Below, piece after piece: positions 1 to 64,000 of a DNA stretch of 64,000 nucleotides. This DNA comes from Lachnospiraceae bacterium. GTDB lineage: Bacteria > Bacillota > Clostridia > Lachnospirales > Lachnospiraceae. The stretch covers positions 1 through 64,000 of the forward strand of contig JAAWBG010000049.1 in assembly GCA_022792535.1 (NCBI GenBank), given 5' to 3'. Both the position numbers and the translations under genes were made by a program. The stretch's first letter is position 1; every line of letters starts with the position of its first letter. The notes below the pieces were generated by a model that did no database searches, had not been told where the DNA came from, and saw only the letters and a program-made list of their open reading frames with translations.

Positions 1-135
1 ATGGCAAGTGGATTTGCAGAGGGAATGTCATATACGTTAAAACCTCTGGACATCGCAGTGCTTATCGGAGAATTAGTCATTAGCATTCTTGTATTTTTAG
101 TACTTTATCGAAGAAATGGATATGAAAAAGACTGA
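1..135 (+). CDS. C-terminal end of a membrane protein (partial)
   Basis: The window opens inside, or at the first codon of, a frame that ends with TGA at 133-135. The 44 visible residues contain one hydrophobic segment (about residues 18-36) followed by a short basic/charged tail (YRRNGYEKD). This is the usual look of the last transmembrane helix and cytoplasmic tail of a polytopic membrane protein such as an ABC-2 type permease. An ATG occupies positions 1-3, but no ribosome binding site can be checked, so I treat this as a truncated gene. The family cannot be assigned from this piece. Confidence 0.55.
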   Translation: MASGFAEGMSYTLKPLDIAVLIGELVISILVFLVLYRRNGYEKD

Positions 136-202
136 TGCAATTTAGACAGGGTAATTTTAGGTCAGTGATGTAAAAATACCAAGATCGTACAGATTTATTC
201 CT

Positions 203-242
203 AAGGAACTATCGCAAAATTCTCATTTTACGACAGTTCCTT
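203..242. terminator. Bidirectional hairpin terminator between convergent genes
   Basis: AAGGAACT at 203-210 is the exact reverse complement of AGTTCCTT at 235-242, and the stem extends inward with one mismatch. The AT-rich loop is about 16 nt. It lies between the stop of the rightward partial gene and the stop of the leftward acylphosphatase gene, where a shared terminator is expected. Confidence 0.6.
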
Positions 243-245
243 ATC

Positions 246-530
246 TTAATACCTTACCGAAAATCCTCTCTCTTCCTCTTCTAATTCCATTTTCTTTCTC
301 TCAATCCAATCTATCTGGATATAAGTATCCTGCTGCAAAGACTGAATGATCATGGCAATCGTCTCTTCCCGGCCTTGCATCTGTGCCTCCACCGATCCGT
401 CATAACAGTTCCTGACCCAGCCGGTAACTCCATAATGAGCTGCAAGAGATCTTATCCTGAATCGGAATCCTACTCCCTGCACTCTTCCGGTAAATATCAA
501 ATGTTCCCGTATTATAACAGTCCCTCCCAT
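246..530 (-). CDS. acyP: Acylphosphatase
   Basis: Small hydrolase of carboxyl-phosphate bonds in acyl phosphates (EC 3.6.1.7), cytosolic. The 94 residues carry the family signature GRVQGVGFR (residues 15-23, catalytic Arg23) and GWVRN with the catalytic Asn41; the length is normal for the family. The gene overlaps the end of the upstream Spx/ArsC-like gene by 19 bp, so the two are probably translationally coupled. The start is uncertain: the ATG at 530 has only a weak AGAAG before it. A strong GGGAGGG lies just inside the frame, in front of ATA codons, so a rare downstream start is possible. Confidence 0.9.
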   Translation of the reverse strand: MGGTVIIREHLIFTGRVQGVGFRFRIRSLAAHYGVTGWVRNCYDGSVEAQMQGREETIAMIIQSLQQDTYIQIDWIERKKMELEEEERGFSVRY

Positions 531-865
531 TCTTCTGGCTTAAATCCTGTCGCCACGCCTCGCTCTGTAACCAGAATCGGACGTTTTACCAGCATCCCGT
601 CTGTGGCAAGCAGCGCATATTTTTCTTCCAGAGACATCTTTGGCAGCCGGTCTTTTAATCCCATCTCCCGGTACAGCATTCCGCTGGTATTAAAAAAGCG
701 CTTGATGTCCAGCCCGCTCTTTTCATGCCATTCTTTTAATTCTGCTTCTTTGGGATTGTCTTCTTTGATGTGGCGGTCCTCAAATTCTATCTGATGTTCC
801 TCCAGCCATTTTCTTGCCTTTTGACAGGTACTGCACTTTGGATATTCCACAAATAAACATTCCAT
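512..865 (-). CDS. Spx/ArsC-family thioredoxin-fold protein
   Basis: Belongs to the arsenate reductase/Spx/YffB-like family. The N-terminus reads MECLFVEYPKCSTCQKARKW, with a CxxC pair (Cys11, Cys14) at the family's active-site position. The conserved RPILV stretch near residue 93 and a GF-P-EEW-like C-terminus are also present. Length is 117 residues. I chose the ATG at 865 because AGGAGG precedes it by 9 nt; a longer frame starting at 886 would put that ribosome binding site inside the gene. It sits between DUF4321 and acyP in one minus-strand unit. Whether it is a reductase or an Spx-like regulator cannot be told from sequence; no ars genes are nearby. Confidence 0.85.
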   Translation of the reverse strand: MECLFVEYPKCSTCQKARKWLEEHQIEFEDRHIKEDNPKEAELKEWHEKSGLDIKRFFNTSGMLYREMGLKDRLPKMSLEEKYALLATDGMLVKRPILVTERGVATGFKPEEWEGLL

Positions 866-885
866 ACTCCATAACCTCCTAATCA

Positions 886-1143
886 TTATCTCACCAGCAA
901 TTTATAAAACAAAAAGGCGATCACAATTCCTATGATACTTGCAATATTAATCTTAATGGTCAGCCCCAGCGTAAGAATAAACACCCCCAGATCCAATACC
1001 AAAGGGCTTGTCAGGCCAAAAACCTGTCCGTAATTCAGCCAGCTTAAAGCTGCTATCCCGCCGCAGTAACCGCCGATCACGGTGCCTATAATAAGGCCGA
1101 TCAACATAATAAAAACGATGGCCCAGCTGCTCTTTATCTTCAA
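886..1143 (-). CDS. DUF4321-family small membrane protein
   Basis: An 85-residue protein with two clear hydrophobic segments (about 8-32 and 50-82) separated by WLNYGQVFGLTSPLVLDLGV. That central motif is typical of the DUF4321 family found across Clostridia. Function is unknown. It is the first gene of a three-gene minus-strand unit with the Spx/ArsC-like gene and acyP, followed closely by the AGGAGG of the next gene. Its own start has GAGGGT about 5-10 nt upstream. Confidence 0.8.
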   Translation of the reverse strand: MKIKSSWAIVFIMLIGLIIGTVIGGYCGGIAALSWLNYGQVFGLTSPLVLDLGVFILTLGLTIKINIASIIGIVIAFLFYKLLVR

Positions 1144-1247
1144 TCTCTTACCCTCCTGTCCTTAAAACCTGCATTTGCCTTTCCTATTTTAGGACAATCA
1201 TAAGATAAAGTCAACAATCCTCTCCGCAAGATTTCGGCGGAATTCCC

Positions 1248-1350
1248 GAGGTAAAATATTGCTTCGCAATTGTGCTCGGCGCAGCAAACCGTCCAGATCC
1301 CTCATGAGCGAGGGATTAAGGGAGTTAAAGCGGACCTGTCCGCTTTGTTC
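1248..1350 (+). repeat. 103-bp three-hairpin repeat element, copy 1
   Basis: These 103 bases match, in reverse orientation, 30814-30916, with six substitutions and no gaps by hand alignment. Three short perfect or near-perfect hairpins are visible: TTGC-TTC-GCAA near 1259-1269, TCCCTC/GAGGGA near 1297-1315, and AGCGGAC/GTCCGCT near 1329-1344. The element overlaps the 3' end of the adjacent leftward permease gene and supplies its stop codon. It has no coding potential and looks like a small non-autonomous dispersed repeat (REP or MITE class). Confidence 0.85.
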
Positions 1351-2473
1351 CAGACTTTACAGCATACGGTATATTTTGTGTAAATACCAGCCCTCCTGTT
1401 ATCAAAAACACTTCTGCCAGAAAACTGCAGGCTACCGTTTGAAAAAAGCTTCTGATCCATACGCTGTCCAGATTTGTCTTCGGTATTTGGATCAATAACC
1501 TGACTGCCTCTGTTTTTGTCTCCCACAAATTGGTCCAAAAAGAAAAATTGGACCATTTCGTTGGAATATAATCATCTGGAATCTGTACCCATCTCTTCCA
1601 AAAAATAAGAAACAAGATCAGCAAAATTGCTGCCGCCCCTGCAGCCCCAGCCTTTCCCTGCCATTTATCCTGAATCTTATATTGATGATACAGATACACC
1701 CAGAAAAAAATGCACAGACTAAAAGGAAGCAAAAGCAGGCAGGTTCCGCTGATTCCCCGAAGCAATTCTGTGTCTAGGATTGCCGCCGGAAGTCCATATT
1801 GATTGTTCCAGGCAGACTGCAGGTCATAAATAGACTGATTCTCCAGTTTGCGCAGGGTGATTCGGTTAAAAGGAAGTTTCTCCAACTGTTCTGGCACTTC
1901 CTGTCCTGATTCTGCATCTTTTTTTTGACTTTCTTTTTTGTCTTGGCGAGCTTGAAATGCAATTATTTTTTCTTTTCCTGAAATTACTTTTCTGACAATA
2001 TAACTTTTTCCTTCACAGAAGATTTCTTTTCCCGCCACCTGACTGCTTCCAAAAAGATCCCAGGCAGTTTTCTCATCAATCACACACCCCTTAGCATCTT
2101 CTTTGACTGGAAGCCCGCAATTTTCAAATAAAAGCTCTGGATTTCCACAGAGGGAAATCACATCTGCCTGGGTACTTGCCGAGAGACTTTTATTTTCTAT
2201 CGTCACGTTCTCTTCCTGTCCCCAGATACAGAAATCTAACAATAACTCTGTTTCTTCTCCTTCCTGCCCTTTCTCTCTAATCTTTTGGTTCCATTCCATT
2301 GCAGACAAGGCTTCCTTGGCAGAAATGGGCTGTTCCAGATAGAACATAACGGTACTGCTCATCCAGACCATACTGCCCCAGGCTGCCGCTGAAATATAAA
2401 ATAAAAGAATTCCAAATCCCAGTAAACTTGTGATAAACAAGTATTTTCCCTTATGCGTTATGCGGTCTTTCAT
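1325..2473 (-). CDS. MacB/FtsX-like permease subunit without ATPase domain
   Basis: A 382-residue membrane protein. One transmembrane helix (about 12-34) is followed by a large extracytoplasmic domain (about 40-235) and then three more helices (about 240-262, 275-293, 345-367). The segment CVIDEKTAWDLFGSSQVAGK resembles the MacB periplasmic core, where a similar 'V-ne-a-a-lFG-vGk-i' pattern occurs. The 4-TM plus large loop plan fits FtsX/MacB permeases. The start overlaps the upstream HlyD-like gene by 4 bp (ATGA), indicating coupling. No ABC ATPase is encoded nearby. The final residues TKRTGPL and the stop codon come from the repeat element at 1248-1350, so the natural C-terminus has been replaced. 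Substrate is unknown. Confidence 0.6.
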   Translation of the reverse strand: MKDRITHKGKYLFITSLLGFGILLFYISAAAWGSMVWMSSTVMFYLEQPISAKEALSAMEWNQKIREKGQEGEETELLLDFCIWGQEENVTIENKSLSASTQADVISLCGNPELLFENCGLPVKEDAKGCVIDEKTAWDLFGSSQVAGKEIFCEGKSYIVRKVISGKEKIIAFQARQDKKESQKKDAESGQEVPEQLEKLPFNRITLRKLENQSIYDLQSAWNNQYGLPAAILDTELLRGISGTCLLLLPFSLCIFFWVYLYHQYKIQDKWQGKAGAAGAAAILLILFLIFWKRWVQIPDDYIPTKWSNFSFWTNLWETKTEAVRLLIQIPKTNLDSVWIRSFFQTVACSFLAEVFLITGGLVFTQNIPYAVKSGTKRTGPL

Positions 2474-4020
2474 GTTTCCTTCTTTCTGACTCTGCTGCCG
2501 TCTTCGATCACCCGGCTGGAACTGCTGATAATCTCCTGATCACCGCTCAGCAATCCCTCTTCCAGCGCTGCATAAGCACTGTTTTTATCCAGCACATTTA
2601 CTTCCAGGCGTTTGACTGCCAGTTCTGTTCCCATCACACCCTGTTCTTCCTGCACCACCAATATAAATGTTCCGCTTTGTTCTTCGTGCAGAGCCTGGAC
2701 AGGAATCACCGTGCTATATTCCTCTGATTTCTGAACTACTTCAATATCAGCCATCATGCCGGCTTCCAAAACTCCTGGAGGAAGGTCTATAACCACATCC
2801 AGCAAATTGGGATCTTCTTCATTCTCTGTTACATTGGTCACCGTATAATCGCTGATCTCCTCTTTTTTTCCAGAAACACTGATATTTACCGGACTTCCTT
2901 TCGAAAGGTATTTTTCGTTGGATTTGTCCACAACAGCAGTCAAACGATTGCCCTGGGAGGTGTCTGCCAGACGTATGGCTGTTCCTTCTGTTGTAAAATC
3001 TCCTGTTGTAATAGCGATCTGGGTTACAATTCCCTGAACCGGAGCTGTGATTTTCCCTTCGATTTTTTTCAGGGACTGCAGCTTATTCAAAGCCAGCTCT
3101 TGCTGCTGCCTGGTAATCTCATTTTGTTTCAAAGTACTGTCTGAGGCCGGCTGCCTGGACGCGTCTTCTAAAGCCCGCGCTGTGGCTTTGACATTTTCTG
3201 CCCTGGCAGAAAGAGCCGCTTCATAGGCCGCTTTTGCTTCTGCCGCAGCTTGTTCCAATTGAGCTTTTTGAGCCTCCCATTCTGCTTTTTCCTGGGCTGC
3301 GTTTGTTTCCTGCTCTGGCGTCTGTCCTTGGTTCTGGTTCTGATCCTTTTCTTCTTTGTTCTGATCCTGGCTGCCTTCCCTGTTATCTCCATCGGCAGAA
3401 TTCTTTTGCCCCTCCTCGGCATTACTGTCTCCATCCGGAGCCTCCTGGGTCCCATTTGCCAGATCGGGATTCACTCTTTGCATTTGGTCCGTTGACAAAT
3501 GATCTGATTGACTTTGTAGAAATGCATGCAGTTCCTGCTCTGCCCGATCCCACTCTGCCTTTGCCTGAATTACTGCCTTCTCTCCATCTGCCACTGCCGC
3601 ATTGTAATCCTCTGCCGCCCGGTTTCTGTTGGTTTCCCAGGTTTTTTGTTCTAAATTTCCAGCGCTCTGCAGATCTTGGTTCTGTAACTTTTCCTTTTCC
3701 AATTCCTGTTGAAGGGCCAGGATCTGTTCCTCCAATTCTTCCAGATCCACCGTAAACAGCAGATCTCCTTTTTCCACCTTCTGCCCTTCTTCCACACAGA
3801 TTTCTTTCACACGCTGACCGTTTTCTGTGTAAACTGCAATCTCTTTTCCTGCTTCTATCTTTCCGCTTCCGCTGACTCTATGTTCAATGATTCCTCCTTT
3901 GGCCTTTACAGTTTCCACCCTTGCCATAGACGCCCCGCTGACTGCCCTGGACAGAATGGTAAACACAAGCATCACTGCCAAAAAACCACCGAATATCCCA
4001 AACACTTTTTTTCTATCCAT
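2470..4020 (-). CDS. HlyD/MacA-like efflux adaptor protein
   Basis: A 516-residue membrane fusion/adaptor-type protein. An N-terminal signal-anchor (about residues 7-27) is followed by a lipoyl/barrel-sandwich half (VSGSGKIEAGKEIAVYTENG-like start, then VEEGQKVEKGDLLFTVD) and a long coiled-coil hairpin rich in Glu, Gln and Lys. The coiled coil is interrupted by a low-complexity Asp/Asn/Gln/Glu insert at roughly 190-240. The second lipoyl half follows (GKITAPVQGIVTQIAITTGD), then beta-barrel domains. The family links an inner-membrane transporter to export. The next gene encodes a MacB-like permease, so the two probably form one complex; an ATPase would have to come from elsewhere. Confidence 0.85.
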   Translation of the reverse strand: MDRKKVFGIFGGFLAVMLVFTILSRAVSGASMARVETVKAKGGIIEHRVSGSGKIEAGKEIAVYTENGQRVKEICVEEGQKVEKGDLLFTVDLEELEEQILALQQELEKEKLQNQDLQSAGNLEQKTWETNRNRAAEDYNAAVADGEKAVIQAKAEWDRAEQELHAFLQSQSDHLSTDQMQRVNPDLANGTQEAPDGDSNAEEGQKNSADGDNREGSQDQNKEEKDQNQNQGQTPEQETNAAQEKAEWEAQKAQLEQAAAEAKAAYEAALSARAENVKATARALEDASRQPASDSTLKQNEITRQQQELALNKLQSLKKIEGKITAPVQGIVTQIAITTGDFTTEGTAIRLADTSQGNRLTAVVDKSNEKYLSKGSPVNISVSGKKEEISDYTVTNVTENEEDPNLLDVVIDLPPGVLEAGMMADIEVVQKSEEYSTVIPVQALHEEQSGTFILVVQEEQGVMGTELAVKRLEVNVLDKNSAYAALEEGLLSGDQEIISSSSRVIEDGSRVRKKET

Positions 4021-4103
4021 CTGCCTGTTCCTTTCTCACCTTTTCACAGCGGCTCAGTCTGCTTTCCTTACCAAGCCCTTATGTTCTGTCTTCACCGCCG
4101 GCT

Positions 4104-4976
4104 TTATTCCTTTACTGCTCCCGCCATAATTCCCTGTTCCAGATAATCCTGCCCTCCCAAAAATACCAGCAGAGCCGGAAGAAATGTAATGACAGATGCG
4201 GCAAAAGCCATACCAGACTGGTCCACGGAAGTAATATCTGGCAGAAAAATCGACAGCGGAAACAGACTTTTCTCCTTTAAAAACGTCAGCGGCTGTTCGA
4301 TCAGGCTCCAATATTCCAAAAATCCCAGGACCATAGCGGCAATGATCCCAGAGGAACCAATGGGCAGCCCAAGATAAAAAAACAACTGCCATTCTCTGGC
4401 CCCATCTAGTTTTGCCGATTCAAGCAAGCTGTCTGGAATCTCAGTAAAAAAACGATACATAATAAAGACTGGAAACGTGGAGAATACGCCGGGAAGTATA
4501 ATTCCCAGCAGCCGATCTGTCAGCCGAAGCTGATCCAAAACTAAATAATCAGAAAGCATCAATACTTGAAAAGGCAGCAGCATCAAAATCATATAGATCA
4601 AAAACAAGCCCTTTTTTCCCGGAAACTCATATTTCGCAAATCCCCAGGCAGCCATAGTTCCTACTACTGCCTGCCCTGCCAGAACACCGAAGGTAATCTT
4701 GATAGAGTTCCAGAACATTACAAAAAACTCCGGCGAATCCAGAAGAACCTCCACATAGTACTGAAAAGTTGGATATTTCGGCAGCAAAGGAAAATCTGCA
4801 TATCCCTGACTTCCTGAAATCACTGCCCCCAGATAATTTCTCAATTCGTCATTTCCCATAAAAGACCCTGCAATCAAAAAAATTACAGGGTACAATGCCA
4901 GCGCCGCCAATAGCGCCAGCATTCCCCAAAGCAATTTCATTCCCAAAGGCAACGGGGGCTTTCTTTTCTTTTTCAT
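4104..4976 (-). CDS. Carbohydrate ABC transporter permease, MalG type
   Basis: A 290-residue polytopic membrane protein. The EAA motif region ESAKLDGAREWQLFFYLGLP (about 189-208) is the conserved cytoplasmic loop that docks with the transporter ATPase. Six hydrophobic segments fit the MalG/LacG class. It is the second permease of an operon with the MalF-type permease and the solute-binding lipoprotein. No ATPase gene is present, as is common for Firmicute sugar transporters that share an MsmX-like ATPase. The start at 4976 follows GGAAGG supplied by the tandem repeat upstream. Substrate cannot be read from sequence. Confidence 0.9.
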   Translation of the reverse strand: MKKKRKPPLPLGMKLLWGMLALLAALALYPVIFLIAGSFMGNDELRNYLGAVISGSQGYADFPLLPKYPTFQYYVEVLLDSPEFFVMFWNSIKITFGVLAGQAVVGTMAAWGFAKYEFPGKKGLFLIYMILMLLPFQVLMLSDYLVLDQLRLTDRLLGIILPGVFSTFPVFIMYRFFTEIPDSLLESAKLDGAREWQLFFYLGLPIGSSGIIAAMVLGFLEYWSLIEQPLTFLKEKSLFPLSIFLPDITSVDQSGMAFAASVITFLPALLVFLGGQDYLEQGIMAGAVKE

Positions 4977-4979
4977 ACT

Positions 4980-5093
4980 CTCATGCTTCCTTCCCAGAAA
5001 TCAATATCCATCTTCATTTCCTCATGCTTCCTTCCCAGAAATCAATATCCATCTTCATTTCCTCATGCTTCCTTCTCAGAAATCAATATCCAT
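4980..5093. repeat. 41-bp tandem repeat carrying ribosome binding sites
   Basis: Two complete 41-bp units (4980-5020 and 5021-5061) and a third partial unit (5062-5093, one substitution) lie end to end between the two permease genes. On the coding strand each unit contains GGAAGG followed 3 nt later by ATG. The last unit contains the TGA stop of the upstream permease gene. The array is therefore a duplication of the end of that gene plus the translation start signal of the next one. Confidence 0.95.
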
Positions 5094-5973
5094 CCCCGCT
5101 GTCCCACGCTTTCTGCAACAATAAAATCATTCCCAGAAGCACAATGCTCTCTATCACTGCCGCCGCTGCCATCTTGTCAAAGGAAAAACTTCGAAACCAA
5201 TTATTAAACAAATGCTGCATCATATAAATACTTTCATGAGGATAATCCCCAGCTACCAGATAAGCCTCCCGAAATACTTTAAAAGAATTCAAAAAGGACA
5301 ATACCGTGATCGTATAGAGAGAAGGTTTCAAATTTGGCAGCGTGATATAGAAAAAGCATTGACGTTCATCCGCCCCATCTACCCTTGCAGCTTCATAGAT
5401 ATTTTCTGAAATTCCTGCCAATCCTGCCATCCACAATACAATGTCATATCCGAGATTTTTCCAGATATAACTGACCACCAGGATCCAAAAGGCATGTTCC
5501 GTGTTCATCCAGTCTTTTCCTGCAATGCCCAAACAGCTCAGCCATTGGTTCATCACCCCCTGCGAATGAAAAAGCAACCTCCACATCAAAGCCACGGAAA
5601 CTGCCGGCAGAGCCATGGGCATCAAAAATGCACTTTTTATCACCCCGCCAAATTTGCTGCGGTACAATATAACTGCACATAACAAGGCAGCCAGAATTAA
5701 CACTGGAATGCAAAAAAAGGTAAAACGCAAGGTATTTTTCACTGCCAGCAAAAAGGCTGTATTTTCAAAAATAGTTTGATAATTCTTTATTCCTGTAAAT
5801 TGATTGTCTACCGCTCCTAAAAAGGAGCGGCGGACAACATCTCCATAGGGCAGGAGATAGAAAATCAATACGCCCAGCAGACTTGGAAGAATCCACAGGA
5901 AACCCCGGTAATTGTTTACGAGGCCATGGTTAATTTTATGGTTTCCTGGTTTTTTCTTCTTGTTGAACCTCAT
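5083..5973 (-). CDS. Carbohydrate ABC transporter permease, MalF/UgpA type
   Basis: A 296-residue membrane protein. The EAA loop YEAARVDGADERQCFFYITLP lies at about 187-207. A basic N-terminus precedes the first helix (about 27-47) and five more hydrophobic segments follow. It lies between the solute-binding lipoprotein gene (20 bp upstream) and the MalG-type permease. The last residues before the stop (DSGDGY) are encoded in the first copy, in reading order, of the 41-bp repeat. Predicted to import a sugar or oligosaccharide delivered by the neighbouring lipoprotein. Confidence 0.9.
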   Translation of the reverse strand: MRFNKKKKPGNHKINHGLVNNYRGFLWILPSLLGVLIFYLLPYGDVVRRSFLGAVDNQFTGIKNYQTIFENTAFLLAVKNTLRFTFFCIPVLILAALLCAVILYRSKFGGVIKSAFLMPMALPAVSVALMWRLLFHSQGVMNQWLSCLGIAGKDWMNTEHAFWILVVSYIWKNLGYDIVLWMAGLAGISENIYEAARVDGADERQCFFYITLPNLKPSLYTITVLSFLNSFKVFREAYLVAGDYPHESIYMMQHLFNNWFRSFSFDKMAAAAVIESIVLLGMILLLQKAWDSGDGY

Positions 5974-5992
5974 ACTCTGTCCTCTTGTCTTC

Positions 5993-8476
5993 CTATTCTG
6001 CCAGATAGATATTCACTTTCTGCATCAATGCCTTTGTTCCCTCTTCCGGGCTGATCTCGCCTTTCAGCACTTTTTCTCCCTGTTCGATCACAGCTTCCTT
6101 AATCACGTCATCCCGCAGAGCAGGAGTTGTCAATAATTCTGCCAGATCTGTAAGTTTCTGAATCTCTTCTTCTGGTGTTGGCACCATATCGTAACTAAGG
6201 GGTTCCTCTAAACTGGTGCCTCCTATCTCTACCATGCGCATACTTTCTTTTCCTTCATATTGATGCCCGTCAATCACACTTCGGAAGGCCTCTTTTTCAA
6301 CCGGAAATCCTCCTGACTGTGAAACCTTCTGAGCTTCAGATGAGAACAAATATTTTGCAAGTTCTTCTGCTGCCTCTGGCTGAGCGCTCTTGCTGCTGAT
6401 CCCTACAATCATGGCTGGTACAAACACATTCTCTGCCTGCCCTGGCATTTGATCTAAAACTGCGTCTCCCAACTTCTCACTGACAGCCTTTAACATTCCA
6501 TAATCCATGCCTCCATACAGCCCAATATTCGTATTCAGCCTTCCATAAGCCAATTCAAAATTTCCATAATCCAAACTGGTACGTTTGATCTCATCGAAAC
6601 CGCCAATATCAGACGCTACATAGATTCCATCTTCTTCCTGATCCTTACTGTTATCGTACTCCCCATATGCATTTTTCAGCCTTGTCAAAAACTCTGTGAT
6701 CTTACTCTCATCCAGAGTCCCATCCTCTTTTTTCCAGGCCGCACCGCAGCTATACCAGAATTTTTCCACCACTGATTCGGGATCCATATTGACAAATACA
6801 TCTTTTCGTTCTGTAAAAGTATTAAAATCTTCTCCTTGAGAATAATAAGCTTCTTTTGCATGAATCATAGGGATAAAAAATCTTGCCGGAACTGCATAGA
6901 GCTGTCCCTCTTTATCCTGATATGCCTTCAGGATGCTGCCAAAATAATCATCTTCCTTTTCAATGACAGAAGACAGATTCTTTAAGATTCCCTTTTCAAT
7001 ATAAGTTTCCACCGGCATTCCATCTAAAAGCAGAAGATCCGGCCCTTTTCCTGCCATAATCTCTGTTGTCAAAGTCTTCAACGCATCGGAAACAGTCAGC
7101 CCGTTTTCCTCTGATATCGCCACTTGATAGTTCACGTAAATATCTGTATGTTCTTTCTGGAACCGGCTGATGGACTGACCTAATTCCCGATTATTGTACA
7201 AGGAATATACCTTTATTTCTTTATCTGGTTTCGCCGGAGTATCCGGTGAATAAGTATATTTCAAAATCACAATACCAGTAGGCGAATCAGAATTCGCATC
7301 ATTTGCCGCCACCAGCAGATTTTCTTCATCAATCATAGCCAGAGCCATGGGATAAAATGCAGGCGCTCCCAGCGAATTCATGCCTCCATCAATCATCTGT
7401 TCCATAATGCTTCCGCCGAATTTATAATGGTACAGTCCGCCTCTGGTCAGATAATAGATGCTCTCTCCTTCATTTAAAGTATCTATGGCGCTTATATTCT
7501 CATGATCTAAAACATTTTCCTGAAGAGTTTCTTCCGTGGATTTCTGCTCTCCTGTTTCCGTATCATAAACTCGAATATCAGTATAAGAAATCAAGACTAA
7601 ATTCTTTCCTGCCACATAAACCTGGCGGATGCCCCCTGTCGTTTCCGAACATTCATATTTTTGCTTTACACTTCCGTCCGCTGTACTAATTTGATAGATT
7701 GTGCTGTTCATATCCTGCAGAATAACCTGGTCATTACCCAAAAATTGAAGATCCACAATCAAATTTCCAGTTTTAGCCTCTTTTTCTCCCTCCGGCTGAG
7801 CCTCATCTGGATTCTCCTCCGGCTGAGCCTTATCTGGATTCTCCTCTGGCTGATCCTCCTCTGGATTCTCTGATTGATCCTCCCCTGCATTTACACTCTT
7901 TCCTTCTGTCGACATAGTATTATAGTCATAGGCCCCTTCTGTATCAAAAGAAGAGTTTCGGGTATCTCCCTCATATGCCGGCAGTTCAAAAGGAAGAAAC
8001 TTTCCGCTTCCTGTCTGGTCCACAAGATACAGGATAGGCGTTATGCCGCCATCTGCGATCTTATTATAGCCGCAGACCGCCTGTCCATCGGATGATAATT
8101 TAGCATAATCCACATATCCATCATCTGTGTCCTGAATCTCTGCCGGCAGATCATAAGCCTTCTCCCAGGTTTTTCCTCCGTCTTTTGAGTCCCATACCTC
8201 TTTATTTCCATTATCTCCATTACTGCACATCACTCGAATGGTTCCATTTCCCATCCTTTTCATATCATAGATATTGCCCAGCGCAATGGGAAGCTCCACT
8301 TCCTCTTCCAAAAAACGACCCATTGCCTGCCCTTTGTCATCTCCGCCTGCCCCGCCGCTGCCGCTGGCAGAACTTCCGTCTTTTCCGCCGCAGCCGGAAA
8401 AACTCCCGATCAGCAATGCAGCCGATAGGAACAATCCTATCCTGCATTTCCACAATGATTTCCATTTTTTCTTCAT
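5993..8476 (-). CDS. Solute-binding lipoprotein fused to an Asp-box/propeller-like domain
   Basis: An 827-residue lipoprotein. The signal peptide ends in the lipobox GSFSGC (Cys29). Residues about 45-430 contain an Asp-box-like motif (DSKDGGKTWEKA), phrases such as YLVDQTGSGKFLPF and repeated beta-strand blocks, suggesting a propeller. A low-complexity Pro/Glu repeat (NPEEDQPEENPDKAQPEENP) is inserted at about 200-230. The C-terminal half (from about 430, KEIKVYSLYNNRELGQSISRFQKEHTDIYVNYQ) is a family 1 extracellular sugar-binding domain; GKGPDLLLLDGMPVETYIEKG is diagnostic. Ordinary binding proteins are about 400-450 residues, so this one is double size. It is the first gene of the transporter operon and is probably controlled by the divergent two-component system. 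Confidence 0.85.
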   Translation of the reverse strand: MKKKWKSLWKCRIGLFLSAALLIGSFSGCGGKDGSSASGSGGAGGDDKGQAMGRFLEEEVELPIALGNIYDMKRMGNGTIRVMCSNGDNGNKEVWDSKDGGKTWEKAYDLPAEIQDTDDGYVDYAKLSSDGQAVCGYNKIADGGITPILYLVDQTGSGKFLPFELPAYEGDTRNSSFDTEGAYDYNTMSTEGKSVNAGEDQSENPEEDQPEENPDKAQPEENPDEAQPEGEKEAKTGNLIVDLQFLGNDQVILQDMNSTIYQISTADGSVKQKYECSETTGGIRQVYVAGKNLVLISYTDIRVYDTETGEQKSTEETLQENVLDHENISAIDTLNEGESIYYLTRGGLYHYKFGGSIMEQMIDGGMNSLGAPAFYPMALAMIDEENLLVAANDANSDSPTGIVILKYTYSPDTPAKPDKEIKVYSLYNNRELGQSISRFQKEHTDIYVNYQVAISEENGLTVSDALKTLTTEIMAGKGPDLLLLDGMPVETYIEKGILKNLSSVIEKEDDYFGSILKAYQDKEGQLYAVPARFFIPMIHAKEAYYSQGEDFNTFTERKDVFVNMDPESVVEKFWYSCGAAWKKEDGTLDESKITEFLTRLKNAYGEYDNSKDQEEDGIYVASDIGGFDEIKRTSLDYGNFELAYGRLNTNIGLYGGMDYGMLKAVSEKLGDAVLDQMPGQAENVFVPAMIVGISSKSAQPEAAEELAKYLFSSEAQKVSQSGGFPVEKEAFRSVIDGHQYEGKESMRMVEIGGTSLEEPLSYDMVPTPEEEIQKLTDLAELLTTPALRDDVIKEAVIEQGEKVLKGEISPEEGTKALMQKVNIYLAE

Positions 8477-8519
8477 TCTATTTTCCTCCTATCTCATATT
8501 TTTCCTTTACACTGAACAC

Positions 8520-8585
8520 AGAATATCACACTTATCTCTAACCTTTCTCTAAAACACCCAGAATTTTTTAGAGATTATTTAGAGA
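8520..8585 (-). promoter_or_regulatory. Transporter-operon promoter with symmetric operator array
   Basis: On the plus strand TCTCTAA occurs at 8535 and 8546, and its inverse TTTAGAGA at 8567 and 8578; each pair has an 11-bp period and the two pairs face each other. Direct repeats about one helical turn apart are typical sites for OmpR/PhoB-type regulators. Reading leftward, a -10-like TATTCT lies at 8525-8520, and the position of the missing -35 box overlaps the inner edge of the left pair, as expected for an activated promoter. A ribosome binding site AGGAGG precedes the ATG at 8476. Binding by the adjacent response regulator is inferred. Confidence 0.6.
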
Positions 8586-8610
8586 TAAATATGATATGAT
8601 AAATTAAAGT

Positions 8611-8638
8611 GCCAAAGGCGCTTTTGACACCCTAATCA
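8611..8638 (-). repeat. Solo end of the GGATTAGGGTGTC repeat family
   Basis: About 28 bases (GCCAAAGGCGCTTTTGACAC plus CCTAATC) are the reverse complement of the left end of the complete element at 54312-54436. The rest of that element is absent here. The fragment abuts another repeat (8645-8968), so this intergenic region has collected at least two element families. Confidence 0.75.
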
Positions 8639-8644
8639 TATTTA

Positions 8645-8968
8645 GGTAATTGCGAAACTCAATACTTTTCCAAATTTTTTGTACCATTCAAAAAATTTGA
8701 GTATAAATATTTTCTCATACAAAAGGTGAGAAATGCATTCCAGCACCATGGAAGCGCACACAAGAGTATCCCTTGATGCCATGCGGCAAAATAAGGAAAA
8801 GACTCAAAGAACCATAGAAGTTTTTGCTGAATATGGTTCTTTGTATTCAGAGGCTCGCTGGAATGTTCGGTGCATCCAGCATTTCGGCCTTTTGTATGAG
8901 AAAATATGGAAAAGAAAATGTAAGAATTGTACATGAAATTTTGATCATTTAATCGTTTCGCAATTACC
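8645..8968. mobile_element. MITE with GGTAATTGCGAAAC inverted ends, long copy
   Basis: A 324-bp element bounded by perfect 14-bp inverted repeats (8645-8658 and 8955-8968). The arms are nearly self-complementary further in: TTTCTCATACAAAAGG near 8713 pairs with CCTTTTGTATGAGAAA near 8888, and CATTCCAGC pairs with GCTGGAATG. The whole can therefore fold into one long hairpin. A shorter relative (155 bp) is at 40971-41125. No transposase is encoded. The right end lies 33 bp before the start codon of the response-regulator gene, so that gene's promoter must lie within or beyond the element. Confidence 0.85.
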
Positions 8969-9001
8969 AAATTACTATCATTATGAGAGGAAGTACCCAT
9001 T

Positions 9002-9682
9002 ATGCGAATATTGATCATAGAAGACGACAGATCCCTGGCCCAAACCCTTCAATTTCAACTGGAACGCAATCATTTTGAGACAGATGTATGCTATGATGGA
9101 GCAGAGGGTCTTCATTTTATCGAACAGCAGTCCCACGATCTGATCTTGCTGGACCGGATGCTTCCAGTTCTAGATGGTATCTCTGTATTAAAAATCACAC
9201 GTGAAAAAAACATTTCCACACCTGTGATCTTTGTCACAGCTCTGGGGGCCCTAAATGAAAAGGTCACAGGCTTGGACTGCGGCGCAGATGATTATCTGGT
9301 AAAACCTTTTGACTTTGAAGAACTCCTGGCCCGGATCCGCTGTATTTTAAGGCGCCCTTCCAAATGGGAAGGCGGCAAACCGCTGGAATTGGGAGATCTC
9401 TCCTATGATATCGAACAGAAAAAGCTCTACTGCGGCGATCTCTCCTGCTCTCTTTCCGCCAGGGAGGGAGCCCTGATGGAATTTTTTCTGCGCAACCCCA
9501 AACAAACGATTCCCAGAATTTCCCTGTTGTCTAAAGTCTGGGGGCCAGATGCAGAGGTAGAGGAAGGAAATCTGGATAACTATATTTATTTCCTGCGCCG
9601 TCGCCTAAAAAGTCTGGAAAGTTCTATCCAGTTAAAAACAATACGCGGTATCGGCTATCAATTGGAGGTTCCCCATGTTTAA
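9002..9682 (+). CDS. OmpR/PhoB-family response regulator
   Basis: A 226-residue DNA-binding regulator. The receiver domain (1-115) has the acidic pair Asp8/Asp9, phospho-acceptor Asp51 (LLDRMLP) and conserved Lys in DDYLVKPFDF. The C-terminal winged helix (about 127-222) ends with the RRRLKSL-TIRGIGYQL pattern. It overlaps the histidine kinase gene by 8 bp. GAGAGGAAG lies upstream of the ATG. The divergent transporter operon, whose promoter holds OmpR-like repeats, is the likely target. Confidence 0.95.
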   Translation: MRILIIEDDRSLAQTLQFQLERNHFETDVCYDGAEGLHFIEQQSHDLILLDRMLPVLDGISVLKITREKNISTPVIFVTALGALNEKVTGLDCGADDYLVKPFDFEELLARIRCILRRPSKWEGGKPLELGDLSYDIEQKKLYCGDLSCSLSAREGALMEFFLRNPKQTIPRISLLSKVWGPDAEVEEGNLDNYIYFLRRRLKSLESSIQLKTIRGIGYQLEVPHV

Positions 9683-10964
9683 AAAGCTTCACATTCAGCT
9701 CACCTTTTTCTGCACCTTAGTCAGCGGCGTTATTCTCGTGTTTATGTCCCTGATCTGTCTTTTTTTCTCAGAGACAGAAGCAAATGAAAGCCATTTTTCT
9801 GATTTTCAGATTAACATCAACATGCTGGTCAATCACCTGGAAAATGAATCTGTTCTCTCTCACAACTGGCTTTCCCAATTCCACGCAGATACACATTTTG
9901 AAATGAATATTCGGGACAATGGCTCCAGCCTTATTTTTGAAACTCTCTCCCCCTTATCTCTGGAACATGAAATTTTTGAAGAAGTACGTCAAAAAGCGCA
10001 AACCGACTATGGAATCTTGGAGGAAGCCATCACCTCTAACTCTGTACTTTCTATTCACAATGAATTTCATCTGACTTATCAGGGTCAGGATTACTATGCC
10101 GCCATTGCCCTGATTCCCAAAAACAATAGCGTCATCAATGCTGCTGTCCTGTATCCCTCCTCCTATCTGGACCAAAACATCCGTTTTCAGCGTTTTCTTT
10201 TTATGGGCGCAGATATATTAGGAATTGCTCTTCTTGCCGTTTTTTTCTGGTTTTTTACCTGGCGCATGATACAGCCCTTACTCTTAAGCCGTCAGAAGCA
10301 GGCAGAATTTATTGCAGCCGCCTCCCATGAACTGCGCTCCCCTCTGGCCGTTATGCTCTCCAGCCTGTCTGCCATGAAACATGCTTCCCCAGAGGAAACC
10401 GCACATTTTTCTGAGACGATAGAAACCGAGGGCAAACGCATGAGCCGTCTGATTGAGGACATGCTTACGCTTTCTCACACAGACAGTTCTCATTTCGCTA
10501 TTCAAAAAACGAAAGTGGAGCTGGATACTCTGCTGCTGTCCACTTACGAAAAATTTGAACCGCTGGCCCTAAAAAAATCCATCTCCTTTGGTATCACCCT
10601 GCCGGAAGAGGGAATCCCGCCCTGCCTCTGCGATAAAGAGCGGATCGAACAAGTACTTTCCATTCTGATGGACAATGCTCTCAGCTACACACCCTCTCAT
10701 GGAAAAATTTCTCTTTCCCTGAAAATATCATCTGACAGGTTTACCTTCCGTGTGACAGACAATGGGCCCGGCATTCCAGATTCCGAAAAAGAATCTATAT
10801 TTGACCGCTTTTACCGGTGCGATAAATCCCACAAAGACAAATCTCACTTTGGACTGGGACTTTGTATCGCCCAGGAAATCATTCACATTCACAAGGGAAA
10901 ACTCTATGTGGAAGACGCCCCTGAAGGCGGCGCGTCCTTTGTCGTTGTGCTGCCCCGCCTTTGA
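9675..10964 (+). CDS. Sensor histidine kinase
   Basis: A 429-residue membrane sensor. Transmembrane helices at about 11-31 and 175-196 flank an extracytoplasmic domain of about 140 residues. The HisKA box FIAAASHELRSPLAVMLSSL carries the phospho-acceptor His218. The HATPase domain has the N box (DNALSYTPSHG), G1 (VTDNGPGIPDSEK), F box (IFDRFYR) and G2 (FGLGLCIAQEII). It is the partner of the overlapping response regulator. The extracellular sensing domain is not one I recognise. No clear terminator follows. Confidence 0.95.
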   Translation: MFKKLHIQLTFFCTLVSGVILVFMSLICLFFSETEANESHFSDFQININMLVNHLENESVLSHNWLSQFHADTHFEMNIRDNGSSLIFETLSPLSLEHEIFEEVRQKAQTDYGILEEAITSNSVLSIHNEFHLTYQGQDYYAAIALIPKNNSVINAAVLYPSSYLDQNIRFQRFLFMGADILGIALLAVFFWFFTWRMIQPLLLSRQKQAEFIAAASHELRSPLAVMLSSLSAMKHASPEETAHFSETIETEGKRMSRLIEDMLTLSHTDSSHFAIQKTKVELDTLLLSTYEKFEPLALKKSISFGITLPEEGIPPCLCDKERIEQVLSILMDNALSYTPSHGKISLSLKISSDRFTFRVTDNGPGIPDSEKESIFDRFYRCDKSHKDKSHFGLGLCIAQEIIHIHKGKLYVEDAPEGGASFVVVLPRL

Positions 10965-11063
10965 AAATAGTTAAAAATAACTTGAATGTCGAAACAAATC
11001 TCAATATTTTGGAATAAAAAGTATTTTGTCAGGTAATTTTTATAGTAAAATTGCAATGATTTA

Positions 11064-11092
11064 TTTACAAAAACACCATAATCCTGTACAAT
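11064..11092 (+). promoter_or_regulatory. Sigma-A-type promoter of the glgCD operon
   Basis: TTTACA (11064-11069), a 17-bp spacer and TACAAT (11087-11092). This would give a leader of about 100 nt before the glgC start codon at 11198, whose ribosome binding site is AAAGGAGAG. The 230-bp intergenic stretch otherwise shows only AT-rich sequence. Confidence 0.7.
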
Positions 11093-11197
11093 AGTAACAA
11101 TTGGAAGTGGAGGTATTTCATACCAAAACTGAAAATGTAACAATTACAGGATAAAGTTGTTTTTGATACTGCATCCTACAAGTAAAGGAGAGAAAAA

Positions 11198-12403
11198 ATG
11201 GGTAAAGAAATGATTGCTATGCTTCTTGCCGGTGGACAAGGGTCCCGTCTCTATGCGTTGACTCAGAAACTGGCAAAACCCGCAGTTCCTTTTGGCGGGA
11301 AATACCGTATTATTGACTTTCCACTGTCAAACTGCGTGAACTCAGGAATTGATACAGTGGGAATTTTAACACAGTATCAGCCATTGGTTTTAAATGAATA
11401 TATTGGAAATGGGCAGCCCTGGGATCTGGACCGTCTCTACGGAGGCGTTCATGTACTTCCCCCTTATCAGCAGGCCTCTGGTTCTGACTGGTACAAGGGA
11501 ACAGCAAACGCTATTTATCAGAATCTTTCGTTTATTGAGCGCTATGATCCGGAATATGTAATTATTCTTTCCGGAGACCAGATCTGTAAGCAGGACTACA
11601 GCGATTTCCTTCGTTTCCACAAGGAAAAAGGCGCAGAATTTTCCGTAGCCGTTATGGAAGTGCCCTGGGAGGAAGCTTCCAGATTCGGATTGATGGTGGC
11701 GGATGAGAACGACAAGATTACAGAATTCCAGGAAAAACCAAAAGATCCTAAATCAAATCTGGCGTCCATGGGTATTTATATCTTCAATTGGGACATCTTA
11801 AGAAAGTATCTGATCGAAGACGAAGAAGACCCCGCCTCCGAAAACGACTTTGGAAATAACATTATTCCAAATCTTTTAAAAGACGGACGAAAAATGTACG
11901 CATATCACTTTAGCGGCTACTGGAAAGATGTGGGAACTATCTCTTCTCTCTGGGAAGCTAACATGGAGGTATTGGACCCGGAAAACAGCGGAATTAATCT
12001 GTATGACGAAAAATGGAAGATCTACAGCCGTAACAGCGGTATGACCGGACATAAGATCAACGCAGGCGCAAAAGTGGAGAACTCTATGATTACAGACGGA
12101 TGCAACATATCTGGAAGTATCAAACATTCCATCCTCTTTGCCGGTGTGAAAGTGGAAGAAGGCGCAGAAGTAGAAGACGCCGTTGTCATGGGCAATACCA
12201 TCATCAAGGCAGGGGCAAAAGTAAAACACTGTATTATAGCAGAAAATGTAATCGTAGGACAGAACGCCGTGGTAGGACAGATGCCGGAAGGCGAAGAAGC
12301 AGGGGTTGCGACTGTTGGACCTGGCGTCTATATTGGAGACGATGCAGTGATCGGACCAAATGCCATGGTCAGTGATAATGTAAAGGATGGTGACAAACAA
12401 TGA
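11198..12403 (+). CDS. glgC: Glucose-1-phosphate adenylyltransferase, GlgC
   Basis: Makes ADP-glucose from ATP and glucose-1-phosphate, the first committed step of glycogen synthesis (EC 2.7.7.27). The 401 residues start with [20 protein letters not shown], the nucleotide-binding GGxGxRL loop, followed by [20 protein letters not shown], typical of the family. The sugar-binding EKP ([19 protein letters not shown]) is present, and a C-terminal left-handed beta-helix of hexapeptide repeats follows (about 290-400). The end overlaps glgD by 4 bp. GlgC and GlgD commonly form a mixed complex in Firmicutes, with GlgC catalytic. Confidence 0.97.
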
Positions 12404-13545
12404 TGAATAGTAATAACACCAACGCATTAGGTATTATTTTTCCAAATGCTTATGATGAACTTGTACCGGAACTGACCAGCGAACGATTGATGGCATCCAT
12501 TCCCTTTGCAGGTCGTTATCGTATGATTGATTTTGTGCTTTCCAGTATGGCCAACTGCGGAATTGACAACATTACCGTATTAGTCCGTGAAAATTACTTT
12601 TCCCTGCTGGATCATCTGGGTTCCGGACGTGAATGGGACTTATCCCGAAAAAACGGCGGTCTGAATATTTTCCCGCCTTTCGCTCAGAAAAATATGGGCG
12701 TCTATACAGGAAGAGTCGGTATGCTTGCCAGCATTATGGGCTTTTTGAGATCTCAAAAAGAAAAATATGTGATCATGTCAGATACCAATATCGCTTTTAA
12801 CTTCGACTTCCAAAAATTACTGGACACCCATATTGCCAGTGAAGCGGACGTCACTATCGCCTACACAAAAGAAGAACTGCCTGCAAGTTTTATGAAGGCG
12901 GAAGAATTAAATAAAGGAAAATACTTCACACTGGACCTGGAAGGAGATCGTGTCAAGAAGATACATATCAACTCCCAGGAAAAAGGCCTTCAGAATTTCT
13001 CCATGAATATCTATGTATTTGAACGAGAACACCTGATCAAATTGATCAATGAAGCTTTTATGGGCGGAAGCGTGTATTTAGAGCGGGATATTTTAATTCC
13101 TCAGCTGGATACTCTGCGCATTCACGCTTATGAATACAAAGAGTATGCAGCCCGTATCGGCAGCCTGAAAGGATATTTTGATCAGAATATGCGTCTTTTA
13201 GACAATGATAACCTGGACGCATTATTTGGCAAAAGTTCTATTTACACAAAGATCCGTGACGATAACCCTACACGATATGTCAATGGCGCTTCCGCAAAAA
13301 ATGTTATGGTAGCTGACGGTTGTGTGATTGAAGGGGAAATCGAAAACTGTATTTTGTTCCGAGGCGTTAAGATCGGCAAAGGAGCAAAGGTAAAAAATGC
13401 TATTTTGATGCAGGATACAGTGATCAAAGAGGGGGTCAATGCAGAATATGTGATCACCGATAAAAAAGTAACAATTTCTCAGAACAAGGAATTAAAAGGC
13501 ACAGATACCTTCCCTGTATTTGTGGCAAAGAAACAGGTTGTATAA
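12400..13545 (+). CDS. glgD: GlgD subunit of ADP-glucose pyrophosphorylase
   Basis: A 381-residue GlgC paralogue. It keeps the fold ([22 protein letters not shown] and C-terminal hexapeptide repeats) but lacks the GGQGSRL nucleotide loop at its start. This is the known hallmark of GlgD, a regulatory or activating subunit with little activity of its own. The start overlaps the glgC stop (ATGA). Two adjacent ATGs at 12400 and 12403 are both possible. Confidence 0.95.
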
Positions 13546-13546
13546 A

Positions 13547-16492
13547 ATGTATCAGGAATCTTCCGCCGGAAAAGGAGTAATGCCAGCCCGAAGCAGCAGC
13601 TACGGGCTGACCCGGCTGATCAATCAATACAGAGAACGAGAACGCCTGGCATACAGCCAGATGGAGCTTCTGGGAACCATTGACCTGGTTCCCCAAGTCT
13701 CCATTTCCTATGATCAGATCTATGTAGACTTTCAGATCGGAGCAAAAAAGAAATATGTTCTGAAAAATGTGGATCGTTTTGCAGACGCTGTGAAAAGGCA
13801 GGAATTCATAACCTATGGAAAAGAACTGGAGTTTTACCATACCCTAGAAGCCTTTACGGAACGCGGCAGAAAAGTGGCAGAATTTCTGATCCTGGAAACA
13901 GAAAACAGGAATCAGAACCAACCATCCAGATATTATAGTAAAAAAGAAACTCGTTACGTCACAATTCATACTGGAAATATGGATGAGTTTTTCCGGGCAG
14001 TGGAGACAGAAGAATTTTCCCTGGAAATGAATCGCCATGCCAGAGAAATGTGGCGTATTTCAGACGAATCCTATCAACCCTTTTTGACTATTCACGGCCA
14101 GAAAGAAGGCGTCCTCCTAGAAACGGAAAAATTATTTTATACTTATGGAGGAACCTGCGCCTATCTGTGGCGAGAGGGTATCATCTATCGAACTCCCATG
14201 GATCATGCCCGCCAGATCAGACCTTTTTGGGAATATTTAAGTGATCATCGGTACGAAGAATTTTTTGTATCCAATGGAGAGCTTCCTGCTTTTTGCCGGG
14301 AGCTTTTGCCTGTGCTGGAACAATACTATATGGTACAGAAACAGCAGTTTCAGGAGGAATGGTATCTGCCGCCGAAACCAGAATTCGAAATTTATCTGGA
14401 CGCACCTGACAAACAGACTGTCACCTGTGAGATATTTGTATGTTATGGAGCACAGCGATACAATATTTTTCACAAACCCCGTATGATTGAAAACCGGGAC
14501 GAATTGTCAGAGTTAAAGCGGCGGGAACAGATACGCCGCTGGTTTCAGAATATGGATGTAGAGAAAAAACACATGATCTTGTCTGGCGACGACGAAAAAC
14601 TCTACCGCCTTTTGACAGAAGGCATAGAGGCGCTGTCCCGTCTTGGAGATATTTTTGTCAGCGACGCCTTAAAATCTATCCAGGTAAATCCAGCCCCTGC
14701 TCTTTCTGTAGGCGTATCACTAAAAGGCGAATTGCTGGAATTAACTTTGGACAGCCCAGAGATGTCTCTTTCAGAGCTGGTAGAAATTCTTTCTTCTTAT
14801 CAGAGAAAACGAAAATTTTTCCGACTGAAAAACGGAGATTTTTTAAGTATGGAAGAAAATGGCCTGACTGTTCTTTCCCGGATTCAAAATGGCTTGTCTG
14901 TCTCTGCCAGCCAGTGGGAGCAGGGAAGTATTTCGCTCCCCAAATACCGAGCCCTGTATCTGGACAAAGAATTAAAAGACCAGAAGCAGTTCCACGTAGT
15001 GAAAAACCGGGATTTCAAATCACTGGTGCGAAATATGAAAACCGTGGAGGACAATGATTTTGAAGTGCCAAAATCTCTGGAAAAAATTCTGCGGGAATAC
15101 CAGCGACAGGGATTTTTGTGGTTGAAGACTTTATGCTCCAATGGATTCGGAGGAATTCTGGCGGATGATATGGGACTAGGGAAAACCTTGCAGATCATTG
15201 CCTTTCTGCTCTCAGAATATGAAGAAAACTTCTCGCGGACAGATCAGGCCCAAAATTTTGCACTGATCATCTGTCCTGCCTCATTGATTTATAACTGGAA
15301 AAATGAAATGGAACGCTTTGCTCCCAGGCTTCAGACTACCATAATCACTGGAACTGCTTTTGAACGGGAAACTTTGATCCATTCTGCAAAAAAATCAGAG
15401 GTCCTCATTACCTCCTATGATCTGCTGAAACGGGACGAAGTCTTCTATCAGAGTCATTCTTTTCAATATGAGATCATTGACGAAGCTCAGTATATCAAGA
15501 ATCACAATACAAAATCTGCCCAGGCAGTGAAAAATATCCAGGCAGGATTTAAGGTGGCTTTGACTGGAACTCCCATTGAAAACCGTCTCAGCGAACTATG
15601 GAGTATTTTTGACTATCTTATGCCAGGATTTTTATATTCTTACCAGCGGTTTCGAGAAGAAATCGAGATCCCTCTGGTGGTAAACCAGGAGGAAAATGCG
15701 GCGGACTGTCTTCGCAGCATGATCCGTCCCTTTGTACTGCGCCGGCTGAAAATAGACGTATTAAAAGAACTTCCCGCCAAAATAGAAAAATCCTTATTTG
15801 CCCAGATGGAAGAGGAACAGGACAAGCTCTACATGGCTCACCTGCAGCGTATCAAATTAATGCTGGATCACCAGACCGAGACAGAATTCGCTTCCCAGAA
15901 AATACAAATTTTAGCAGAACTTACCAAACTGCGCCAGCTCTGCTGCCATCCTTCGCTGATTTATGAGGATTATCAAGGGGAATCCGCCAAACTTCTAATG
16001 TGTATGGACCTGATCAAAAATGCTCTGGAAGGCGGGCATCGGATCCTTTTATTTTCCCAATTTACAACAATGCTGTCTCTCATACAGGAACAGATGCAGC
16101 AAGAAGGAATCCCCTATCTGAGTCTGACCGGAGGCACCAGCAAGGAACGCCGTGCGGCATTGGTAAACCGTTTTCAGCAAGGAGAAGTACCTGTATTTTG
16201 TATCTCGCTGAAAGCCGGAGGTACAGGATTGAATCTGACAGCGGCAGATATTGTGATCCATTACGATCCCTGGTGGAATGTCGCCCTTCAAAATCAGGCT
16301 GCAGACCGGGCCCATCGAATCGGTCAAAAGCGCCCCGTAACCGTATACAAGCTAATCACCCAGAATACCATTGAAGAAAATATTTTAAGGTTACAGAAAA
16401 GAAAACGAGAACTGGCGGAACAGCTTCTGAAAACAGAAGGATTTGAGAGTGTCAAGCTGACCAGAGAAGAACTCATGCAGCTTTTAGGATAA
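13547..16492 (+). CDS. SNF2-family DEAD/DEAH-like ATPase
   Basis: A 981-residue (from the ATG at 13547) Swi2/Snf2 ATPase predicted to translocate on double-stranded DNA. The N-terminal half matches the SNF2-associated region of bacterial members. The ATPase half has motif I GGILADDMGLGKTLQI (about 540-555), II DEAQYIKNHN, III LTGTPIENRLSELWSIFDYL, and V/VI SLKAGGTGLNLTAADIVIHY...DRAHRIGQ. Many relatives begin with a SWIM zinc finger; none is visible here, so this is a short form. It starts 1 bp after the glgD stop and has no good ribosome binding site, implying translational coupling to glgD. Confidence 0.9.
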   Translation: MYQESSAGKGVMPARSSSYGLTRLINQYRERERLAYSQMELLGTIDLVPQVSISYDQIYVDFQIGAKKKYVLKNVDRFADAVKRQEFITYGKELEFYHTLEAFTERGRKVAEFLILETENRNQNQPSRYYSKKETRYVTIHTGNMDEFFRAVETEEFSLEMNRHAREMWRISDESYQPFLTIHGQKEGVLLETEKLFYTYGGTCAYLWREGIIYRTPMDHARQIRPFWEYLSDHRYEEFFVSNGELPAFCRELLPVLEQYYMVQKQQFQEEWYLPPKPEFEIYLDAPDKQTVTCEIFVCYGAQRYNIFHKPRMIENRDELSELKRREQIRRWFQNMDVEKKHMILSGDDEKLYRLLTEGIEALSRLGDIFVSDALKSIQVNPAPALSVGVSLKGELLELTLDSPEMSLSELVEILSSYQRKRKFFRLKNGDFLSMEENGLTVLSRIQNGLSVSASQWEQGSISLPKYRALYLDKELKDQKQFHVVKNRDFKSLVRNMKTVEDNDFEVPKSLEKILREYQRQGFLWLKTLCSNGFGGILADDMGLGKTLQIIAFLLSEYEENFSRTDQAQNFALIICPASLIYNWKNEMERFAPRLQTTIITGTAFERETLIHSAKKSEVLITSYDLLKRDEVFYQSHSFQYEIIDEAQYIKNHNTKSAQAVKNIQAGFKVALTGTPIENRLSELWSIFDYLMPGFLYSYQRFREEIEIPLVVNQEENAADCLRSMIRPFVLRRLKIDVLKELPAKIEKSLFAQMEEEQDKLYMAHLQRIKLMLDHQTETEFASQKIQILAELTKLRQLCCHPSLIYEDYQGESAKLLMCMDLIKNALEGGHRILLFSQFTTMLSLIQEQMQQEGIPYLSLTGGTSKERRAALVNRFQQGEVPVFCISLKAGGTGLNLTAADIVIHYDPWWNVALQNQAADRAHRIGQKRPVTVYKLITQNTIEENILRLQKRKRELAEQLLKTEGFESVKLTREELMQLLG

Positions 16493-16516
16493 AGCAGGAG
16501 AGACAGGAGAAACAGT

Positions 16517-17119
16517 ATGGAACTATTATATGGAACTTCCAATAAAGGAAAACTTCTGCTGATGAAACGAATCTTAAAACCTCTGGGAATCAAGTTAAAG
16601 GGATTAGAGGATATGACAGGCCCTATTCCAAAAGTGGAAGAAACTGGCAATTCACTGTTGGAAAACGCCAGATTAAAAGCAGACATGTATTTCAATGCCT
16701 TTCATATGCCGGTATTTTCCTGCGACAGCGGACTGTATCTGGAAGGGTTCCCAAAAGAATTACAGCCTGGTATCCATGTGAGAAGAATTCCCGGCAGAGA
16801 TCATACCGACGAGGGACTGACAGCTTACTACAGCGGATTAGCCCGGCAATTCGGAGATCTGAAGGCACAGTACCGGAATGCCGTATGTTTCTACAAAAGC
16901 AAATCAGAGATTTACGAATGTGAAGATCCCAGTCTCTGGGGAAAACCTTTTCTCCTTACCTCTCAGCCTCACCCCAGAAGCCAGCCAGGCTTTCCCTTGG
17001 ACCGGATTTCCATTCAGATCTCCAGCAGGAAATACTATTACGATCTGCCCGAAAACGCCCAGGACGAGGTGGCCGGAATGGAAGAATTAGGAAAATTTTT
17101 GATAAAAGCAGGATTTTGA
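16517..17119 (+). CDS. RdgB/HAM1-family nucleoside triphosphate pyrophosphatase
   Basis: A 200-residue protein. The N-terminal LLYGTSNKGKLLLMKRIL matches the family start (S/TxNxxK), and FSCDSGLYLEGFP carries the DSGL motif around the catalytic Asp. The family removes non-canonical purine nucleotides (ITP, XTP) from the pool. The middle and C-terminal parts diverge from standard RdgB: the usual GPGwG-like segment is not evident. It may therefore be a paralogue with another substrate. AGGAG lies upstream of the ATG, 24 bp after the SNF2 gene, so it may be the last gene of the glgCD transcript. Confidence 0.8.
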   Translation: MELLYGTSNKGKLLLMKRILKPLGIKLKGLEDMTGPIPKVEETGNSLLENARLKADMYFNAFHMPVFSCDSGLYLEGFPKELQPGIHVRRIPGRDHTDEGLTAYYSGLARQFGDLKAQYRNAVCFYKSKSEIYECEDPSLWGKPFLLTSQPHPRSQPGFPLDRISIQISSRKYYYDLPENAQDEVAGMEELGKFLIKAGF

Positions 17120-17164
17120 TAAAACACCTACAGACAATGATCAAAAGACAGAAAGGAGCACCCC

Positions 17165-18130
17165 ATGCCTGGTTTTACCACACATTATCTATTTGGCGCT
17201 GACACTTATAAAAAACTGGAGAAAAGTCCTCTGAAAAACGCCATACAAAAGCAGCATAATGCCTACAGCCTGGGGCTGCAGGGACCTGATCTGTTTTTTT
17301 ATTTTCTCCCTTCCTATATCATCCACAAAAATAATATCGGTTCTGTAGCCCATACGGAAAAAACCGGAGTTTTTCTGCATTATCTGCTGAACAGCCGAAA
17401 ACTATTTTCAGACCCCTTGGAAAAACAGATTGCCGAGGCTTATATCGCAGGCTTCTTAGGACATTATACCTTGGATACCCGCTGCCATCCTTACGTTTAC
17501 TGGAAAACAGAGTATCAGAAAAAGGACAATCGTTACTATGGAATTCATATGAGCCTGGAAACAGACATTGACGCTGAGCTGTTACAGTTCTACAAGCATT
17601 GTCCGCCTTCTTCTTTTCACCCGGAGGCTTCCATTCGATTAAGCAAAAAGCAGCTCCACACCATTGCCCTTATCTTACACTATGTATATGCCAAGACTTA
17701 TCCAGAACTAAATATTCACTACCTCTCCATCTATGCTTCTGTCCGTTCCATTCAATTGGGAATAAAGTTTCTCCAGGACCCTGCCGGCAAAAAAAAGAGA
17801 ATCATTGGAAGACTAGAGCAGCTATTTCTTGGTTACACTCTATTTTCTTCCATGATTCCCAGTGATACTTTGACGATCCACATAGACCCTCTGAATATTC
17901 TGCGCCGCTCCTGGAAAAACCCCTGGGATACTTCTATCACTTCCAACGATTCCTTTTTAGATTTGATAGAGCAGGCCCAAAAAGATTATTTCACTCTCCT
18001 GGCAGATCTGAACCAGCTGTTCACTGCTGCTCCCAGTTCAAAAGCAGAACATACCTGTAGGAAAAAACTATTAAAGGCGTTGGGAAACAACTCCTACCAC
18101 AGCGGACTAGACGCGGGGATTCCCAGTTAG
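17165..18130 (+). CDS. Zinc-dependent phospholipase C-like protein
   Basis: A 321-residue protein resembling the zinc-dependent phospholipase C family of Firmicutes. Metal-binding candidates are visible in FTTHYLFGADTYK at the N-terminus, LGLQGPDLFFYF and FLGHYTLDTRCHPYVYW (His/Asp/His). It has no signal peptide, so it would act in the cytosol or on an internal substrate. AGAAAGGAG precedes the ATG. It ends 2 bp before the stop of the convergent dehydrogenase gene. Actual activity is unproven for this subgroup. Confidence 0.75.
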   Translation: MPGFTTHYLFGADTYKKLEKSPLKNAIQKQHNAYSLGLQGPDLFFYFLPSYIIHKNNIGSVAHTEKTGVFLHYLLNSRKLFSDPLEKQIAEAYIAGFLGHYTLDTRCHPYVYWKTEYQKKDNRYYGIHMSLETDIDAELLQFYKHCPPSSFHPEASIRLSKKQLHTIALILHYVYAKTYPELNIHYLSIYASVRSIQLGIKFLQDPAGKKKRIIGRLEQLFLGYTLFSSMIPSDTLTIHIDPLNILRRSWKNPWDTSITSNDSFLDLIEQAQKDYFTLLADLNQLFTAAPSSKAEHTCRKKLLKALGNNSYHSGLDAGIPS

Positions 18131-18132
18131 AT

Positions 18133-19068
18133 TCAGAGGTTAAAAAACTCTTTTATCTGCCCTAATATAATCTCCATCAACCTGGTTCTTGCTTCCACGC
18201 TTGCCCAAGCAATATGCGGTGTGATCAACAGCTTATCGCTGTCTTTGATTCTCCGCAGGGGATTATCTACACTCATGGGCTCCACACACAGCACATCCAG
18301 CCCTGCCGCCTGAATCTCACCCTTCTCCAAAGCATTTGCAAGAGCCTCCTCCGACACAATCGGCCCTCTCCCCAGATTCAGGAAAATTGCTGTTTTTTTC
18401 ATTCTCTCAAAGGCTTTTTGGTCCATAAGATTTTCCGTTTCCGGCGTCAAGGGCGCATGGACGGACACAATATCAGACCGCTCCAGCAATTCCTCAAATT
18501 CCACTCTCTCATATCCCGGCTGATTATTTTTTCCGGAAGTGGAATAATAGATTACCTGGCATCCAAAGAGTTTGGCAATCTCCGCCACCCTTCTTCCAAT
18601 GGCCCCCATTCCGATAATTCCCCAAGTCTTACCATAAAGATCTGAAAATCTTCGCTCGAAATGAGTAAACATACAATCTGCCACATATTTTTCAGATTTC
18701 ACATATTCATCATAATAAGCAAGGTGTTCGAACAAATAGAACAGCAGAGAAAAGGTGTGCTGGGCTACTGTCTCTGTGGAATACCCAGCTACATTTCTCC
18801 ATACAATCCCTCGTTTTTCCAGATATTCTTTATCCAGGTTATTGGTCCCTGTCGCCGCCACACATACCATTTTTAATTTTTCAGCCGAACCGATACTTTC
18901 CTCATTTACTACCACTTTATTCAATATGATCACGTCTGCGTCTTTTACACGTTCTCTCACTTCCTGGGGCGTGGAAAAATCATACTTGACCACCTCCCCT
19001 AACGCGTCATATCCAGACAGATCAATGTCCTCTCCTATGGATTTTGCATCCAAAAATACCATCTTCAT
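18133..19068 (-). CDS. D-2-hydroxyacid dehydrogenase (NAD-dependent)
   Basis: A 311-residue oxidoreductase of the D-isomer-specific 2-hydroxyacid family. The NAD-binding loop is GIIGMGAIGRRVAEIAK (about 149-165). Catalytic residues are Arg in LNLGRGPIVSEEAL, Glu near GLDVLCVEP and His in LLITPHIAWAS. It probably interconverts a 2-keto acid and its D-hydroxy acid; the substrate is not evident. It is the last gene of the minus-strand unit that starts at the patatin gene. Confidence 0.92.
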   Translation of the reverse strand: MKMVFLDAKSIGEDIDLSGYDALGEVVKYDFSTPQEVRERVKDADVIILNKVVVNEESIGSAEKLKMVCVAATGTNNLDKEYLEKRGIVWRNVAGYSTETVAQHTFSLLFYLFEHLAYYDEYVKSEKYVADCMFTHFERRFSDLYGKTWGIIGMGAIGRRVAEIAKLFGCQVIYYSTSGKNNQPGYERVEFEELLERSDIVSVHAPLTPETENLMDQKAFERMKKTAIFLNLGRGPIVSEEALANALEKGEIQAAGLDVLCVEPMSVDNPLRRIKDSDKLLITPHIAWASVEARTRLMEIILGQIKEFFNL

Positions 19069-19092
19069 CTCTTATCCTCCTTTATTGTCATA

Positions 19093-19965
19093 CTATATCC
19101 GCACTCGCTTCTCGTTCACAAACATTCCGTGAAACCGCTCTACCTGAAACCGCTCAGAAAACAACTCGCACTTACATAAGAACAGATAATAAATATTTTT
19201 TCCGCATCCATGCAAAGACTCAAAATTCCCCTGGCCTTTGGCCAGAATCAAATCCGCTCTATCTAAAATTTCCCTGACCTCATCGGTAAGTTCTGAAAAG
19301 ACAACCCCTTGTATAGAGCTGTTATTGGTGACTACCGGAACCTCCTTCGTAAGTCCTATCATCTCTGCGTCTTCCATGGTCGCATCATTCAGAGCATCCT
19401 TGCCCCGAACCATAGCTGTAATCTTAAGCTCTGGATATAATTCCTTCAGCTTACGAATCACAATCTTATCAATAACTACCTCTCCACAGTTATCCACAAT
19501 ATAGACCAGACTGGCGGCTTCTTTTAACTCTTTGCAGAGGCAGTTGTATTCTATATCGTCAATTTGATCCCCTTCCCTGTGAAATAACTCCATAAATTCC
19601 TCTTCTGTAACATTTTCCACCGCTGAAAAATCAATATAGTTTCCAATTCTGGCAAAACGCAGAGCTTCTCTCAATGGCTCTGGGCTTTCATGGATTTTCT
19701 GCTCCAATTCTTTTTCCATCTGAAGCAATAATTGATTAAATTCCCTTTTCATCTGGGCTATCCCCTGATCTTTTCCAAAATACTTTTCCCGTATCTCGGT
19801 GATCAATGCAGTGATCCCAGGAGCATTATACTCTGATCCGCTGGTTCCAATCAGCGTCATAACTTCCTTCATAAAAGCCGCTTTCTTCTCCTCATCCTCT
19901 AACTGCTCGATCAACCTCCCCTGCTGATTTGCCAGACAGCACATACACTTTGCAAATAGTAACAT
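19093..19965 (-). CDS. ARMT1-like (DUF89) damage-control phosphatase family protein
   Basis: A 290-residue protein. An N-terminal CMCCLANQQ motif, YIVDNCGEVVIDKIVIRKL and ILAKGQGNFESL are the DUF89 signatures. Members are metal-dependent phosphatases that remove damaged or excess phosphometabolites, or are of unknown substrate. The start is placed at 19965 because AAAGGAGG lies 6 nt before that ATG; an upstream in-frame ATG would put the site inside the gene. It is in the same orientation as sbcDC and the dehydrogenase, with short gaps. Confidence 0.88.
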   Translation of the reverse strand: MLLFAKCMCCLANQQGRLIEQLEDEEKKAAFMKEVMTLIGTSGSEYNAPGITALITEIREKYFGKDQGIAQMKREFNQLLLQMEKELEQKIHESPEPLREALRFARIGNYIDFSAVENVTEEEFMELFHREGDQIDDIEYNCLCKELKEAASLVYIVDNCGEVVIDKIVIRKLKELYPELKITAMVRGKDALNDATMEDAEMIGLTKEVPVVTNNSSIQGVVFSELTDEVREILDRADLILAKGQGNFESLHGCGKNIYYLFLCKCELFSERFQVERFHGMFVNEKRVRI

Positions 19966-20011
19966 CGTATTTCCTCCTTTGTTCCAATATCCTTTCATAT
20001 CATCTGCATCT

Positions 20012-22837
20012 TCAGTTCTCTATTACCCATTTCGCACTGCTTCCCTTATCACTTTTTGAGATTACCAGCTTCTGATCCATCTGCTCTTTTAACTCCGTCA
20101 CATGAGAAATAATCCCTACCAGCCGGGTATTTCCTGCCAATTCACGTAAGATAAGAACTGCTTTATTTCTGGCTTCCTCGTCCAGAGAGCCAAATCCCTC
20201 GTCAATAAACATGGTATCTATCTGTACTTTCCCTGCTGTATTTTGTATGACATCCGCCATGCCAAGAGCCATGGCCAGAGCCGCCAGAAAAGATTCTCCC
20301 CCAGACAGAGTTTTTACATCCCGCACTTTATCTGTAATCAAATCATAAATATCCAGGTCCAGCCCAGCCTCTCCCTGTTTGGCAAGATGCTCCAGTTCCC
20401 GGCATTGTAAAAGAAATTTGCTCCCATTCATTTTCATCAGCCGCCGATTGGCCTCTGCAATCATATAGCGAAAATAACGTCTTTGTATGTAAGTCTGAAA
20501 ATCCATGCGGATATGCTGGGTCAGATTTCCATTTGCGGTCTTATCCAGATTGCTTATGATCTCATACTGCCCCTTCAGTCCTTCCCGTTCCTGCTGCAAT
20601 TTAGCAAGACGCCCTTTTGCCTGCTGGTTTCCCGACTGCAATCCAGCCAGCCGCAATTTTTCCTGTTCCAGCTTCCCGGCCTCCTTTTTTAACTGGTCTT
20701 CCCGTTCCTGCAGACTGCTCTCCTCTGCCTGTTCTTTCCCCTCCAGACGGTTCCTCAGTAAATTTTGATTCTTCTGCTGCTCTTCCAGCATTCCCTGATT
20801 TTTTGCGATTTCCTGCTGCAATTCCTGTAAAGACTTTTCCGCCTGGATCTTTTCCTGTTCCAGCTGCTTCCTTCTCTCTTCTGCTGCCTGCAGCTGACGC
20901 TTCAATTCCTCCTCTGTCTCAAAAGGAAGTTCTTTTCGCAGCAGCTGACTTGCCTGGCTGACTGTCTCAACCTGCAATTTTGCCTGATACTGTTTTTGAT
21001 TCCACGCTTCCTGCTGTTTTAACAACAGTTCCCTTTCTTCTGTCAATTGCTGCTGGATTTTTTTCTGTTCCTCGCATTGATCTTCTTGTTCCCTGGCCTG
21101 GGCAAGCTGATGGGACGTTTCCGCCCTCTTTTGCCGGCATTCTTCTAATGCAGGCAGAATATACTCTGGCTGAAAATTCTCTCCAAAGATACGATTCCCA
21201 TCCCGCTGCAACAATGTTTTTTCCTTTTCACAACTTTCCTGAACCTTCTGAAACTGTTCTCTGGATTGATTCAACTTTTGGTCTGCTTCTTCCCGTTCCT
21301 TTTTTGCCTGCTCCACCTGTCGTCCGGTCACTGCCTGGCTGGAAAGGAAAGCCTTTTGGGGATGTTTTCGAGAACCACAGACAGGACAGGGCTGTCCTTC
21401 CTGCAAATCCTGCGCTAAAATTCCCACTTGTTCTTCCACAAATTTTTGATTTTTTTCTTCATATATTTGGCTTTTTTCCTGATAAAATGTCAATGCGGCC
21501 TGAACCTTTTTCTGTTCCAGCTCCAGACTTTTCTCATAGGTTCTCACCTTCTGACAGGTCTCTTCCATTTCCTCTAATACAGACTGCTTTGCTGTCAATT
21601 CTTTTTCTGCCTCTGACAAAGCCGGAATTTTGCCAATTATCTCTTCTAATTCTTTCTGCCGCATCTCTGCATTCTGTATGAGGACGTAAATCCCCTCCAG
21701 TCTCTCTTTGGATTGATCCCAGCCTTTCTCTACCTCTTCCTGCATTTTCTCCGCCTGCTGCAGTATATGCAGCTTTTCTTTCAACTGCCCATATTTGGGG
21801 AACAATCCCTTCCATTCAGCAATCTGCTGATTCCATTCTGGCGCCTGGGATTCCCATTTATCCTTTTGCTCCCAAAGGGCCGCTTTCGCCCTTTCTTCTT
21901 GGCTCTTTTGCAGCTGCAGCAATGCGGTCCGGTCGGCAATCTCTTTTTCTGCTTCCCTTTCTTGTGCAAAAAGCTGGTTAATCTCTCTGGCCTGCCGAAG
22001 GTAAAATGTATTCTCCTCCATCTTCCTTCGATTCTCTGTTTCCTGTCTGCGGATCTCGCTTTCCCTTTCCTGAATTTCCTGTATCAGCTTTCCGAGACTT
22101 TCCAATATCTGTACCGGATTGGTCTCCAACAGCCTGCTGTTTTCTTCCCATTCCAGCAAAAACTGACTTTCCGGCAGACATTGCACCCCCTGAATCTCAT
22201 GAAGGCATAATTTGCGGTTGTCTTCTAATTTCCCGTATAATTCTTTGCTTTCCTCCCGCAGTTTTAATTGCAGTCTTGCGTATCTCTCTGTGTCAAACAC
22301 TTTTGCAAAAATTTCTTTCCGTTCTCTGGAAGAGGCGTGAAGCAGCCGTATAAATTCTCCCTGAGCGATCATGGCAATCTGAGTAAACTGCGGACCTCCC
22401 ACCCCTAAAATCTCTACGATCTTCTCATTGATCTCTTTTATTTTTCCGGGAAATTCCCGCCCATCCGGCATCCACAGAGTAACAGAAGCAGCCTCTTTGG
22501 CCAGGGGATAGGCCCCCTCCTTATTTTTTCTTCTGCTTGTCCTCTTATAATTGGGATTGCGCCGCACCACGTAAGTCTCTCCCCTATAGAGAAAGGTCAG
22601 TTCCACAAAAGTCTGAATCGAGGGCTCTGCATACTGGCTGCGCATCATATCGCCTTCTCGTTTTCCACCGCTGGTCTGATCATATAAGGCATAAGTAATC
22701 CCATCAAAGATTGTGGTTTTCCCTGCTCCGGTATCGCCGGTAATCAGAAAAACTCCCTGCTTCATCTCTGAAAAATCTATGACCTCTTCTCCTGCATAAG
22801 AGCCAAAGGCTGACATTACCAATTTTACAGGCCTCAT
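20012..22837 (-). CDS. sbcC: Exonuclease subunit SbcC
   Basis: A 941-residue SMC-like ATPase that works with SbcD to cut hairpins and protein-blocked DNA ends. Walker A GDTGAGKTTIFDGITYAL is at about 35-52, the zinc hook CPVCGSRKHP sits mid-protein between two long coiled coils, and the C-terminal signature LSGGESFLAALAMALGMAD precedes Walker B MFIDEGFGSLDEEA. Length is in the normal range. It lies 12 bp downstream of sbcD, so the two are co-transcribed. Confidence 0.97.
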   Translation of the reverse strand: MRPVKLVMSAFGSYAGEEVIDFSEMKQGVFLITGDTGAGKTTIFDGITYALYDQTSGGKREGDMMRSQYAEPSIQTFVELTFLYRGETYVVRRNPNYKRTSRRKNKEGAYPLAKEAASVTLWMPDGREFPGKIKEINEKIVEILGVGGPQFTQIAMIAQGEFIRLLHASSRERKEIFAKVFDTERYARLQLKLREESKELYGKLEDNRKLCLHEIQGVQCLPESQFLLEWEENSRLLETNPVQILESLGKLIQEIQERESEIRRQETENRRKMEENTFYLRQAREINQLFAQEREAEKEIADRTALLQLQKSQEERAKAALWEQKDKWESQAPEWNQQIAEWKGLFPKYGQLKEKLHILQQAEKMQEEVEKGWDQSKERLEGIYVLIQNAEMRQKELEEIIGKIPALSEAEKELTAKQSVLEEMEETCQKVRTYEKSLELEQKKVQAALTFYQEKSQIYEEKNQKFVEEQVGILAQDLQEGQPCPVCGSRKHPQKAFLSSQAVTGRQVEQAKKEREEADQKLNQSREQFQKVQESCEKEKTLLQRDGNRIFGENFQPEYILPALEECRQKRAETSHQLAQAREQEDQCEEQKKIQQQLTEERELLLKQQEAWNQKQYQAKLQVETVSQASQLLRKELPFETEEELKRQLQAAEERRKQLEQEKIQAEKSLQELQQEIAKNQGMLEEQQKNQNLLRNRLEGKEQAEESSLQEREDQLKKEAGKLEQEKLRLAGLQSGNQQAKGRLAKLQQEREGLKGQYEIISNLDKTANGNLTQHIRMDFQTYIQRRYFRYMIAEANRRLMKMNGSKFLLQCRELEHLAKQGEAGLDLDIYDLITDKVRDVKTLSGGESFLAALAMALGMADVIQNTAGKVQIDTMFIDEGFGSLDEEARNKAVLILRELAGNTRLVGIISHVTELKEQMDQKLVISKSDKGSSAKWVIEN

Positions 22838-22849
22838 ATCCTTCCTCCT

Positions 22850-24001
22850 TTAGACACGCTCTAACATCGCTTCCATCATCTTCTCTTCCGCTTCATTCAT
22901 TGGCTGTCCCTGCATTTCCTGATAAAAACTGCGGAAGGCTTCCATGGGGCTTAAAGTGAAATCCCCCTCTGGCTTCATCTCCATCAGACTTCTGGTTCTG
23001 GCGTTGTCAATTCTAAGCTCTAAAATATGATCATATACTTCCTCTAACTGCTCTTTGGGGCGATACGGTTCCTTCTCATCTGTCAACGTCACGCTGACAA
23101 AATCATGGCAATTCTTTGGATTGGCACGAGCCAGAATCTCCTGCAGCGATCCCCGCTCTCTCCGCACCTCCTGTATAGGCAGAAGAGGGATGACGTCAAT
23201 CTCTACATCCTCTCCCTTTTTCCCCAGAGTCACTGTGGTAATGGATTTTCTGTGATGTTCCTCACTGACGGAATATTTCAGAGGAGTTCCGCAATAACGA
23301 ATATGAGGATATTTTACCATCTGCGGGCCATGAATGTGCCCCAGGGCCACGTAGTCGAATCGCTCCACCACAGATACGTCAATATTGTCCAGCCCTCCCA
23401 CGGTGATCACCGCCTGCTCTGAATCACAGGTTTCTGGTTCCACTCCCTGATTCGTGTAAAATTGATGGGACAACAGTACATTCCGCTTCCCATAATCAAT
23501 GTCTTCCCTCTCTAAAACCGCCTGTACCGCGCTCCCATAATCCGTCACCACTCCCTCTGGAAACAAGCGGCGTACATAGCCGGGTTTTAAAAAGGGCAGT
23601 AAATAAAAATTCACTTCTCCTTCGTCATCTTCTAATACAATTTTTTTCAAATGTTCTTCTGGCTGTTGGGGAACCATGGCCGACACATAGATCTGATTTT
23701 TCTCCAAAAAAGAACTGGCATACTGCAGCCTCTGGGCATGATCATGATTTCCTGCAATCAGAAGTACGGGAATCTGAGGAGTTAATCCAGCCAATTTCTG
23801 CAAAAAATTGTCAAAGATGGTATAAGCTTCTCCTGAAGGCACAGACCTGTCAAAAATATCCCCGCAGATCAAGATTACATCTGGCTTACAAATTTTCGCC
23901 TGGGCCGCAATCTGAGAAAGCACCTCCTGCTGGCTCTCCCCTAAATTATAATCATAAAGCTGTTTGCCAATATGCAGATCTGACAAATGAAATATTCTCA
24001 T
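22850..24001 (-). CDS. sbcD: Exonuclease subunit SbcD
   Basis: A 383-residue Mre11-type nuclease. Phosphoesterase motifs are DLHIGK at the N-terminus, CGDIFDRS, AGNHDHAQRL and LGHIHGPQ; all metal-binding Asp, His and Asn positions appear intact. It pairs with SbcC, encoded next. The start has AGGAGGT about 5-11 nt upstream and follows the patatin gene by 18 bp. Confidence 0.97.
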   Translation of the reverse strand: MRIFHLSDLHIGKQLYDYNLGESQQEVLSQIAAQAKICKPDVILICGDIFDRSVPSGEAYTIFDNFLQKLAGLTPQIPVLLIAGNHDHAQRLQYASSFLEKNQIYVSAMVPQQPEEHLKKIVLEDDEGEVNFYLLPFLKPGYVRRLFPEGVVTDYGSAVQAVLEREDIDYGKRNVLLSHQFYTNQGVEPETCDSEQAVITVGGLDNIDVSVVERFDYVALGHIHGPQMVKYPHIRYCGTPLKYSVSEEHHRKSITTVTLGKKGEDVEIDVIPLLPIQEVRRERGSLQEILARANPKNCHDFVSVTLTDEKEPYRPKEQLEEVYDHILELRIDNARTRSLMEMKPEGDFTLSPMEAFRSFYQEMQGQPMNEAEEKMMEAMLERV

Positions 24002-24019
24002 TCTGTACCTCCTGATCCT

Positions 24020-24865
24020 TTACTCAGATAAATATTTTTTCAGGTCCTCCATCTGCTTTTTCGCCTGCTGGTACCCCTCCTCATACAGCCGGGTCAATTT
24101 CTCTGGATTTGATTCCGTCCTGCCTACTCCATGGGTAGTCTCTGGTGCAATCACAAAGATTTCTCCTGCCTGCTCCCGCTCCATTAATTTTTTCATGCAA
24201 TCATTATAACGTTCTGGTCTCTTTTTAAGATCCTCTGCAATATTGGGATACTTTTTATATAATTTCTGGGATATCTTTCCCGCCCGTTCTTCTTTTTTCA
24301 CATATCCCCGTTCTCTGGTGAGGATCACAATATTCTTATCGCATCCCTCTTGTATGGCATGTTCATAGGGAATGGAATCTGACAGCCCTCCGTCCAGATA
24401 ATAACGCTTCCCTACTTTTACCGGCTGAAACAAAATTGGAAGGGCGCAGCTTGCCACCAGAACATTAAATTCATCATCCCTTCTGGGCACTTCCAGATAC
24501 TCTGGCTTCCCTGTATGAAGATTTGTCACGCAGGCTTCCACCTTTCCCTGAAACGCCTCAAAAGCGTCATAGTCAAAGGCTTCCAGTTGATTAGGCACTT
24601 CTCCAAATACGAAAGGAATATTATAAAAATTCCGATTCTTCAATAAATGTTTTACTCCCATATAGCGTTTATCGCTCATATATTTCTGGGCAATTACCAG
24701 ATTCCGGCCTTTCTGCCTGGACAGATACGAAACGCCATAGGCTATTCCAGCCGATACGCCGATCAAATAATCCGGCATAATATCCTCCTCCAGCAATGCA
24801 TCTGTAACCCCGCAGCTAAAAATGGTTCGGCTTGCGCCGCCTTCCATGGTAACTCCTAGTTTCAT
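24020..24865 (-). CDS. Patatin-like phospholipase
   Basis: A 281-residue protein resembling the patatin/YjjU family. The oxyanion region is MEGGASRTIFSCGV, the nucleophile elbow GVSAG, and the catalytic Asp is in YLDGGLSDSIPYE. It lacks a signal peptide. It is the first gene of the unit with sbcD and sbcC, behind its own promoter at 24916-24944. A second, different patatin is at 52868-54178. Confidence 0.9.
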   Translation of the reverse strand: MKLGVTMEGGASRTIFSCGVTDALLEEDIMPDYLIGVSAGIAYGVSYLSRQKGRNLVIAQKYMSDKRYMGVKHLLKNRNFYNIPFVFGEVPNQLEAFDYDAFEAFQGKVEACVTNLHTGKPEYLEVPRRDDEFNVLVASCALPILFQPVKVGKRYYLDGGLSDSIPYEHAIQEGCDKNIVILTRERGYVKKEERAGKISQKLYKKYPNIAEDLKKRPERYNDCMKKLMEREQAGEIFVIAPETTHGVGRTESNPEKLTRLYEEGYQQAKKQMEDLKKYLSE

Positions 24866-24915
24866 TCTAATTCACATTCCTTTCTCCTAACAAATCTTTA
24901 GGCTCCGTTCCTAAT

Positions 24916-24944
24916 ATTTTACAGGATTTCTCTCCCATTTACAA
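24916..24944 (-). promoter_or_regulatory. Promoter of the patatin-sbcDC unit
   Basis: Reading leftward, TTGTAA (24944-24939), 17-bp spacer, TAAAAT (24921-24916). AGGAGAAAGG then precedes the ATG at 24865. It lies back to back with the rightward promoter at 24975-25003. Confidence 0.5.
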
Positions 24945-24974
24945 TCTCAATCTTTTCTGGCCTTTTCAGAAACC

Positions 24975-25003
24975 TTGCATTTTACGCCATTCACTGTTAT
25001 AAT
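24975..25003 (+). promoter_or_regulatory. Sigma-A-type promoter for the 89-residue protein gene
   Basis: TTGCAT (24975-24980), 17-bp spacer and a perfect TATAAT (24998-25003), followed about 45 bp later by GAGGAGGGG and the ATG at 25060. Confidence 0.75.
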
Positions 25004-25059
25004 CTATCGAAAGTCTGAAACTCAAAACAGAAATTTAAAAACTCTGAGGAGGGGCTATT

Positions 25060-25329
25060 ATGAATCAATCACAAGAACTTCGCATGACCTATTCCGGTCT
25101 GCTCTCACAAAAAGATGGAAAAAAAATTGTCCGGGTATCTTTTGAACGAGGAAAGGATTACGCAGAAGGAATTGTTCCCACCGGCGTGATTGAAAAATCT
25201 TCCGGTTTTACTTCCGAAGAATTAAGTCAATTAAGCAGCTATCTGAAAGAGAACGCAGGTGATCTCCTCACCAAAGCCAAAGAGGTGAATCCCCTCCGAA
25301 GCTGGATGAAACAGACAGAAAAATCATAA
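25060..25329 (+). CDS. Small conserved-looking protein, function unknown
   Basis: An 89-residue soluble protein with no cysteine and no membrane segment. It starts with a good promoter and a strong GAGGAGGGG site 6 nt before the ATG, so it is very likely expressed. The N-terminal half looks like beta strands (YSGLLSQKDGKKIVRVSFER) and the C-terminal half alpha helical (EELSQLSSYLKENAGDLLTK). I do not recognise the family. It lies divergent from the patatin-sbcDC unit and 91 bp before the large surface protein gene. Confidence 0.8.
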   Translation: MNQSQELRMTYSGLLSQKDGKKIVRVSFERGKDYAEGIVPTGVIEKSSGFTSEELSQLSSYLKENAGDLLTKAKEVNPLRSWMKQTEKS

Positions 25330-25420
25330 TTGTCAGCCACTTTTTGATGGCAATTACCGCCCTTATCGTTTATAATAAAAACATAATTTAGTAAACGCAA
25401 AAAAAGGAGCGTGATATGCC

Positions 25421-28400
25421 ATGAAAACGACAAAAGAAAGCTTCCCAGAAAAATCTTTCCCCAGGAAAAATCATTCTATTCTAAAAAAATTGTCAGCCAT
25501 ACTGCTGTGTATTTGTCTGTTGTTTGTATCGTTTCCCTCAGAATCCTATGGTTCTGAAGCTCCACAGAAGAATGCGCAGCAGAACATATCGTCTTTTCTC
25601 CCTTTACCAGCAGAGATCAGCCAGCAGACAGTTCCTTCTGGAACTCCCCTGGAACATCTGAATCTGCCCCTTACCTTAGCTGCAGTATGCACTTTGGCAG
25701 AACATACAGATCCCCAAGAACCTATTACCCTTACATCCATTACCTGGACAAGCGAGCCTGCTTATGACAGCCAGACCCCGGGAACTTATGTCTTTACTCC
25801 AGTTTTACCAGAAAATTACAGTCTCGCAGAAGGCTTGTCACTTCCTTCTATCTCCGTTCATGTACAGGAACCTTCTCCAGCTGACAGCAATGGGCCAGAA
25901 GGCGCAGAAGGCTCTTATGTCCAGAATGTTCCTGAAAACGACAGTGATTCCCACAAACAGAATGTCATCCAAGATCCAGAAGACAATAACCAGCTTCCAG
26001 ATATGCGGGATCATTCTCTTACCATCATAGATCCAGAGGAATCCAAAGAACAAAACCAGAACAGCGATCCGCTGAAAAAAGATCCAGCCGAAAAAATCAT
26101 TGAATCAGAGATACTGGCGGCTGACCAAAGCCTTTCTGAAACACCTGACAATACAGATCTTCCCTGTACCATAATTGATTCAGACCAGGTGTGCCATGCC
26201 ACTTTGGAAAATGAAAAACTGATTATCAATCCAGGCGTCACCTTAACCATAGATACTGTCATAGAGATCAAAGGGGAAGTTATTATTGAAGGCGGCGGGA
26301 CCATTTTAAGAACCAGGAGCAAAGCAGGGTTTCATTCAAAAAGTAATGGGAAATTAACGCTACGCGGCGTTACGGTAGATGGCAATTCTTCCCCTGCAGA
26401 ACAGCCGATGATCAACCTTTACGATAACAGCCAGATTATTCTGGATCACTGTACCATCAAAAATGTTGTTTCATCACCTGGCGGTGTTTCTCTTAAAACT
26501 GCAATATCCCTTTATGCATCCACTGGCATTTTCCAAAATGCAACCATTGAAAATTGTTCCACAACTGGAAGTAACAACAATGGCGCCGCTGTCTGCTTAT
26601 CAAATGGAAGCGAACTTTCCATTTATGGCGGCACTTACCGAAATAATACCGCAGAAAGTTATGGCGGATTCCTTGCGGCTAACGGGGAAGGTGATACCGT
26701 ACATATTTATGGCGGAACTTTTTCTGGAAATACTGCTAAGTCCGGCGGATGTATTTACAATTATTTCGGAAATGTCTACATCGAACAGGGCTCCTTTGAA
26801 GGCAACACTTCCACGGATTCCGATGGCAGCGGCGCTATTTCCACTCTTAATACCGACAAAAAAGGCTGCCTGGTTCTATCTGGGGACATACAGTTTGCCG
26901 GCGGCAGAAATCCATCTGACACCCACACTGACGGTATTACCTTGCTGAAAAACAGCGATAAAGATTTCTCTGCACAGATACAGCTTACCAGCCCCTTACA
27001 GCATCCCCTTGCCATCTATGTAAAAGCCTCAGAAGAACACGTTCTGGTCAAAGGCTCCAACTCCTATGCCCTGAGCAAAAATGACATGGAAAAAATTACG
27101 GTGGAAGACCTTAACGGAGTCACTGGCTGGTATAAGGTTCTGGACAAAGAAAATAACCAACTTTCCCTGTCTGCCACTAAACCTGAAGAATTCTACGAAA
27201 TCCGTTATGACAGTAACGGTGCAGGGGGAACGGTATCGGACAGCCGGACTTATAAAATCGGCGATACTGCACAGATATTATCTGGAAAAAATCTGCACAA
27301 GGAAGGCAGTACCTTTGTGCGATGGAACACCAGCCCGGATGATTCCGGCGCCCCCTATCAGGAAGGCGCATCCTTAGAGATTACGGGAGATATCACCCTC
27401 TATGCTATTTTCCGGGAAAACCCGGACACAGAAAAAACTTTTACTGCTGCTTTCTACTCTGGCAGTCCGGTCCAAAAAGAGCTGATACCAGTTTCCATTA
27501 CAGATCAGGTCCCCAGCGCAGTCATCAAGGCTCCAAAGTTAAAGGAAGTACCTGGCTGGACGCCTTTGGGATGGAATCCGAATCCCTCTGAATACAAGAG
27601 CAGTATCCCTTCCGGTTCAGAGCTGACTTTGACAGAAAATACTTCTTACTATGGTATTTATCAGACAAATATAACTCTCTCCTATGATATGGAAGATGAG
27701 GAAAACATACCAGAACCTGAAACTCAGGTATGTTATATCAATGTACACCAAGAAACCACCTATGATGGTCCAGAATTCACCCTTGCACCGGCTCCCGCCT
27801 CTGCTCCAGAGGGCTATGTATTTAAGGGCTGGAACACCAAAGCCGACGGCAGCGGTATCACTTACCCGGCAGACAGCCTTCAAACTTTAATTCAGAATAC
27901 CATACTCTATCCAGACTGGGCAGATGAAACTGCCCCTGTGCTGGGCGCTGCTTCCTTCAGCTCCGGTCATAAAAATTTTCTTGACTGGATCATCCGCAAA
28001 CGGGGCCTGGTGATCACAGTTCCCATTACGGAAGAAGGCAGCGGCGTCAAAGAAGCAGCCTATACCTTAACTTGGGAAGACGGAACTCAGGAAAAAGGAA
28101 CCGCCGAGGTCTCCAAAGTCCATACACAGACAGAACAAGCTTTGGCCTATGGAAGTTCTGCATCTGTAATCCGCGCTTTGCAGACAGAGGCAGACACTGG
28201 AACCTATGAAGCCCGCATTGTTCTAAATGAGGATTTTAAAGGGAAAGCATCCTTAACCTGTACAGACAACGCCGGAAACACCTCTCCGCAAAAAGTCTTA
28301 ACAGCAGCGGGAGGCGGCATTATTATTGAAGACAACGCGCCTAAAATCAGCTTTTTCAACACCAAAGATCATCCTTACGGTGAAGATGCAGAAATCGACA

Positions 28401-29071
28401 TTTTGGTGGAAGATGGAAAAGAAGGAAGAGTTACCGGAGGAATCGCTGGAATCTCCTATCAGATCGACCAGGAAGAAAAAGTGGTCCTTCCAGAATCAGA
28501 TTTCAACGAAGCTATGGTGGAATCTTACGATTTCCAGGTGACAATCTCAGACAGCGGAAGCCACACCATTCAGGTAACCGCCATAGACAATGCTGGCAAT
28601 GAGAGTAAAAAGCAAGCCACTGTTAAGATCACAGACCAGCAAGATCCAGAAGAGCCAGAAAGCCCAGAAAACCCTGCTGATACGGAGGATCCTGCTGACG
28701 AAAAAGATTCAGATCCCCCCATTTCACAGCCCTCTGGCAATTCAGGAGGTACAGGTTCTTCTACAAACACAAAACTTCCAAGGGGTTCTGAACCCAGAAC
28801 CGGAGACTTTACGCATGTAAAAATGTATGCAACTTTTTCCATGATTGCAGGATTCGGCTATCTGCTTCTGTATTTTGCAGGAGAACACGGAATCACTGAG
28901 CAGGAAAAGGACGATATTCTTCTTCGGCTGGTGACTTGGGGCAAACAGGGAAGACGGCTTCAGAGAATTTTTGCCCTGGCTGCCATTTTCCTGTTTCTGG
29001 CCTACTATCACAGCATTGGAAAGAGTGTGACGGTTGAATGGCGGGAAGTGTATGTGAAAAAGAATAAATAA
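25421..29071 (+). CDS. Large surface protein: beta-helix, InlB-type repeats, TGD/membrane tail
   Basis: A 1216-residue exported protein. The signal peptide is at about 20-44 (LKKLSAILLCICLLFVSFPS). Then come an acidic linker, a right-handed beta-helix (about 250-460, blocks such as LSIYGGTYRNNTAESYGG and VHIYGGTFSGNTAKSGG), InlB-type repeats (FYEIRYDSNGAGGTV...GDITLYAIF, and VFKGWNTKADGSGITYPADS), and Ig-like domains (YTLTWEDGTQEKGTAEV and later HTIQVTAIDNAGN). A Pro/Glu/Asp-rich linker leads to EPRTGDFTHVKMY, a membrane segment, a charged loop and a second membrane segment with a basic end. The EPRTGD motif resembles a sortase-type signal, but the long two-helix tail does not, so the protein may simply be membrane anchored. 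Probably an adhesin or glycan-binding protein. Confidence 0.85.
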   Translation: MKTTKESFPEKSFPRKNHSILKKLSAILLCICLLFVSFPSESYGSEAPQKNAQQNISSFLPLPAEISQQTVPSGTPLEHLNLPLTLAAVCTLAEHTDPQEPITLTSITWTSEPAYDSQTPGTYVFTPVLPENYSLAEGLSLPSISVHVQEPSPADSNGPEGAEGSYVQNVPENDSDSHKQNVIQDPEDNNQLPDMRDHSLTIIDPEESKEQNQNSDPLKKDPAEKIIESEILAADQSLSETPDNTDLPCTIIDSDQVCHATLENEKLIINPGVTLTIDTVIEIKGEVIIEGGGTILRTRSKAGFHSKSNGKLTLRGVTVDGNSSPAEQPMINLYDNSQIILDHCTIKNVVSSPGGVSLKTAISLYASTGIFQNATIENCSTTGSNNNGAAVCLSNGSELSIYGGTYRNNTAESYGGFLAANGEGDTVHIYGGTFSGNTAKSGGCIYNYFGNVYIEQGSFEGNTSTDSDGSGAISTLNTDKKGCLVLSGDIQFAGGRNPSDTHTDGITLLKNSDKDFSAQIQLTSPLQHPLAIYVKASEEHVLVKGSNSYALSKNDMEKITVEDLNGVTGWYKVLDKENNQLSLSATKPEEFYEIRYDSNGAGGTVSDSRTYKIGDTAQILSGKNLHKEGSTFVRWNTSPDDSGAPYQEGASLEITGDITLYAIFRENPDTEKTFTAAFYSGSPVQKELIPVSITDQVPSAVIKAPKLKEVPGWTPLGWNPNPSEYKSSIPSGSELTLTENTSYYGIYQTNITLSYDMEDEENIPEPETQVCYINVHQETTYDGPEFTLAPAPASAPEGYVFKGWNTKADGSGITYPADSLQTLIQNTILYPDWADETAPVLGAASFSSGHKNFLDWIIRKRGLVITVPITEEGSGVKEAAYTLTWEDGTQEKGTAEVSKVHTQTEQALAYGSSASVIRALQTEADTGTYEARIVLNEDFKGKASLTCTDNAGNTSPQKVLTAAGGGIIIEDNAPKISFFNTKDHPYGEDAEIDILVEDGKEGRVTGGIAGISYQIDQEEKVVLPESDFNEAMVESYDFQVTISDSGSHTIQVTAIDNAGNESKKQATVKITDQQDPEEPESPENPADTEDPADEKDSDPPISQPSGNSGGTGSSTNTKLPRGSEPRTGDFTHVKMYATFSMIAGFGYLLLYFAGEHGITEQEKDDILLRLVTWGKQGRRLQRIFALAAIFLFLAYYHSIGKSVTVEWREVYVKKNK

Positions 29072-29079
29072 AGGGATTC

Positions 29080-29108
29080 TTGTTAAAATATGCAAAGCGT
29101 AGTATACT
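29080..29108 (+). promoter_or_regulatory. Promoter of the Uma2 gene with flanking dyad
   Basis: TTGTTA (29080-29085), 17-bp spacer, TATACT (29103-29108). CTTGTTA and TAACAAG form an inverted repeat that brackets the promoter core, a plausible repressor site. The gene starts at 29162. Confidence 0.6.
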
Positions 29109-29161
29109 AACAAGAAAAGGCAGGACCATAAAAAAGAAAAATTTAGAATTCAGGTGAACTT

Positions 29162-29695
29162 ATGGATGTATTAGGAAAAAGTGACATTTATACTATCGAC
29201 GATATTTATGCATTACCAGAAGGGAAACGAGCAGAGTTAATAGACGGGCAAATCTATTATATGGCGCCGCCTAGCAGAACACACCAGAAATTACTGCATT
29301 TTTTTGACCGCACGATTGGAAATTACATCCAGAACAACTATGAACAATGCGAAGTCTATCCTGCTCCTTTCGCAGTTTTTCTAAATAAAGATGACATAAA
29401 CTATGTAGAACCAGATATTTCTGTCATCTGCGATACATCTAAATTAAATGAAAAAGGCTGTTATGGCCCTCCCGATTGGATTATTGAGATCGTTTCACCT
29501 GGAAATAAACCTATGGATTATTTCACAAAATTATTCAAATATCGTACTGCAGGGGTCAGAGAATATTGGATTGTCGACCCATCTAAAAACCAAATCCTGG
29601 TCTACAGATTTGAACAGGAAACTATGGAACAGTATTCTTTTGGCGAAAACGTCCCTGTTGGAATCTATGAAGGATTTTCTATAAAAGTAGAGTAG
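29162..29695 (+). CDS. Uma2-family (DUF820) restriction-endonuclease-fold protein
   Basis: A 177-residue protein of the Uma2 family. LPEGKRAELIDGQIYYMAPPS is the typical N-terminus. The nuclease-like core is visible in VEPDISVICD, DWIIEIVSP and FKYRTAGVREYWIVDP, corresponding to the PD-(D/E)xK positions Asp, Glu and, in this family, a Lys nearby (KLFKYR). The biological role of most Uma2 proteins is unknown. It stands alone with its own promoter and ends before a very strong hairpin. Confidence 0.85.
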   Translation: MDVLGKSDIYTIDDIYALPEGKRAELIDGQIYYMAPPSRTHQKLLHFFDRTIGNYIQNNYEQCEVYPAPFAVFLNKDDINYVEPDISVICDTSKLNEKGCYGPPDWIIEIVSPGNKPMDYFTKLFKYRTAGVREYWIVDPSKNQILVYRFEQETMEQYSFGENVPVGIYEGFSIKVE

Positions 29696-29754
29696 ATACT
29701 AACCTGTCTGAACACTCCCTTTGTATGGGCGCAGAAATGTTTATATTCAAGCAA

Positions 29755-29803
29755 AACAGCGGCAATGCCGGGAAATATATACCTCCCGGACATTGCCGCT
29801 GTT
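29755..29803. terminator. Strong bidirectional hairpin terminator
   Basis: AACAGCGGCAATG (29755-29767) and CATTGCCGCTGTT (29791-29803) are perfect reverse complements, with an inner CCGGGA/TCCCGG extension broken by one base. It lies between the convergent Uma2 gene and the Ig-like secreted protein gene. Confidence 0.85.
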
Positions 29804-29858
29804 ATTCTATCCTCTTACTCTCCTCTTAAAAAGAAATTATAATGAAACATAAGCCAGA

Positions 29859-30770
29859 TCAATAGTATACTTCACAGGACATACCCGCATCTGGATTCTT
29901 AACCTTTACTACCTTACTCTTATTTCCTGCCATGTCTTTCAGATATACTTTATAGTATTCTGCCTCATCGGAATAAGGAAGCATAATAAATTGCCAGTCA
30001 TTATCTAAAATCACGCCTACTTCTGTCCACCAGTTATCTTCACCCTTAAAATAAATTTTAGTTCCTACTTCTCCTTTTACATAAAAAACATAGCTGCTAT
30101 CTATCTTTACCCTCGGAGCTTCAGGTGCAATCACATCCTTTATGGTTCGGGTCACGATCTTACTTCTGCTATTTCCTTTTTTCAGATAAAAGTACAGATT
30201 CCCCTCTTTCTGCGCTGGAATCGTAATTTTCTTTTTTTCTGATTTTTTAAACTTTACCGTTTTCAGCGTTTTCTTGTCATTTTTGATCACCAGCTTTGTT
30301 CCTTTAGCGGCAGTGACATTCACTTTGGTGGTTTTATTGGTAATGGTTTTCTGTACCTTGGGCTTCTGAATCTTATCATCAAGAGTTTCTGTTGAAATTG
30401 CTGGAAGTTTAACTACCTTTCGGGTGATAATTTTTCCCCTTTTCCCGGAAATGTCTGCCACAAGATAAAATTTCAATTTACTTCCGGCTTTCTGTTTCGC
30501 AATCTTTACCTTTTTCAATCCTTCTTCTTTATAGAATTTTTTATAAACTGTATGTGTTCCATTTTTAATATAAAGAGTGGTATCCTCATACACATACACC
30601 GGAATCGCTGTGGTCCGTTCTGTTATTTCTTTTAATAATACTTTGGGAGTATACTGAATCTCCTCTGGCGGCGGACTAGTATTTGCTTTTACCAATATTG
30701 GCTGTATGCTTGTGATTGTAAGTATACACATTAGTAACGATAAGAAACATTTTTTTACTTTTCTTTTCAT
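29859..30770 (-). CDS. Secreted protein with tandem Ig-like domains
   Basis: A 303-residue exported protein. The signal peptide is basic plus hydrophobic (about 4-28, ending near VKA). Three blocks follow that resemble bacterial Ig-like (OmpW/Big-type) domains: KVLLKEITERTTAIPVYVY, KVQKTITNKTTKVNVTAAKG and APEAPRVKIDSSYVFYVKGE. Each continues with a 'G-k-i-t/v-t-r' type ending and the last with YLKDMAGNKSKVVKV. It is very lysine rich. The start at 30770 follows GGAGA by 7 nt. It is the last gene before the strong terminator and may be co-transcribed with the secreted metzincin cluster upstream. Confidence 0.7.
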   Translation of the reverse strand: MKRKVKKCFLSLLMCILTITSIQPILVKANTSPPPEEIQYTPKVLLKEITERTTAIPVYVYEDTTLYIKNGTHTVYKKFYKEEGLKKVKIAKQKAGSKLKFYLVADISGKRGKIITRKVVKLPAISTETLDDKIQKPKVQKTITNKTTKVNVTAAKGTKLVIKNDKKTLKTVKFKKSEKKKITIPAQKEGNLYFYLKKGNSRSKIVTRTIKDVIAPEAPRVKIDSSYVFYVKGEVGTKIYFKGEDNWWTEVGVILDNDWQFIMLPYSDEAEYYKVYLKDMAGNKSKVVKVKNPDAGMSCEVYY

Positions 30771-30813
30771 GCCCATTCTCCTTTTAATACCTAAAAAACA
30801 TTTTTATTTTTAA

Positions 30814-30916
30814 GAACAAAGCGGACAGGTCCGCTTCAACTCCCTGAATCCCTCACTCATGAGGGACCTGGACGGTTTGCTGCGCCAAGCACAATTGCGA
30901 AGCAATCTTTTACCTC
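30814..30916 (-). repeat. 103-bp three-hairpin repeat element, copy 2
   Basis: Same 103-bp element as 1248-1350 in the opposite orientation (six substitutions). The three hairpins are preserved, including the changed bases in TCCCTC-ATGAGT-GAGGGA. It lies in the gap between two secreted-protein genes and touches no reading frame. Confidence 0.85.
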
Positions 30917-30936
30917 TTGTGCGAGTGCGCATATTA

Positions 30937-31001
30937 TTTTTATCTTATAGGAATATACTTTCACGCTTTAGCGTGACAAGGACTTTCCTATAAGATAAAA
31001 A
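30937..31001. repeat. Palindromic element with 17-bp perfect arms
   Basis: TTTTTATCTTATAGGAA (30937-30953) and TTCCTATAAGATAAAAA (30985-31001) are exact reverse complements. The loop holds its own hairpin, TCACGC-TTTA-GCGTGA (30961-30976). It lies just downstream of the PPC-like gene stop. It has no U-run outside the arms, so it is not a canonical terminator, although its arms start and end in T/A runs and it might stop transcription in either direction. Confidence 0.75.
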
Positions 31002-31003
31002 CA

Positions 31004-31819
31004 TTACTCCTTCAACCATGTTAGAGAATAATCAAATGCCGCTCTATTCGTTATCTTAGATACTGCAATATAATATGTGCCAGGTTGCGTTTTGTATTTC
31101 TTGCTATTTCGGATATATAACGTACCTCCATTTTGATCTTCGTAAATTCTATCCTTTATAATATGTTTCCTTTTTTTATTATTCAATTTATAAACATCAA
31201 CTTGCATTGTATCATCATTTGCGCAGCTATCCCCTTTTGCAATCTTTATTTTTACCAGCTCTTCTTTAGAAATTGTAAATTTGTAATATTGTCGTTGATC
31301 GCATGTTGTATCAAATCCAATCACTCCCACTCTTTTCTGATTCTTTTTTAAAGTTGTGGCTTTTGAATAAGAACTTCCACCTTCATTTTTATTTGTTGAA
31401 AAAGTATACGCAGCATATGCATTCTTTGTTCCTATGCAATTTATCCAAAAATAATATATCCCTGGTTTTCTTATGTAATAAACTGCGCTGGGAACCTTTG
31501 CCGTAAGATTCTTTGTCCCCTCCAACTCCGAATGAATTGGATCATTTTTACATAAGCTGGCAAATGCAGTCTGATTGTTCTTCAATCCTTTTACTTTTAA
31601 CTTTATTTTTCCAGGGCTTTTGATATTGATCTTATAGTATTTGGATTGTTCTGTCAGTTTACCTAACGCAACCTCTGTATTTTCTTTCCCTTTTATTTCA
31701 TTTATCTGCACCTTACTGATATCTGGACATAGCTCTTTCGCATAAACGCTGCTTACATTTCCTACCATTATTGCACTTATAATAGCTGCTATTATCGCTC
31801 TTTTCATTTTTTTTACCAT
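31004..31819 (-). CDS. Secreted PPC-like protein
   Basis: A 271-residue exported protein with a signal peptide ending near VYA (about residue 27). Two similar halves are visible: YYKINIKSPGKIKLKVKGLK...GIYYFWINC and YYKFTISKEELVKIKIAKGD...GTYYIAVSKI. The pattern 'yYkf-i---g-v-i-v...pGtYyi-v' is that of bacterial pre-peptidase C-terminal (PPC)-like beta-sandwich domains found on secreted proteases. Here it is a free-standing protein encoded 8 bp downstream of the metzincin gene. A role as an accessory or targeting module for that protease is inference. Confidence 0.65.
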   Translation of the reverse strand: MVKKMKRAIIAAIISAIMVGNVSSVYAKELCPDISKVQINEIKGKENTEVALGKLTEQSKYYKINIKSPGKIKLKVKGLKNNQTAFASLCKNDPIHSELEGTKNLTAKVPSAVYYIRKPGIYYFWINCIGTKNAYAAYTFSTNKNEGGSSYSKATTLKKNQKRVGVIGFDTTCDQRQYYKFTISKEELVKIKIAKGDSCANDDTMQVDVYKLNNKKRKHIIKDRIYEDQNGGTLYIRNSKKYKTQPGTYYIAVSKITNRAAFDYSLTWLKE

Positions 31820-31827
31820 TTTTCTAC

Positions 31828-32394
31828 CTACTTTCTTGTTGCATATTTTCCGCCTTTGATATCTGCCTTCGTCGGTTTTACAACTTCTTTATTTTCAATA
31901 CCATACATCAATTTGTCTCTATTTCTTTTTTCATAGAGATCTAGCAAACCTATTGCATGGCCAATCTCATGGGCCGCAATTGCTTGATTTCCAGATTTCC
32001 CTCTTTTACTCATTTGTCTTGTATTAAACCAAATTTCAAACTGTTGTATTTTTCCATTTCGTGAATCTCCCCATGTATATGTCCAAGCAAGCGATCTTGA
32101 ATCACTTTTTGTCATTACAACTTTATTTATAGATGAACTTTTTCTTTTTAAGGTTACAACCCCGCTGTCCTTCCAAACTTTTACCCCATAATTCATATAG
32201 CTTCTGTAAGTCTTATTCAAAGCAGAATCATCAAAAGTATCCGTTTTCTTCCTTAATTGTTTTGTACATACCATATACCCGGCCTTCTCACTTCCATATG
32301 CAACCATGGTTGCATAGACCGTTGTAGCTGATAATGCTGCAATCAGACAGATTGCAATCAACCCGTTCGTCATCCTTTTTATTATTTTTTTCAT
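31828..32394 (-). CDS. Secreted snapalysin/matrixin-like metzincin protease
   Basis: A 188-residue protein with a signal peptide at about 1-29 (ends near VYA). The zinc site is HEIGHAIGLLD (His142, Glu143, His146, Asp152), the HExxHxxGxxD form known from snapalysins and some matrixins. The Met-turn candidate is Met163 in KLMYG. The mature domain is only about 155 residues, with no propeptide cysteine switch evident. The ATG at 32394 follows GGGGAAAG; its first bases overlap the stop of the preceding gene. Predicted to be a small extracellular endopeptidase. Confidence 0.88.
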   Translation of the reverse strand: MKKIIKRMTNGLIAICLIAALSATTVYATMVAYGSEKAGYMVCTKQLRKKTDTFDDSALNKTYRSYMNYGVKVWKDSGVVTLKRKSSSINKVVMTKSDSRSLAWTYTWGDSRNGKIQQFEIWFNTRQMSKRGKSGNQAIAAHEIGHAIGLLDLYEKRNRDKLMYGIENKEVVKPTKADIKGGKYATRK

Positions 32395-32395
32395 A

Positions 32396-33013
32396 TCATT
32401 CTTTCCCCTCAATCACCTCTACCAATTCAGACTTATTTATAATTTCAGAATCATAAGGCAATTCTGCCTCTTTTTCCACCATCGCTTTGTTCCAGCTTCT
32501 CCTTGATTCATAGGTCTTTATATCTTCTTCCTCACTGGTAAGACCATCTGCAGGAAGTGTCTCAATTACCTGATTTCCAGAAACAAAATATTCTTTCAAA
32601 ATCCAATAAGTTCCTTTACATTCTGGATTGGCAGTTGCCTTTTTCATAGCCAGAATATATTTTTCCCCTTTTTCAAAAATAGGATTGTCACTGATCGGCA
32701 TTTTAACTGTTCCGTCTTGTAAAACTTCAATCTCTTCTTCCAGATTTCCTTTGTAAACATTCAATACTTTTGCTTTATGTACGGTTTGTGGAAATCCATC
32801 GCTACCCACTTCTTTCACAATCCCGTCAATTTGAATCTCCGCCACTGCGTCTGCTTCTTCTATACTTTCATCTAATGTGTAAGATTCCCTTGACGCGTGG
32901 ATGACACATTGCATATTATCCTCTTGTTTTGCATCCAAATACATTTTTGTCCCTGCAGCGCTGGACACAATTGTCAATGCCGCTATGAGCCCCAAAATTG
33001 TTCCCTTTCTCAT
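32396..33013 (-). CDS. Secreted OB/NTR-like protein
   Basis: A 205-residue exported protein with an N-terminal signal or anchor (about 4-24). The mature part has the pattern EEADAVAEIQIDGIVKE...HKAKVLNVYKGNLEEEIEVL...FEKGEKYILAMKK. This resembles the OB-fold/NTR-like arrangement of TIMP-type and related secreted proteins ('aD-v--g-v...v-v--vyKG----i-v...f--G-kYl-f'). Similarity is by eye and weak. The start is at 33013 after GAGGAGG. It is encoded directly before a metzincin and its stop overlaps that gene's start region, so a role as inhibitor or chaperone of the protease is an attractive inference. Confidence 0.6.
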   Translation of the reverse strand: MRKGTILGLIAALTIVSSAAGTKMYLDAKQEDNMQCVIHASRESYTLDESIEEADAVAEIQIDGIVKEVGSDGFPQTVHKAKVLNVYKGNLEEEIEVLQDGTVKMPISDNPIFEKGEKYILAMKKATANPECKGTYWILKEYFVSGNQVIETLPADGLTSEEEDIKTYESRRSWNKAMVEKEAELPYDSEIINKSELVEVIEGKE

Positions 33014-33065
33014 GTGTTCCTCCTCTTTGCTTCTCTTCCTTCCCATATCATTCCTGTGCTATACC

Positions 33066-33205
33066 TTAGAAGCCAAACATCTGCGCAAACGCGGCTGCCC
33101 GCTCATCGCTCACAAGAATAAATGAATATTTTTCCGGCCCTATCCAAAGAATATCTTCCAAAAATTCTTCCAAAATGGCATCAAGGCCATACAAAAATAA
33201 CCCAT
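33066..33205 (-). pseudogene. Small ORF with apparent -1 frameshift (46 codons if joined)
   Basis: An ATG at 33205 has an excellent GGGAGGG 7 nt upstream. In its own frame it gives a 21-residue aromatic peptide (MGYFCMALMPFWKNFWKIFF plus G), stop at 33140. If one T is added to the T5 run at 33194-33198, the frame becomes a 46-residue protein beginning MGYFLYGLDAILEEFLEDIL and ending FAQMFGF, stop at 33066. The second version has ordinary composition and ends just before the next gene's leader. So this is a small gene broken by a frameshift, a slippage-dependent gene, or a short peptide gene. The start codon lies in one arm of the hairpin at 33198-33259. Confidence 0.5.
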
Positions 33206-33259
33206 GGCAGTTCCCTCCCTTCCTGATATTTCAAAGGTAACAGATACTGCCATGGGTTA
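33198..33259 (-). terminator. Hairpin over a start codon, with T-rich tail
   Basis: TAACCCATGGCAG (33198-33210) and CTGCCATGGGTTA (33247-33259) are perfect 13-bp reverse complements separated by 36 bases. Read leftward, the second arm is followed by TTTTTG, so it can end transcripts coming from the sensor kinase gene. The same arm covers the start codon of the small ORF at 33205. Confidence 0.55.
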
Positions 33260-33300
33260 CAATCTTAACTTCTTAAACGGTCAGTTAAGTTCTTAAACGG
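33241..33300 (-). promoter_or_regulatory. Promoter region with LytTR-type direct repeats
   Basis: TTCTTAAACGG occurs twice on the plus strand (33270-33280 and 33290-33300), a 20-bp period; on the coding strand this is CCGTTTAAG, 11 bp, CCGTTTAAG. LytTR regulators such as AgrA bind pairs of 9-bp sites about two helical turns apart just upstream of a poor -35. A -10-like TATCTG lies at 33246-33241, about 24 bp past the inner repeat. The AgrA-like regulator gene is encoded just upstream. Together this suggests direct control of the metzincin cluster. Confidence 0.5.
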
Positions 33301-33311
33301 CTCTATTTACT

Positions 33312-34616
33312 TTACGCTGTATGATTTTTCAACACAACCTCTGCCGCAAATTTTGTCTCTTCTCTATTAATCTGAAGCATTCCATGATTGCGCTCTATGG
33401 TTTTTTTTACATTCTGAATCCCAATTCCATGATTTCTTTTATCCTTTTTCCTAGTTCTCAACATATCCTTTTTGTCTTTTACAACTTCAGCGCTGTTTTC
33501 AATTCTGATTTTCAGGTATTCTTTCCCTTGCTCTATCTGAACTTGAATATACTTTTCTGAATTCTGACATGTTTCCACCGCTTCCACTGCATTTTGCAGG
33601 AGATTTGCAAAAATAGTACACAGATCTACATCGCTGATTTCCAGGACAGTATTTAGTTTTCCTGACAGACTGACGCTTGTATCTTCATCCACCGCAGAGC
33701 CATAGTGGTTTAGCAGGACGTCTAGAACTTTATTTCCCGTAACAAAAGATTTTTTTTGAAGAACGGTTATTTGTTCCTGCATACTATTAATATAATCTGA
33801 TACCGCTTTCGTATCTCCTTCTTTTGCCAATTCTTCCAGGCAGAGGAAATGATTATTCATATCATGGCGATACCTTCTGGTTCCCTCTTCTTTTTCTAAT
33901 AAAGTTTCATAATACTTTTCTTGCAATTTCTTTAAGGCTCTTTCTGTTTCCATAGATTTTTCTAATTTTTCATTCATGTTTTTTATATAAATGAGAAAGG
34001 CTCCTAACATCCCTACTGCAAAATAAGCAGCCGTACTGATAACATTTGCAAATAATTTAAAATTTGCATTAGGGACATATTCTCCTGCAAAACTCAGCCC
34101 AGAAATCGTCAGCATCATATCAATAACCATAAATACCACAAAAAAAATCATGCCTTTTCGAATAAAACGAATGATATTCTCTTTCTCCAAAATATGTTTC
34201 CGTTTATTCCACAAGCTAAATACTATTAAAATTACCAATGTAATAAAGCTGCTTAATCCATCTTGCCAGATTTCTGCAAATGTATTTTCTGACCTGACTT
34301 CCAAAACTACAGAAATAATTCCAGCAAAAATACTGTCTATACAAGAAAATACAAAAAACAACAGCAAAATCTTCTTTAACTTTTCTCTCCAAGGCTCTAT
34401 CACTGTCAGTAAAAGCACTGTCAGCAAAATACTATTCATAATGACATAAGTATCATCTTTCCATGGAGCAAATAAAACCCACAAAAGATACAGCGCTCCC
34501 CCTGCCGCAGCTACCCATTTCCTCTGTATCTCCACAGAAAAGCACATTCTCAGACCCAGCCAGTATTTCACGACTTCTATCAGAAAACAGCACAGCAGTA
34601 TCCCTTCCATTTGCAT
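33312..34616 (-). CDS. AgrC-like sensor histidine kinase (GHKL)
   Basis: A 434-residue protein with six or seven N-terminal membrane segments (to about 212), a coiled linker and a GHKL catalytic domain. The phospho-acceptor box is RRYRHDMNNHF (His251), typical of AgrC-type peptide-sensing kinases. The N box is TIFANLLQNAVEA and the G box KRNHGIGIQNVKKTIERNHG. The start is either 34616 or 34610. It is downstream of its LytTR partner by 74 bp. No agrB or agrD gene is present in the window, so the signal is unknown. Confidence 0.9.
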   Translation of the reverse strand: MQMEGILLCCFLIEVVKYWLGLRMCFSVEIQRKWVAAAGGALYLLWVLFAPWKDDTYVIMNSILLTVLLLTVIEPWREKLKKILLLFFVFSCIDSIFAGIISVVLEVRSENTFAEIWQDGLSSFITLVILIVFSLWNKRKHILEKENIIRFIRKGMIFFVVFMVIDMMLTISGLSFAGEYVPNANFKLFANVISTAAYFAVGMLGAFLIYIKNMNEKLEKSMETERALKKLQEKYYETLLEKEEGTRRYRHDMNNHFLCLEELAKEGDTKAVSDYINSMQEQITVLQKKSFVTGNKVLDVLLNHYGSAVDEDTSVSLSGKLNTVLEISDVDLCTIFANLLQNAVEAVETCQNSEKYIQVQIEQGKEYLKIRIENSAEVVKDKKDMLRTRKKDKRNHGIGIQNVKKTIERNHGMLQINREETKFAAEVVLKNHTA

Positions 34617-34690
34617 CCCCTTGTCATCCTTCCCAGCACAACTCTTATTTCTGTCTCATCCTTACATACTTTTCTCTATTTTTCTGCGCC

Positions 34691-35404
34691 TTATCGCCTG
34701 TAATGCAGATCAAATTCCAGATAGGCGTGTTCAAATTCCTTTTTCCTTCTTCTGGAAACTGGTATTTCCTGATTTTCCAAAAAAATCACGCCATTTTTAT
34801 AATTTTCAATCCAAAACATATTTACCAGATATTTACGGTGTACCCTAAAGAACAGCTTTGGTTCCATGATCTCTTCCATTTCTTCCAGAGAGCCTTCTTT
34901 GCGGAATAATTTCCCTTGTGCTCTTATCTCCACATAACTTCCATAAGCCGATATATAACAGATTTCCTTCTGCTTCAGCTCATAGGGATTCCGGTCAAGA
35001 TATACTTGTATGGTTTCTTGGCCGATTTTCTGGCTGAGGCAGCCCCGGATGGCTTCTTCGATCTCAGAGACTTCAAAAGGTTTTGTGACAAACCGGAACG
35101 CCTGAATCTGAAAAGCTTCCTTAAATCGTTCCACCATGCTGGTAGCCATAACAATCCGACAGTCTGGATGAAGATTCTGAATCTGTCTTCCTGTCTCGAT
35201 TCCATCCATTCCGGGCATATCAATATCCAAAAAGACCAGTTCCAGTTGATGGATCTGTGCAAGGAGAGCTTCCCCGGAAGAGAAGGTCCAGACCTCATAT
35301 TCCAGTTCCGCAGAAGCCGCCTGCACTGTCTTTTCTACCAGCTCTTTCAGGGCATTCCGTATGATCTCTTCATCGTCGCAGATTCCAATCATTAACTTTG
35401 GCAT
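34691..35404 (-). CDS. LytTR-family response regulator (AgrA-like)
   Basis: A 237-residue regulator. The receiver has Asp10/Asp11 and phospho-acceptor Asp60 (VFLDIDMPGMDG) and Lys in FVTKPFEV. The C-terminal LytTR DNA-binding domain covers about 138-235 (ICYISAYGSYVEIRAQGKLF, FFRVHRKYLVNMFWIE, IPVSRRRKKEFEHAY). It lies 22 bp downstream of the double zinc-ribbon gene and upstream of the AgrC-like kinase. Probable target: the repeats at 33270-33300. Confidence 0.93.
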   Translation of the reverse strand: MPKLMIGICDDEEIIRNALKELVEKTVQAASAELEYEVWTFSSGEALLAQIHQLELVFLDIDMPGMDGIETGRQIQNLHPDCRIVMATSMVERFKEAFQIQAFRFVTKPFEVSEIEEAIRGCLSQKIGQETIQVYLDRNPYELKQKEICYISAYGSYVEIRAQGKLFRKEGSLEEMEEIMEPKLFFRVHRKYLVNMFWIENYKNGVIFLENQEIPVSRRRKKEFEHAYLEFDLHYRR

Positions 35405-35426
35405 TTCATTCCCCCATATTCAAAAC

Positions 35427-38210
35427 TCAATGGTTTGCCTGATTGCCGCATTTTGGACAGGTATTGCCGCCCCGGTAAGTATATCCGCATCGGTAGCAGC
35501 ATTTTACCTCATGTTTTTCCTTTGCCAGATATGCAATACTTCTGGACTCTGGTTTTTCCTGAAGATAAGAGACAAAGCCTCCCAGAAGGCTGGCGAAGGT
35601 TTTCAATTCTTTTGCCGGGATTCCTCCTGGTATTTTGGTTTTTACCCCATTTCCACGATTGATATAGATTCCTCGGTTCAAAAGACCTGTATTTCCTTCC
35701 ATTCCCACAATATTTCGAATGGGGATCATCTCGCTGTTAAAGGTACTGTTATAGAAAATATGATCCGGCGTCAGCACAAATCCTTCTTTTCCATTTTTTT
35801 TGCCGGAAGAGTCACAGACCAAAATGGGATATTCATACCGGTCTCTCTCACTGGCGTATGTATTTAAGGCCAGGGCCACCAGCTCTGCTTCCCTTGGAGA
35901 CCATTCTCCCCTCATAATACGGCGCACTTCATAGAAATGAAGCCTTTCTGTATCTTTGATCTTTCCCTGAAGCGTATTTTTTAATTTTTCCACTAAAAGT
36001 TCGCACTCATCCATTTTCAGTTTTGTCAGCCGCTTATCAATCATTTCCAGCGTGTCCGTTTTCAGCTCCGGCAAAAAGGGACCGCCTTCCACCTTCTCAT
36101 AGGCTTCCGCCGCCTCGTCAAAGGTCATCCGCATAATATTAGGGCACATTTTATCAATTACCTTTTCATCAATGGCCCGTACTCTGGCTGTGATCTCTTC
36201 TATGGCTGGCTCTGCTTGTTCTTTAGAAAATCCGTCTTCTTTTAGTTGTTTCAGCATCCGCATCAATCCGTTCCGGTCGCATCGCTCCGCCCGTTTCAGC
36301 ATTTTGGCAATGTCCCGTTTCTCCGCCAGCCTCCGCTTGCCTTCTAAAACCTCCTGGTAAGCAGAGATATCTGCATCCTGGTATTGATCCAACTTTTCCC
36401 GGAATGTCTGATACTGACTGCGGCTCATGTCTTCCGGCACACTGCCAATCAATTTTTCTGCTTCTTCTTTCCCCTTCTTTTTCATTCTCTCTTTCAGATC
36501 TTCCAACACGTCTGCTTTCACTGTCTCGGAACATTCTGCCTGGGAAATCTCTTCGATCACACGTTTTAAAATTCCATAAGGTTTATCTTTGCAAGTTTCT
36601 GCTTTTTTGCGGATCTCTTCTTCCTCTTTCTGATAAACCGCCTGTTTGATCTGCCTTGCATACTTCTCTTTTTCCACCCATTCCAGATTATCGTCCGCCT
36701 GAATCTGATCCCGCAGTCCTCGCAGCTGCTGCAGAGACATGCGGTTCAACACCTTCATGTGAGCGTCATACTTTTCTTTAGAAGGCACATCCTCTTCTGC
36801 AGATTTTTCTTGTCCCCTTCCAGACGCTTTTTCTACCTTTCCTCTTCTGCGCTTTTCCTTTTTCTCTGCCTTCTCTTTTTTTCCAAATCCTTCTCTTTTT
36901 CCTGTCTCTTCTTTCTTTTCTGACTGATATTCCCCGTCAATTCTTCCTGGTGTTTCTATCTCTTCCTGCGAAATTCCTTCTGATTCTTCTTTTTGTTTTC
37001 TCTCTAGTTCCCTCTCTCGTCTTCCCTTTTCATCGTTTTTCTCTGTCTGATCTTCCTCAGAATGGTTATCCCTTACTCTCTCTTTTTTATTGGACTGTGA
37101 TTTCTTCCCAGAATCTTGTCCTTCTTTTCTTTTCCGAATCAGATCTTCTAGCTTTTCCCGATAAGGTTCTGTCTGCATCAGCGGGAAGAATCCTGTGTCC
37201 ATCTCCTCCTCCAGATTTTCCAGCTCCTCTTCTGTCATATGCTCCATATCTGCACATGCTTCTTCCAGAGAAGGCACCGCGTGTTTTCCCCGTTCCGAAG
37301 CGAATTCATTAAAATTACAATTCGACGTCCGCTCTGCTTTGCTGCCCAGAAGTTCCAGATAATCTTCATAGGCTTCTCGATCGCCGCCGAACTTCATGGT
37401 ATAATTGTCCCCTTCCCGCAGCAATCTGCCTGGTCTTGGGGTATAAAAAAGATTGCAGTTATTACAGGTATAACTTCTGGCCAGATAGACTCTTCCTTCT
37501 TCTGTCTCCACTGGGAATTCCTCGCCTTTAGGGTACACTCCCATATACATTTTCCTTCCGCAGCCTGGACACTGATAGCCGGTTACATAAAAATTATTGC
37601 CCAGACGAGAAGCCTTCTTTTCATATTCCCCAATGGTTCCCTTAGTAAAAGAAACTTTTTCCAGAGACCAGCGTATTTTATGCCAAAGCCCCAGACCTTT
37701 TTCTTCTTGACTTTCTTCTTGTTTCTCTTCTTTGATATCTTCTGCTTTGCGTTTTCCTTCTTCTAACGCTGCCTGAACCACCTCTTCATAGGTAATCTGG
37801 ACATTATTTTTATAAAAGCGAAAATTATCGTCCCGAAATCCCGGCGTCACTTTGATATCTTTTAAGATTGCATAGAACAGCCCATTGAGCTGCCGGTAAT
37901 CCTGCTCTACTTTTAACCCTTGGATGGCGCCCCATTTGCCAAACGCATACAAGGTCATATTCAGCACATTGGAAAGAGTTTCGTTATCAGCCACCGGTTC
38001 CATGTCTTCTTCCCTGTCAGGCAGTTCAATTACATTTGTAATCACTTTTCCCTTTTCAAAATTAAAGATCAATGACCGTACATTTCCAGACAGAATCAAG
38101 AAATGATTCAATACCACAAAATTCCCCGTCCAGGTCACATTGGCACCCATGGATTTTATCATCCGGCCAAATACATTTTTCAATTCATCATTCGCTTTCA
38201 GCAAAATCAT
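35427..38210 (-). CDS. Large double zinc-ribbon protein of unknown function
   Basis: A 927-residue protein I do not recognise. A folded N-terminal region (1-150) is followed by a zinc ribbon (CPGCGRK at Cys214/217 and CNNCNLF at Cys249/252). An Arg/Lys/Glu-rich, probably disordered or coiled stretch lies at about 355-500, then helical repeats (about 510-760). A beta-rich block (EGFVLTPDHIFYNS...IPIRNIVGMEG...YINRGNGVKTKI) looks like a bacterial PH-like domain, and a second zinc ribbon ends the protein (Cys905, 908, 918, 921). No signal peptide. AGAAGGTG precedes the ATG. It is in line with the LytTR two-component genes 22 bp downstream and may be co-transcribed. Confidence 0.8.
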   Translation of the reverse strand: MILLKANDELKNVFGRMIKSMGANVTWTGNFVVLNHFLILSGNVRSLIFNFEKGKVITNVIELPDREEDMEPVADNETLSNVLNMTLYAFGKWGAIQGLKVEQDYRQLNGLFYAILKDIKVTPGFRDDNFRFYKNNVQITYEEVVQAALEEGKRKAEDIKEEKQEESQEEKGLGLWHKIRWSLEKVSFTKGTIGEYEKKASRLGNNFYVTGYQCPGCGRKMYMGVYPKGEEFPVETEEGRVYLARSYTCNNCNLFYTPRPGRLLREGDNYTMKFGGDREAYEDYLELLGSKAERTSNCNFNEFASERGKHAVPSLEEACADMEHMTEEELENLEEEMDTGFFPLMQTEPYREKLEDLIRKRKEGQDSGKKSQSNKKERVRDNHSEEDQTEKNDEKGRRERELERKQKEESEGISQEEIETPGRIDGEYQSEKKEETGKREGFGKKEKAEKKEKRRRGKVEKASGRGQEKSAEEDVPSKEKYDAHMKVLNRMSLQQLRGLRDQIQADDNLEWVEKEKYARQIKQAVYQKEEEEIRKKAETCKDKPYGILKRVIEEISQAECSETVKADVLEDLKERMKKKGKEEAEKLIGSVPEDMSRSQYQTFREKLDQYQDADISAYQEVLEGKRRLAEKRDIAKMLKRAERCDRNGLMRMLKQLKEDGFSKEQAEPAIEEITARVRAIDEKVIDKMCPNIMRMTFDEAAEAYEKVEGGPFLPELKTDTLEMIDKRLTKLKMDECELLVEKLKNTLQGKIKDTERLHFYEVRRIMRGEWSPREAELVALALNTYASERDRYEYPILVCDSSGKKNGKEGFVLTPDHIFYNSTFNSEMIPIRNIVGMEGNTGLLNRGIYINRGNGVKTKIPGGIPAKELKTFASLLGGFVSYLQEKPESRSIAYLAKEKHEVKCCYRCGYTYRGGNTCPKCGNQANH

Positions 38211-38240
38211 GAAAACACCTTCTCTCTTTTTGTAAATTTA

Positions 38241-38600
38241 TCACTCTATTACAGCGCCAAATGGCATTAAAGCCAGCTTTGCAAGTTTAAACATCTGCAA
38301 TCCAAAGGGTATGCCGATCAGAGTAATGCACAGCAGACATCCCAGCAATGCAAACTCCACTGCCATGGGAATCCCTGAGATCAGCAGCCAGATAATATTG
38401 ACCAATGTGGACACTGCTCCGCCGCCATAACGCACCTCTTTTCCGAAGGGACACAGGCTCAGACTTGCAAACTTAAAACATTGTACTCCCACCGGAATTC
38501 CTACAATCGTAATACACCACAGACATCCTGCCAGCACCCAGCTGAGTCCGCTGAGCAATCCGCCGAAAATCAACCACAAAATGTTTCCCAGACAATTCAT
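38241..38600 (-). CDS. YccF-family membrane protein
   Basis: A 119-residue membrane protein with two internal copies of the YccF motif: CLWCITIVGIPVGVQCFKFA and CLLCITLIGIPFGLQMFKLA. Four hydrophobic segments are present. Function is unknown. It lies 30 bp upstream of the double zinc-ribbon gene in the same orientation; GGAGAGAAAG precedes the ATG. Confidence 0.92.
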   Translation of the reverse strand: MNCLGNILWLIFGGLLSGLSWVLAGCLWCITIVGIPVGVQCFKFASLSLCPFGKEVRYGGGAVSTLVNIIWLLISGIPMAVEFALLGCLLCITLIGIPFGLQMFKLAKLALMPFGAVIE

Positions 38601-38636
38601 TTCTTTCTCTCCTTTTCCATCTCTATTTTTCTATCA

Positions 38637-40658
38637 TTACCTTTGGCTTTTTAAAATCCCAACGCCTTTTGCCGGAAGAGTCATTTTTTCTTCCCTCTGA
38701 TACTCTTTTCCTGTTATCAGTTCCTTCCCTTTTTTGGACACGGTAAATTCTTTCGTTTCCTCACTGTGATTCAGCACAAAGAGATATTCCTCCTGCTCTC
38801 TCACCCGTCTTACCGCCTCGATACCATCCGGTGTTTCCGCTGTGGGTTTCACTTTCTGTTCTCTGGAAATCTCCTGGATCAATTTCTGGTAAAAATCTTT
38901 CCCAGAACTTGTTCCCACATAATATGCCTGGCCTTTTCCAAAGGAATTCCGGGTGATCACAGGCGTTCCTGCATAAAAATCTTCCTGGTATTCTGCCAGC
39001 GATTCTGCTCCTTCCAAATGCATGATATCGCAGAGGAGTTCCGCTGGATATTCCTGCTCTTCATACACAAAATGATTGCATTTCTGAGGAGGCAGCGCGT
39101 CGCTTTCTTCCACCCAGATTCCCAGAATATCTCTTAATCTGCCTGGATATCCGCCGATGACCACCAAATCATTTTCATCTACATATCCGCTGAAATAGGT
39201 GGTTACAAAAGTTCCTCCGTTCTGGACAAAGTTCCGAATCCGTTCATCCACTCCTGGCTTCGTCATATACAGAATCGGCGCAATCACTACTTGATAGGAA
39301 GACAAATCACTTTCTTCCCCGATAATATCTACTGAAATATTCTGCTCATGCAGGGCAGTATAATACTTCAATACTTCTTCATGGTAATTCATTCTAATGC
39401 TTGGCCCGGAAGAATATTCTACCGCCCACCAGTTTTCCCAGTCAAATAGAATGGCTGTCTCTGCATCTGAAACAGATCCTAAAATCTCATTTCCCAATTG
39501 TTCCAACTCTGCTCCCAAGGCCGCCGCCTCTCGAAAAACTCTAGTATGTTCATGCCCTGCGTGATCAATTATGGCTCCATGATATTTTTCACAGGAACCA
39601 ATACTTCGCTTCATCTGAAAAAACATCACTGCATCTGATCCATGAGCAACCGCCTGGTAACTCCAGAGACGCATGACGCCAGGACGTTTCAATGCGTTAA
39701 AGGGCTGCCAGTTCTGCTGGCTTGGGGTCTGCTCCATTAGAATAAAAGGTCTGCCTTCCCCTACGCCCCGCATCAGATCATGGTTGAATGCTGTCTTACT
39801 GATGGAATCTTCATTGGAAGGATAATTGTCCCAAGAGATAAAATCCATATATTTTCCCCATTTCTGATAATCCAAGGGTTTATATGCTCCCATCAGGTTT
39901 GTGGTCACCGGAAGATCCGGCGTATGTTTCTTCACTGCTTCATATTCCAACTGAAAACACTCCAGGATACTGTCTGAATTAAACCTTCGATAATCAATGC
40001 TGATACTCTGCGCTGTGGTCTGTTCCTGGCTGATGTGCTCGCTGCGCAGATCTGGCAGTACGATTTCCTCCCAGTCGTAAAAAGTATGGCCCCAGAAAGA
40101 AGTATTCCATGCGCGGTTCAGCTCTTCTAAAGTCTTATATCTCTTCTTCAGCCATACCCGGAATGCTTTCTCACAGTTTTCACAGTAACATTCCCCGCCA
40201 TATTCATTGGAAATATGCCAGGCCACGAGATTGTCATAATCTTTGTAGCGTTCTGCCAGCTTTTCTGCCAGTCTTACCGAATACTTTCGGTATACCAGGC
40301 TGTTGGGGCAGGAATTGTGCCTTGCGCCAAACTTTCGTTTGATTCCCTGTATATCCGTCCGCAGAATCTCAGGATACTTTCTTGCCATCCAAGCTGGGTG
40401 CGCTCCCGTACCGGTGGCAAGGCAGACCTTCATGTTATGCTTCTTTGCCAGTTCCATGATCTTATCTAACTTTTCAAAACGATATTCTTCCTCCGATGGC
40501 TGCAGCGCCGCCCAGGAGAAAACATTTAAGGTCAGTGTATCAATATGTGCCAATTTTAGCAGACGCATATCCTCCTCCCATGTTTCTTCCGGCCACTGTT
40601 CTGGATTATAATCTCCTCCGTACGCAATCTTATTCTGTTTCCATACCTTTTCCCACAT
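38637..40658 (-). CDS. GH42 beta-galactosidase
   Basis: A 673-residue glycoside hydrolase family 42 enzyme. The N-terminus has the typical YGGDYNPEQWPEETW. The acid/base is Glu in AWHISNEYGGECYC; the nucleophile is Glu in FILMEQTPSQQNW. Four Cys (HNSCPNS, CYCENC) resemble the metal site of this family. A trimerisation domain (about 390-600) and a small C-terminal beta domain follow. No signal peptide, so it acts on imported galactosides. The start is set at 40658, after GAGGAG; a longer frame upstream runs through the structured leader and is not expected to be translated. Confidence 0.95.
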   Translation of the reverse strand: MWEKVWKQNKIAYGGDYNPEQWPEETWEEDMRLLKLAHIDTLTLNVFSWAALQPSEEEYRFEKLDKIMELAKKHNMKVCLATGTGAHPAWMARKYPEILRTDIQGIKRKFGARHNSCPNSLVYRKYSVRLAEKLAERYKDYDNLVAWHISNEYGGECYCENCEKAFRVWLKKRYKTLEELNRAWNTSFWGHTFYDWEEIVLPDLRSEHISQEQTTAQSISIDYRRFNSDSILECFQLEYEAVKKHTPDLPVTTNLMGAYKPLDYQKWGKYMDFISWDNYPSNEDSISKTAFNHDLMRGVGEGRPFILMEQTPSQQNWQPFNALKRPGVMRLWSYQAVAHGSDAVMFFQMKRSIGSCEKYHGAIIDHAGHEHTRVFREAAALGAELEQLGNEILGSVSDAETAILFDWENWWAVEYSSGPSIRMNYHEEVLKYYTALHEQNISVDIIGEESDLSSYQVVIAPILYMTKPGVDERIRNFVQNGGTFVTTYFSGYVDENDLVVIGGYPGRLRDILGIWVEESDALPPQKCNHFVYEEQEYPAELLCDIMHLEGAESLAEYQEDFYAGTPVITRNSFGKGQAYYVGTSSGKDFYQKLIQEISREQKVKPTAETPDGIEAVRRVREQEEYLFVLNHSEETKEFTVSKKGKELITGKEYQREEKMTLPAKGVGILKSQR

Positions 40659-40679
40659 AATATTCTCCTCTATCGTAAT

Positions 40680-40756
40680 AAATGCTTTCAAAACCTTCAG
40701 GACTTCTCTCTGGTAGCCCACAGTACTTATTCCTAAGGCTTCGCCTTACTCATCAC
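40680..40756 (-). promoter_or_regulatory. T-box stem-I-like leader remnant
   Basis: On the coding strand this leader reads GATGAG, then a hairpin (AAGGCGAAGCCTT), GGAATAAGTAC, ACCAGAGAGAAG and a GGTTTTGAAAG-like end. The order GATGA / GGAA-AAGTA / AGAGAG / GGT-GAAAG is that of the 5' half (stem I) of Clostridial T-box leaders. The antiterminator core (UGGNACCGCG) is not visible, and a GH42 gene is not a normal T-box target. If real it is a truncated remnant. The match is by eye only. Confidence 0.35.
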
Positions 40757-40775
40757 GGGCTTTCGCCCTATCAAA

Positions 40776-40833
40776 ATTATCAAAAAAGCATCTATTTCCA
40801 TGTTAAGCATGGTACATCTGCTTTTTTGATAAT
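40776..40833 (-). terminator. Leader hairpin of the GH42 gene (possible attenuator)
   Basis: ATTATCAAAAAAGCA (40776-40790) and TGCTTTTTTGATAAT (40819-40833) are perfect 15-bp reverse complements. Inside, CCATG-TTAAG-CATGG forms a second stem. Further hairpins lie at 40757-40768 (GGGC-TTTC-GCCC) and 40735-40747. All sit in the transcribed leader if the promoter at 40862-40890 is used. A U6 run lies in the 3' arm, so an attenuator is possible. Confidence 0.45.
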
Positions 40834-40861
40834 CTTGGCACTGCTCATTGCTTTCGCGTAC

Positions 40862-40890
40862 ATTATACCACAAAATGAGGAACATCTTAA
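40862..40890 (-). promoter_or_regulatory. Promoter of the GH42 gene
   Basis: Reading leftward, TTAAGA (40890-40885), 17-bp spacer and a perfect TATAAT (40867-40862). This gives a leader of about 200 nt before the GH42 start at 40658. Confidence 0.65.
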
Positions 40891-40970
40891 TATTTCCTTG
40901 CAGATTTTCTATTCCGGGTATAAAATGTTGTTACAGTTTTTACTTTATTTTTTAGCCTATGCAGAGTATA

Positions 40971-41125
40971 GGTAATTGCGAAACTCAATACTTTTCCAAA
41001 TTCCATATACCATTCAAAAAATTTGAGTATAAATATTTTCTCACCTTTTGTATGATGAAAATATGGAAAAGAAAGTGTAGGAATTGCACATGAAATTCTG
41101 ATCATTTAATCGTTTCTCAATTACC
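40971..41125. mobile_element. MITE with GGTAATTGCGAAAC ends, short copy
   Basis: A 155-bp relative of the element at 8645-8968. The left end is identical over GGTAATTGCGAAACTCAATA; the right end is GTTTCTCAATTACC, one base off the long copy. The central part of the long copy is absent and the two arms join near ACCTTTTGTATGATG. It lies 31 bp before the start codon of the HAD phosphatase gene and may have supplied or replaced its promoter. Confidence 0.85.
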
Positions 41126-41156
41126 AAATACAGGGTAACTTGAAAGGAGCTATACT

Positions 41157-41828
41157 ATGTCACAAAAAATTGACACGATCATTTTTGATTTAGATGGAAC
41201 TTTATTGGATTCTTTGACAGACTTGACCAACAGTGTCAACCATGTTATGACCGCTTATGGTTTTCCTACTCATTCAGAGGACGCCATACGACAGATGGTA
41301 GGGAATGGGATCGGAGTCTTGATGGAAAAAGCAATTCCAGGTGGACGTGATTTTCCACAATTCGATGATTGTCTGAAAGATTTTCAGGAACATTATGAAG
41401 TACATAAATCAGATTATACAAAGACTTTTCCTGGTATCATGGAGCTTTTGAAAAATGCTTCGGAAGCAGGTTATCAGATGGCTGTGGTCTCCAACAAATT
41501 CGAACTTGCAGTAAAAGGTTTATGCAAAAACTTTTTCTTCCCCTATATTACCACTGCAATTGGCGAATCCCCGCAGATAGCCCGTAAACCTGCGCCAGAT
41601 ACAGTCTTTGCAGCTATGAAGGAGCTGAATGTTTCCCCGGAACAATGTGTCTATGTGGGAGACTCTGAGGTAGACATGGCCACTGCCGCCAATTCCGGCA
41701 TTCCCTGTATCAGCGTAAGCTGGGGATTCCGAAGCCGGGAATCTCTGTTAGAGCAAGGAGCTCCGGCAAATCTGATTGCCGACACTGCTGCAGATGTACT
41801 GAAAGTCCTTTCCGCTATGCAGGATTAA
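41157..41828 (+). CDS. HAD-superfamily phosphoglycolate phosphatase-like hydrolase
   Basis: A 223-residue HAD hydrolase. Motif I is IIFDLDGTLLDS (nucleophile Asp), motif II VVSNKFE, motif III Lys in ARKPAPD, and motif IV YVGDSEVDMATA. The helical cap between motifs I and II is typical of the Gph/PGMB group. The family dephosphorylates small phospho-compounds such as phosphoglycolate; the exact substrate is not certain. AAAGGAGC precedes the ATG and a strong terminator follows. Confidence 0.92.
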   Translation: MSQKIDTIIFDLDGTLLDSLTDLTNSVNHVMTAYGFPTHSEDAIRQMVGNGIGVLMEKAIPGGRDFPQFDDCLKDFQEHYEVHKSDYTKTFPGIMELLKNASEAGYQMAVVSNKFELAVKGLCKNFFFPYITTAIGESPQIARKPAPDTVFAAMKELNVSPEQCVYVGDSEVDMATAANSGIPCISVSWGFRSRESLLEQGAPANLIADTAADVLKVLSAMQD

Positions 41829-41895
41829 TTTGATAGGAAAGGCATTTTCATGTTTTCATGTGATAAATCTCTTCTTATCGCATGAATCCTATAAG
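41828..41895. repeat. Possible relative of the palindromic element at 30937-31001
   Basis: ATTTGATAGGA near 41828 pairs imperfectly with TCCTATAAGAT near 41887. The right arm matches the 30985-31001 arm over TCCTATAAGATA. The interior has its own stem, CATGTGATAA/TTATCGCATG. The match is partial and the family assignment tentative. Confidence 0.35.
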
Positions 41896-41903
41896 ATAAT
41901 AGA

Positions 41904-41942
41904 CAGACCCTGGCGTCTCAACACCAGGGTCTGTTTTTTTCT
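41904..41942 (+). terminator. Rho-independent terminator of the HAD gene
   Basis: CAGACCCTGG (41904-41913) and CCAGGGTCTG (41924-41933) form a perfect 10-bp stem followed by a run of T from 41934. Classic intrinsic terminator. Confidence 0.92.
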
Positions 41943-41981
41943 GCCTATTGGAATTATAAAATATGCTTTTTAAATAAGATA

Positions 41982-42485
41982 TTAGAATTCTGCATCTGCT
42001 TTTTTTAGATGCTCATAATAATATGGTTCTAACATCAAGATCATTGATTCTTTTGTAATATCTCTAAATCGAAATGAATACAATAACTCCCTAATATGCA
42101 GCTTATTAATTCCATCCTCTTCCGAAAAATCCTCATTATATTTTTTCAATAATGAAATATATAAGTGCAAAGCAAATTTTTCGTTAATCCTCTCTAAACT
42201 TGCATTATCTGGATCAATCCACAAAGGCCTTAATTTTAAAAACCAATAACAATATAGAGCTGTTTCCTTATACTCTGAAGTAATCATCGCGTTGTGAAAC
42301 ACCTTAAAATAATGTTTTCTTTTATGAACCCTGACAATAATATCTTTCAAGGTATTGATATTTATCTTAACCGATTCATATGAATATAAATCGCTGCCCT
42401 CACAAAAATCATGTAACAACTTATCTAAATCACGTACCTCTTTCATATATTCCTGTTCGGTCATTCTTTCGTATTTTTCTGACAT
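41982..42485 (-). CDS. Unrecognised 167-residue protein
   Basis: A soluble, largely helical protein rich in Lys, Glu, Tyr and Leu (VHKRKHYFKVFHNAMITSEY, ALYCYWFLKLRPLWIDPDNA, MILMLEPYYYEHLKKADAEF). No signal peptide or known motif. It is the third gene of a compact AT-rich unit with 42510-42707 and 42724-43227. GGAGG lies 12 nt before the ATG, a rather long spacing. I do not recognise the family. Confidence 0.75.
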   Translation of the reverse strand: MSEKYERMTEQEYMKEVRDLDKLLHDFCEGSDLYSYESVKININTLKDIIVRVHKRKHYFKVFHNAMITSEYKETALYCYWFLKLRPLWIDPDNASLERINEKFALHLYISLLKKYNEDFSEEDGINKLHIRELLYSFRFRDITKESMILMLEPYYYEHLKKADAEF

Positions 42486-42509
42486 AACAGAATCATGCCT
42501 CCAAGTTAT

Positions 42510-42707
42510 TTATTCATCCAAATCGTTATAAATCATATGCAGAAAATCTTTGTTCTCTTTTAAGAGCCTGTCACTTGACTCGACTAGCTGGGACAAAGTA
42601 GAGGTATCACCAATTTTACTATTTATGTCTACTTGATCTTTACTGTTGCGAAAAACCTCCCGGATCTGCTCCTCATCATATCCAAAATATCTCTTTCTGT
42701 TATCCAT
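42510..42707 (-). CDS. Unrecognised 65-residue acidic protein
   Basis: A small charged helical protein beginning MDNRKRYFGYDEEQIREVFR. The start is placed at 42707 because GGAGGG lies 6-12 nt upstream; a longer frame would include that site. It is the middle gene of the three-gene unit. It may be an adaptor or antitoxin-sized protein, but no motif supports that. Confidence 0.7.
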   Translation of the reverse strand: MDNRKRYFGYDEEQIREVFRNSKDQVDINSKIGDTSTLSQLVESSDRLLKENKDFLHMIYNDLDE

Positions 42708-42723
42708 CCTATTTCCCTCCGTC

Positions 42724-43227
42724 CTATACAATACAGATATTGTATTCTTTGCATATTCTATCTATATCCACACCAAATCTCTGGTATAACTCGTAGTTTT
42801 TCTTATTCATCTGATTCATAGACGGATTCCAAACTTTTGTAAAATATTGATCAGCATCATGTATAATTAATATATTCCGTATTATGCCATCTAAAGATCT
42901 CCATTCAGCCCTTTGAATCTCCTCTTCATACTCCAATCGTACCAATTCATTTAATTCCTTTATGGTACTTATGCCAAACAGATTCAACTCACGAAGAATT
43001 AAATCTATATCCCTAAATACTCGTGGTGATATATTTGGAAATTTCCAAGTCATAAATCTTTCCAATGACATAGAATTTATCTGATATCTCAAACACCCTT
43101 TTTCAATTTCCTGTTCTATCTTACTGACATAATTATCAAAGGATTCTACATATGCATCCATCTCCAAGTCTGCCAATTCCAACATTCCTGCCAGTAAATT
43201 CTTTCTTCTACTATATTGTTCGTTCAT
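42724..43227 (-). CDS. Unrecognised 167-residue protein
   Basis: First gene of the three-gene AT-rich unit. A helical, acidic protein (LLAGMLELADLEMDAYVESF, FRDIDLILRELNLFGISTIK, IIRNILIIHDADQYFTKVWN). No cysteine motif, signal peptide or recognisable catalytic pattern. It ends 16 bp before the start of the 65-residue gene. A good sigma-A promoter is 58 bp upstream. Confidence 0.75.
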   Translation of the reverse strand: MNEQYSRRKNLLAGMLELADLEMDAYVESFDNYVSKIEQEIEKGCLRYQINSMSLERFMTWKFPNISPRVFRDIDLILRELNLFGISTIKELNELVRLEYEEEIQRAEWRSLDGIIRNILIIHDADQYFTKVWNPSMNQMNKKNYELYQRFGVDIDRICKEYNICIV

Positions 43228-43270
43228 ACCCCTGCTACCATCACATACCCAATTTTTAAATAGTAACCAA

Positions 43271-43321
43271 AATGGTATTTGACGAGTATATCACGTTAGC
43301 ACACCCTGTTCAATGGTATTT
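43271..43321 (-). promoter_or_regulatory. Promoter of the three-gene unit with flanking direct repeats
   Basis: Reading leftward, TTGAAC (43313-43308), 17-bp spacer, TATACT (43290-43285). The decamer AATGGTATTT occurs on each side (43271-43280 and 43312-43321), 41 bp apart, one copy overlapping the -35. This arrangement suggests a regulator that binds both sides of the promoter. Confidence 0.6.
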
Positions 43322-43398
43322 CTCAAAAAAATAGCAATTTTATGGCATTCTATTCTTATCATTTACAACTTATTTATCTTCCAATACATCATTTCTTC

Positions 43399-44256
43399 TT
43401 AACTCAGCCCCCGAAATCCTTTTCCGATAATCTCACTGCTGTTTGTGATCATCATAAATGCATCCGGCTGGTTCAATTTGATATAATTTCTAAGCTGTAC
43501 TGCCTGCCCTCGTTTCATAACGGTCAGGATCACATATTTTTTGTTATGTGTATAAGTTCCTTCTGCCTGAAATATAGTGGCGCTCCGAAGCAGCTCTTCG
43601 TGGATAAAATCACAGATAGGTTCCGGATCATCACAGACAATGGTAAAGTATTTGCAGAGATTGATATTCTCAATGGTAGTATCTATCACCAGAGATTTTG
43701 CCATCAGGCCGCAGAAAGAAAAGAGACCTGTCTGAACGTCAAAGACAAAACATGCGGCAATGGTGATCATCAGATCTACCAAAAATAGGGCAGTTCCTAT
43801 ATTGACTGTACTATGTTTTTTCAGCACCAACGCCACAATATCTGTCCCGCCTCCGCTTGCCCCGATATTAAACAGGATGGCTGAACTTAAAGCCGGCAGC
43901 ACAATAGCAAAGATCAATTCCAATACCGGTTCATTCGTCAGTGGTTTTGACATGGGAAAAATCTTCTCCAATCCACTGAGCCCCAGGGAGATCAGAAGAC
44001 TGACATAAACTGTCTTTACTCCGAACTCCCGTCCCAGGGAGACAAATCCAAGTCCCAGCAGCGCCATATTAAGTACAAAGTTCATAGTACTTGCACTAAA
44101 TGGCGTCACTGCGCTCAAGACAACTGCGATACCCGTCACTCCTCCAAAAGAGAAATTATTGGGAAACTTAAAAAAGTACACGCCCCCCACCAGCAAAATC
44201 GCTGCAAGGGTAATCATTGTATATTCAAATACCGCTCTCTTTACTCTATTCTCCAT
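43399..44256 (-). CDS. YitT-family membrane protein (DUF161/DUF2179)
   Basis: About 285 residues. The N-terminal membrane half has FKFPNNFSFGGVTGIAVVLS and the repeat FNIGASGGGTDIVALVLKKH, the YitT signatures. The C-terminal soluble DUF2179 domain is seen in FIHEELLRSATIFQAEGTYT...YVILTVMKRGQAVQLRNYIK. Function is unknown for most members. An ATG at 44280 is also possible; the one used overlaps the end of the trigger-factor gene by 11 bp. Confidence 0.92.
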   Translation of the reverse strand: MENRVKRAVFEYTMITLAAILLVGGVYFFKFPNNFSFGGVTGIAVVLSAVTPFSASTMNFVLNMALLGLGFVSLGREFGVKTVYVSLLISLGLSGLEKIFPMSKPLTNEPVLELIFAIVLPALSSAILFNIGASGGGTDIVALVLKKHSTVNIGTALFLVDLMITIAACFVFDVQTGLFSFCGLMAKSLVIDTTIENINLCKYFTIVCDDPEPICDFIHEELLRSATIFQAEGTYTHNKKYVILTVMKRGQAVQLRNYIKLNQPDAFMMITNSSEIIGKGFRGLS

Positions 44257-45517
44257 CTTCCAGTTTGATCTCTTCTCCATCTAATTCTTCATCTTCTAAC
44301 TCTATCTTTTCCCCATCTGAAGATTCTTCTTCCAGTTTGATCTCTTCTCCATCTAATTCTTCATCTTCTAACTCTATCTCTTCCCCGTCTAAAGATTCTT
44401 CTTGATAATATTCCTCTGAAGGTATCTCTTTCAATTCTGCAGAATCATATAAGAACTCTACCACCCGCTGGCGGATGATTTGGATCATAATATCAGCTTT
44501 TCCATAGTCTCCCTCAAATTCTTCCAGGGACTCATATTCACTTTCTTTTGCTAATTTTTCTGCTTCCTTCTGATATTCTTCCTGGGTAACTTCAATTCCC
44601 TCTTTCTCTGCAATTGCTTTTACTACCAGAAATTCGTTTACCAGATTTAATGCCTCTTCCTTAACGTCCTCTTCCTCAAACTCCTGTCCAAACATTTCTG
44701 CAAATATTTCATAACTTTCTTTCATCTGGTCATAAAAGAGATCATACAATGGCTCTGGATATTCCTCAGTAAAAGAATTCATCACCGCAAGTTTCAGAGC
44801 GTTTTCCTGGGCTTCCATAACAGAAGCCGCTTCGCTGTCTGCAAGGAGTTCTTCTTTTATCGAAGATTCATATTCTTCTTTTGTGTGATACTCCGACACT
44901 TTTTCTATAAATGCTTCATCATATTCCGGCATATTCACTTCGCTGACAGATTTGACAGTAACAGCAAATTCTGCTTTCTTTCCTGCCAATTCCTCATAAT
45001 AATCTTCTGGAAATACCAGGGAAAAAGTAAACTCCTCGCCAGCTTTCTTTCCAAACAGATTTTCCTCAAATTCTTCCAGCATATCGCCTTCACCTAGGAT
45101 AATCTCACAGTCTTCTTCACTTCCGCCTTCAAATTCTTCCCCATCTATGGTTCCTGTATAATCTATCTTAACACAGTCGCCCTCTTGGGCCGCCCGGTCC
45201 ATTTCTTCGTATGTAACATTCTCCGCAAGCTGTTCTTCGATATACATTTCTACTTCTTCATCGGAAACAGAAGGGGTTGGATATTCTACAGGCAATTTTT
45301 TGTAGTCCCCAAGAGTCACATAATCAGAAGCCTTAAAATCTAAGACTGTTTCTGGATCTACCTCTTTTCCTTCTGTCTCTTCTGTCTTCTTTTCCTCAGA
45401 CTCAGACTCAATCTCTTCTGTCTTCGCCTTTTCTTCCTTTTTCTGGTCTCCGCATCCTGCCATCATTGCAACGCTTAGTACCACTGCGGCAAACGTCAAA
45501 TATTTTCTTCTTTTCAT
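44246..45517 (-). CDS. Trigger-factor-like peptidyl-prolyl isomerase lipoprotein
   Basis: A 423-residue exported form of trigger factor. The lipobox is VAMMAGC (Cys22). An acidic linker is followed by an FKBP-type domain (KIDYTGTIDGEEFEGGSEED, LEEFEENLFGKKAGEEFTF) and a trigger-factor C-terminal chaperone domain (about 205-370). The ribosome-binding N-terminal domain is absent, as expected for a surface foldase. The tail consists of duplicated acidic 24-residue repeats (LDGEEIELEDEELDGEEIKL) encoded by a 72-bp tandem repeat. It overlaps the yitT gene. It probably assists folding of secreted proteins. Confidence 0.88.
   Translation of the reverse strand: MKRRKYLTFAAVVLSVAMMAGCGDQKKEEKAKTEEIESESEEKKTEETEGKEVDPETVLDFKASDYVTLGDYKKLPVEYPTPSVSDEEVEMYIEEQLAENVTYEEMDRAAQEGDCVKIDYTGTIDGEEFEGGSEEDCEIILGEGDMLEEFEENLFGKKAGEEFTFSLVFPEDYYEELAGKKAEFAVTVKSVSEVNMPEYDEAFIEKVSEYHTKEEYESSIKEELLADSEAASVMEAQENALKLAVMNSFTEEYPEPLYDLFYDQMKESYEIFAEMFGQEFEEEDVKEEALNLVNEFLVVKAIAEKEGIEVTQEEYQKEAEKLAKESEYESLEEFEGDYGKADIMIQIIRQRVVEFLYDSAELKEIPSEEYYQEESLDGEEIELEDEELDGEEIKLEEESSDGEKIELEDEELDGEEIKLEDGE
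44261..44403 (-). repeat. 72-bp tandem duplication in the trigger-factor tail
   Basis: Two adjacent 72-bp copies (44261-44332, 44333-44403) differ at only a few positions and stay in frame, each encoding 24 acidic residues. The number of copies could vary between strains. Confidence 0.9.
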
Positions 45518-45623
45518 TCTTTTACCTCTCATATTCTGATCTTCTTAATTCTAACTTCTATCCCAGGGATTTTCGCCAAAACATCCATGACAAAGGTATT
45601 CTAACATAAGATATTTAAAAAAT

Positions 45624-45657
45624 AAAGAGGCTGCCGCAAAATCCGACATACCTCTTT
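45624..45657 (-). terminator. Terminator after the rubrerythrin gene
   Basis: AAAGAGG (45624-45630) and CCTCTTT (45651-45657) form a 7-bp stem; read leftward it is followed by ATTTTTTAAA. Confidence 0.55.
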
Positions 45658-45671
45658 TCCAAGACTTTTTA

Positions 45672-46292
45672 TCAGCAGAGAGACTCTCCGTCTGCCTTTC
45701 CACAGTAAGGCGCCAGCTCCAAACGCACAAACCAACCCTGTTCATGTTCGCATACCGGACAGCTCATAGGGGCCTCTGTCCCCTCATAGACATATCCGCA
45801 GTTCAGACACATCCACTTCGTTTCGATTTTAGAGACAAAAAGCTGATTCGTCTCCAATAATTTTGCAAATGCGCCAAACCGGTCTCCATGGATTTTTTCA
45901 ATTTCCGCAATCTTGTGAAATTTCATTGCCGCTTTTCCAAATCCTTCTTCCTGAGCCTTATCGCCAAAATGTTTGTATACATCATCATGTTCCTCATATT
46001 CATTGTGCTGAGCCATTTTCAGCAGTTCCGACATATTGGGGCTTAAATCCACTGGATAAGTTCCGTCAATCTCAATGGTCTCCCCTGCCAGCTCCTTTAA
46101 CTGATTGTAAAATATCTCCGCATGCTCTTTTTCCTGATCTGCAGTAAAACGGAACACTTTTTCAATCACATAAAGTCCCTGCTGATGGGCCTGTCCTGCC
46201 GCAAAAGTGTACCGGTTTCTTGCCTGGCTCTCTCCGGCAAATGCACGCATCAGATTTTTCATTGTCTCACTCTGTTTAAATTCTGTTGCCAT
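45672..46292 (-). CDS. rbr: Rubrerythrin
   Basis: A 206-residue protein that reduces hydrogen peroxide using a di-iron site. The ferritin-like domain (1-150) has AFAGESQARNRY and ADQEKEHAEIFYNQL; the second half contains EEHDDVYKHFGDKA and IAEIEKIHGDRFG. The C-terminal rubredoxin-like domain has CLNCGYVYEG and CPVCEHEQGWF. The start at 46292 has AGGAAG upstream. Expected in oxygen-sensitive anaerobes; cytosolic. Confidence 0.97.
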   Translation of the reverse strand: MATEFKQSETMKNLMRAFAGESQARNRYTFAAGQAHQQGLYVIEKVFRFTADQEKEHAEIFYNQLKELAGETIEIDGTYPVDLSPNMSELLKMAQHNEYEEHDDVYKHFGDKAQEEGFGKAAMKFHKIAEIEKIHGDRFGAFAKLLETNQLFVSKIETKWMCLNCGYVYEGTEAPMSCPVCEHEQGWFVRLELAPYCGKADGESLC

Positions 46293-46370
46293 AATAACTT
46301 CCTGCCTTTCTTCTTCCAATCTTCCAAAAATTATTGTCTACGGAAAAAGTATGTGCAGATTATGGAAATT

Positions 46371-47765
46371 TTATACAGATTTTTCTTCCTGCCGCTCAAA
46401 GTTGTGCATCCAGTCTGCCTTTAGAAAATAGGCCGCAAAAATAATAGAACTTAAACTCCAAGTCAATGGATATGCCCAAAATACCGTACGGATCACCGGC
46501 ACGATTCTGACTGCTGCTGTAATATATGTAATTCGAATGACACACCAGCACAGCAGCATGACCACCATCGGAACAATAGATTTTCCTGCTCCCCGAAAGA
46601 TTCCTGCCAGGCAGTGAGACAAGGCCAGCAGAAAATAGAACAGTGTAACTGTCCTTGCCTGGGTGGTCCCATAGCGGATTACCTCTGGATTGCTGTCAAA
46701 TGCCCGAATCAGATTAGGAATAAAAAGATAGATACAGATTCCCACGATCTCAGCGGTTATGATAGAGCAGAGAATCCCAAATCTTGCTCCTTTTTTCACA
46801 CGTTCGTATTTTTTCGCCCCTAGATTCTGACTGATAAAAGTAGTAAGAGACATAGCGAAACAGGTGATCGGAAGGAATCCAAATCCTTCGATTTTAGAAT
46901 AAGCCCCACAGCCTGCCATGGCTGTCATGCCAAAGGCATTTACATTGGACTGTACTACCACATTTGCAAGAGCGATGATGGAATTCTGAACTCCAGCTGG
47001 AAGACCATTTGTGATAATCTGATGCATCATGACTCTATCAAAACAGATCTTTTTGATCTCTATTCGATATTCTTCTTCCGTCTTTATCAGACGCCGCAGA
47101 CACAGCAGGGCGCTGGCAAATTGAGAGATGGTAGTGGCAAGAGCCGCCGCCCCTACTCCCATTCCCAGCACTGCAATAAACAGCAGGTCCAATCCCACAT
47201 TGGTCACAGAAGAGATAATCAGATAAATCAGCGGATGTCTGCTGTCTCCTACGGACTGGAGGATTCCCACAAAAACATTGTACATGACAAATCCCAGGGA
47301 ACCGGCAAAATAAATTCTAAAATACAAAACAGAATTAGGGAACACACTTTTGGGTGTTCCCATCCATCTCAAAATCTGGGGTGTGACCAAAACTCCTAAA
47401 AGAGTCAGAATCACCCCTGCCGCCAATCCAAAAGCCACCATCGTGTGAACTGCCCTGGAAACTTCTTCTTTTCTTCTTGCTCCATAATAACGCGCGATCA
47501 CCACTCCGGCTCCCATGGCAATTCCACTGAAAAATCCTACCATAAGAAAAATCAAGTTGCCGGAAGAGCTGACTGCCGCAAGCGCGTCACTGCCTATATA
47601 ATTTCCAACAATCAGAGAATCCGCCGTATTGTAGAGCTGCTGGAACAGATTCCCCAGAAAAATCGGAATAGCAAAACCAATGATTTTTTTCCAGATACTT
47701 CCCTCTGTCAATAACGTAGTTGGTTTCCCGCCATGTACATGGTTTTCACGGCTTTGGTCTAACAT
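46371..47765 (-). CDS. MATE-family efflux transporter
   Basis: A 464-residue transporter with 12 hydrophobic segments. The N-terminal FAIPIFLGNLFQQLYNTADS and ISQNLGAKKYERVKKGAR are MATE/NorM signatures. Exports drugs or metabolites in exchange for cations; the substrate is not predictable. Its start overlaps the end of the zinc-ribbon gene 47759-48112 by 7 bp, so the two are coupled. Confidence 0.95.
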   Translation of the reverse strand: MLDQSRENHVHGGKPTTLLTEGSIWKKIIGFAIPIFLGNLFQQLYNTADSLIVGNYIGSDALAAVSSSGNLIFLMVGFFSGIAMGAGVVIARYYGARRKEEVSRAVHTMVAFGLAAGVILTLLGVLVTPQILRWMGTPKSVFPNSVLYFRIYFAGSLGFVMYNVFVGILQSVGDSRHPLIYLIISSVTNVGLDLLFIAVLGMGVGAAALATTISQFASALLCLRRLIKTEEEYRIEIKKICFDRVMMHQIITNGLPAGVQNSIIALANVVVQSNVNAFGMTAMAGCGAYSKIEGFGFLPITCFAMSLTTFISQNLGAKKYERVKKGARFGILCSIITAEIVGICIYLFIPNLIRAFDSNPEVIRYGTTQARTVTLFYFLLALSHCLAGIFRGAGKSIVPMVVMLLCWCVIRITYITAAVRIVPVIRTVFWAYPLTWSLSSIIFAAYFLKADWMHNFERQEEKSV

Positions 47766-48112
47766 AATTCTATTTTACAGGAACCCCTCATCTTTAATGG
47801 GCATTCATACACGCTCTGAGAGCCATTTGTGTCTATGTAAGAGATTGGACATTTTCGGCAGTCTCCAATCTTGAATTCTTCTGACACTTCAAACTCCAGC
47901 ACGGCTTTTTTCTTTCCATGGGGGGATTCTTTCTGATTAATATTCTTCCAACTAAGTATCTGGCTGCAGCCTCCGCACTTATCCATTCCCAGAGATACCA
48001 TCCTGCCGCAGGTAGGACAGGAATAATACATCTGATCCATAGAACCTTTCTGTTCCACCACTTCCGCTGGGAACTGTCTGATCAATTGGGCTTTGATATC
48101 TTCTTTCTGCAT
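47759..48112 (-). CDS. Small Cys-rich zinc-binding protein, function unknown
   Basis: A 117-residue protein with SCPTCGRMVSLGMDKCGGC (a zinc ribbon) and a second Cys cluster (GDCRKCPIS, YECPLKMRGSCKIELC). The family is not one I recognise. GGAGGAAGA precedes the ATG, and a promoter lies at 48160-48188. It overlaps the MATE gene, so a link to that transporter is possible but unproven. Confidence 0.8.
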   Translation of the reverse strand: MQKEDIKAQLIRQFPAEVVEQKGSMDQMYYSCPTCGRMVSLGMDKCGGCSQILSWKNINQKESPHGKKKAVLEFEVSEEFKIGDCRKCPISYIDTNGSQSVYECPLKMRGSCKIELC

Positions 48113-48159
48113 ATTCTTCCTCCAATCTTGTTCCTAATAAAAGCTGTTCTTTGTTAAAA

Positions 48160-48188
48160 ATTATAACACAGTTTACAAAGTATGAAAA
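48160..48188 (-). promoter_or_regulatory. Promoter of the zinc-ribbon/MATE unit
   Basis: Reading leftward, TTTTCA (48188-48183), 17-bp spacer and a perfect TATAAT (48165-48160). Confidence 0.6.
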
Positions 48189-48212
48189 TATTTTACTGCA
48201 ACTGTTTTAGAA

Positions 48213-50741
48213 CTATTTAATATATCCCAAAAATACGTTGCCTGCTTCTTCAAACATTGTATTGCTGTCCTGCCGCCCTACTTTGCGGACTACATTCTGA
48301 TCTGGATAATATAAAAGAGTGTTGTGTTCATCATAACCTACCACCAAAAGAGGCTCCTGATTCACCATGGCAAACACCGGGGTATCCAAACTCACATAAT
48401 ACAAAACCTGTTCAATCCCGCATCCAGTTAAATCTACCACTTTATATCCATTTAAGGCTTCCGTCAAAATCTGCTTGGGGGCCTCTCCCTGAGACACCAA
48501 ATCATCTACGTCTATATTGATTTCCTCCGCCTGCAGCAGATAAGTCAGACAGCGTGCCGTCTGGTCACCGCTGACGGTGGAAACGTCTACTGTTCCTGTG
48601 CCAATCATAGCCTGAACCGTCTCTCTTCCCCGGCGCCACATGTATTTCTGATCTGCTCCAATCACCACGCCCATATTCTGATCTGCACAGATAATGGCCT
48701 CTGTCAGGGAAGTTGTAGACATCAGGACTTTTCCGCCGCTGTAGACATAGTAATTCTCCTGTTCTTTTCCCTCATCCAGTCTCACGATCCTCTCTTTTTC
48801 CAGCACTACCTCCTGCGGCACAGATACCCTGGGCTGTTTCACATTTTCCTTTGGCTTTCCGCCTAAAACTATCTGCACCTGAGCCTGCTTTTTCTCTGTC
48901 TGCACAACATCTGTGGATATTTTTCGAGAAGATTCCAATTGCTGATTCTTGATGGTATCCTGTTCCACTCCTGTATATCCGCCGCCCACTTTTATCTCAC
49001 GATCCAAAAAGATGGTATCGCTTTCCACGTATGCTTTTGAAATATAGTATCCGTCTTTTTGATAATCTTTTACAATCTGAGAATCTTGATCAATAATCAC
49101 CACTCTGTACATGGGGAATTTGGTATTTCCTGTTTCGTCCATAGCAATATCTTCTGTTCTTGCCATTCCATAGACAAAATCACTTTCTACAAATCCAATG
49201 GGTTTTAAATATTCTCCCTGAGAACTCTCTATCACACGAGGTTCTCCTCCTTCCAGGTCCATGATTTTTAATGTATCCCCTTTGGCGCTGCCGCTTCCTT
49301 CCTGCCAGGAAATATATCTGCCGTCCTCAGATACTGCATAACTTTCCTGGGTCAGATTTTTAATCACTGGCTTCACATCTCTGTTGCCCAGGTCTATCTG
49401 ATATAATACATCTTCTGCCAGCAGATAAAAGATATTATCATCATTGACATAGAACAGCTTTCCCCAGTCCGCTTTCAGCCTTTCATATGATTGATCAGAG
49501 GGAATAAACAATTCTTCTTCAATGGTCTTGCCCACGCTGTCATAGTGGAACACATTAATCCCTGTCTGTCCTTCATGTCTTCCTCGATTGATATATCCAT
49601 ACACAGCAAAATCCATACTTCCCGTCTCATCTATCCTCATGATCTTAATCTGGTGCTGCATATTATTTTCCCGGTCAGAAATCCCTTCCGGGCTGCGGAA
49701 ACTGTACACTTGAGAAAATTCATTGCTGTTTTGATTATAACTCCAAAGTTCTCCCTCCTGTACAAAGGCCACAATATTTCCCTTTTCATTCGCCACATAT
49801 TCCACATCGGAAGAGCGGATTCCCAACATCAGCTTATTTCCGTCAATCGTTCCATTCTCTCCCCGAAAAATCTGATTCATGGTACGTTCATAATTCAGCA
49901 GATACATCCGCCCTACTTTTTCATCATAACGAACCCGGAAGTATTCTTCTACATTGTAATATTCTACCTCCCCCTGTTCTCCCGCAGACGTCACCACATA
50001 CTGTAACACCACAACGTTATAAGAACTGCTCATTTCTTTAATCGAAGGTACCGGCTCTTCTAAACGCTCTCCTTCAAAGTCCGCCCAGCTTACTTGACGC
50101 AGGCTGGAATGAATCGTCACTTTCTGCAGGGTCGTGTTATCTCCCATTCTGTCTGGTTCCAGATAAGTGGCAAGATGCTCTGACTGTCCCCGGTCAAAGG
50201 TCTGCTCATGAAAACTTTTCACAAACTCCAGAGATTCATCTACATTGTAGTCTGTATCCCGAAGGATTCTCGTATAATAATTGATCTCTTTTCCGCCGCT
50301 GTTTACAGAAAGAATCAGCATATATTCCTTTTTTTCTTCCAGTATGTTCTGGAACTGCAAGGCAAACTCTATCTCTCCATTTTCCTGCTTAAAGTGATCC
50401 ACCTCCCCGTCTTCTATCAAACGCTCCAGGTCCATGGTCCGCACCTCATAGGAAATCTCCTGAATTTGATTCTGATATGATTTTATCACAACCGGCAGAG
50501 ACAGCTCTCCATTTAACGGAGTAATGGTGTCCCGAACTGACATTCCATTCATCTGAGCGCTGTATCCATACAGCTCATTGATTCTGGTATCTCCCCATTG
50601 CAGATATACAACTGGAAGGGTAGCAGAAGGCATCTCTGATGTCATATCTATGCTGTTTTTCTGACTGAATATTCCCACAGCCAAGATTGTTATTCCAAAA
50701 ACTACAAATAGTACAATTGTTTTTATCACGCCTTTACGCAT
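48213..50741 (-). CDS. Large anchored propeller protein with C39-like end
   Basis: An 842-residue protein with an N-terminal signal-anchor (about 5-26). A beta-rich extracellular domain follows, then propeller-like repeats (about 290-540: YVANEKGNIVAFVQEGELWS, YEGRLK-like strands, ILYQIDLGNRDVKPVI, YAVSEDGRYISWQEGSGS). The C-terminal 120 residues resemble C39-type papain-fold peptidases: an ARCLTYLL segment at the place of the nucleophile Cys, and IEQVLYYVSLDTPVFAMVNQ, LLVVGYDEHNTLLYY. The usual His before 'vvGYd' is Leu, so activity is doubtful. GGAAAGGAAG precedes the ATG at 50741. It overlaps the methyltransferase gene end by 8 bp. Confidence 0.75.
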   Translation of the reverse strand: MRKGVIKTIVLFVVFGITILAVGIFSQKNSIDMTSEMPSATLPVVYLQWGDTRINELYGYSAQMNGMSVRDTITPLNGELSLPVVIKSYQNQIQEISYEVRTMDLERLIEDGEVDHFKQENGEIEFALQFQNILEEKKEYMLILSVNSGGKEINYYTRILRDTDYNVDESLEFVKSFHEQTFDRGQSEHLATYLEPDRMGDNTTLQKVTIHSSLRQVSWADFEGERLEEPVPSIKEMSSSYNVVVLQYVVTSAGEQGEVEYYNVEEYFRVRYDEKVGRMYLLNYERTMNQIFRGENGTIDGNKLMLGIRSSDVEYVANEKGNIVAFVQEGELWSYNQNSNEFSQVYSFRSPEGISDRENNMQHQIKIMRIDETGSMDFAVYGYINRGRHEGQTGINVFHYDSVGKTIEEELFIPSDQSYERLKADWGKLFYVNDDNIFYLLAEDVLYQIDLGNRDVKPVIKNLTQESYAVSEDGRYISWQEGSGSAKGDTLKIMDLEGGEPRVIESSQGEYLKPIGFVESDFVYGMARTEDIAMDETGNTKFPMYRVVIIDQDSQIVKDYQKDGYYISKAYVESDTIFLDREIKVGGGYTGVEQDTIKNQQLESSRKISTDVVQTEKKQAQVQIVLGGKPKENVKQPRVSVPQEVVLEKERIVRLDEGKEQENYYVYSGGKVLMSTTSLTEAIICADQNMGVVIGADQKYMWRRGRETVQAMIGTGTVDVSTVSGDQTARCLTYLLQAEEINIDVDDLVSQGEAPKQILTEALNGYKVVDLTGCGIEQVLYYVSLDTPVFAMVNQEPLLVVGYDEHNTLLYYPDQNVVRKVGRQDSNTMFEEAGNVFLGYIK

Positions 50742-51891
50742 TCTGTTTTTCTTCCTTTCCATCCTGCAGCACAGCCAGCGCAGGAGATACCTGCAGAAAT
50801 TCCATTACATCCCGATAGCCCTTGCTTTCTTTTTCTTTTCCCTTTTTCACTGCACGAATCAATATATTCTTAGGGGTATGTTCCATATCAATAAATTCCA
50901 AAATCTGCACTTGGTATCCTTTGCTCTCTAGTATCTGAGCCCGCAGGGCATCCGTAAATAGAGCCGCCATCCGCTCTCTGATCAGTCCATATTGAAATAC
51001 CGGAGCCAGCAGTTCATTTTTCATCTGTCCATTTAGTTCATGCTGACAGCAAGGCACTGACAAAATCACCTTCGCATTCCAATTAATAGCCTTGTCTAAC
51101 GCATAATCTGTGGCTGTATCACAGGCATGAAGGGTAACTACCATATCCACTTCTTCAAGGCCCTCATAGGCAGCGATATCACCCACATAAAAATCCAGTC
51201 TCTCATACTCATATTTTTGGGCCAATCTGCTGCACTCTGCAATCACATCTTCCTTCAGATCCAGTCCGATAATATGAACCTGATACCCCTTTAGCTCCTT
51301 CAAATAATGGTACATGGCAAAAGTAAGATAAGATTTCCCGCATCCAAAGTCCAAAATTGTCACTTCCCGGTCCTTGGGAAGCTGTGGAAGAATATCCTCA
51401 ATAAATTCCAGAAAACGATTAATCTGCCGAAATTTATCATACCGTGTCCTCACAATCTTCCCTTCCTGGGTCTGAACTCCCAAGTCCACCAGAAATCCCA
51501 CCTGCTTTTCCGGGTCTAAAATATAGTTCTTTTTTCTATTATGAGATAAATCTGTCTCTTTTACACAGAAGCTCCCTGCTTTTTCCTTAATGGTAATCTT
51601 CCCTTTTTTGCTGACCAGCACGTTAGCTTGTCCAATCTGGGAGGATAAGGCTAACTGGCGGTATTCTTCCATCCACTCCATCACTTCTGCCACAGCCTCT
51701 TTTTGGGAATAATTCTTATGAAATACCTTTTTTTCCTGATAAATGCTGGCCTGAAATCTCAATTCTTCTTTTATCTGAACCGGACGGACACTTATCTTAG
51801 ACGGTCTTTTTCTGTCTCTGGGACCGCTGATGGTTAAGCCTGTCAGCTTTTCATTCAAATATTTATATAAAAGTTCCTGTAATTCTTTCAA
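50734..51891 (-). CDS. SAM-dependent methyltransferase (Methyltransf_32-like)
   Basis: A 385-residue protein. The Rossmann SAM loop is VTILDFGCGKSYLTFAMYHY (about 190-209), followed by IIGLDLKEDVI, FYVGDIAAYEG and VVTLHACDTATDYALDKA, the last being typical of the GSTCD/Methyltransf_32 group. An N-terminal region of about 110 residues with beta-rich sequence precedes it. The target, possibly an RNA, is unknown. Confidence 0.88.
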   Translation of the reverse strand: MKELQELLYKYLNEKLTGLTISGPRDRKRPSKISVRPVQIKEELRFQASIYQEKKVFHKNYSQKEAVAEVMEWMEEYRQLALSSQIGQANVLVSKKGKITIKEKAGSFCVKETDLSHNRKKNYILDPEKQVGFLVDLGVQTQEGKIVRTRYDKFRQINRFLEFIEDILPQLPKDREVTILDFGCGKSYLTFAMYHYLKELKGYQVHIIGLDLKEDVIAECSRLAQKYEYERLDFYVGDIAAYEGLEEVDMVVTLHACDTATDYALDKAINWNAKVILSVPCCQHELNGQMKNELLAPVFQYGLIRERMAALFTDALRAQILESKGYQVQILEFIDMEHTPKNILIRAVKKGKEKESKGYRDVMEFLQVSPALAVLQDGKEEKQNA

Positions 51892-52010
51892 CCTGTTTCC
51901 TACTCCATTTCTTTTCTGCTGCTTCCTGAACTGTTTTGCTTTCCAGGCTGTTTCCTTATTTCCATGGACATTTTACCACAATCTATTTCAGAAGTCACTT
52001 GCTTTTCAAA

Positions 52011-52081
52011 AGGCGCTGTAAAACTTCCTTTGCTGTTGATCCTCTCTTCAGCTTCCTGGCAGCAAAAGTTTTACAGCGCCT
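52011..52081 (-). terminator. Long-stem hairpin downstream of the proline-rich protein gene
   Basis: AGGCGCTGTAAAACT (52011-52025) and AGTTTTACAGCGCCT (52067-52081) are perfect 15-bp reverse complements. Read leftward the stem is followed by TTTTG, a weak U run. It lies just after the stop at 52105. Confidence 0.65.
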
Positions 52082-52104
52082 CTTTCTGATTTCTATTCCC
52101 CAGA

Positions 52105-52776
52105 TTACCACCAGCGGCGGCATCGTTTATGGCGGCATCTTCTCTGATACATCTCGTTAAACAATAACACTTCGATCAAGTTCTGTAATCCCTGGTTCCC
52201 ATGAGGGGGTCTTCCTGGTCCCCAGCCTGGTGGCGGCGGTCCTGGCGGCCTTCCTGGTCCCCAGCCTGGTGGCGGCGGTCCTGGCGGCCTTCTCTGCTCT
52301 ATCATTTTTCCTTCCAGGGGAATTTCTTCTGCCTGCATATCATCTTTTCCACAGGAACCTGTTCTGCAAGGATCTGCTCCATAAACATCCTTTTCGTACT
52401 GTTTTTCCTCATAAAAGTCCCCTTCATACTGTTCCGCTTCATAGGGACTGGCCTCAAATCCCTGTATGCTCATCTGACTTACCTGGCCTCCGACAGCGCC
52501 ATCATAAATCCGATTTACAATCTGTCTAAGCATCAATTTATCAGGGTATTCGTCAAACATCAGGCTTCCTTCATATTCCATTTTATCACATTCATCTTCT
52601 ACCAGCGCTTGAATGGATTTCACCTCTTTGGGATACAGATCTTTTAATTTCTGCATGTCTCTCTCGTATTCCATCTCTTCCAGAAATACATTCTGCATGG
52701 GATATGCCATGTAAAAGGGCATTTTTGACATATTCTGGTCTGGCATTCTGTAAAACATTTCCTGTTTATAATCCAC
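52105..52776 (-). CDS. Proline/glycine-rich protein, coat-like
   Basis: A 223-residue protein, probably starting at GTG (52776) after GGGAG. The N-terminal region is rich in Met and Tyr (MPFYMAYPMQNVFLEEMEYE) and the centre is acidic. A tandem RPPGPPPPGWGPG motif repeats twice (39-bp DNA repeat near 52210-52290). The C-terminal end is basic with Cys (NLIEVLLFNEMYQRRCRHKRC). Composition resembles spore-coat or surface-structure proteins of Clostridia, but no known domain is assigned. The upstream GCATATAGTATA could be a mother-cell sigma -10, weakly supported. Confidence 0.75.
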   Translation of the reverse strand: MDYKQEMFYRMPDQNMSKMPFYMAYPMQNVFLEEMEYERDMQKLKDLYPKEVKSIQALVEDECDKMEYEGSLMFDEYPDKLMLRQIVNRIYDGAVGGQVSQMSIQGFEASPYEAEQYEGDFYEEKQYEKDVYGADPCRTGSCGKDDMQAEEIPLEGKMIEQRRPPGPPPPGWGPGRPPGPPPPGWGPGRPPHGNQGLQNLIEVLLFNEMYQRRCRHKRCRRWW

Positions 52777-52867
52777 TGCTTTACTCCCATTTCCTCTATC
52801 CCTATACTATATGCCCTGTTCCCGGTTCTGCTACACATGATTTGTGATCTTCCTCTTTCAAATCCCC

Positions 52868-54178
52868 TTACACATAGGATTCCACTGTCAACAAAAACAA
52901 AGCTGCCGCCAATTCATAAGGCTGAAAGGTCAAAAGACCCAGCTGTTCTGTCAGATCAATCTTTCCTTCTTTATACCCATAATAAATACAGCCCGTAATA
53001 TAATCGCTGTCTGCCCGCAGTTTTAACTCCGCCAGTTTCGGCACAATTTCCCTGCTCTTCTTTCCATCAAATACAGAGATGTCCGGGTAATCTTCCAATT
53101 TCTTTAACTTTCTCAAAAGCTTTTGGGCAAATTCTCCTAAATGCCAGGTAGGTTCCTCTGATATCTGAAAAATCTCTCCGCAGATCTCGGCGCCGCCAAT
53201 AAAATAGTCTTCTTTTGTATACAAATTTCCCGATTTCTCAATATGCTCTTCAATGTTGCCGCAGAGACGTTTGCCGTCTCCCGGTTTCACGAACCGGTTG
53301 AAAGTTCCTTCCGTCAGATAAGACTCTGTTCTTGCCACTCTGGTGACAAATTCCTGGACTGCCGTCTCATAATCTGCCAGATCTTCCACATAGAACCGGT
53401 AACTCTTCCCTGTGATACATCCAAAAACTTTCATGGCGTCCCAATAACCTAATTCTATATTGTCATCTAAAATCTGCCGTTCAAAGTTCATCATCGTTCC
53501 CAGAGACCGACTGGGGGTAATATAAGTGACATAGGGCTTATTTATATAATTGGGATGGCTGGGAGAGGCGTGCAAATCCACTGCAATCACTTCATCCGCT
53601 CCCATTTTCAATGCAAGATCAATGGGAAGATTATCGTAATAACATCCGTCCAGATAAGTATCTCCGTCAATTTTCTGCATGGGAAAAATGGGAAAGATAG
53701 AGGAAGAGGCCATAATAAAATCTTTCAATTTTCCCTGGGGAATCTCCTCTTTCGTCAGTTCCAATCCCTTCATAGAAGACAGTTGAACTGTCACCAGGCC
53801 ATAATCTATATGAGAAGCCCGCACTTTCTCCTCATCTATCATCCGATCAATAAATGTAAGAAAAGGTGAGATATCCGCTCCTTTATTTTTCACATACTTT
53901 TTCAGGAAAGGACGGATCGCTTCCCTCTGATTATACATTCCTTCTATGGTGGTGGTAAGATTCAGCCCTTCTAACATCACATCTTCCAACCGTATGGTTC
54001 TCCAAAGTTCACATGCCAGCTCATAATCCTCTGAAACCATCAAAGCACCGTTGATGGAACCAATGGAAGTTCCTGTCACAATATGATATTCAATCTCCAG
54101 TTCCCGCAAAGCCTTCCACACACCCAGCTCATAGGCGCCTTTTGTTCCGCCTCCGCAAAGTGCAATCCCTCTTCTCAT
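52868..54178 (-). CDS. Patatin-like phospholipase, long form
   Basis: A 436-residue protein. The oxyanion loop is ALCGGGTKGAYELGVW, the nucleophile elbow GTSIGSINGA, and the catalytic Asp lies in YLDGCYYDNLP. Patatin domain 1-240, followed by a C-terminal extension of about 190 residues of unknown role. No signal peptide. GGAGGGACC precedes the ATG. Not close in sequence to the shorter patatin at 24020-24865. Confidence 0.93.
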   Translation of the reverse strand: MRRGIALCGGGTKGAYELGVWKALRELEIEYHIVTGTSIGSINGALMVSEDYELACELWRTIRLEDVMLEGLNLTTTIEGMYNQREAIRPFLKKYVKNKGADISPFLTFIDRMIDEEKVRASHIDYGLVTVQLSSMKGLELTKEEIPQGKLKDFIMASSSIFPIFPMQKIDGDTYLDGCYYDNLPIDLALKMGADEVIAVDLHASPSHPNYINKPYVTYITPSRSLGTMMNFERQILDDNIELGYWDAMKVFGCITGKSYRFYVEDLADYETAVQEFVTRVARTESYLTEGTFNRFVKPGDGKRLCGNIEEHIEKSGNLYTKEDYFIGGAEICGEIFQISEEPTWHLGEFAQKLLRKLKKLEDYPDISVFDGKKSREIVPKLAELKLRADSDYITGCIYYGYKEGKIDLTEQLGLLTFQPYELAAALFLLTVESYV

Positions 54179-54311
54179 AACTGGTCCCTCCTTCCAGTAA
54201 AATTAAGTTCAGTATAACATATTTGACGTGGATTTACTACTTTGCTATACTTACATACAGAAATCAATGTTACATATACAAAAGGAAGCACTGTCACATT
54301 TATTATCTAAA

Positions 54312-54436
54312 AGGATTAGGGTGTCAAAAGCGCCTTTGGCGCTGCATTCATACCATATATTGCTATTGCAAGCTTGCTTGCACATCAATATATGGTATAG
54401 AGTGGGTGCGTCGCACCCTTTTGACACCCTAATCCT
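54312..54436. mobile_element. MITE with GGATTAGGGTGTC ends, complete copy
   Basis: About 125 bp with 19-bp inverted ends: AGGATTAGGGTGTCAAAAG (54312-54330) and CTTTTGACACCCTAATCCT (54418-54436). Each arm carries a small hairpin (AGCGCCTTTGGCGCT; GGGTGCGTCGCACCC), and the centre pairs as ATACCATATATTG / CAATATATGGTAT. A solo end is at 8611-8638. No coding sequence. The right end lies 15 bp before the cbiK start codon and borders its AAAAGGAAA ribosome site. Confidence 0.88.
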
Positions 54437-54451
54437 AAAAGGAAACATTTT

Positions 54452-55255
54452 ATGGATCATCACACAACAGCTATTCTTCTGGTCAGTTTTGGCACCAGCT
54501 ATCTGGACAGTAAAGAAAAAACCATTGACAAAATTATGGGAAAAATCTCAGAGGCTTTTCCCAACTGCAGACTCTATCAGGCCTGGACCAGCAAAATGCT
54601 TCTTAAGATTCTAAAGGAACGATATCATCTTGCAATCCCCTCTGTTGAGGAAGCTATGGCTGAGATAATATCTGATGGTATTAAAACTCTGATCGTACAG
54701 CCCACTCATTTTATTCATGGAGTGGAAAATGATACCATGATAAATACCATTCAAAAACATGTGCCTGATACTATGAATGTCTTTTTCGGGTCCCCTCTTC
54801 TCTGCAGTCCCAGAGACCAAAAAAAGGCTCTACAGACAATCCTTTCGGACTTTTCCCATCTTTCCCAAAAGGAAGCTCTTGTTTTGATGGGGCATGGAAC
54901 CACACATTATGACAATTTTATTTATGCAGCGCTGAACGATATGTTAAAGGAGATGGGCTATGCAAATTTCTTTTTGGGAACTATGGAAGCCTACCCTGAT
55001 CTCTCTGTTTTGCTGCAGAAAATGCAGAACAAAGGCATTCAAAAAGTCCACCTGGCTCCTTTCATGTTAGTTGCTGGAAAACATGCCCATCAAGATATGG
55101 CGGGGACATCCCAGCGTTCCTGGAAATCCCTGTTTGAAAAAGCTGGATATGAAGTGATATGTCATTTCAAAGGATTAGGAGAATACGACAGCATCCAGGA
55201 ACTTTACCTGGAACATTTGAGAGCGGCTTTCGACCAGGCATACAAAGATATTTGA
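54452..55255 (+). CDS. cbiK: Sirohydrochlorin cobaltochelatase CbiK
   Basis: A 267-residue anaerobic-pathway chelatase that inserts Co2+ into sirohydrochlorin during cobalamin synthesis (EC 4.99.1.3). The start is ILLVSFGTSYLDSKEKTIDK. Metal-site His residues are seen in LMGHGTTHYDNF and AGKHAHQDMAG. No other cobalamin genes are nearby. The promoter is not visible between the MITE and the ATG. Confidence 0.93.
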   Translation: MDHHTTAILLVSFGTSYLDSKEKTIDKIMGKISEAFPNCRLYQAWTSKMLLKILKERYHLAIPSVEEAMAEIISDGIKTLIVQPTHFIHGVENDTMINTIQKHVPDTMNVFFGSPLLCSPRDQKKALQTILSDFSHLSQKEALVLMGHGTTHYDNFIYAALNDMLKEMGYANFFLGTMEAYPDLSVLLQKMQNKGIQKVHLAPFMLVAGKHAHQDMAGTSQRSWKSLFEKAGYEVICHFKGLGEYDSIQELYLEHLRAAFDQAYKDI

Positions 55256-55288
55256 AAAGACCCCGGATTTTTCTTCTCCGGGGTCTTA
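55256..55288. terminator. Bidirectional terminator between cbiK and glgB
   Basis: AAGACCCCGGA (55257-55267) and TCCGGGGTCTT (55277-55287) form an 11-bp perfect stem; the loop is TTTTTCTTC. It separates convergent cbiK and glgB. Confidence 0.85.
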
Positions 55289-55298
55289 CGATTCTATT

Positions 55299-57200
55299 TT
55301 AATATACAAAAACTGCTACTCCATAAGCTGGCAGCGGATATGCAAAGGAGAATGGACGATTATCGCATTCTTTTTTCTCTGCTTTGTATGTGAGAAGGCG
55401 TTTCTCACCTTTTCCGCCATATTTTTCCTCATCGCTGTTAAAGATCAGCTTATATTGTTTTTTGAGAGGCACCCCTACCCGGTAATCTTCCCATTCCATA
55501 GGGGTAAAGTTACAGATAAACAGCAGGTTGTTTTTGCCATTTCTGCTCTTTCTTACAAAGCTGAACACACTTCTGTAGCCGTCGTCCGGGTTGATCCATT
55601 CAAAATTATCCCATCGGCTGTCAGCCTCATACATAGCCGGATACTTTTTATAGATGTGAAGCAGGTCCTTCATGTAAGTCTGAAGCTGAAGATGTTCTGG
55701 CTCCTCCAATAAAAACCAATCTAATTCTCTTTCTTCACTCCACTCCCGAAGCTGCCCAAACTCCTGTCCCATAAACAACAGTTTCTTTCCAGGATGTCCC
55801 ATCATAAATCCATAACCAGCTTTCAGATTTTCAAATTTTTCCTGTCCTTCTCCCGGCATTTTATTGAGCATGGAACATTTCAAATGCACTACCTCATCAT
55901 GAGATAAGACTAAGATATATTCTTCACTGCCATTATAACTCATGGCAAAAGTCATCTTGTTGTGATTGTCTTTCCTAAAATAGGGATCCAGTTTCATGTA
56001 ATCCAAAAAGTCATGCATCCAGCCCATATTCCATTTATAACTGAAATTCAGCCCGTCATCTTCCACTTTGCCTGTCACTTTCGGCCATGCTGTGGACTCC
56101 TCTGCGATCATGACTGTTCCCGGATTCCTGCCCAGGATCAATGTATTGATATGTTTAAAAAATTCAATCGCTTCTAGATTCTTATTGCCGCCATATTTGT
56201 TGGCAACCCACTGGCCATCCTGTTTCCCGTAATCCAGATACAGCATAGAAGCCACTGCATCCACCCGAAGTCCGTCTACATGATAATGTTCAATCCACAT
56301 CAATGCGCTGCCGATTAAGAAGTTTTTCACTTCATTTTTTCCATAATCAAAAATTTTCGTTCCCCAATCTGGATGTTCTCCCTTTTTAGGATCTGCATAT
56401 TCATAGAGACAGGTTCCGTCAAATTCAGCCAGTCCATGAGCGTCCCTTGGAAAATGAGCTGGAACCCAGTCTAAGATCACGCCGATTCCATGCTTATGCA
56501 TGTAATCTACCAGATAGGCAAAGTCCGCCGGAGTTCCATATCTGGAAGTAGGCGCATAATAACCTGTTACCTGATAACCCCAGGAACCATCAAAGGGATA
56601 TTCCGAAATACCCATCAATTCTACGTGAGTATAACCCATCTCCTTTACGTACTCTGTCAGTTTTACCGCCAATTCCCGATAAGTATAAAATCCCTCATCT
56701 TCTCTGCCTGGATGACGCATCCAGGAGCCAGGGTGCACTTCATAAATCGCCATGGGCTGTGTATGGACGTCTTTACACTCTTTACGCTTTTCCATCCATT
56801 TGCTGTCCGTCCATTTAAATTTTGTAATATCTGCTACTGCAGAAGCATTGCCAGGACGCAGCTCTGCATAATTTGCAAAGGGATCTGCCTTGTATAATTT
56901 TTCCCCATCTGGAGTTTCAATATAAAATTTATACAGATCGCCCTCTGACACCCCCGGTACAAAAAGCTCGTAGATTCCCATAGGCTCCAGCCTGGTCATC
57001 TCGTCTGCATCTTCCTTCCAATCATTAAAGGTTCCAATCACAGACACTTTTTCTGCATTAGGGGCCCACACTGCAAAATACACGCCCTTTTTTCCTTTTT
57101 CTGTTACTGGGTGCGCGCCTAATTTTTTATAAATGTCATAATGCGTTGCCTGTCCAAAATAGTACATATCTAAATCTGAAAAACGTTCCATAGCTTCCAC
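55299..57200 (-). CDS. glgB: 1,4-alpha-glucan branching enzyme GlgB
   Basis: A 633-residue GH13 enzyme making alpha-1,6 branches in glycogen (EC 2.4.1.18). The N-terminal CBM48 is seen in YFAVWAPNAEKVSVIGTFND. The catalytic barrel contains GVILDWVPAHFP, nucleophile Asp in GLRVDAVASMLY, acid/base Glu in MIAEESTAWP and LVLSHDEVVH. It is 23 bp downstream of the TPR/AAA gene and probably in one operon with it, away from glgCD. No glycogen synthase is in the window. Confidence 0.97.
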   Translation of the reverse strand: MEAMERFSDLDMYYFGQATHYDIYKKLGAHPVTEKGKKGVYFAVWAPNAEKVSVIGTFNDWKEDADEMTRLEPMGIYELFVPGVSEGDLYKFYIETPDGEKLYKADPFANYAELRPGNASAVADITKFKWTDSKWMEKRKECKDVHTQPMAIYEVHPGSWMRHPGREDEGFYTYRELAVKLTEYVKEMGYTHVELMGISEYPFDGSWGYQVTGYYAPTSRYGTPADFAYLVDYMHKHGIGVILDWVPAHFPRDAHGLAEFDGTCLYEYADPKKGEHPDWGTKIFDYGKNEVKNFLIGSALMWIEHYHVDGLRVDAVASMLYLDYGKQDGQWVANKYGGNKNLEAIEFFKHINTLILGRNPGTVMIAEESTAWPKVTGKVEDDGLNFSYKWNMGWMHDFLDYMKLDPYFRKDNHNKMTFAMSYNGSEEYILVLSHDEVVHLKCSMLNKMPGEGQEKFENLKAGYGFMMGHPGKKLLFMGQEFGQLREWSEERELDWFLLEEPEHLQLQTYMKDLLHIYKKYPAMYEADSRWDNFEWINPDDGYRSVFSFVRKSRNGKNNLLFICNFTPMEWEDYRVGVPLKKQYKLIFNSDEEKYGGKGEKRLLTYKAEKKECDNRPFSFAYPLPAYGVAVFVY

Positions 57201-57223
57201 TCCTGTTTCTGATTTCTTAATTT

Positions 57224-60200
57224 TTACTCTTCAAAATCCTTCTCCCTTAAGTAGAGATACCCTTCCGGGCTGAATTTCTTCCCGCCAAATAATTTTTTTA
57301 ATCCACCTCTTTCCGCACTGCTGATGGCCATATCTACAATCTCTTTTACTTCCGTCAACGTGGTAGCCTCATCCAGTTTCTGTATATTGCTGATGCAATT
57401 ATAAAGGGCCAGGATTCCCATATCGTCAATCTCGCATTCCTGTTCCTCCGCGTATGCTTTGGCAAACTCCACCAGTTCGTCGCTGGTAAATACTGGTATT
57501 TTGATCCGTTCCGTAAATTTTTTGGCAAAATTTGGATCCCGGCTTAAAACTTTATCAATTCCTTTTCTGGTATCTTCCATAATAAACAGAAGTCCATCTG
57601 TATCCTGTTCCATCAGCAGAGATAATCTTGTGGCAGTTTCCTGAGATATCTCTCCTGCATGTTCAATAATCAGATATCCCCCTGCCACTGCCTTCAACAA
57701 TTGGCTTAAATCTTTTTGATTCAAAGATTCTCCTGTGATCTTTCCAACTTTTCCAGAAGGATGTCTCCCGCTTCTTTTGATTGCCTTGATCAAATCGGTA
57801 GCTAGTACGGTCTTACCGCTGCCTCTTCCTCCTGTAATCAAAATATTTCCACTGACGGATCGGTTACTCTCGCCTTTTCTGTGCAGCGCTCCCTCTAAGA
57901 CTTGGCAAAGCTGCTGTTCCATTCCTGTCACCGGTACAAAATAAGAGAATATTTCCTTCTGTTCTTCATTTAATTTTGTAATCGGCTCTTCCTCCGGGTC
58001 CATTGTAATCTCCGGTATTATCTCCTGCTCTGGTTCTGCTTCCCCTCCCATTCCAGTTCTCTCAGCAGCCGAAGACTCCTTTTGGTTGGAAATATTGTTT
58101 TTTTCTTCCCTGGAAGCCCTTGCCGCCCGAAACACAGATTCTAAATAGCGCTCAGCATCTTTTCGTTCTTCCTCTTCTTCCTGCATTGCCTCCTGTTCTA
58201 GCAGTTCCTCCAAAGGCGTCTCTATTTCCTGTCCCTCTATTCCAAAATTTTCCTCTGACACATCTTCTTCCTCCATCTCTGTTCCTGGGTCATTTCCCCA
58301 GTCCTGCTCCCCGGAATACTCTGCTTCTAATTCTTCTTTGGAATATTCTGTTTCCGCTTCTTCGTAGTACCCTGTCTCTAATTCTTCTTCCGCATACTCT
58401 GCTTCTTCGTAGTACTCTGTTTCCACTTCTTCGTAATACTCTGTTTCTGCTTTTTCAGAGTATTCTGTTTCCACTTCTTCGTAATACTCTGTCTCCGCTT
58501 CTTCTTCAGAGTACTCTGTTTTCACTTTTTCTTCGTAATACCCTGTCTCTGCTTCTTCAGAGTACTCTGTTTCCGCTTCTTCGGAATATTCTGCTCCTAA
58601 TTCTTCTGCTGTATTCTCTCCGAGATCATCTGTGTCTTTGGAATTCTCATTGTCTATGGTCTCTTCCAGCGCAGCCCCCTCTGGATCGTTCTGCCAATCC
58701 TGCTGCTGTTCCTGGAAATATTCTATTGCTTCTGGATTATTTTCCAAAATCATCCTTTGTTCTTCATGAACATCTATATCCGGCGCCTCTTCCATAGGAT
58801 CTTCTGGCAAATTCTCCTGGGACGGAACCATTTCCTGGAAATCTTCCCTGGGATAGCCCTCCCAATCCCGGCTGGCCGCCAAATATTCCTCCTCCGATAT
58901 TTCTTCTTCCAAATATTCCCCCTTCTCTGTATTTCCTTCAGAAAGATAATTATCCCTCAGATCCTCTCCTTGAAGATAACGTTCCGCCAGCAATTCCTGG
59001 GGAGACACCCCTGCGTCCAGCTTAGGAATAATCTCATTCAATCGTTCCATCAGCTCTTCTGCTTCCTGCAGCGCCCGTGCCTTCGCCGATTCTAACTTCC
59101 TCTGCTGGGCAACTGCCATTGCCGCCTCGGCAGCACGCCTTGTCTTCTCCCATTCCTCCAAAACATCTTCTATTCTGATCTGGCCGTTTACCTGAGGCTC
59201 CCGCCAGCCTCCCCCTGGCACGGAAAGGCGGATCTGTCCATCCCAGTCCTCTGCCAGCATTTCCCGAAAACTCGTCTCTAAAGAATCGTCAATCTCCTCG
59301 TCGGTCTCGATATGCCCATACCGGTCTTCTTCCTCAATCTCCTCTTCCTCCTGAGGCACCTGCAGATAGGGAATCTCCTCTACCATCTTTTTTATATGAT
59401 CCATCGTATCAGAAACTGTTTCCCTGGTATCTGCCTCCATAATCTGCTGCATATTTTTGGCCAATTCTTCCTGCAGATTCATGGTGTTAAACCGTCCCGG
59501 ATTGGCGGCCAGATCCGGTATCTGTATCGTCTCCCGGATAATCTCGCCAGATTCCAGATTATCTGTAGGATGCACTTCCACTACACCCTTCTTCTGCGTC
59601 TTAAATTGACGATACTTTTCCTCCTGGTATTTGTTTAAAGGCTGATAGAGCATTTTCAGCTCTAGGGCCTTCTCCACATATTTTCCATCTCCAAACCAGA
59701 GAACTAACTCATCGCACACTTCCACACATCGTTCACTGTTTCCTGAACGATGATACAGATAGGCCAGCTCAAACGCCCATTCCTCTATGTATTCCCGCTC
59801 CTTAAATTCTTCTAATATCTTAATCTGGTCTTCTAAAGAAGCTCCTTCTATCTTTGCAATCTGATAGCGAAGTACATATTTCAGGTTATCATAAGGTGCC
59901 ACTTCCAGAAATTCCTCATAATATTCCTTCGCCTCTTCTAAATTCCCCATTTTCAGTGCAACTAATGTCAGCCGATAGATAATATTCCGCCCAACAGTAG
60001 CCCGGTCATATGCCATCAGCAAGATCTCACGGCTGTTCTCATACTGTTTATCCCGGTCATATATCTCTCCTACCATGCAAAGGGTTGCGGCGCTCTTTAC
60101 CTTTCTCCAGTTGATTGTATCTGCAATCTCTGCGGCAGTCTTATAATCCTTCTCCTGCACCAGATTTTTCAATTGTTCCAGCTTAAGTTTATATTCGTAT

Positions 60201-60280
60201 TTATCCAACCGTTTCACCTCGGAATTAATGTTAAAGGTACAAAGCTCCCAATTATCAGCCTGTCTTTCATAGTCTACCAT
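57224..60280 (-). CDS. TPR - acidic repeat - AAA ATPase fusion protein
   Basis: A 1018-residue protein. TPR-like helices fill the N-terminus (about 30-220: YKTAAEIADTINWRKVKSAA, LVALKMGNLEEAKEYYEEFL). A linker rich in Glu follows, then a low-complexity acidic region (about 470-690) with repeated ETEYSEEAETEYYEEV-like units. The C-terminal AAA-type ATPase has Walker A GGRGSGKT (817-824) and a Walker B-like GGYLIIEHAG, similar to CbxX-type modules. GGGGG lies 4-8 nt before the ATG. It is encoded just before glgB. Function is unknown; a scaffold or regulator role is only inference. Confidence 0.85.
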   Translation of the reverse strand: MVDYERQADNWELCTFNINSEVKRLDKYEYKLKLEQLKNLVQEKDYKTAAEIADTINWRKVKSAATLCMVGEIYDRDKQYENSREILLMAYDRATVGRNIIYRLTLVALKMGNLEEAKEYYEEFLEVAPYDNLKYVLRYQIAKIEGASLEDQIKILEEFKEREYIEEWAFELAYLYHRSGNSERCVEVCDELVLWFGDGKYVEKALELKMLYQPLNKYQEEKYRQFKTQKKGVVEVHPTDNLESGEIIRETIQIPDLAANPGRFNTMNLQEELAKNMQQIMEADTRETVSDTMDHIKKMVEEIPYLQVPQEEEEIEEEDRYGHIETDEEIDDSLETSFREMLAEDWDGQIRLSVPGGGWREPQVNGQIRIEDVLEEWEKTRRAAEAAMAVAQQRKLESAKARALQEAEELMERLNEIIPKLDAGVSPQELLAERYLQGEDLRDNYLSEGNTEKGEYLEEEISEEEYLAASRDWEGYPREDFQEMVPSQENLPEDPMEEAPDIDVHEEQRMILENNPEAIEYFQEQQQDWQNDPEGAALEETIDNENSKDTDDLGENTAEELGAEYSEEAETEYSEEAETGYYEEKVKTEYSEEEAETEYYEEVETEYSEKAETEYYEEVETEYYEEAEYAEEELETGYYEEAETEYSKEELEAEYSGEQDWGNDPGTEMEEEDVSEENFGIEGQEIETPLEELLEQEAMQEEEEERKDAERYLESVFRAARASREEKNNISNQKESSAAERTGMGGEAEPEQEIIPEITMDPEEEPITKLNEEQKEIFSYFVPVTGMEQQLCQVLEGALHRKGESNRSVSGNILITGGRGSGKTVLATDLIKAIKRSGRHPSGKVGKITGESLNQKDLSQLLKAVAGGYLIIEHAGEISQETATRLSLLMEQDTDGLLFIMEDTRKGIDKVLSRDPNFAKKFTERIKIPVFTSDELVEFAKAYAEEQECEIDDMGILALYNCISNIQKLDEATTLTEVKEIVDMAISSAERGGLKKLFGGKKFSPEGYLYLREKDFEE

Positions 60281-60328
60281 ATTTCCCCCATAAATGTCAA
60301 AATATATGATCCTCTCATTATCTTTTTC

Positions 60329-60357
60329 TTGCCTTTTATTTTATTTCCATTTATAAT
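60329..60357 (+). promoter_or_regulatory. Promoter of the lipoprotein gene
   Basis: TTGCCT (60329-60334), 17-bp spacer, perfect TATAAT (60352-60357), 63 bp before the ATG at 60421. Confidence 0.7.
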
Positions 60358-60420
60358 TAGAAAAAACATTTGTGTGTCTTTCACAAAGCGCTCTTGATAC
60401 CATAAAAGAAAGGATTTTCC

Positions 60421-61059
60421 ATGAAAAGATTTTTTTCCATTTTATTATGTCTCTGCCTTTGCACCGTCTTTCTTCCAGGCTGCAACGGACCGAAAAAAAA
60501 TGCTGCTGATTCTATCAAAGCTATCTATGATCTCTATATTTTAGACGACACTGCTGGAATCACATCTTTAGGAATGACGGAAGAAGACATCAACGCCGCG
60601 CGTCAGACTTATGATAATTCCCTCAAAGAAAATATCCGTTCCAATTTTGCAAAAAGCGGACAGGAAATAGAAGAAGAAACCTTAGATGAACTCTGTCAGG
60701 CCCGCAAAGCCGCACTTTCTAAGATGAAAGCCTCTGCTGAAATCGTCTCGGAATCCGAAGGAAAAGCAACGGTTGTAATCCACACCACATATTTTGACGA
60801 AGCTGATTTAGATGCAGACGCCTTTTTTTCCGCCAAGGAAACCGCACAGCAGCAGAATTTTTCCATTGCAGAAGAACAACAGTCATTTCTGATGGACACT
60901 TATACCCAGAACTTGATCAATGCCTATCAAAACGTCACCCCCTCTGAGAAGACCACCGACATTTCTGTGGACTGTGTCATTCAGAATAACACATGGGTTC
61001 CCGCCAATATGTCTTCCTTTGGCTCTGAGCTGGCCCTTGCTGTTACTGGTCATCGCTGA
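60421..61059 (+). CDS. Lipoprotein, DUF5105-like
   Basis: A 212-residue lipoprotein: signal plus lipobox LPGC (Cys21). The mature domain (DSIKAIYDLYILDDTAGITS..., then VIHTTYFDEADLDADAFFSA) resembles small lipoproteins of the DUF5105/DUF4352-associated type in Firmicutes, predicted to sit at the outer face of the membrane. Function unknown. AAAGGA precedes the ATG. Confidence 0.8.
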   Translation: MKRFFSILLCLCLCTVFLPGCNGPKKNAADSIKAIYDLYILDDTAGITSLGMTEEDINAARQTYDNSLKENIRSNFAKSGQEIEEETLDELCQARKAALSKMKASAEIVSESEGKATVVIHTTYFDEADLDADAFFSAKETAQQQNFSIAEEQQSFLMDTYTQNLINAYQNVTPSEKTTDISVDCVIQNNTWVPANMSSFGSELALAVTGHR

Positions 61060-61127
61060 GATTAATTTTTATGCATAATTGTCATGAGATGGGAATAAGA
61101 TGTAAAAAGTTTTTTGGAGTGTAAAAA

Positions 61128-62273
61128 ATGTCTGAATTCCATCGAATGATCACATATCTTCATCTATATGAACACGGGACAAAACGCCACAACGTAGGAT
61201 TTGCCAAAATCGAAAAAAGAGAACAGCAATGTCTCGTGGAAATACATATGAAAAACACCGGACACAATCTTTCCCCTATTCCGGTGTATTTCTATGCCCA
61301 AAATCAGCAGAATTTTCCAGGTATTCTTCTTGGAACCATGGGACTTTCCCGTGGAAACGGAGATTTTAAAACCATTTTAAAAGGGGAAACTCTATCGGAC
61401 AGTGTTTCTTCCCTGGATGATGTGAAAGGCATCTATATTCCTCTCTCGGAAGAAATCATGTTTGTCAGCCAGTGGGATGAAACGGATTTCGTACGGGAAC
61501 GGTTTATAGATCCGGCTGCTAAATCATCGGCTCCTCCTTCCAGACAAATTTCTGAGAATAACAGAATTCCACAGCAAAAGTCTGGCGCTGATTCCAGAAA
61601 TTCCCAGGAAACGCCTGCCGCTGATTCCAAAAATTCCCAGAAACCCCCTGCAAGTTCTCCTGAACCCTCTCTCCAGGAGTCTTCTTCTGGTTCTGATAAA
61701 ACCTCACGTCAGGAATCTCCCTCTGATTCCCCCAGAATTAATTCCGAAGATTCTGCTTCCAGCTCCCGCAAAAATGCTCTGCAGGAATCTAATTCTGAAC
61801 CCACCTTAAAAGCAGCGGAAGCAGTTCCAAAATTACTGGAACAGAACTGCACCAACCCAAAAATCAGCCAGATTACAGCCCAAAAGCAGCCTCAAAAGCA
61901 GCCTTCCGAGAACTGGGAATTGAAATGGAACTTTATTCTGGAAAACTATCCCGTTATGACGCCCTTCGCCGGTGATGAGACAACAGTCTGCGTACGTCTG
62001 GAATTAAAAGATCTTCGTCTTTTACCCAGAGAATACTGGTATCTGGGCAATAACAGTTTTCTGCTCCATGGCTTTTTCAATTATCGCTACTTGATCCTTG
62101 GAATGACTGAGAAAAATAATCGTAAAAAATGGTTTATCGGCATTCCAGGCGTATTTCAAAACCCTGAACGAGTGATGGCCTCCTTATTCGGTTTCCCAGA
62201 ATTCCGCAACGAAAAGTCTCTCCCTGTCAACACCGGAGAATTCGGTTACTGGTACCGCTATCTGGACCAATAA
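61128..62273 (+). CDS. Lachnospiraceae-type protein of unknown function (DUF6128-like)
   Basis: A 381-residue protein without signal peptide. The N-terminal domain (1-125, MSEFHRMITYLHLYEHGTKR...) is followed by a Ser/Pro/Gln-rich linker (about 128-262) with SxNSQ-type repeats. The C-terminal domain begins NWELKWNFILENYPVMTPFA, with WYLGNNSFLLHGFFNYRYLI and GEFGYWYRYL. From memory this C-terminal pattern belongs to proteins labelled DUF6128 in Lachnospiraceae; I am moderately sure. Its end overlaps the convergent GNAT gene by 47 bp. Confidence 0.75.
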   Translation: MSEFHRMITYLHLYEHGTKRHNVGFAKIEKREQQCLVEIHMKNTGHNLSPIPVYFYAQNQQNFPGILLGTMGLSRGNGDFKTILKGETLSDSVSSLDDVKGIYIPLSEEIMFVSQWDETDFVRERFIDPAAKSSAPPSRQISENNRIPQQKSGADSRNSQETPAADSKNSQKPPASSPEPSLQESSSGSDKTSRQESPSDSPRINSEDSASSSRKNALQESNSEPTLKAAEAVPKLLEQNCTNPKISQITAQKQPQKQPSENWELKWNFILENYPVMTPFAGDETTVCVRLELKDLRLLPREYWYLGNNSFLLHGFFNYRYLILGMTEKNNRKKWFIGIPGVFQNPERVMASLFGFPEFRNEKSLPVNTGEFGYWYRYLDQ

Positions 62274-62838
62274 CCTCTTTCTTTTCCAGAACATCTTTTT
62301 CCAGCAGAGCGTACAATTCATGGTCCCTCCAAAGACCGTGAAGTTTTACGTTCTGCTTTTTTACTCCTTCCAGCTCAAATCCTAACTTTCCCAAAAGTTT
62401 TTTGGACGCGGCATTCTCCGGCAGCACATATGCCTCTATTCTATGGAGTTTCAACTCCTCAAAGATAATCTGCGTACATTTGGAAATACTTTCTCTGGCA
62501 TACCCCTTTCCCCAAAACTCCTGATCAAATTTATATCCTAATTCACAGGACTGATAAAATCCTCGTTTGATGTTGTGGATCGAGACTGTACCTGCAATTC
62601 GATCCGTCCGTCCCTTCTCGTAGACCCAAAATCGAATCAAAGTCTGCTTGACTGCCAGATTATACTCGCTTTGCAACAGCATTTTCTGAAATTTTTCTGT
62701 ATAAAAATTGGGAATCCGATCCGTCTCGTATTTTTCGAAAATCTCCTGATTGTCCAGATAAAACCTCAGCACCTGAGCCGCCGCTGTATCTGGGAGTATT
62801 TTTAATTCCAGACGTTTTGTCTCATATTCCATATTCAT
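62227..62838 (-). CDS. GNAT-family N-acetyltransferase (RimJ/RimL type)
   Basis: A 203-residue protein. The start TKRLELKIL and the acetyl-CoA loop region FWGKGYARESISKCTQIIFE, with ASKKLLGKLGFELEGVKKQN near the C-terminus, are typical of RimJ/RimL-type acetyltransferases. AAGGGGAGA lies upstream of the ATG. The last 15 codons overlap the opposite-strand gene. Confidence 0.92.
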   Translation of the reverse strand: MNMEYETKRLELKILPDTAAAQVLRFYLDNQEIFEKYETDRIPNFYTEKFQKMLLQSEYNLAVKQTLIRFWVYEKGRTDRIAGTVSIHNIKRGFYQSCELGYKFDQEFWGKGYARESISKCTQIIFEELKLHRIEAYVLPENAASKKLLGKLGFELEGVKKQNVKLHGLWRDHELYALLEKDVLEKKEVIGPDSGTSNRILRC

Positions 62839-62995
62839 GTCTATCTTCTCCCCTTATTTTATGTTATTCTGTCTGTAAGCAGTTGCAGGCTTACCAAAAC
62901 AGAAGATATTCTTCCGCCTTTATCACTCATTATACGCGCCGGATCTTTGATAAGCAACTGTCTTAAATCACAATCTATAAACAACAGGAGCAGCT

Positions 62996-63484
62996 ATGAA
63001 TCAAGACGAAAAATATATGAAAGCAGCCATTCAGCAGGCAAAAAAAGCAGAACAGATCCAGGAAGTCCCCATTGGCTGCGTGATTGTATATCAGGAAAAA
63101 ATCATTGCCCGCGGGTACAATCGAAGAAATATTGACAAAAACACCCTTGCCCATGCAGAACTTTCCGCCATTCGAAAGGCCAGCAAAAAACTAGGAGACT
63201 GGCGTCTGGAGGGCTGTACCATGTATGTCACCCTAGAACCTTGTCAGATGTGCGCCGGGGCTATCGTCCAGTCCCGTATGGACCGGGTAGTGATCGGCAG
63301 CATGAACCCCAAAGCCGGATGCGCCGGTTCTGTGCTAAATCTTCTGCAGATTCCTGCCTTCAATCATCAGGTATCTTTAGAAATCGGCATATTGGAAGAA
63401 GAGTGCTCCTCCATGCTCAGCAATTTCTTCAAAAGCCTGCGGGAAAGAAAACGCCAGGAGAAAAACCTTACTGGGAACAGTTGA
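62996..63484 (+). CDS. tadA: tRNA-specific adenosine deaminase TadA
   Basis: A 162-residue zinc deaminase that converts A34 to inosine in tRNA-Arg. Zinc and catalytic residues are His53 and Glu55 in LAHAELSAIRKA, and Cys83 and Cys86 in PCQMCAGAI. The start has AGGAG 6 nt upstream. Its stop codon overlaps the promoter of the following SRP RNA gene. Confidence 0.95.
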   Translation: MNQDEKYMKAAIQQAKKAEQIQEVPIGCVIVYQEKIIARGYNRRNIDKNTLAHAELSAIRKASKKLGDWRLEGCTMYVTLEPCQMCAGAIVQSRMDRVVIGSMNPKAGCAGSVLNLLQIPAFNHQVSLEIGILEEECSSMLSNFFKSLRERKRQEKNLTGNS

Positions 63485-63509
63485 CTTTTTTTCCAAAAAA
63501 GGATATACT
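63481..63509 (+). promoter_or_regulatory. Strong promoter of the SRP RNA gene
   Basis: TTGACT (63481-63486), 17-bp spacer, TATACT (63504-63509). The -35 box contains the TGA stop codon of tadA (63482-63484). Transcription would start near 63516, the 5' end of the RNA. Confidence 0.85.
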
Positions 63510-63515
63510 TAAGTC

Positions 63516-63780
63516 TCCGAGCAGCTGGGGCGGTAGCGGTGCCCTGTACCAACAATCCGCTATAGTTGGAGTGATGCTTTGCCCCGGATTTTTGTCTGTG
63601 GGGCAGCCTTTTATAAGTGGTGATGACGTTTGGGTCTCGCGCAATGGAAATCTATGAACCGTGTCAGGTTGGGAACAAAGCAGCACTAAGTAGAACCTTT
63701 CATGTGCCGTGAGGGCGCCTGGACCGAACTAACTGTAGAAGTAACGCCCATGGCCATGATTCAAAGCAAAGCGCTCGGAT
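63516..63780 (+). ncRNA. ffs: Signal recognition particle RNA, large Bacillus type
   Basis: About 265 nt. The 5' end TCCGAGC pairs with the 3' end GCTCGGA, closing the long rod. The Ffh-binding domain is visible near 63660-63690: GTCAGGTTGGGAACAAAGCA then GCACTAAG. Relative to the common GGTCCGGAAGGAAGCAGC, the two pairs around the GGAA loop are changed to U-A and G-C, preserving the stem. The 5' part holds an Alu-like domain as in Bacillus scRNA. A good promoter is directly upstream of the RNA. Confidence 0.93.
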
Positions 63781-63843
63781 TTTAAATTACCGATAAAAGA
63801 CGGATCACAAGATAACGTCAATCATATCATAAGGAGATTTTCT

Positions 63844-64000
63844 GTGAAAAAATTTTTACAAAAAACCAGACATACTCTCTACGAATCCTGTAATTTCCTG
63901 GAACTTCTCATGGCTCTTGTAGTGTTAATCGCTATCCTGGCTGCCTGCTTTTCCCTGGGGAATTCTTTTTTTATTTACTGGAATGATAAATATTCCAATG
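63844..64000 (+). CDS. N-terminal part of a membrane protein (partial)
   Basis: A GTG start at 63844 with AAGGAG upstream begins a frame that runs to the window end (52 codons). A basic start (KKFLQKTRHTLYES) is followed by a hydrophobic helix (about 19-38, LELLMALVVLIAILAACFSL). Too little is visible to name a family. Confidence 0.6.
   Translation, partial: MKKFLQKTRHTLYESCNFLELLMALVVLIAILAACFSLGNSFFIYWNDKYSN

Follow-up and report, generated by a model that had tools for sequence, protein, structure and literature searches.

The locus occupies positions 29859 to 35404 of the window, by which we mean the whole 64,000-nucleotide stretch of Lachnospiraceae DNA analysed here, and all the features described below lie on the minus strand. 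It is headed by a gene for an AgrA-like LytTR response regulator (34691..35404), whose Response_reg (72 bits) and LytTR (63 bits) domains both score above the cut-off, and by a gene for an AgrC-like GHKL histidine kinase (33312..34616; HATPase_c_5, 84 bits, likewise above the cut-off). The Pfam domains bear out the sensor–regulator pair recorded in a preliminary description of this DNA, and the coordinates given there are right. An 11-row kinase alignment (A1) shows the residues R250, H251, D252 and H256 to be invariant and the N-terminal half to be hydrophobic by eye. At E-values up to 1e-20, relatives of the kinase were seen in a single phage record (43% covered at 36% identity) and in no plasmid. 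The pair is bordered by ORF927 (35427..38210), a genus core gene found in 29 of 29 genus genomes, which lies at the edge of a variable site and outside the circuit considered below; it has no Pfam match above the cut-off and no NCBIfam match at all. An Rfam search of the window gave a sole match, an SRP RNA far from the locus.

Downstream of the pair lies a cassette of secreted proteins. The first, in what we term the NTR position (32396..33046), has a signal-peptide-like N terminus by eye and is only putatively NTR-like, with any inhibitor role hypothetical: searches of Pfam to E 1 and of NCBIfam to E 0.1 gave no match, and in the PDB it retrieved one chain only, at E 1.4. The second is a small metzincin-like protease (31828..32412), listed as an ORF from a TTG at 32412 but probably starting at the ATG at 32394, 1 nt from the stop of the NTR-position gene. 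Its sequence, read directly, displays HEIGHAIGLLD and LMYG; the HEXXHXXGXXD zinc motif and a Met-turn are the marks of the metzincin family, and the residues H148, E149, H152, G155 and D158 along with M169, Y170 and G171 are invariant in 3 of 3 sequences. The motifs are those of the snapalysin-like metzincin assigned earlier, and every Pfam and NCBIfam match, including weak ones of the M10 and M7 kind in Pfam, stays under its cut-off (Matrixin at E 1.8e-4, Peptidase_M7 at E 0.006). The third protein carries a PPC domain (31004..31819; PF04151, E 6e-8, above the cut-off), as had been proposed, and the fourth is Ig-like (29859..30776; Big_6 at E 7.8e-6, its 26.5 bits just short of the cut-off of 27.6). 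The latter does lie past a repeat element and palindrome, as first described, with a gap of 227 nt by ORF ends rather than 233 bp. This element (30800..31003), with palindromic ends, sits between the PPC and Ig-like genes and is no special feature of the locus: it is an ordinary dispersed element, roughly 190 bp long, to which 80 pieces of its own genome match, counting the query and overlapping palindromic pieces.

At the head of the secreted operon is a paired direct repeat with a period of 20 (33272..33300; CCGTTTAAG-N11-CCGTTTAAG), the presumed site of the LytTR regulator; the paired repeats reported ahead of the secreted genes are confirmed. No repeat as good arose in 200 shuffles of the region, and the repeats are conserved in relatives (alignment A2). 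The strict pattern finds this one site in the window's genome (92.7% complete), with no second regulator site; a looser search allowing 3 mismatches also returned one site, but is at chance level, as the reversed control pattern matched once per strand. For Staphylococcus aureus, one study (PMC4227749) describes direct repeats upstream of P2 and P3 that are bound by AgrA. Across the related kinase ORFs, ACCGTTYA repeats with a 20/21-bp period and at most 4 mismatches lie behind 50 of 90; the corresponding figures are 13 of 317 for controls and 71 of 1800 for mononucleotide shuffles. Immediately after the repeats, the sequence and alignment A2 point to a promoter, TTGTAA-17-TACCTT (33234..33262), which is absent from the list produced by a promoter scan; its predicted -10 element is weak in the window and reads TACTAT in the related loci L042 and L051.

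Behind these repeats we uncovered a candidate micropeptide gene missed in the preliminary description (33140..33205), with the putative ribosome site AGGGAGGG and 21 codons encoding the Trp/Phe-rich sequence MGYFCMALMPFWKNFWKIFFG. The window's peptide has no leader, acidic tail or GG site, and neither a dedicated exporter or processing gene beside it nor a linked peptidase-ABC exporter gene was noticed in the window. Comparable short, leaderless, Trp-containing ORFs were scored behind 42 of 90 related kinase ORFs, at most 350 nt away, versus 7 of 310 other genes; dinucleotide shuffles (n=50) gave a mean of 3.1 and a maximum of 7 of 90. The kinases are mutually related, such that these counts are not independent. 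Such an ORF follows 12 of the 13 highest-scoring kinases. No micropeptide was scored for the other 48 kinase ORFs, although a few of these are apparently misses (e.g., L084 and L072), and both kinases of G834, in the same family, lacked repeats and micropeptide alike. Differences at codon positions 1/2/3, summed over pairs, amount to 93/62/127 for the six core-system peptides compared and to 8/11/19 for three peptides of the window's clade. The background controls together with this codon-position pattern lead us to reject a chance ORF. On the opposing side, pairwise nonsynonymous changes exceed synonymous ones (106 to 72 and 18 to 9, respectively). An overlapping open frame of 54 aa (33066-33230) is taken as incidental, because the codon positions favor the 21-codon frame, as does the fact that the longer frame is closed, by eye, in L042 and L051; used as a query, the 54-aa frame matched the downstream region in G014 and G025. 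The preliminary description was right that the locus lacks agrB and agrD, but its corollary that the signal must come from elsewhere does not follow: with a candidate peptide gene inside the locus, the signal need not be external. As a search for AgrB (PF04647) found no match in the window's genome (92.7% complete), the micropeptide would be AgrB-independent. Among 12 genomes searched, G000, G007 and G064 yielded no AgrB match, and all three have micropeptide loci.

The cargo behind the micropeptide loci includes this protease cassette, an RHS protein, lanthipeptide enzymes (e.g., LanM-type genes in G006) and small secreted proteins. An ORF of at least 90 aa starts within 150 nt at 19 of 42 peptide loci. 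A signal- or TM-like N terminus is seen in 15 of these 19, and among background ORFs of 200 aa or longer in 82 of 326. In other cases (G006, G026 and G007 near ATP-synthase genes, and the core-system loci) the micropeptide is retained next to the kinase with no closely following gene. The site behind ORF927 is itself subject to exchange: in G023 it holds a regulator–kinase–micropeptide unit, and in G006 and G026 a true agr-type locus, with AgrD-like ORFs behind AgrB by eye, which in G026 comprises agrA- and agrC-like genes, AgrB and an AgrD-like ORF. The cargo in G026 and G023 is collinear and homologous (in a 6-sequence set: an ATPase, 57% identity, E 6e-80; a permease, E 1e-20; a lipoprotein, E 2e-10; a small secreted protein, E 4e-9; and a further permease, E 1e-4).

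The site carries neither kind of two-component system in 21 of 28 assessable genomes, which would fit a reading in which the kinase and regulator answer an unrelated cue and the cassette is loosely attached cargo at a variable site. Beyond the window we found only two metzincin loci. In G027, the NTR–metzincin–PPC–Ig order recurs without the two-component system, repeats or peptide (the NTR-position and PPC proteins are 66% and 40% identical to those of the window), with two Ig-like copies after the cassette; in G037, the metzincin and one upstream secreted-protein gene, unmatched by the NTR query, lie on a 3.5-kb contig. The G027 locus also speaks for loose attachment, and, with the short contig of G037, it partly separates the secreted genes from the signalling genes, an outcome named beforehand as counting against the proposed control. 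Thus, of the original proposal that the signalling pair controls the cassette, the part that stands is the AgrC/AgrA kind of the pair, the repeats at the operon head and the recurrent association of the kinase family with such repeats and with secreted cargo, whereas the cassette is not tied to the pair. Nevertheless, we regard loose attachment as improbable: the repeats head the cassette operon with no second strict-pattern site in the genome, secreted cargo recurs behind the peptide loci, and the G027 cassette adjoins an RNPP_C-domain gene (26.8 bits against a cut-off of 26.5), again a regulator of a type that answers to peptides elsewhere.

The features of the peptides themselves bear on the main alternative, namely that the micropeptide is a regulated amphipathic effector akin to the staphylococcal phenol-soluble modulins (PSMs) and delta-haemolysin: the LytTR regulator would switch it on, and the kinase would respond to another cue. 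The PSMs are under AgrA control in S. aureus, the micropeptide is the first ORF ahead of the secreted products, and the leaderless peptides are rich in W (13.3%), F (12.5%) and L (13.3%) over 41 sequences. One of 10 peptides weakly matched the NCBIfam model PSM_epsilon (E 0.0019, 18 bits against a cut-off of 33), whereas the window's peptide matched nothing in NCBIfam or Pfam and a Pfam search of the peptides gave no match. Lengths run from 11 to 25 aa and Cys occurs in 6 of 41; the net charge of -6 to +3 is unlike that of a uniform membrane-active effector. Moreover, the micropeptide stays beside the kinase where no gene follows closely, and it replaces agrBD ahead of homologous cargo. We therefore hold the effector reading to be possible but rather unlikely, and lean towards the micropeptide as a signal. 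Co-variation of kinase and peptide does not discriminate between the kinase halves: partial r of peptide similarity is 0.19 and 0.18 against the N- and C-terminal halves, and 0.05 and 0.20, respectively, for pairs with less than 50% N-terminal identity.

A hairpin around the micropeptide start, also overlooked in the preliminary description, joins a 5′ arm inside the promoter spacer (33246..33259) to a 3′ arm covering the start codon (33198..33211) as a perfect 14-bp inverted repeat (I14). Across five sequences, 96% of cells are paired and both partners have changed in 4 of 15 pairs; covariation this high arose in 3 of 500 shuffles, while another measure, counting further pair types, was not above shuffles (179 of 500). 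The long RNA folds with a z of -4.46 and the short RNA with 0.09. The hairpin attains p 0.05 in only 7 of 42 peptide loci. We propose that it may prevent translation of the micropeptide from RNA that reads through from the kinase operon, such that it would be made only from RNA begun at the activated promoter; phage T4 gene e offers a parallel for such gating. A hairpin holding the start codon of an ORF directly upstream of cargo could alternatively signify a cis-acting leader peptide or spacer, whose translation rather than product controls the downstream genes, and Trp-rich leaders are known from attenuators. We judge this very improbable: the first arm precedes the point where the transcript is predicted to begin, the short RNA lacks structure, a scan listed no terminator-like site between the peptide and NTR-position genes, the ORF persists at loci without a closely following gene, and W/F-rich C-terminal ends recur ahead of unrelated cargo.

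Taken together, we somewhat favor the interpretation that the locus is a self-contained, autoinduced two-component circuit driving the secreted cassette, with the AgrB-independent micropeptide as its likely signal. The GHKL kinase would sense the signal and phosphorylate the LytTR regulator, which would bind the paired repeats and switch on one operon encoding the leaderless 21-residue micropeptide followed by the NTR-position, metzincin and PPC proteins; the Ig-like gene is perhaps expressed via read-through or its own promoter. The micropeptide, exported without AgrB, would then act as the probable ligand of the kinase, closing a positive loop. Our confidence is evenly divided over the broader proposal that Lachnospiraceae possess a widespread, undescribed class of such leaderless pheromones rich in Trp and Phe, the gene for each immediately following that of its GHKL kinase and being activated via ACCGTTYA repeats. 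Under this proposal, the module and agrBDCA would replace one another at one and the same chromosomal site, the secreted cargo that the module drives (proteases, RHS proteins and lanthipeptide enzymes) would be interchangeable, and in some clades a hairpin between promoter and start codon would block translation of read-through RNA. The best matches of a literature search among open-licence papers described no Trp-rich leaderless peptides beside GHKL/LytTR pairs; genes of 15–25 codons normally escape annotation and, to our knowledge, many Lachnospiraceae GHKL/LytTR sensor pairs have no known ligand. If the micropeptides are ligands, synthetic peptides would allow dozens of orphan receptor–ligand pairs to be tested directly, and one could predict the regulons behind them, made up of secreted proteases, RHS proteins and lanthipeptide genes. 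Even if they are effectors, common gut bacteria would possess a large family of regulated amphipathic peptides that has escaped annotation and is worth study.

Several known systems offer partial parallels. The window's protease shares HEXXHXXGXXD and LMYG with snapalysin (M7) and other metzincins, and its PDB profile matches include leishmanolysin (E 0.004), the small neutral proteases of Streptomyces (E 0.07) and, at E ~0.03, stromelysins, but it differs in that its family matches are all below cut-offs. In the SHP/Rgg, XIP/ComR and leaderless RopB-type systems small hydrophobic peptides control secreted products, and an RNPP_C regulator stands beside the G027 cassette; however, the receptor proposed here is a membrane kinase rather than a cytoplasmic regulator. 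ComCDE/Blp systems share the kinase and regulator superfamilies, but the micropeptides lack a leader or double-glycine site and no peptidase-ABC exporter accompanies them in the window. Double-glycine-type peptide ORFs do directly follow the kinase at three loci from a single genus outside the family and at a fourth from the same order; among the 90 kinase ORFs, GG-type ORFs follow 3, of which L097 and L035 look spurious, and controls gave 4 of 305. The PSMs and delta-haemolysin, under a LytTR regulator in S. aureus, are similarly short, leaderless and amphipathic, whereas the micropeptide is linked to its own kinase gene, and the peptides searched gave a single NCBIfam match, below cut-off, and none in Pfam. 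A further parallel is Agr (agrBDCA, with its Fsr and VirSR relatives), which shares the GHKL kinase, the LytTR regulator, paired repeats at the presumed promoter, secreted products downstream and, in G006 and G026, the very site behind ORF927. One study (PMC10301443) places lanM-like genes directly downstream of putative agr operons in several Clostridium species, as with the LanM-type genes behind the G006 micropeptide. Unlike Agr, the window's locus is without agrB and agrD, its 21-aa peptide is leaderless, tailless and encoded behind the kinase, and the micropeptides mostly lack Cys, in contrast to AgrD with its cyclised core and acidic tail. If our reading is true, an Agr-type circuit can exchange its signal half for something simpler while keeping its place on the chromosome.

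The regulatory and secreted genes of the locus lie together on the minus strand, as in the preliminary description: a LytTR response regulator (34691-35404) and a GHKL kinase (33312-34616), both with clear domain matches, and four same-strand secreted-protein genes whose ORFs run from 33046 down to 29859. Among the latter, the PPC protein has a clear domain match and the Ig-like protein a Big_6 score slightly below the cut-off. The metzincin label stands on the motifs HEIGHAIGLLD and LMYG, but every family match is below cut-off; family-model and structure-sequence searches gave no assignment for the first, "NTR-like", protein (32396-33046). A ~190-bp dispersed repeat with palindromic ends occupies 30800-31003, with 80 matching pieces in the same genome, and a bacterial large SRP RNA (RF01854, 189 bits) lies at 63517-63778.

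Between the kinase stop and the NTR-like gene, the minus strand holds an overlooked element: two copies of CCGTTTAAG, 20 bp apart, followed next by TTGTAA-17-TACCTT, a ribosome site and a candidate 21-codon micropeptide ORF (33140-33205, ATG to TAG) encoding MGYFCMALMPFWKNFWKIFFG. The equivalent stretch in relatives recovered via a kinase search likewise carries repeats and a short ORF, encoding MGYFAMALMPVWMKWLKNFFG (genome G014), MGYFDLALMPVWMKWLKKFFG (G025), MDYFYLNVTSLWKDFFELIFPIK (G023), MGYLDVSLRSLWDDVIKYIFPIT (G022) and, in more distant relatives, for example MLLTGGSWWYDFWKKIFG and MFLINEEVSTYGWGFWDGIWKWICG. Codon variation is highest at third positions and nonsynonymous changes outnumber synonymous ones, an excess that only a fast-changing peptide would be expected to show. 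The best reading of the micropeptide, with about an even chance of being right, is that it serves as a ligand; the main rival would make it a phenol-soluble-modulin (PSM)-like effector peptide. Ten micropeptides matched no Pfam model, and their two sub-threshold NCBIfam matches, PSM_epsilon and BlpC, fall on one and the same peptide. A second kinase-peptide system occurs in six genomes of the genus (loci L034, L108, L036, L112, L030 and L106); its peptides, e.g., MLRSNNEDLWEWLKRLFGW, lie ~180 nt downstream of the kinase; repeats sit near its stop codon, and the intervening non-coding sequence is conserved.

The anatomy of the locus and its recurrence are solid. Kinase searches matched 41 of 195 relatives (E 1e-25) and 43 of 397 family genomes (E 1e-50); scoring covered the 8 or 4 top candidates of each genome, and the loci, drawn from part of these, gave 90 distinct kinases (ORFs or fragments) of 150 aa or more, the weakest at 50 bits. 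A micropeptide was counted when an ATG-started ORF of 10-30 aa with a ribosome site lay within 350 nt and contained one or more W and three or more W/F/Y residues. On these fixed criteria 42 of the 90 kinase ORFs, which are related and hence non-independent, have a micropeptide, against 7/310 other genes and a mean of 3.1 (maximum 7) in 50 shuffles. The fraction is 12/13 at kinase scores of at least 400 bits, 3/6 at 300-400, 13/28 at 200-300, 11/28 at 170-200, 3/14 at 100-170 and 0/1 below. Repeats (ACCGTTYA twice, period 20 or 21, at most 4 mismatches) accompany 50/90 kinase ORFs versus 13/317 controls and 71/1800 mononucleotide shuffles. Split by micropeptide, they are found with 36/43 peptide-bearing entries and 14/47 of the others (43 rather than 42, as a single name covers two kinase pieces in L067). 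When direct repeats were sought irrespective of motif, 23 of the 42 peptide loci reached p 0.05. Across 371 genomes of the class the kinase model matched eight, the window's own included. Outside the family, three of six kinase loci, all from a single genus and with near-identical peptides, have a double-glycine-type peptide ORF directly after the kinase; the ACCGTTYA repeats are absent from all six, as they are from both kinase loci of G834, a genome within the family.

A 14-bp inverted repeat connects the spacer of the predicted promoter with the micropeptide start codon. Across five window-clade sequences, pairing involves 96% of cells and falls to 32-51% when the alignment is slid by 1-3 columns. 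Four of 15 pairs are altered on both sides, a value as high in 3/500 shuffles, which relatedness by itself can outdo according to the tool's warning; the "further pair types" measure in these sequences is not above shuffles. Relative to shuffled sequences, folding is 4.5 s.d. better for the long RNA and no better for the short one. Across the 42 peptide loci p 0.05 was reached in seven, with ~2 expected, and the hairpin is therefore a feature of some clades; its arm sequences differ in L044, L019, L059 and L093. It may gate translation, for which phage T4 gene e offers a parallel.

In 19 of the 42 peptide loci an ORF of 90 aa or more begins within 150 nt; a simple rule based on hydrophobicity marks 15 of the 19 as apparently secreted or inserted in the membrane (the one in L083 may be spurious), against a background of 82/326 ORFs of at least 200 aa. 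The cargo downstream of the peptide includes, in G014, an RHS-repeat protein that carries an AHH nuclease domain and is encoded immediately after the micropeptide (L041:2380-5919, minus strand); in G006, a pair of LanM-type enzymes plus a C39 ABC transporter; in G110, a radical SAM/SPASM protein, at a locus whose sole short ORF is MVLLNLK; and, at other loci, small secreted proteins. Two similar 240-aa genes come next after the RHS/AHH gene and could encode immunity proteins. In G006 (L045:7118-7290, plus), G026 (L047:7136-7314, minus) and G007 (L048:10250-10417, plus), the region behind the micropeptide contains a second repeat-bearing promoter and, after it, a stretch of ~170 nt that is conserved and closes with a strong terminator-like hairpin. 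This stretch, whose consensus fold was computed from the three sequences, has no Rfam match and is possibly a regulator-controlled small RNA analogous to RNAIII.

The cassette of secreted proteins also occurs apart from this circuit. Among 195 relatives, own genome counted, the NTR query matched two and the metzincin query three; a contig search placed the other metzincin loci in G027 and G037. In G027, NTR-metzincin-PPC is followed by an insertion judged by eye to be of IS110 type and then by two Ig-like genes. That locus has no window-family kinase, repeats or micropeptide, so the cassette is not tied to the window's kinase/regulator pair. Upstream instead are two helix-turn-helix regulator genes (L006:7699-9599, plus), the second with TPR and a barely above-cut-off RNPP_C match. 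In G037 a secreted-protein gene immediately upstream of the metzincin, in the NTR position, matches neither the NTR query nor any family. Thus, the protease and an upstream partner gene recur while the regulator changes; both regulator types are peptide-responsive in other bacteria.

Upstream of the regulator lies ORF927 (35427-38210, minus), a 927-aa genus core gene without family that is found in all 29 genus genomes and marks a variable site. We inspected 6-9 kb behind it in 28 assessable genomes (G001 ends at a contig end). A regulator at least 55% identical to the window's is present in five: with kinase and peptide in G000 (the window's genome) and G023; with a peptide and a fragmented kinase, about 3 kb farther along past other ORFs, in G022; with a kinase fragment in G014, whose full regulator-kinase-peptide set lies ~14 kb further along the contig; and without kinase in G025. 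Two others (G006 and G026) have an agr-type locus there, comprising AgrB plus an AgrD-like ORF, and 21 have neither. The G026 cargo behind the AgrD-like ORF is collinear and homologous with the G023 cargo behind the micropeptide (ATPase 57% identical; the remaining four 22-26%, with E between 1e-4 and 1e-20 when six sequences were compared). Judged from these sequences, the alternation of agr-type locus and micropeptide module ahead of homologous cargo would be a natural exchange. AgrB is present somewhere in 9 of 12 genomes searched, G000, G007 and G064 giving no match. Because the window locus has neither AgrB nor AgrD, we do not assign it to Agr but treat it as another, putative form of two-component peptide signalling.
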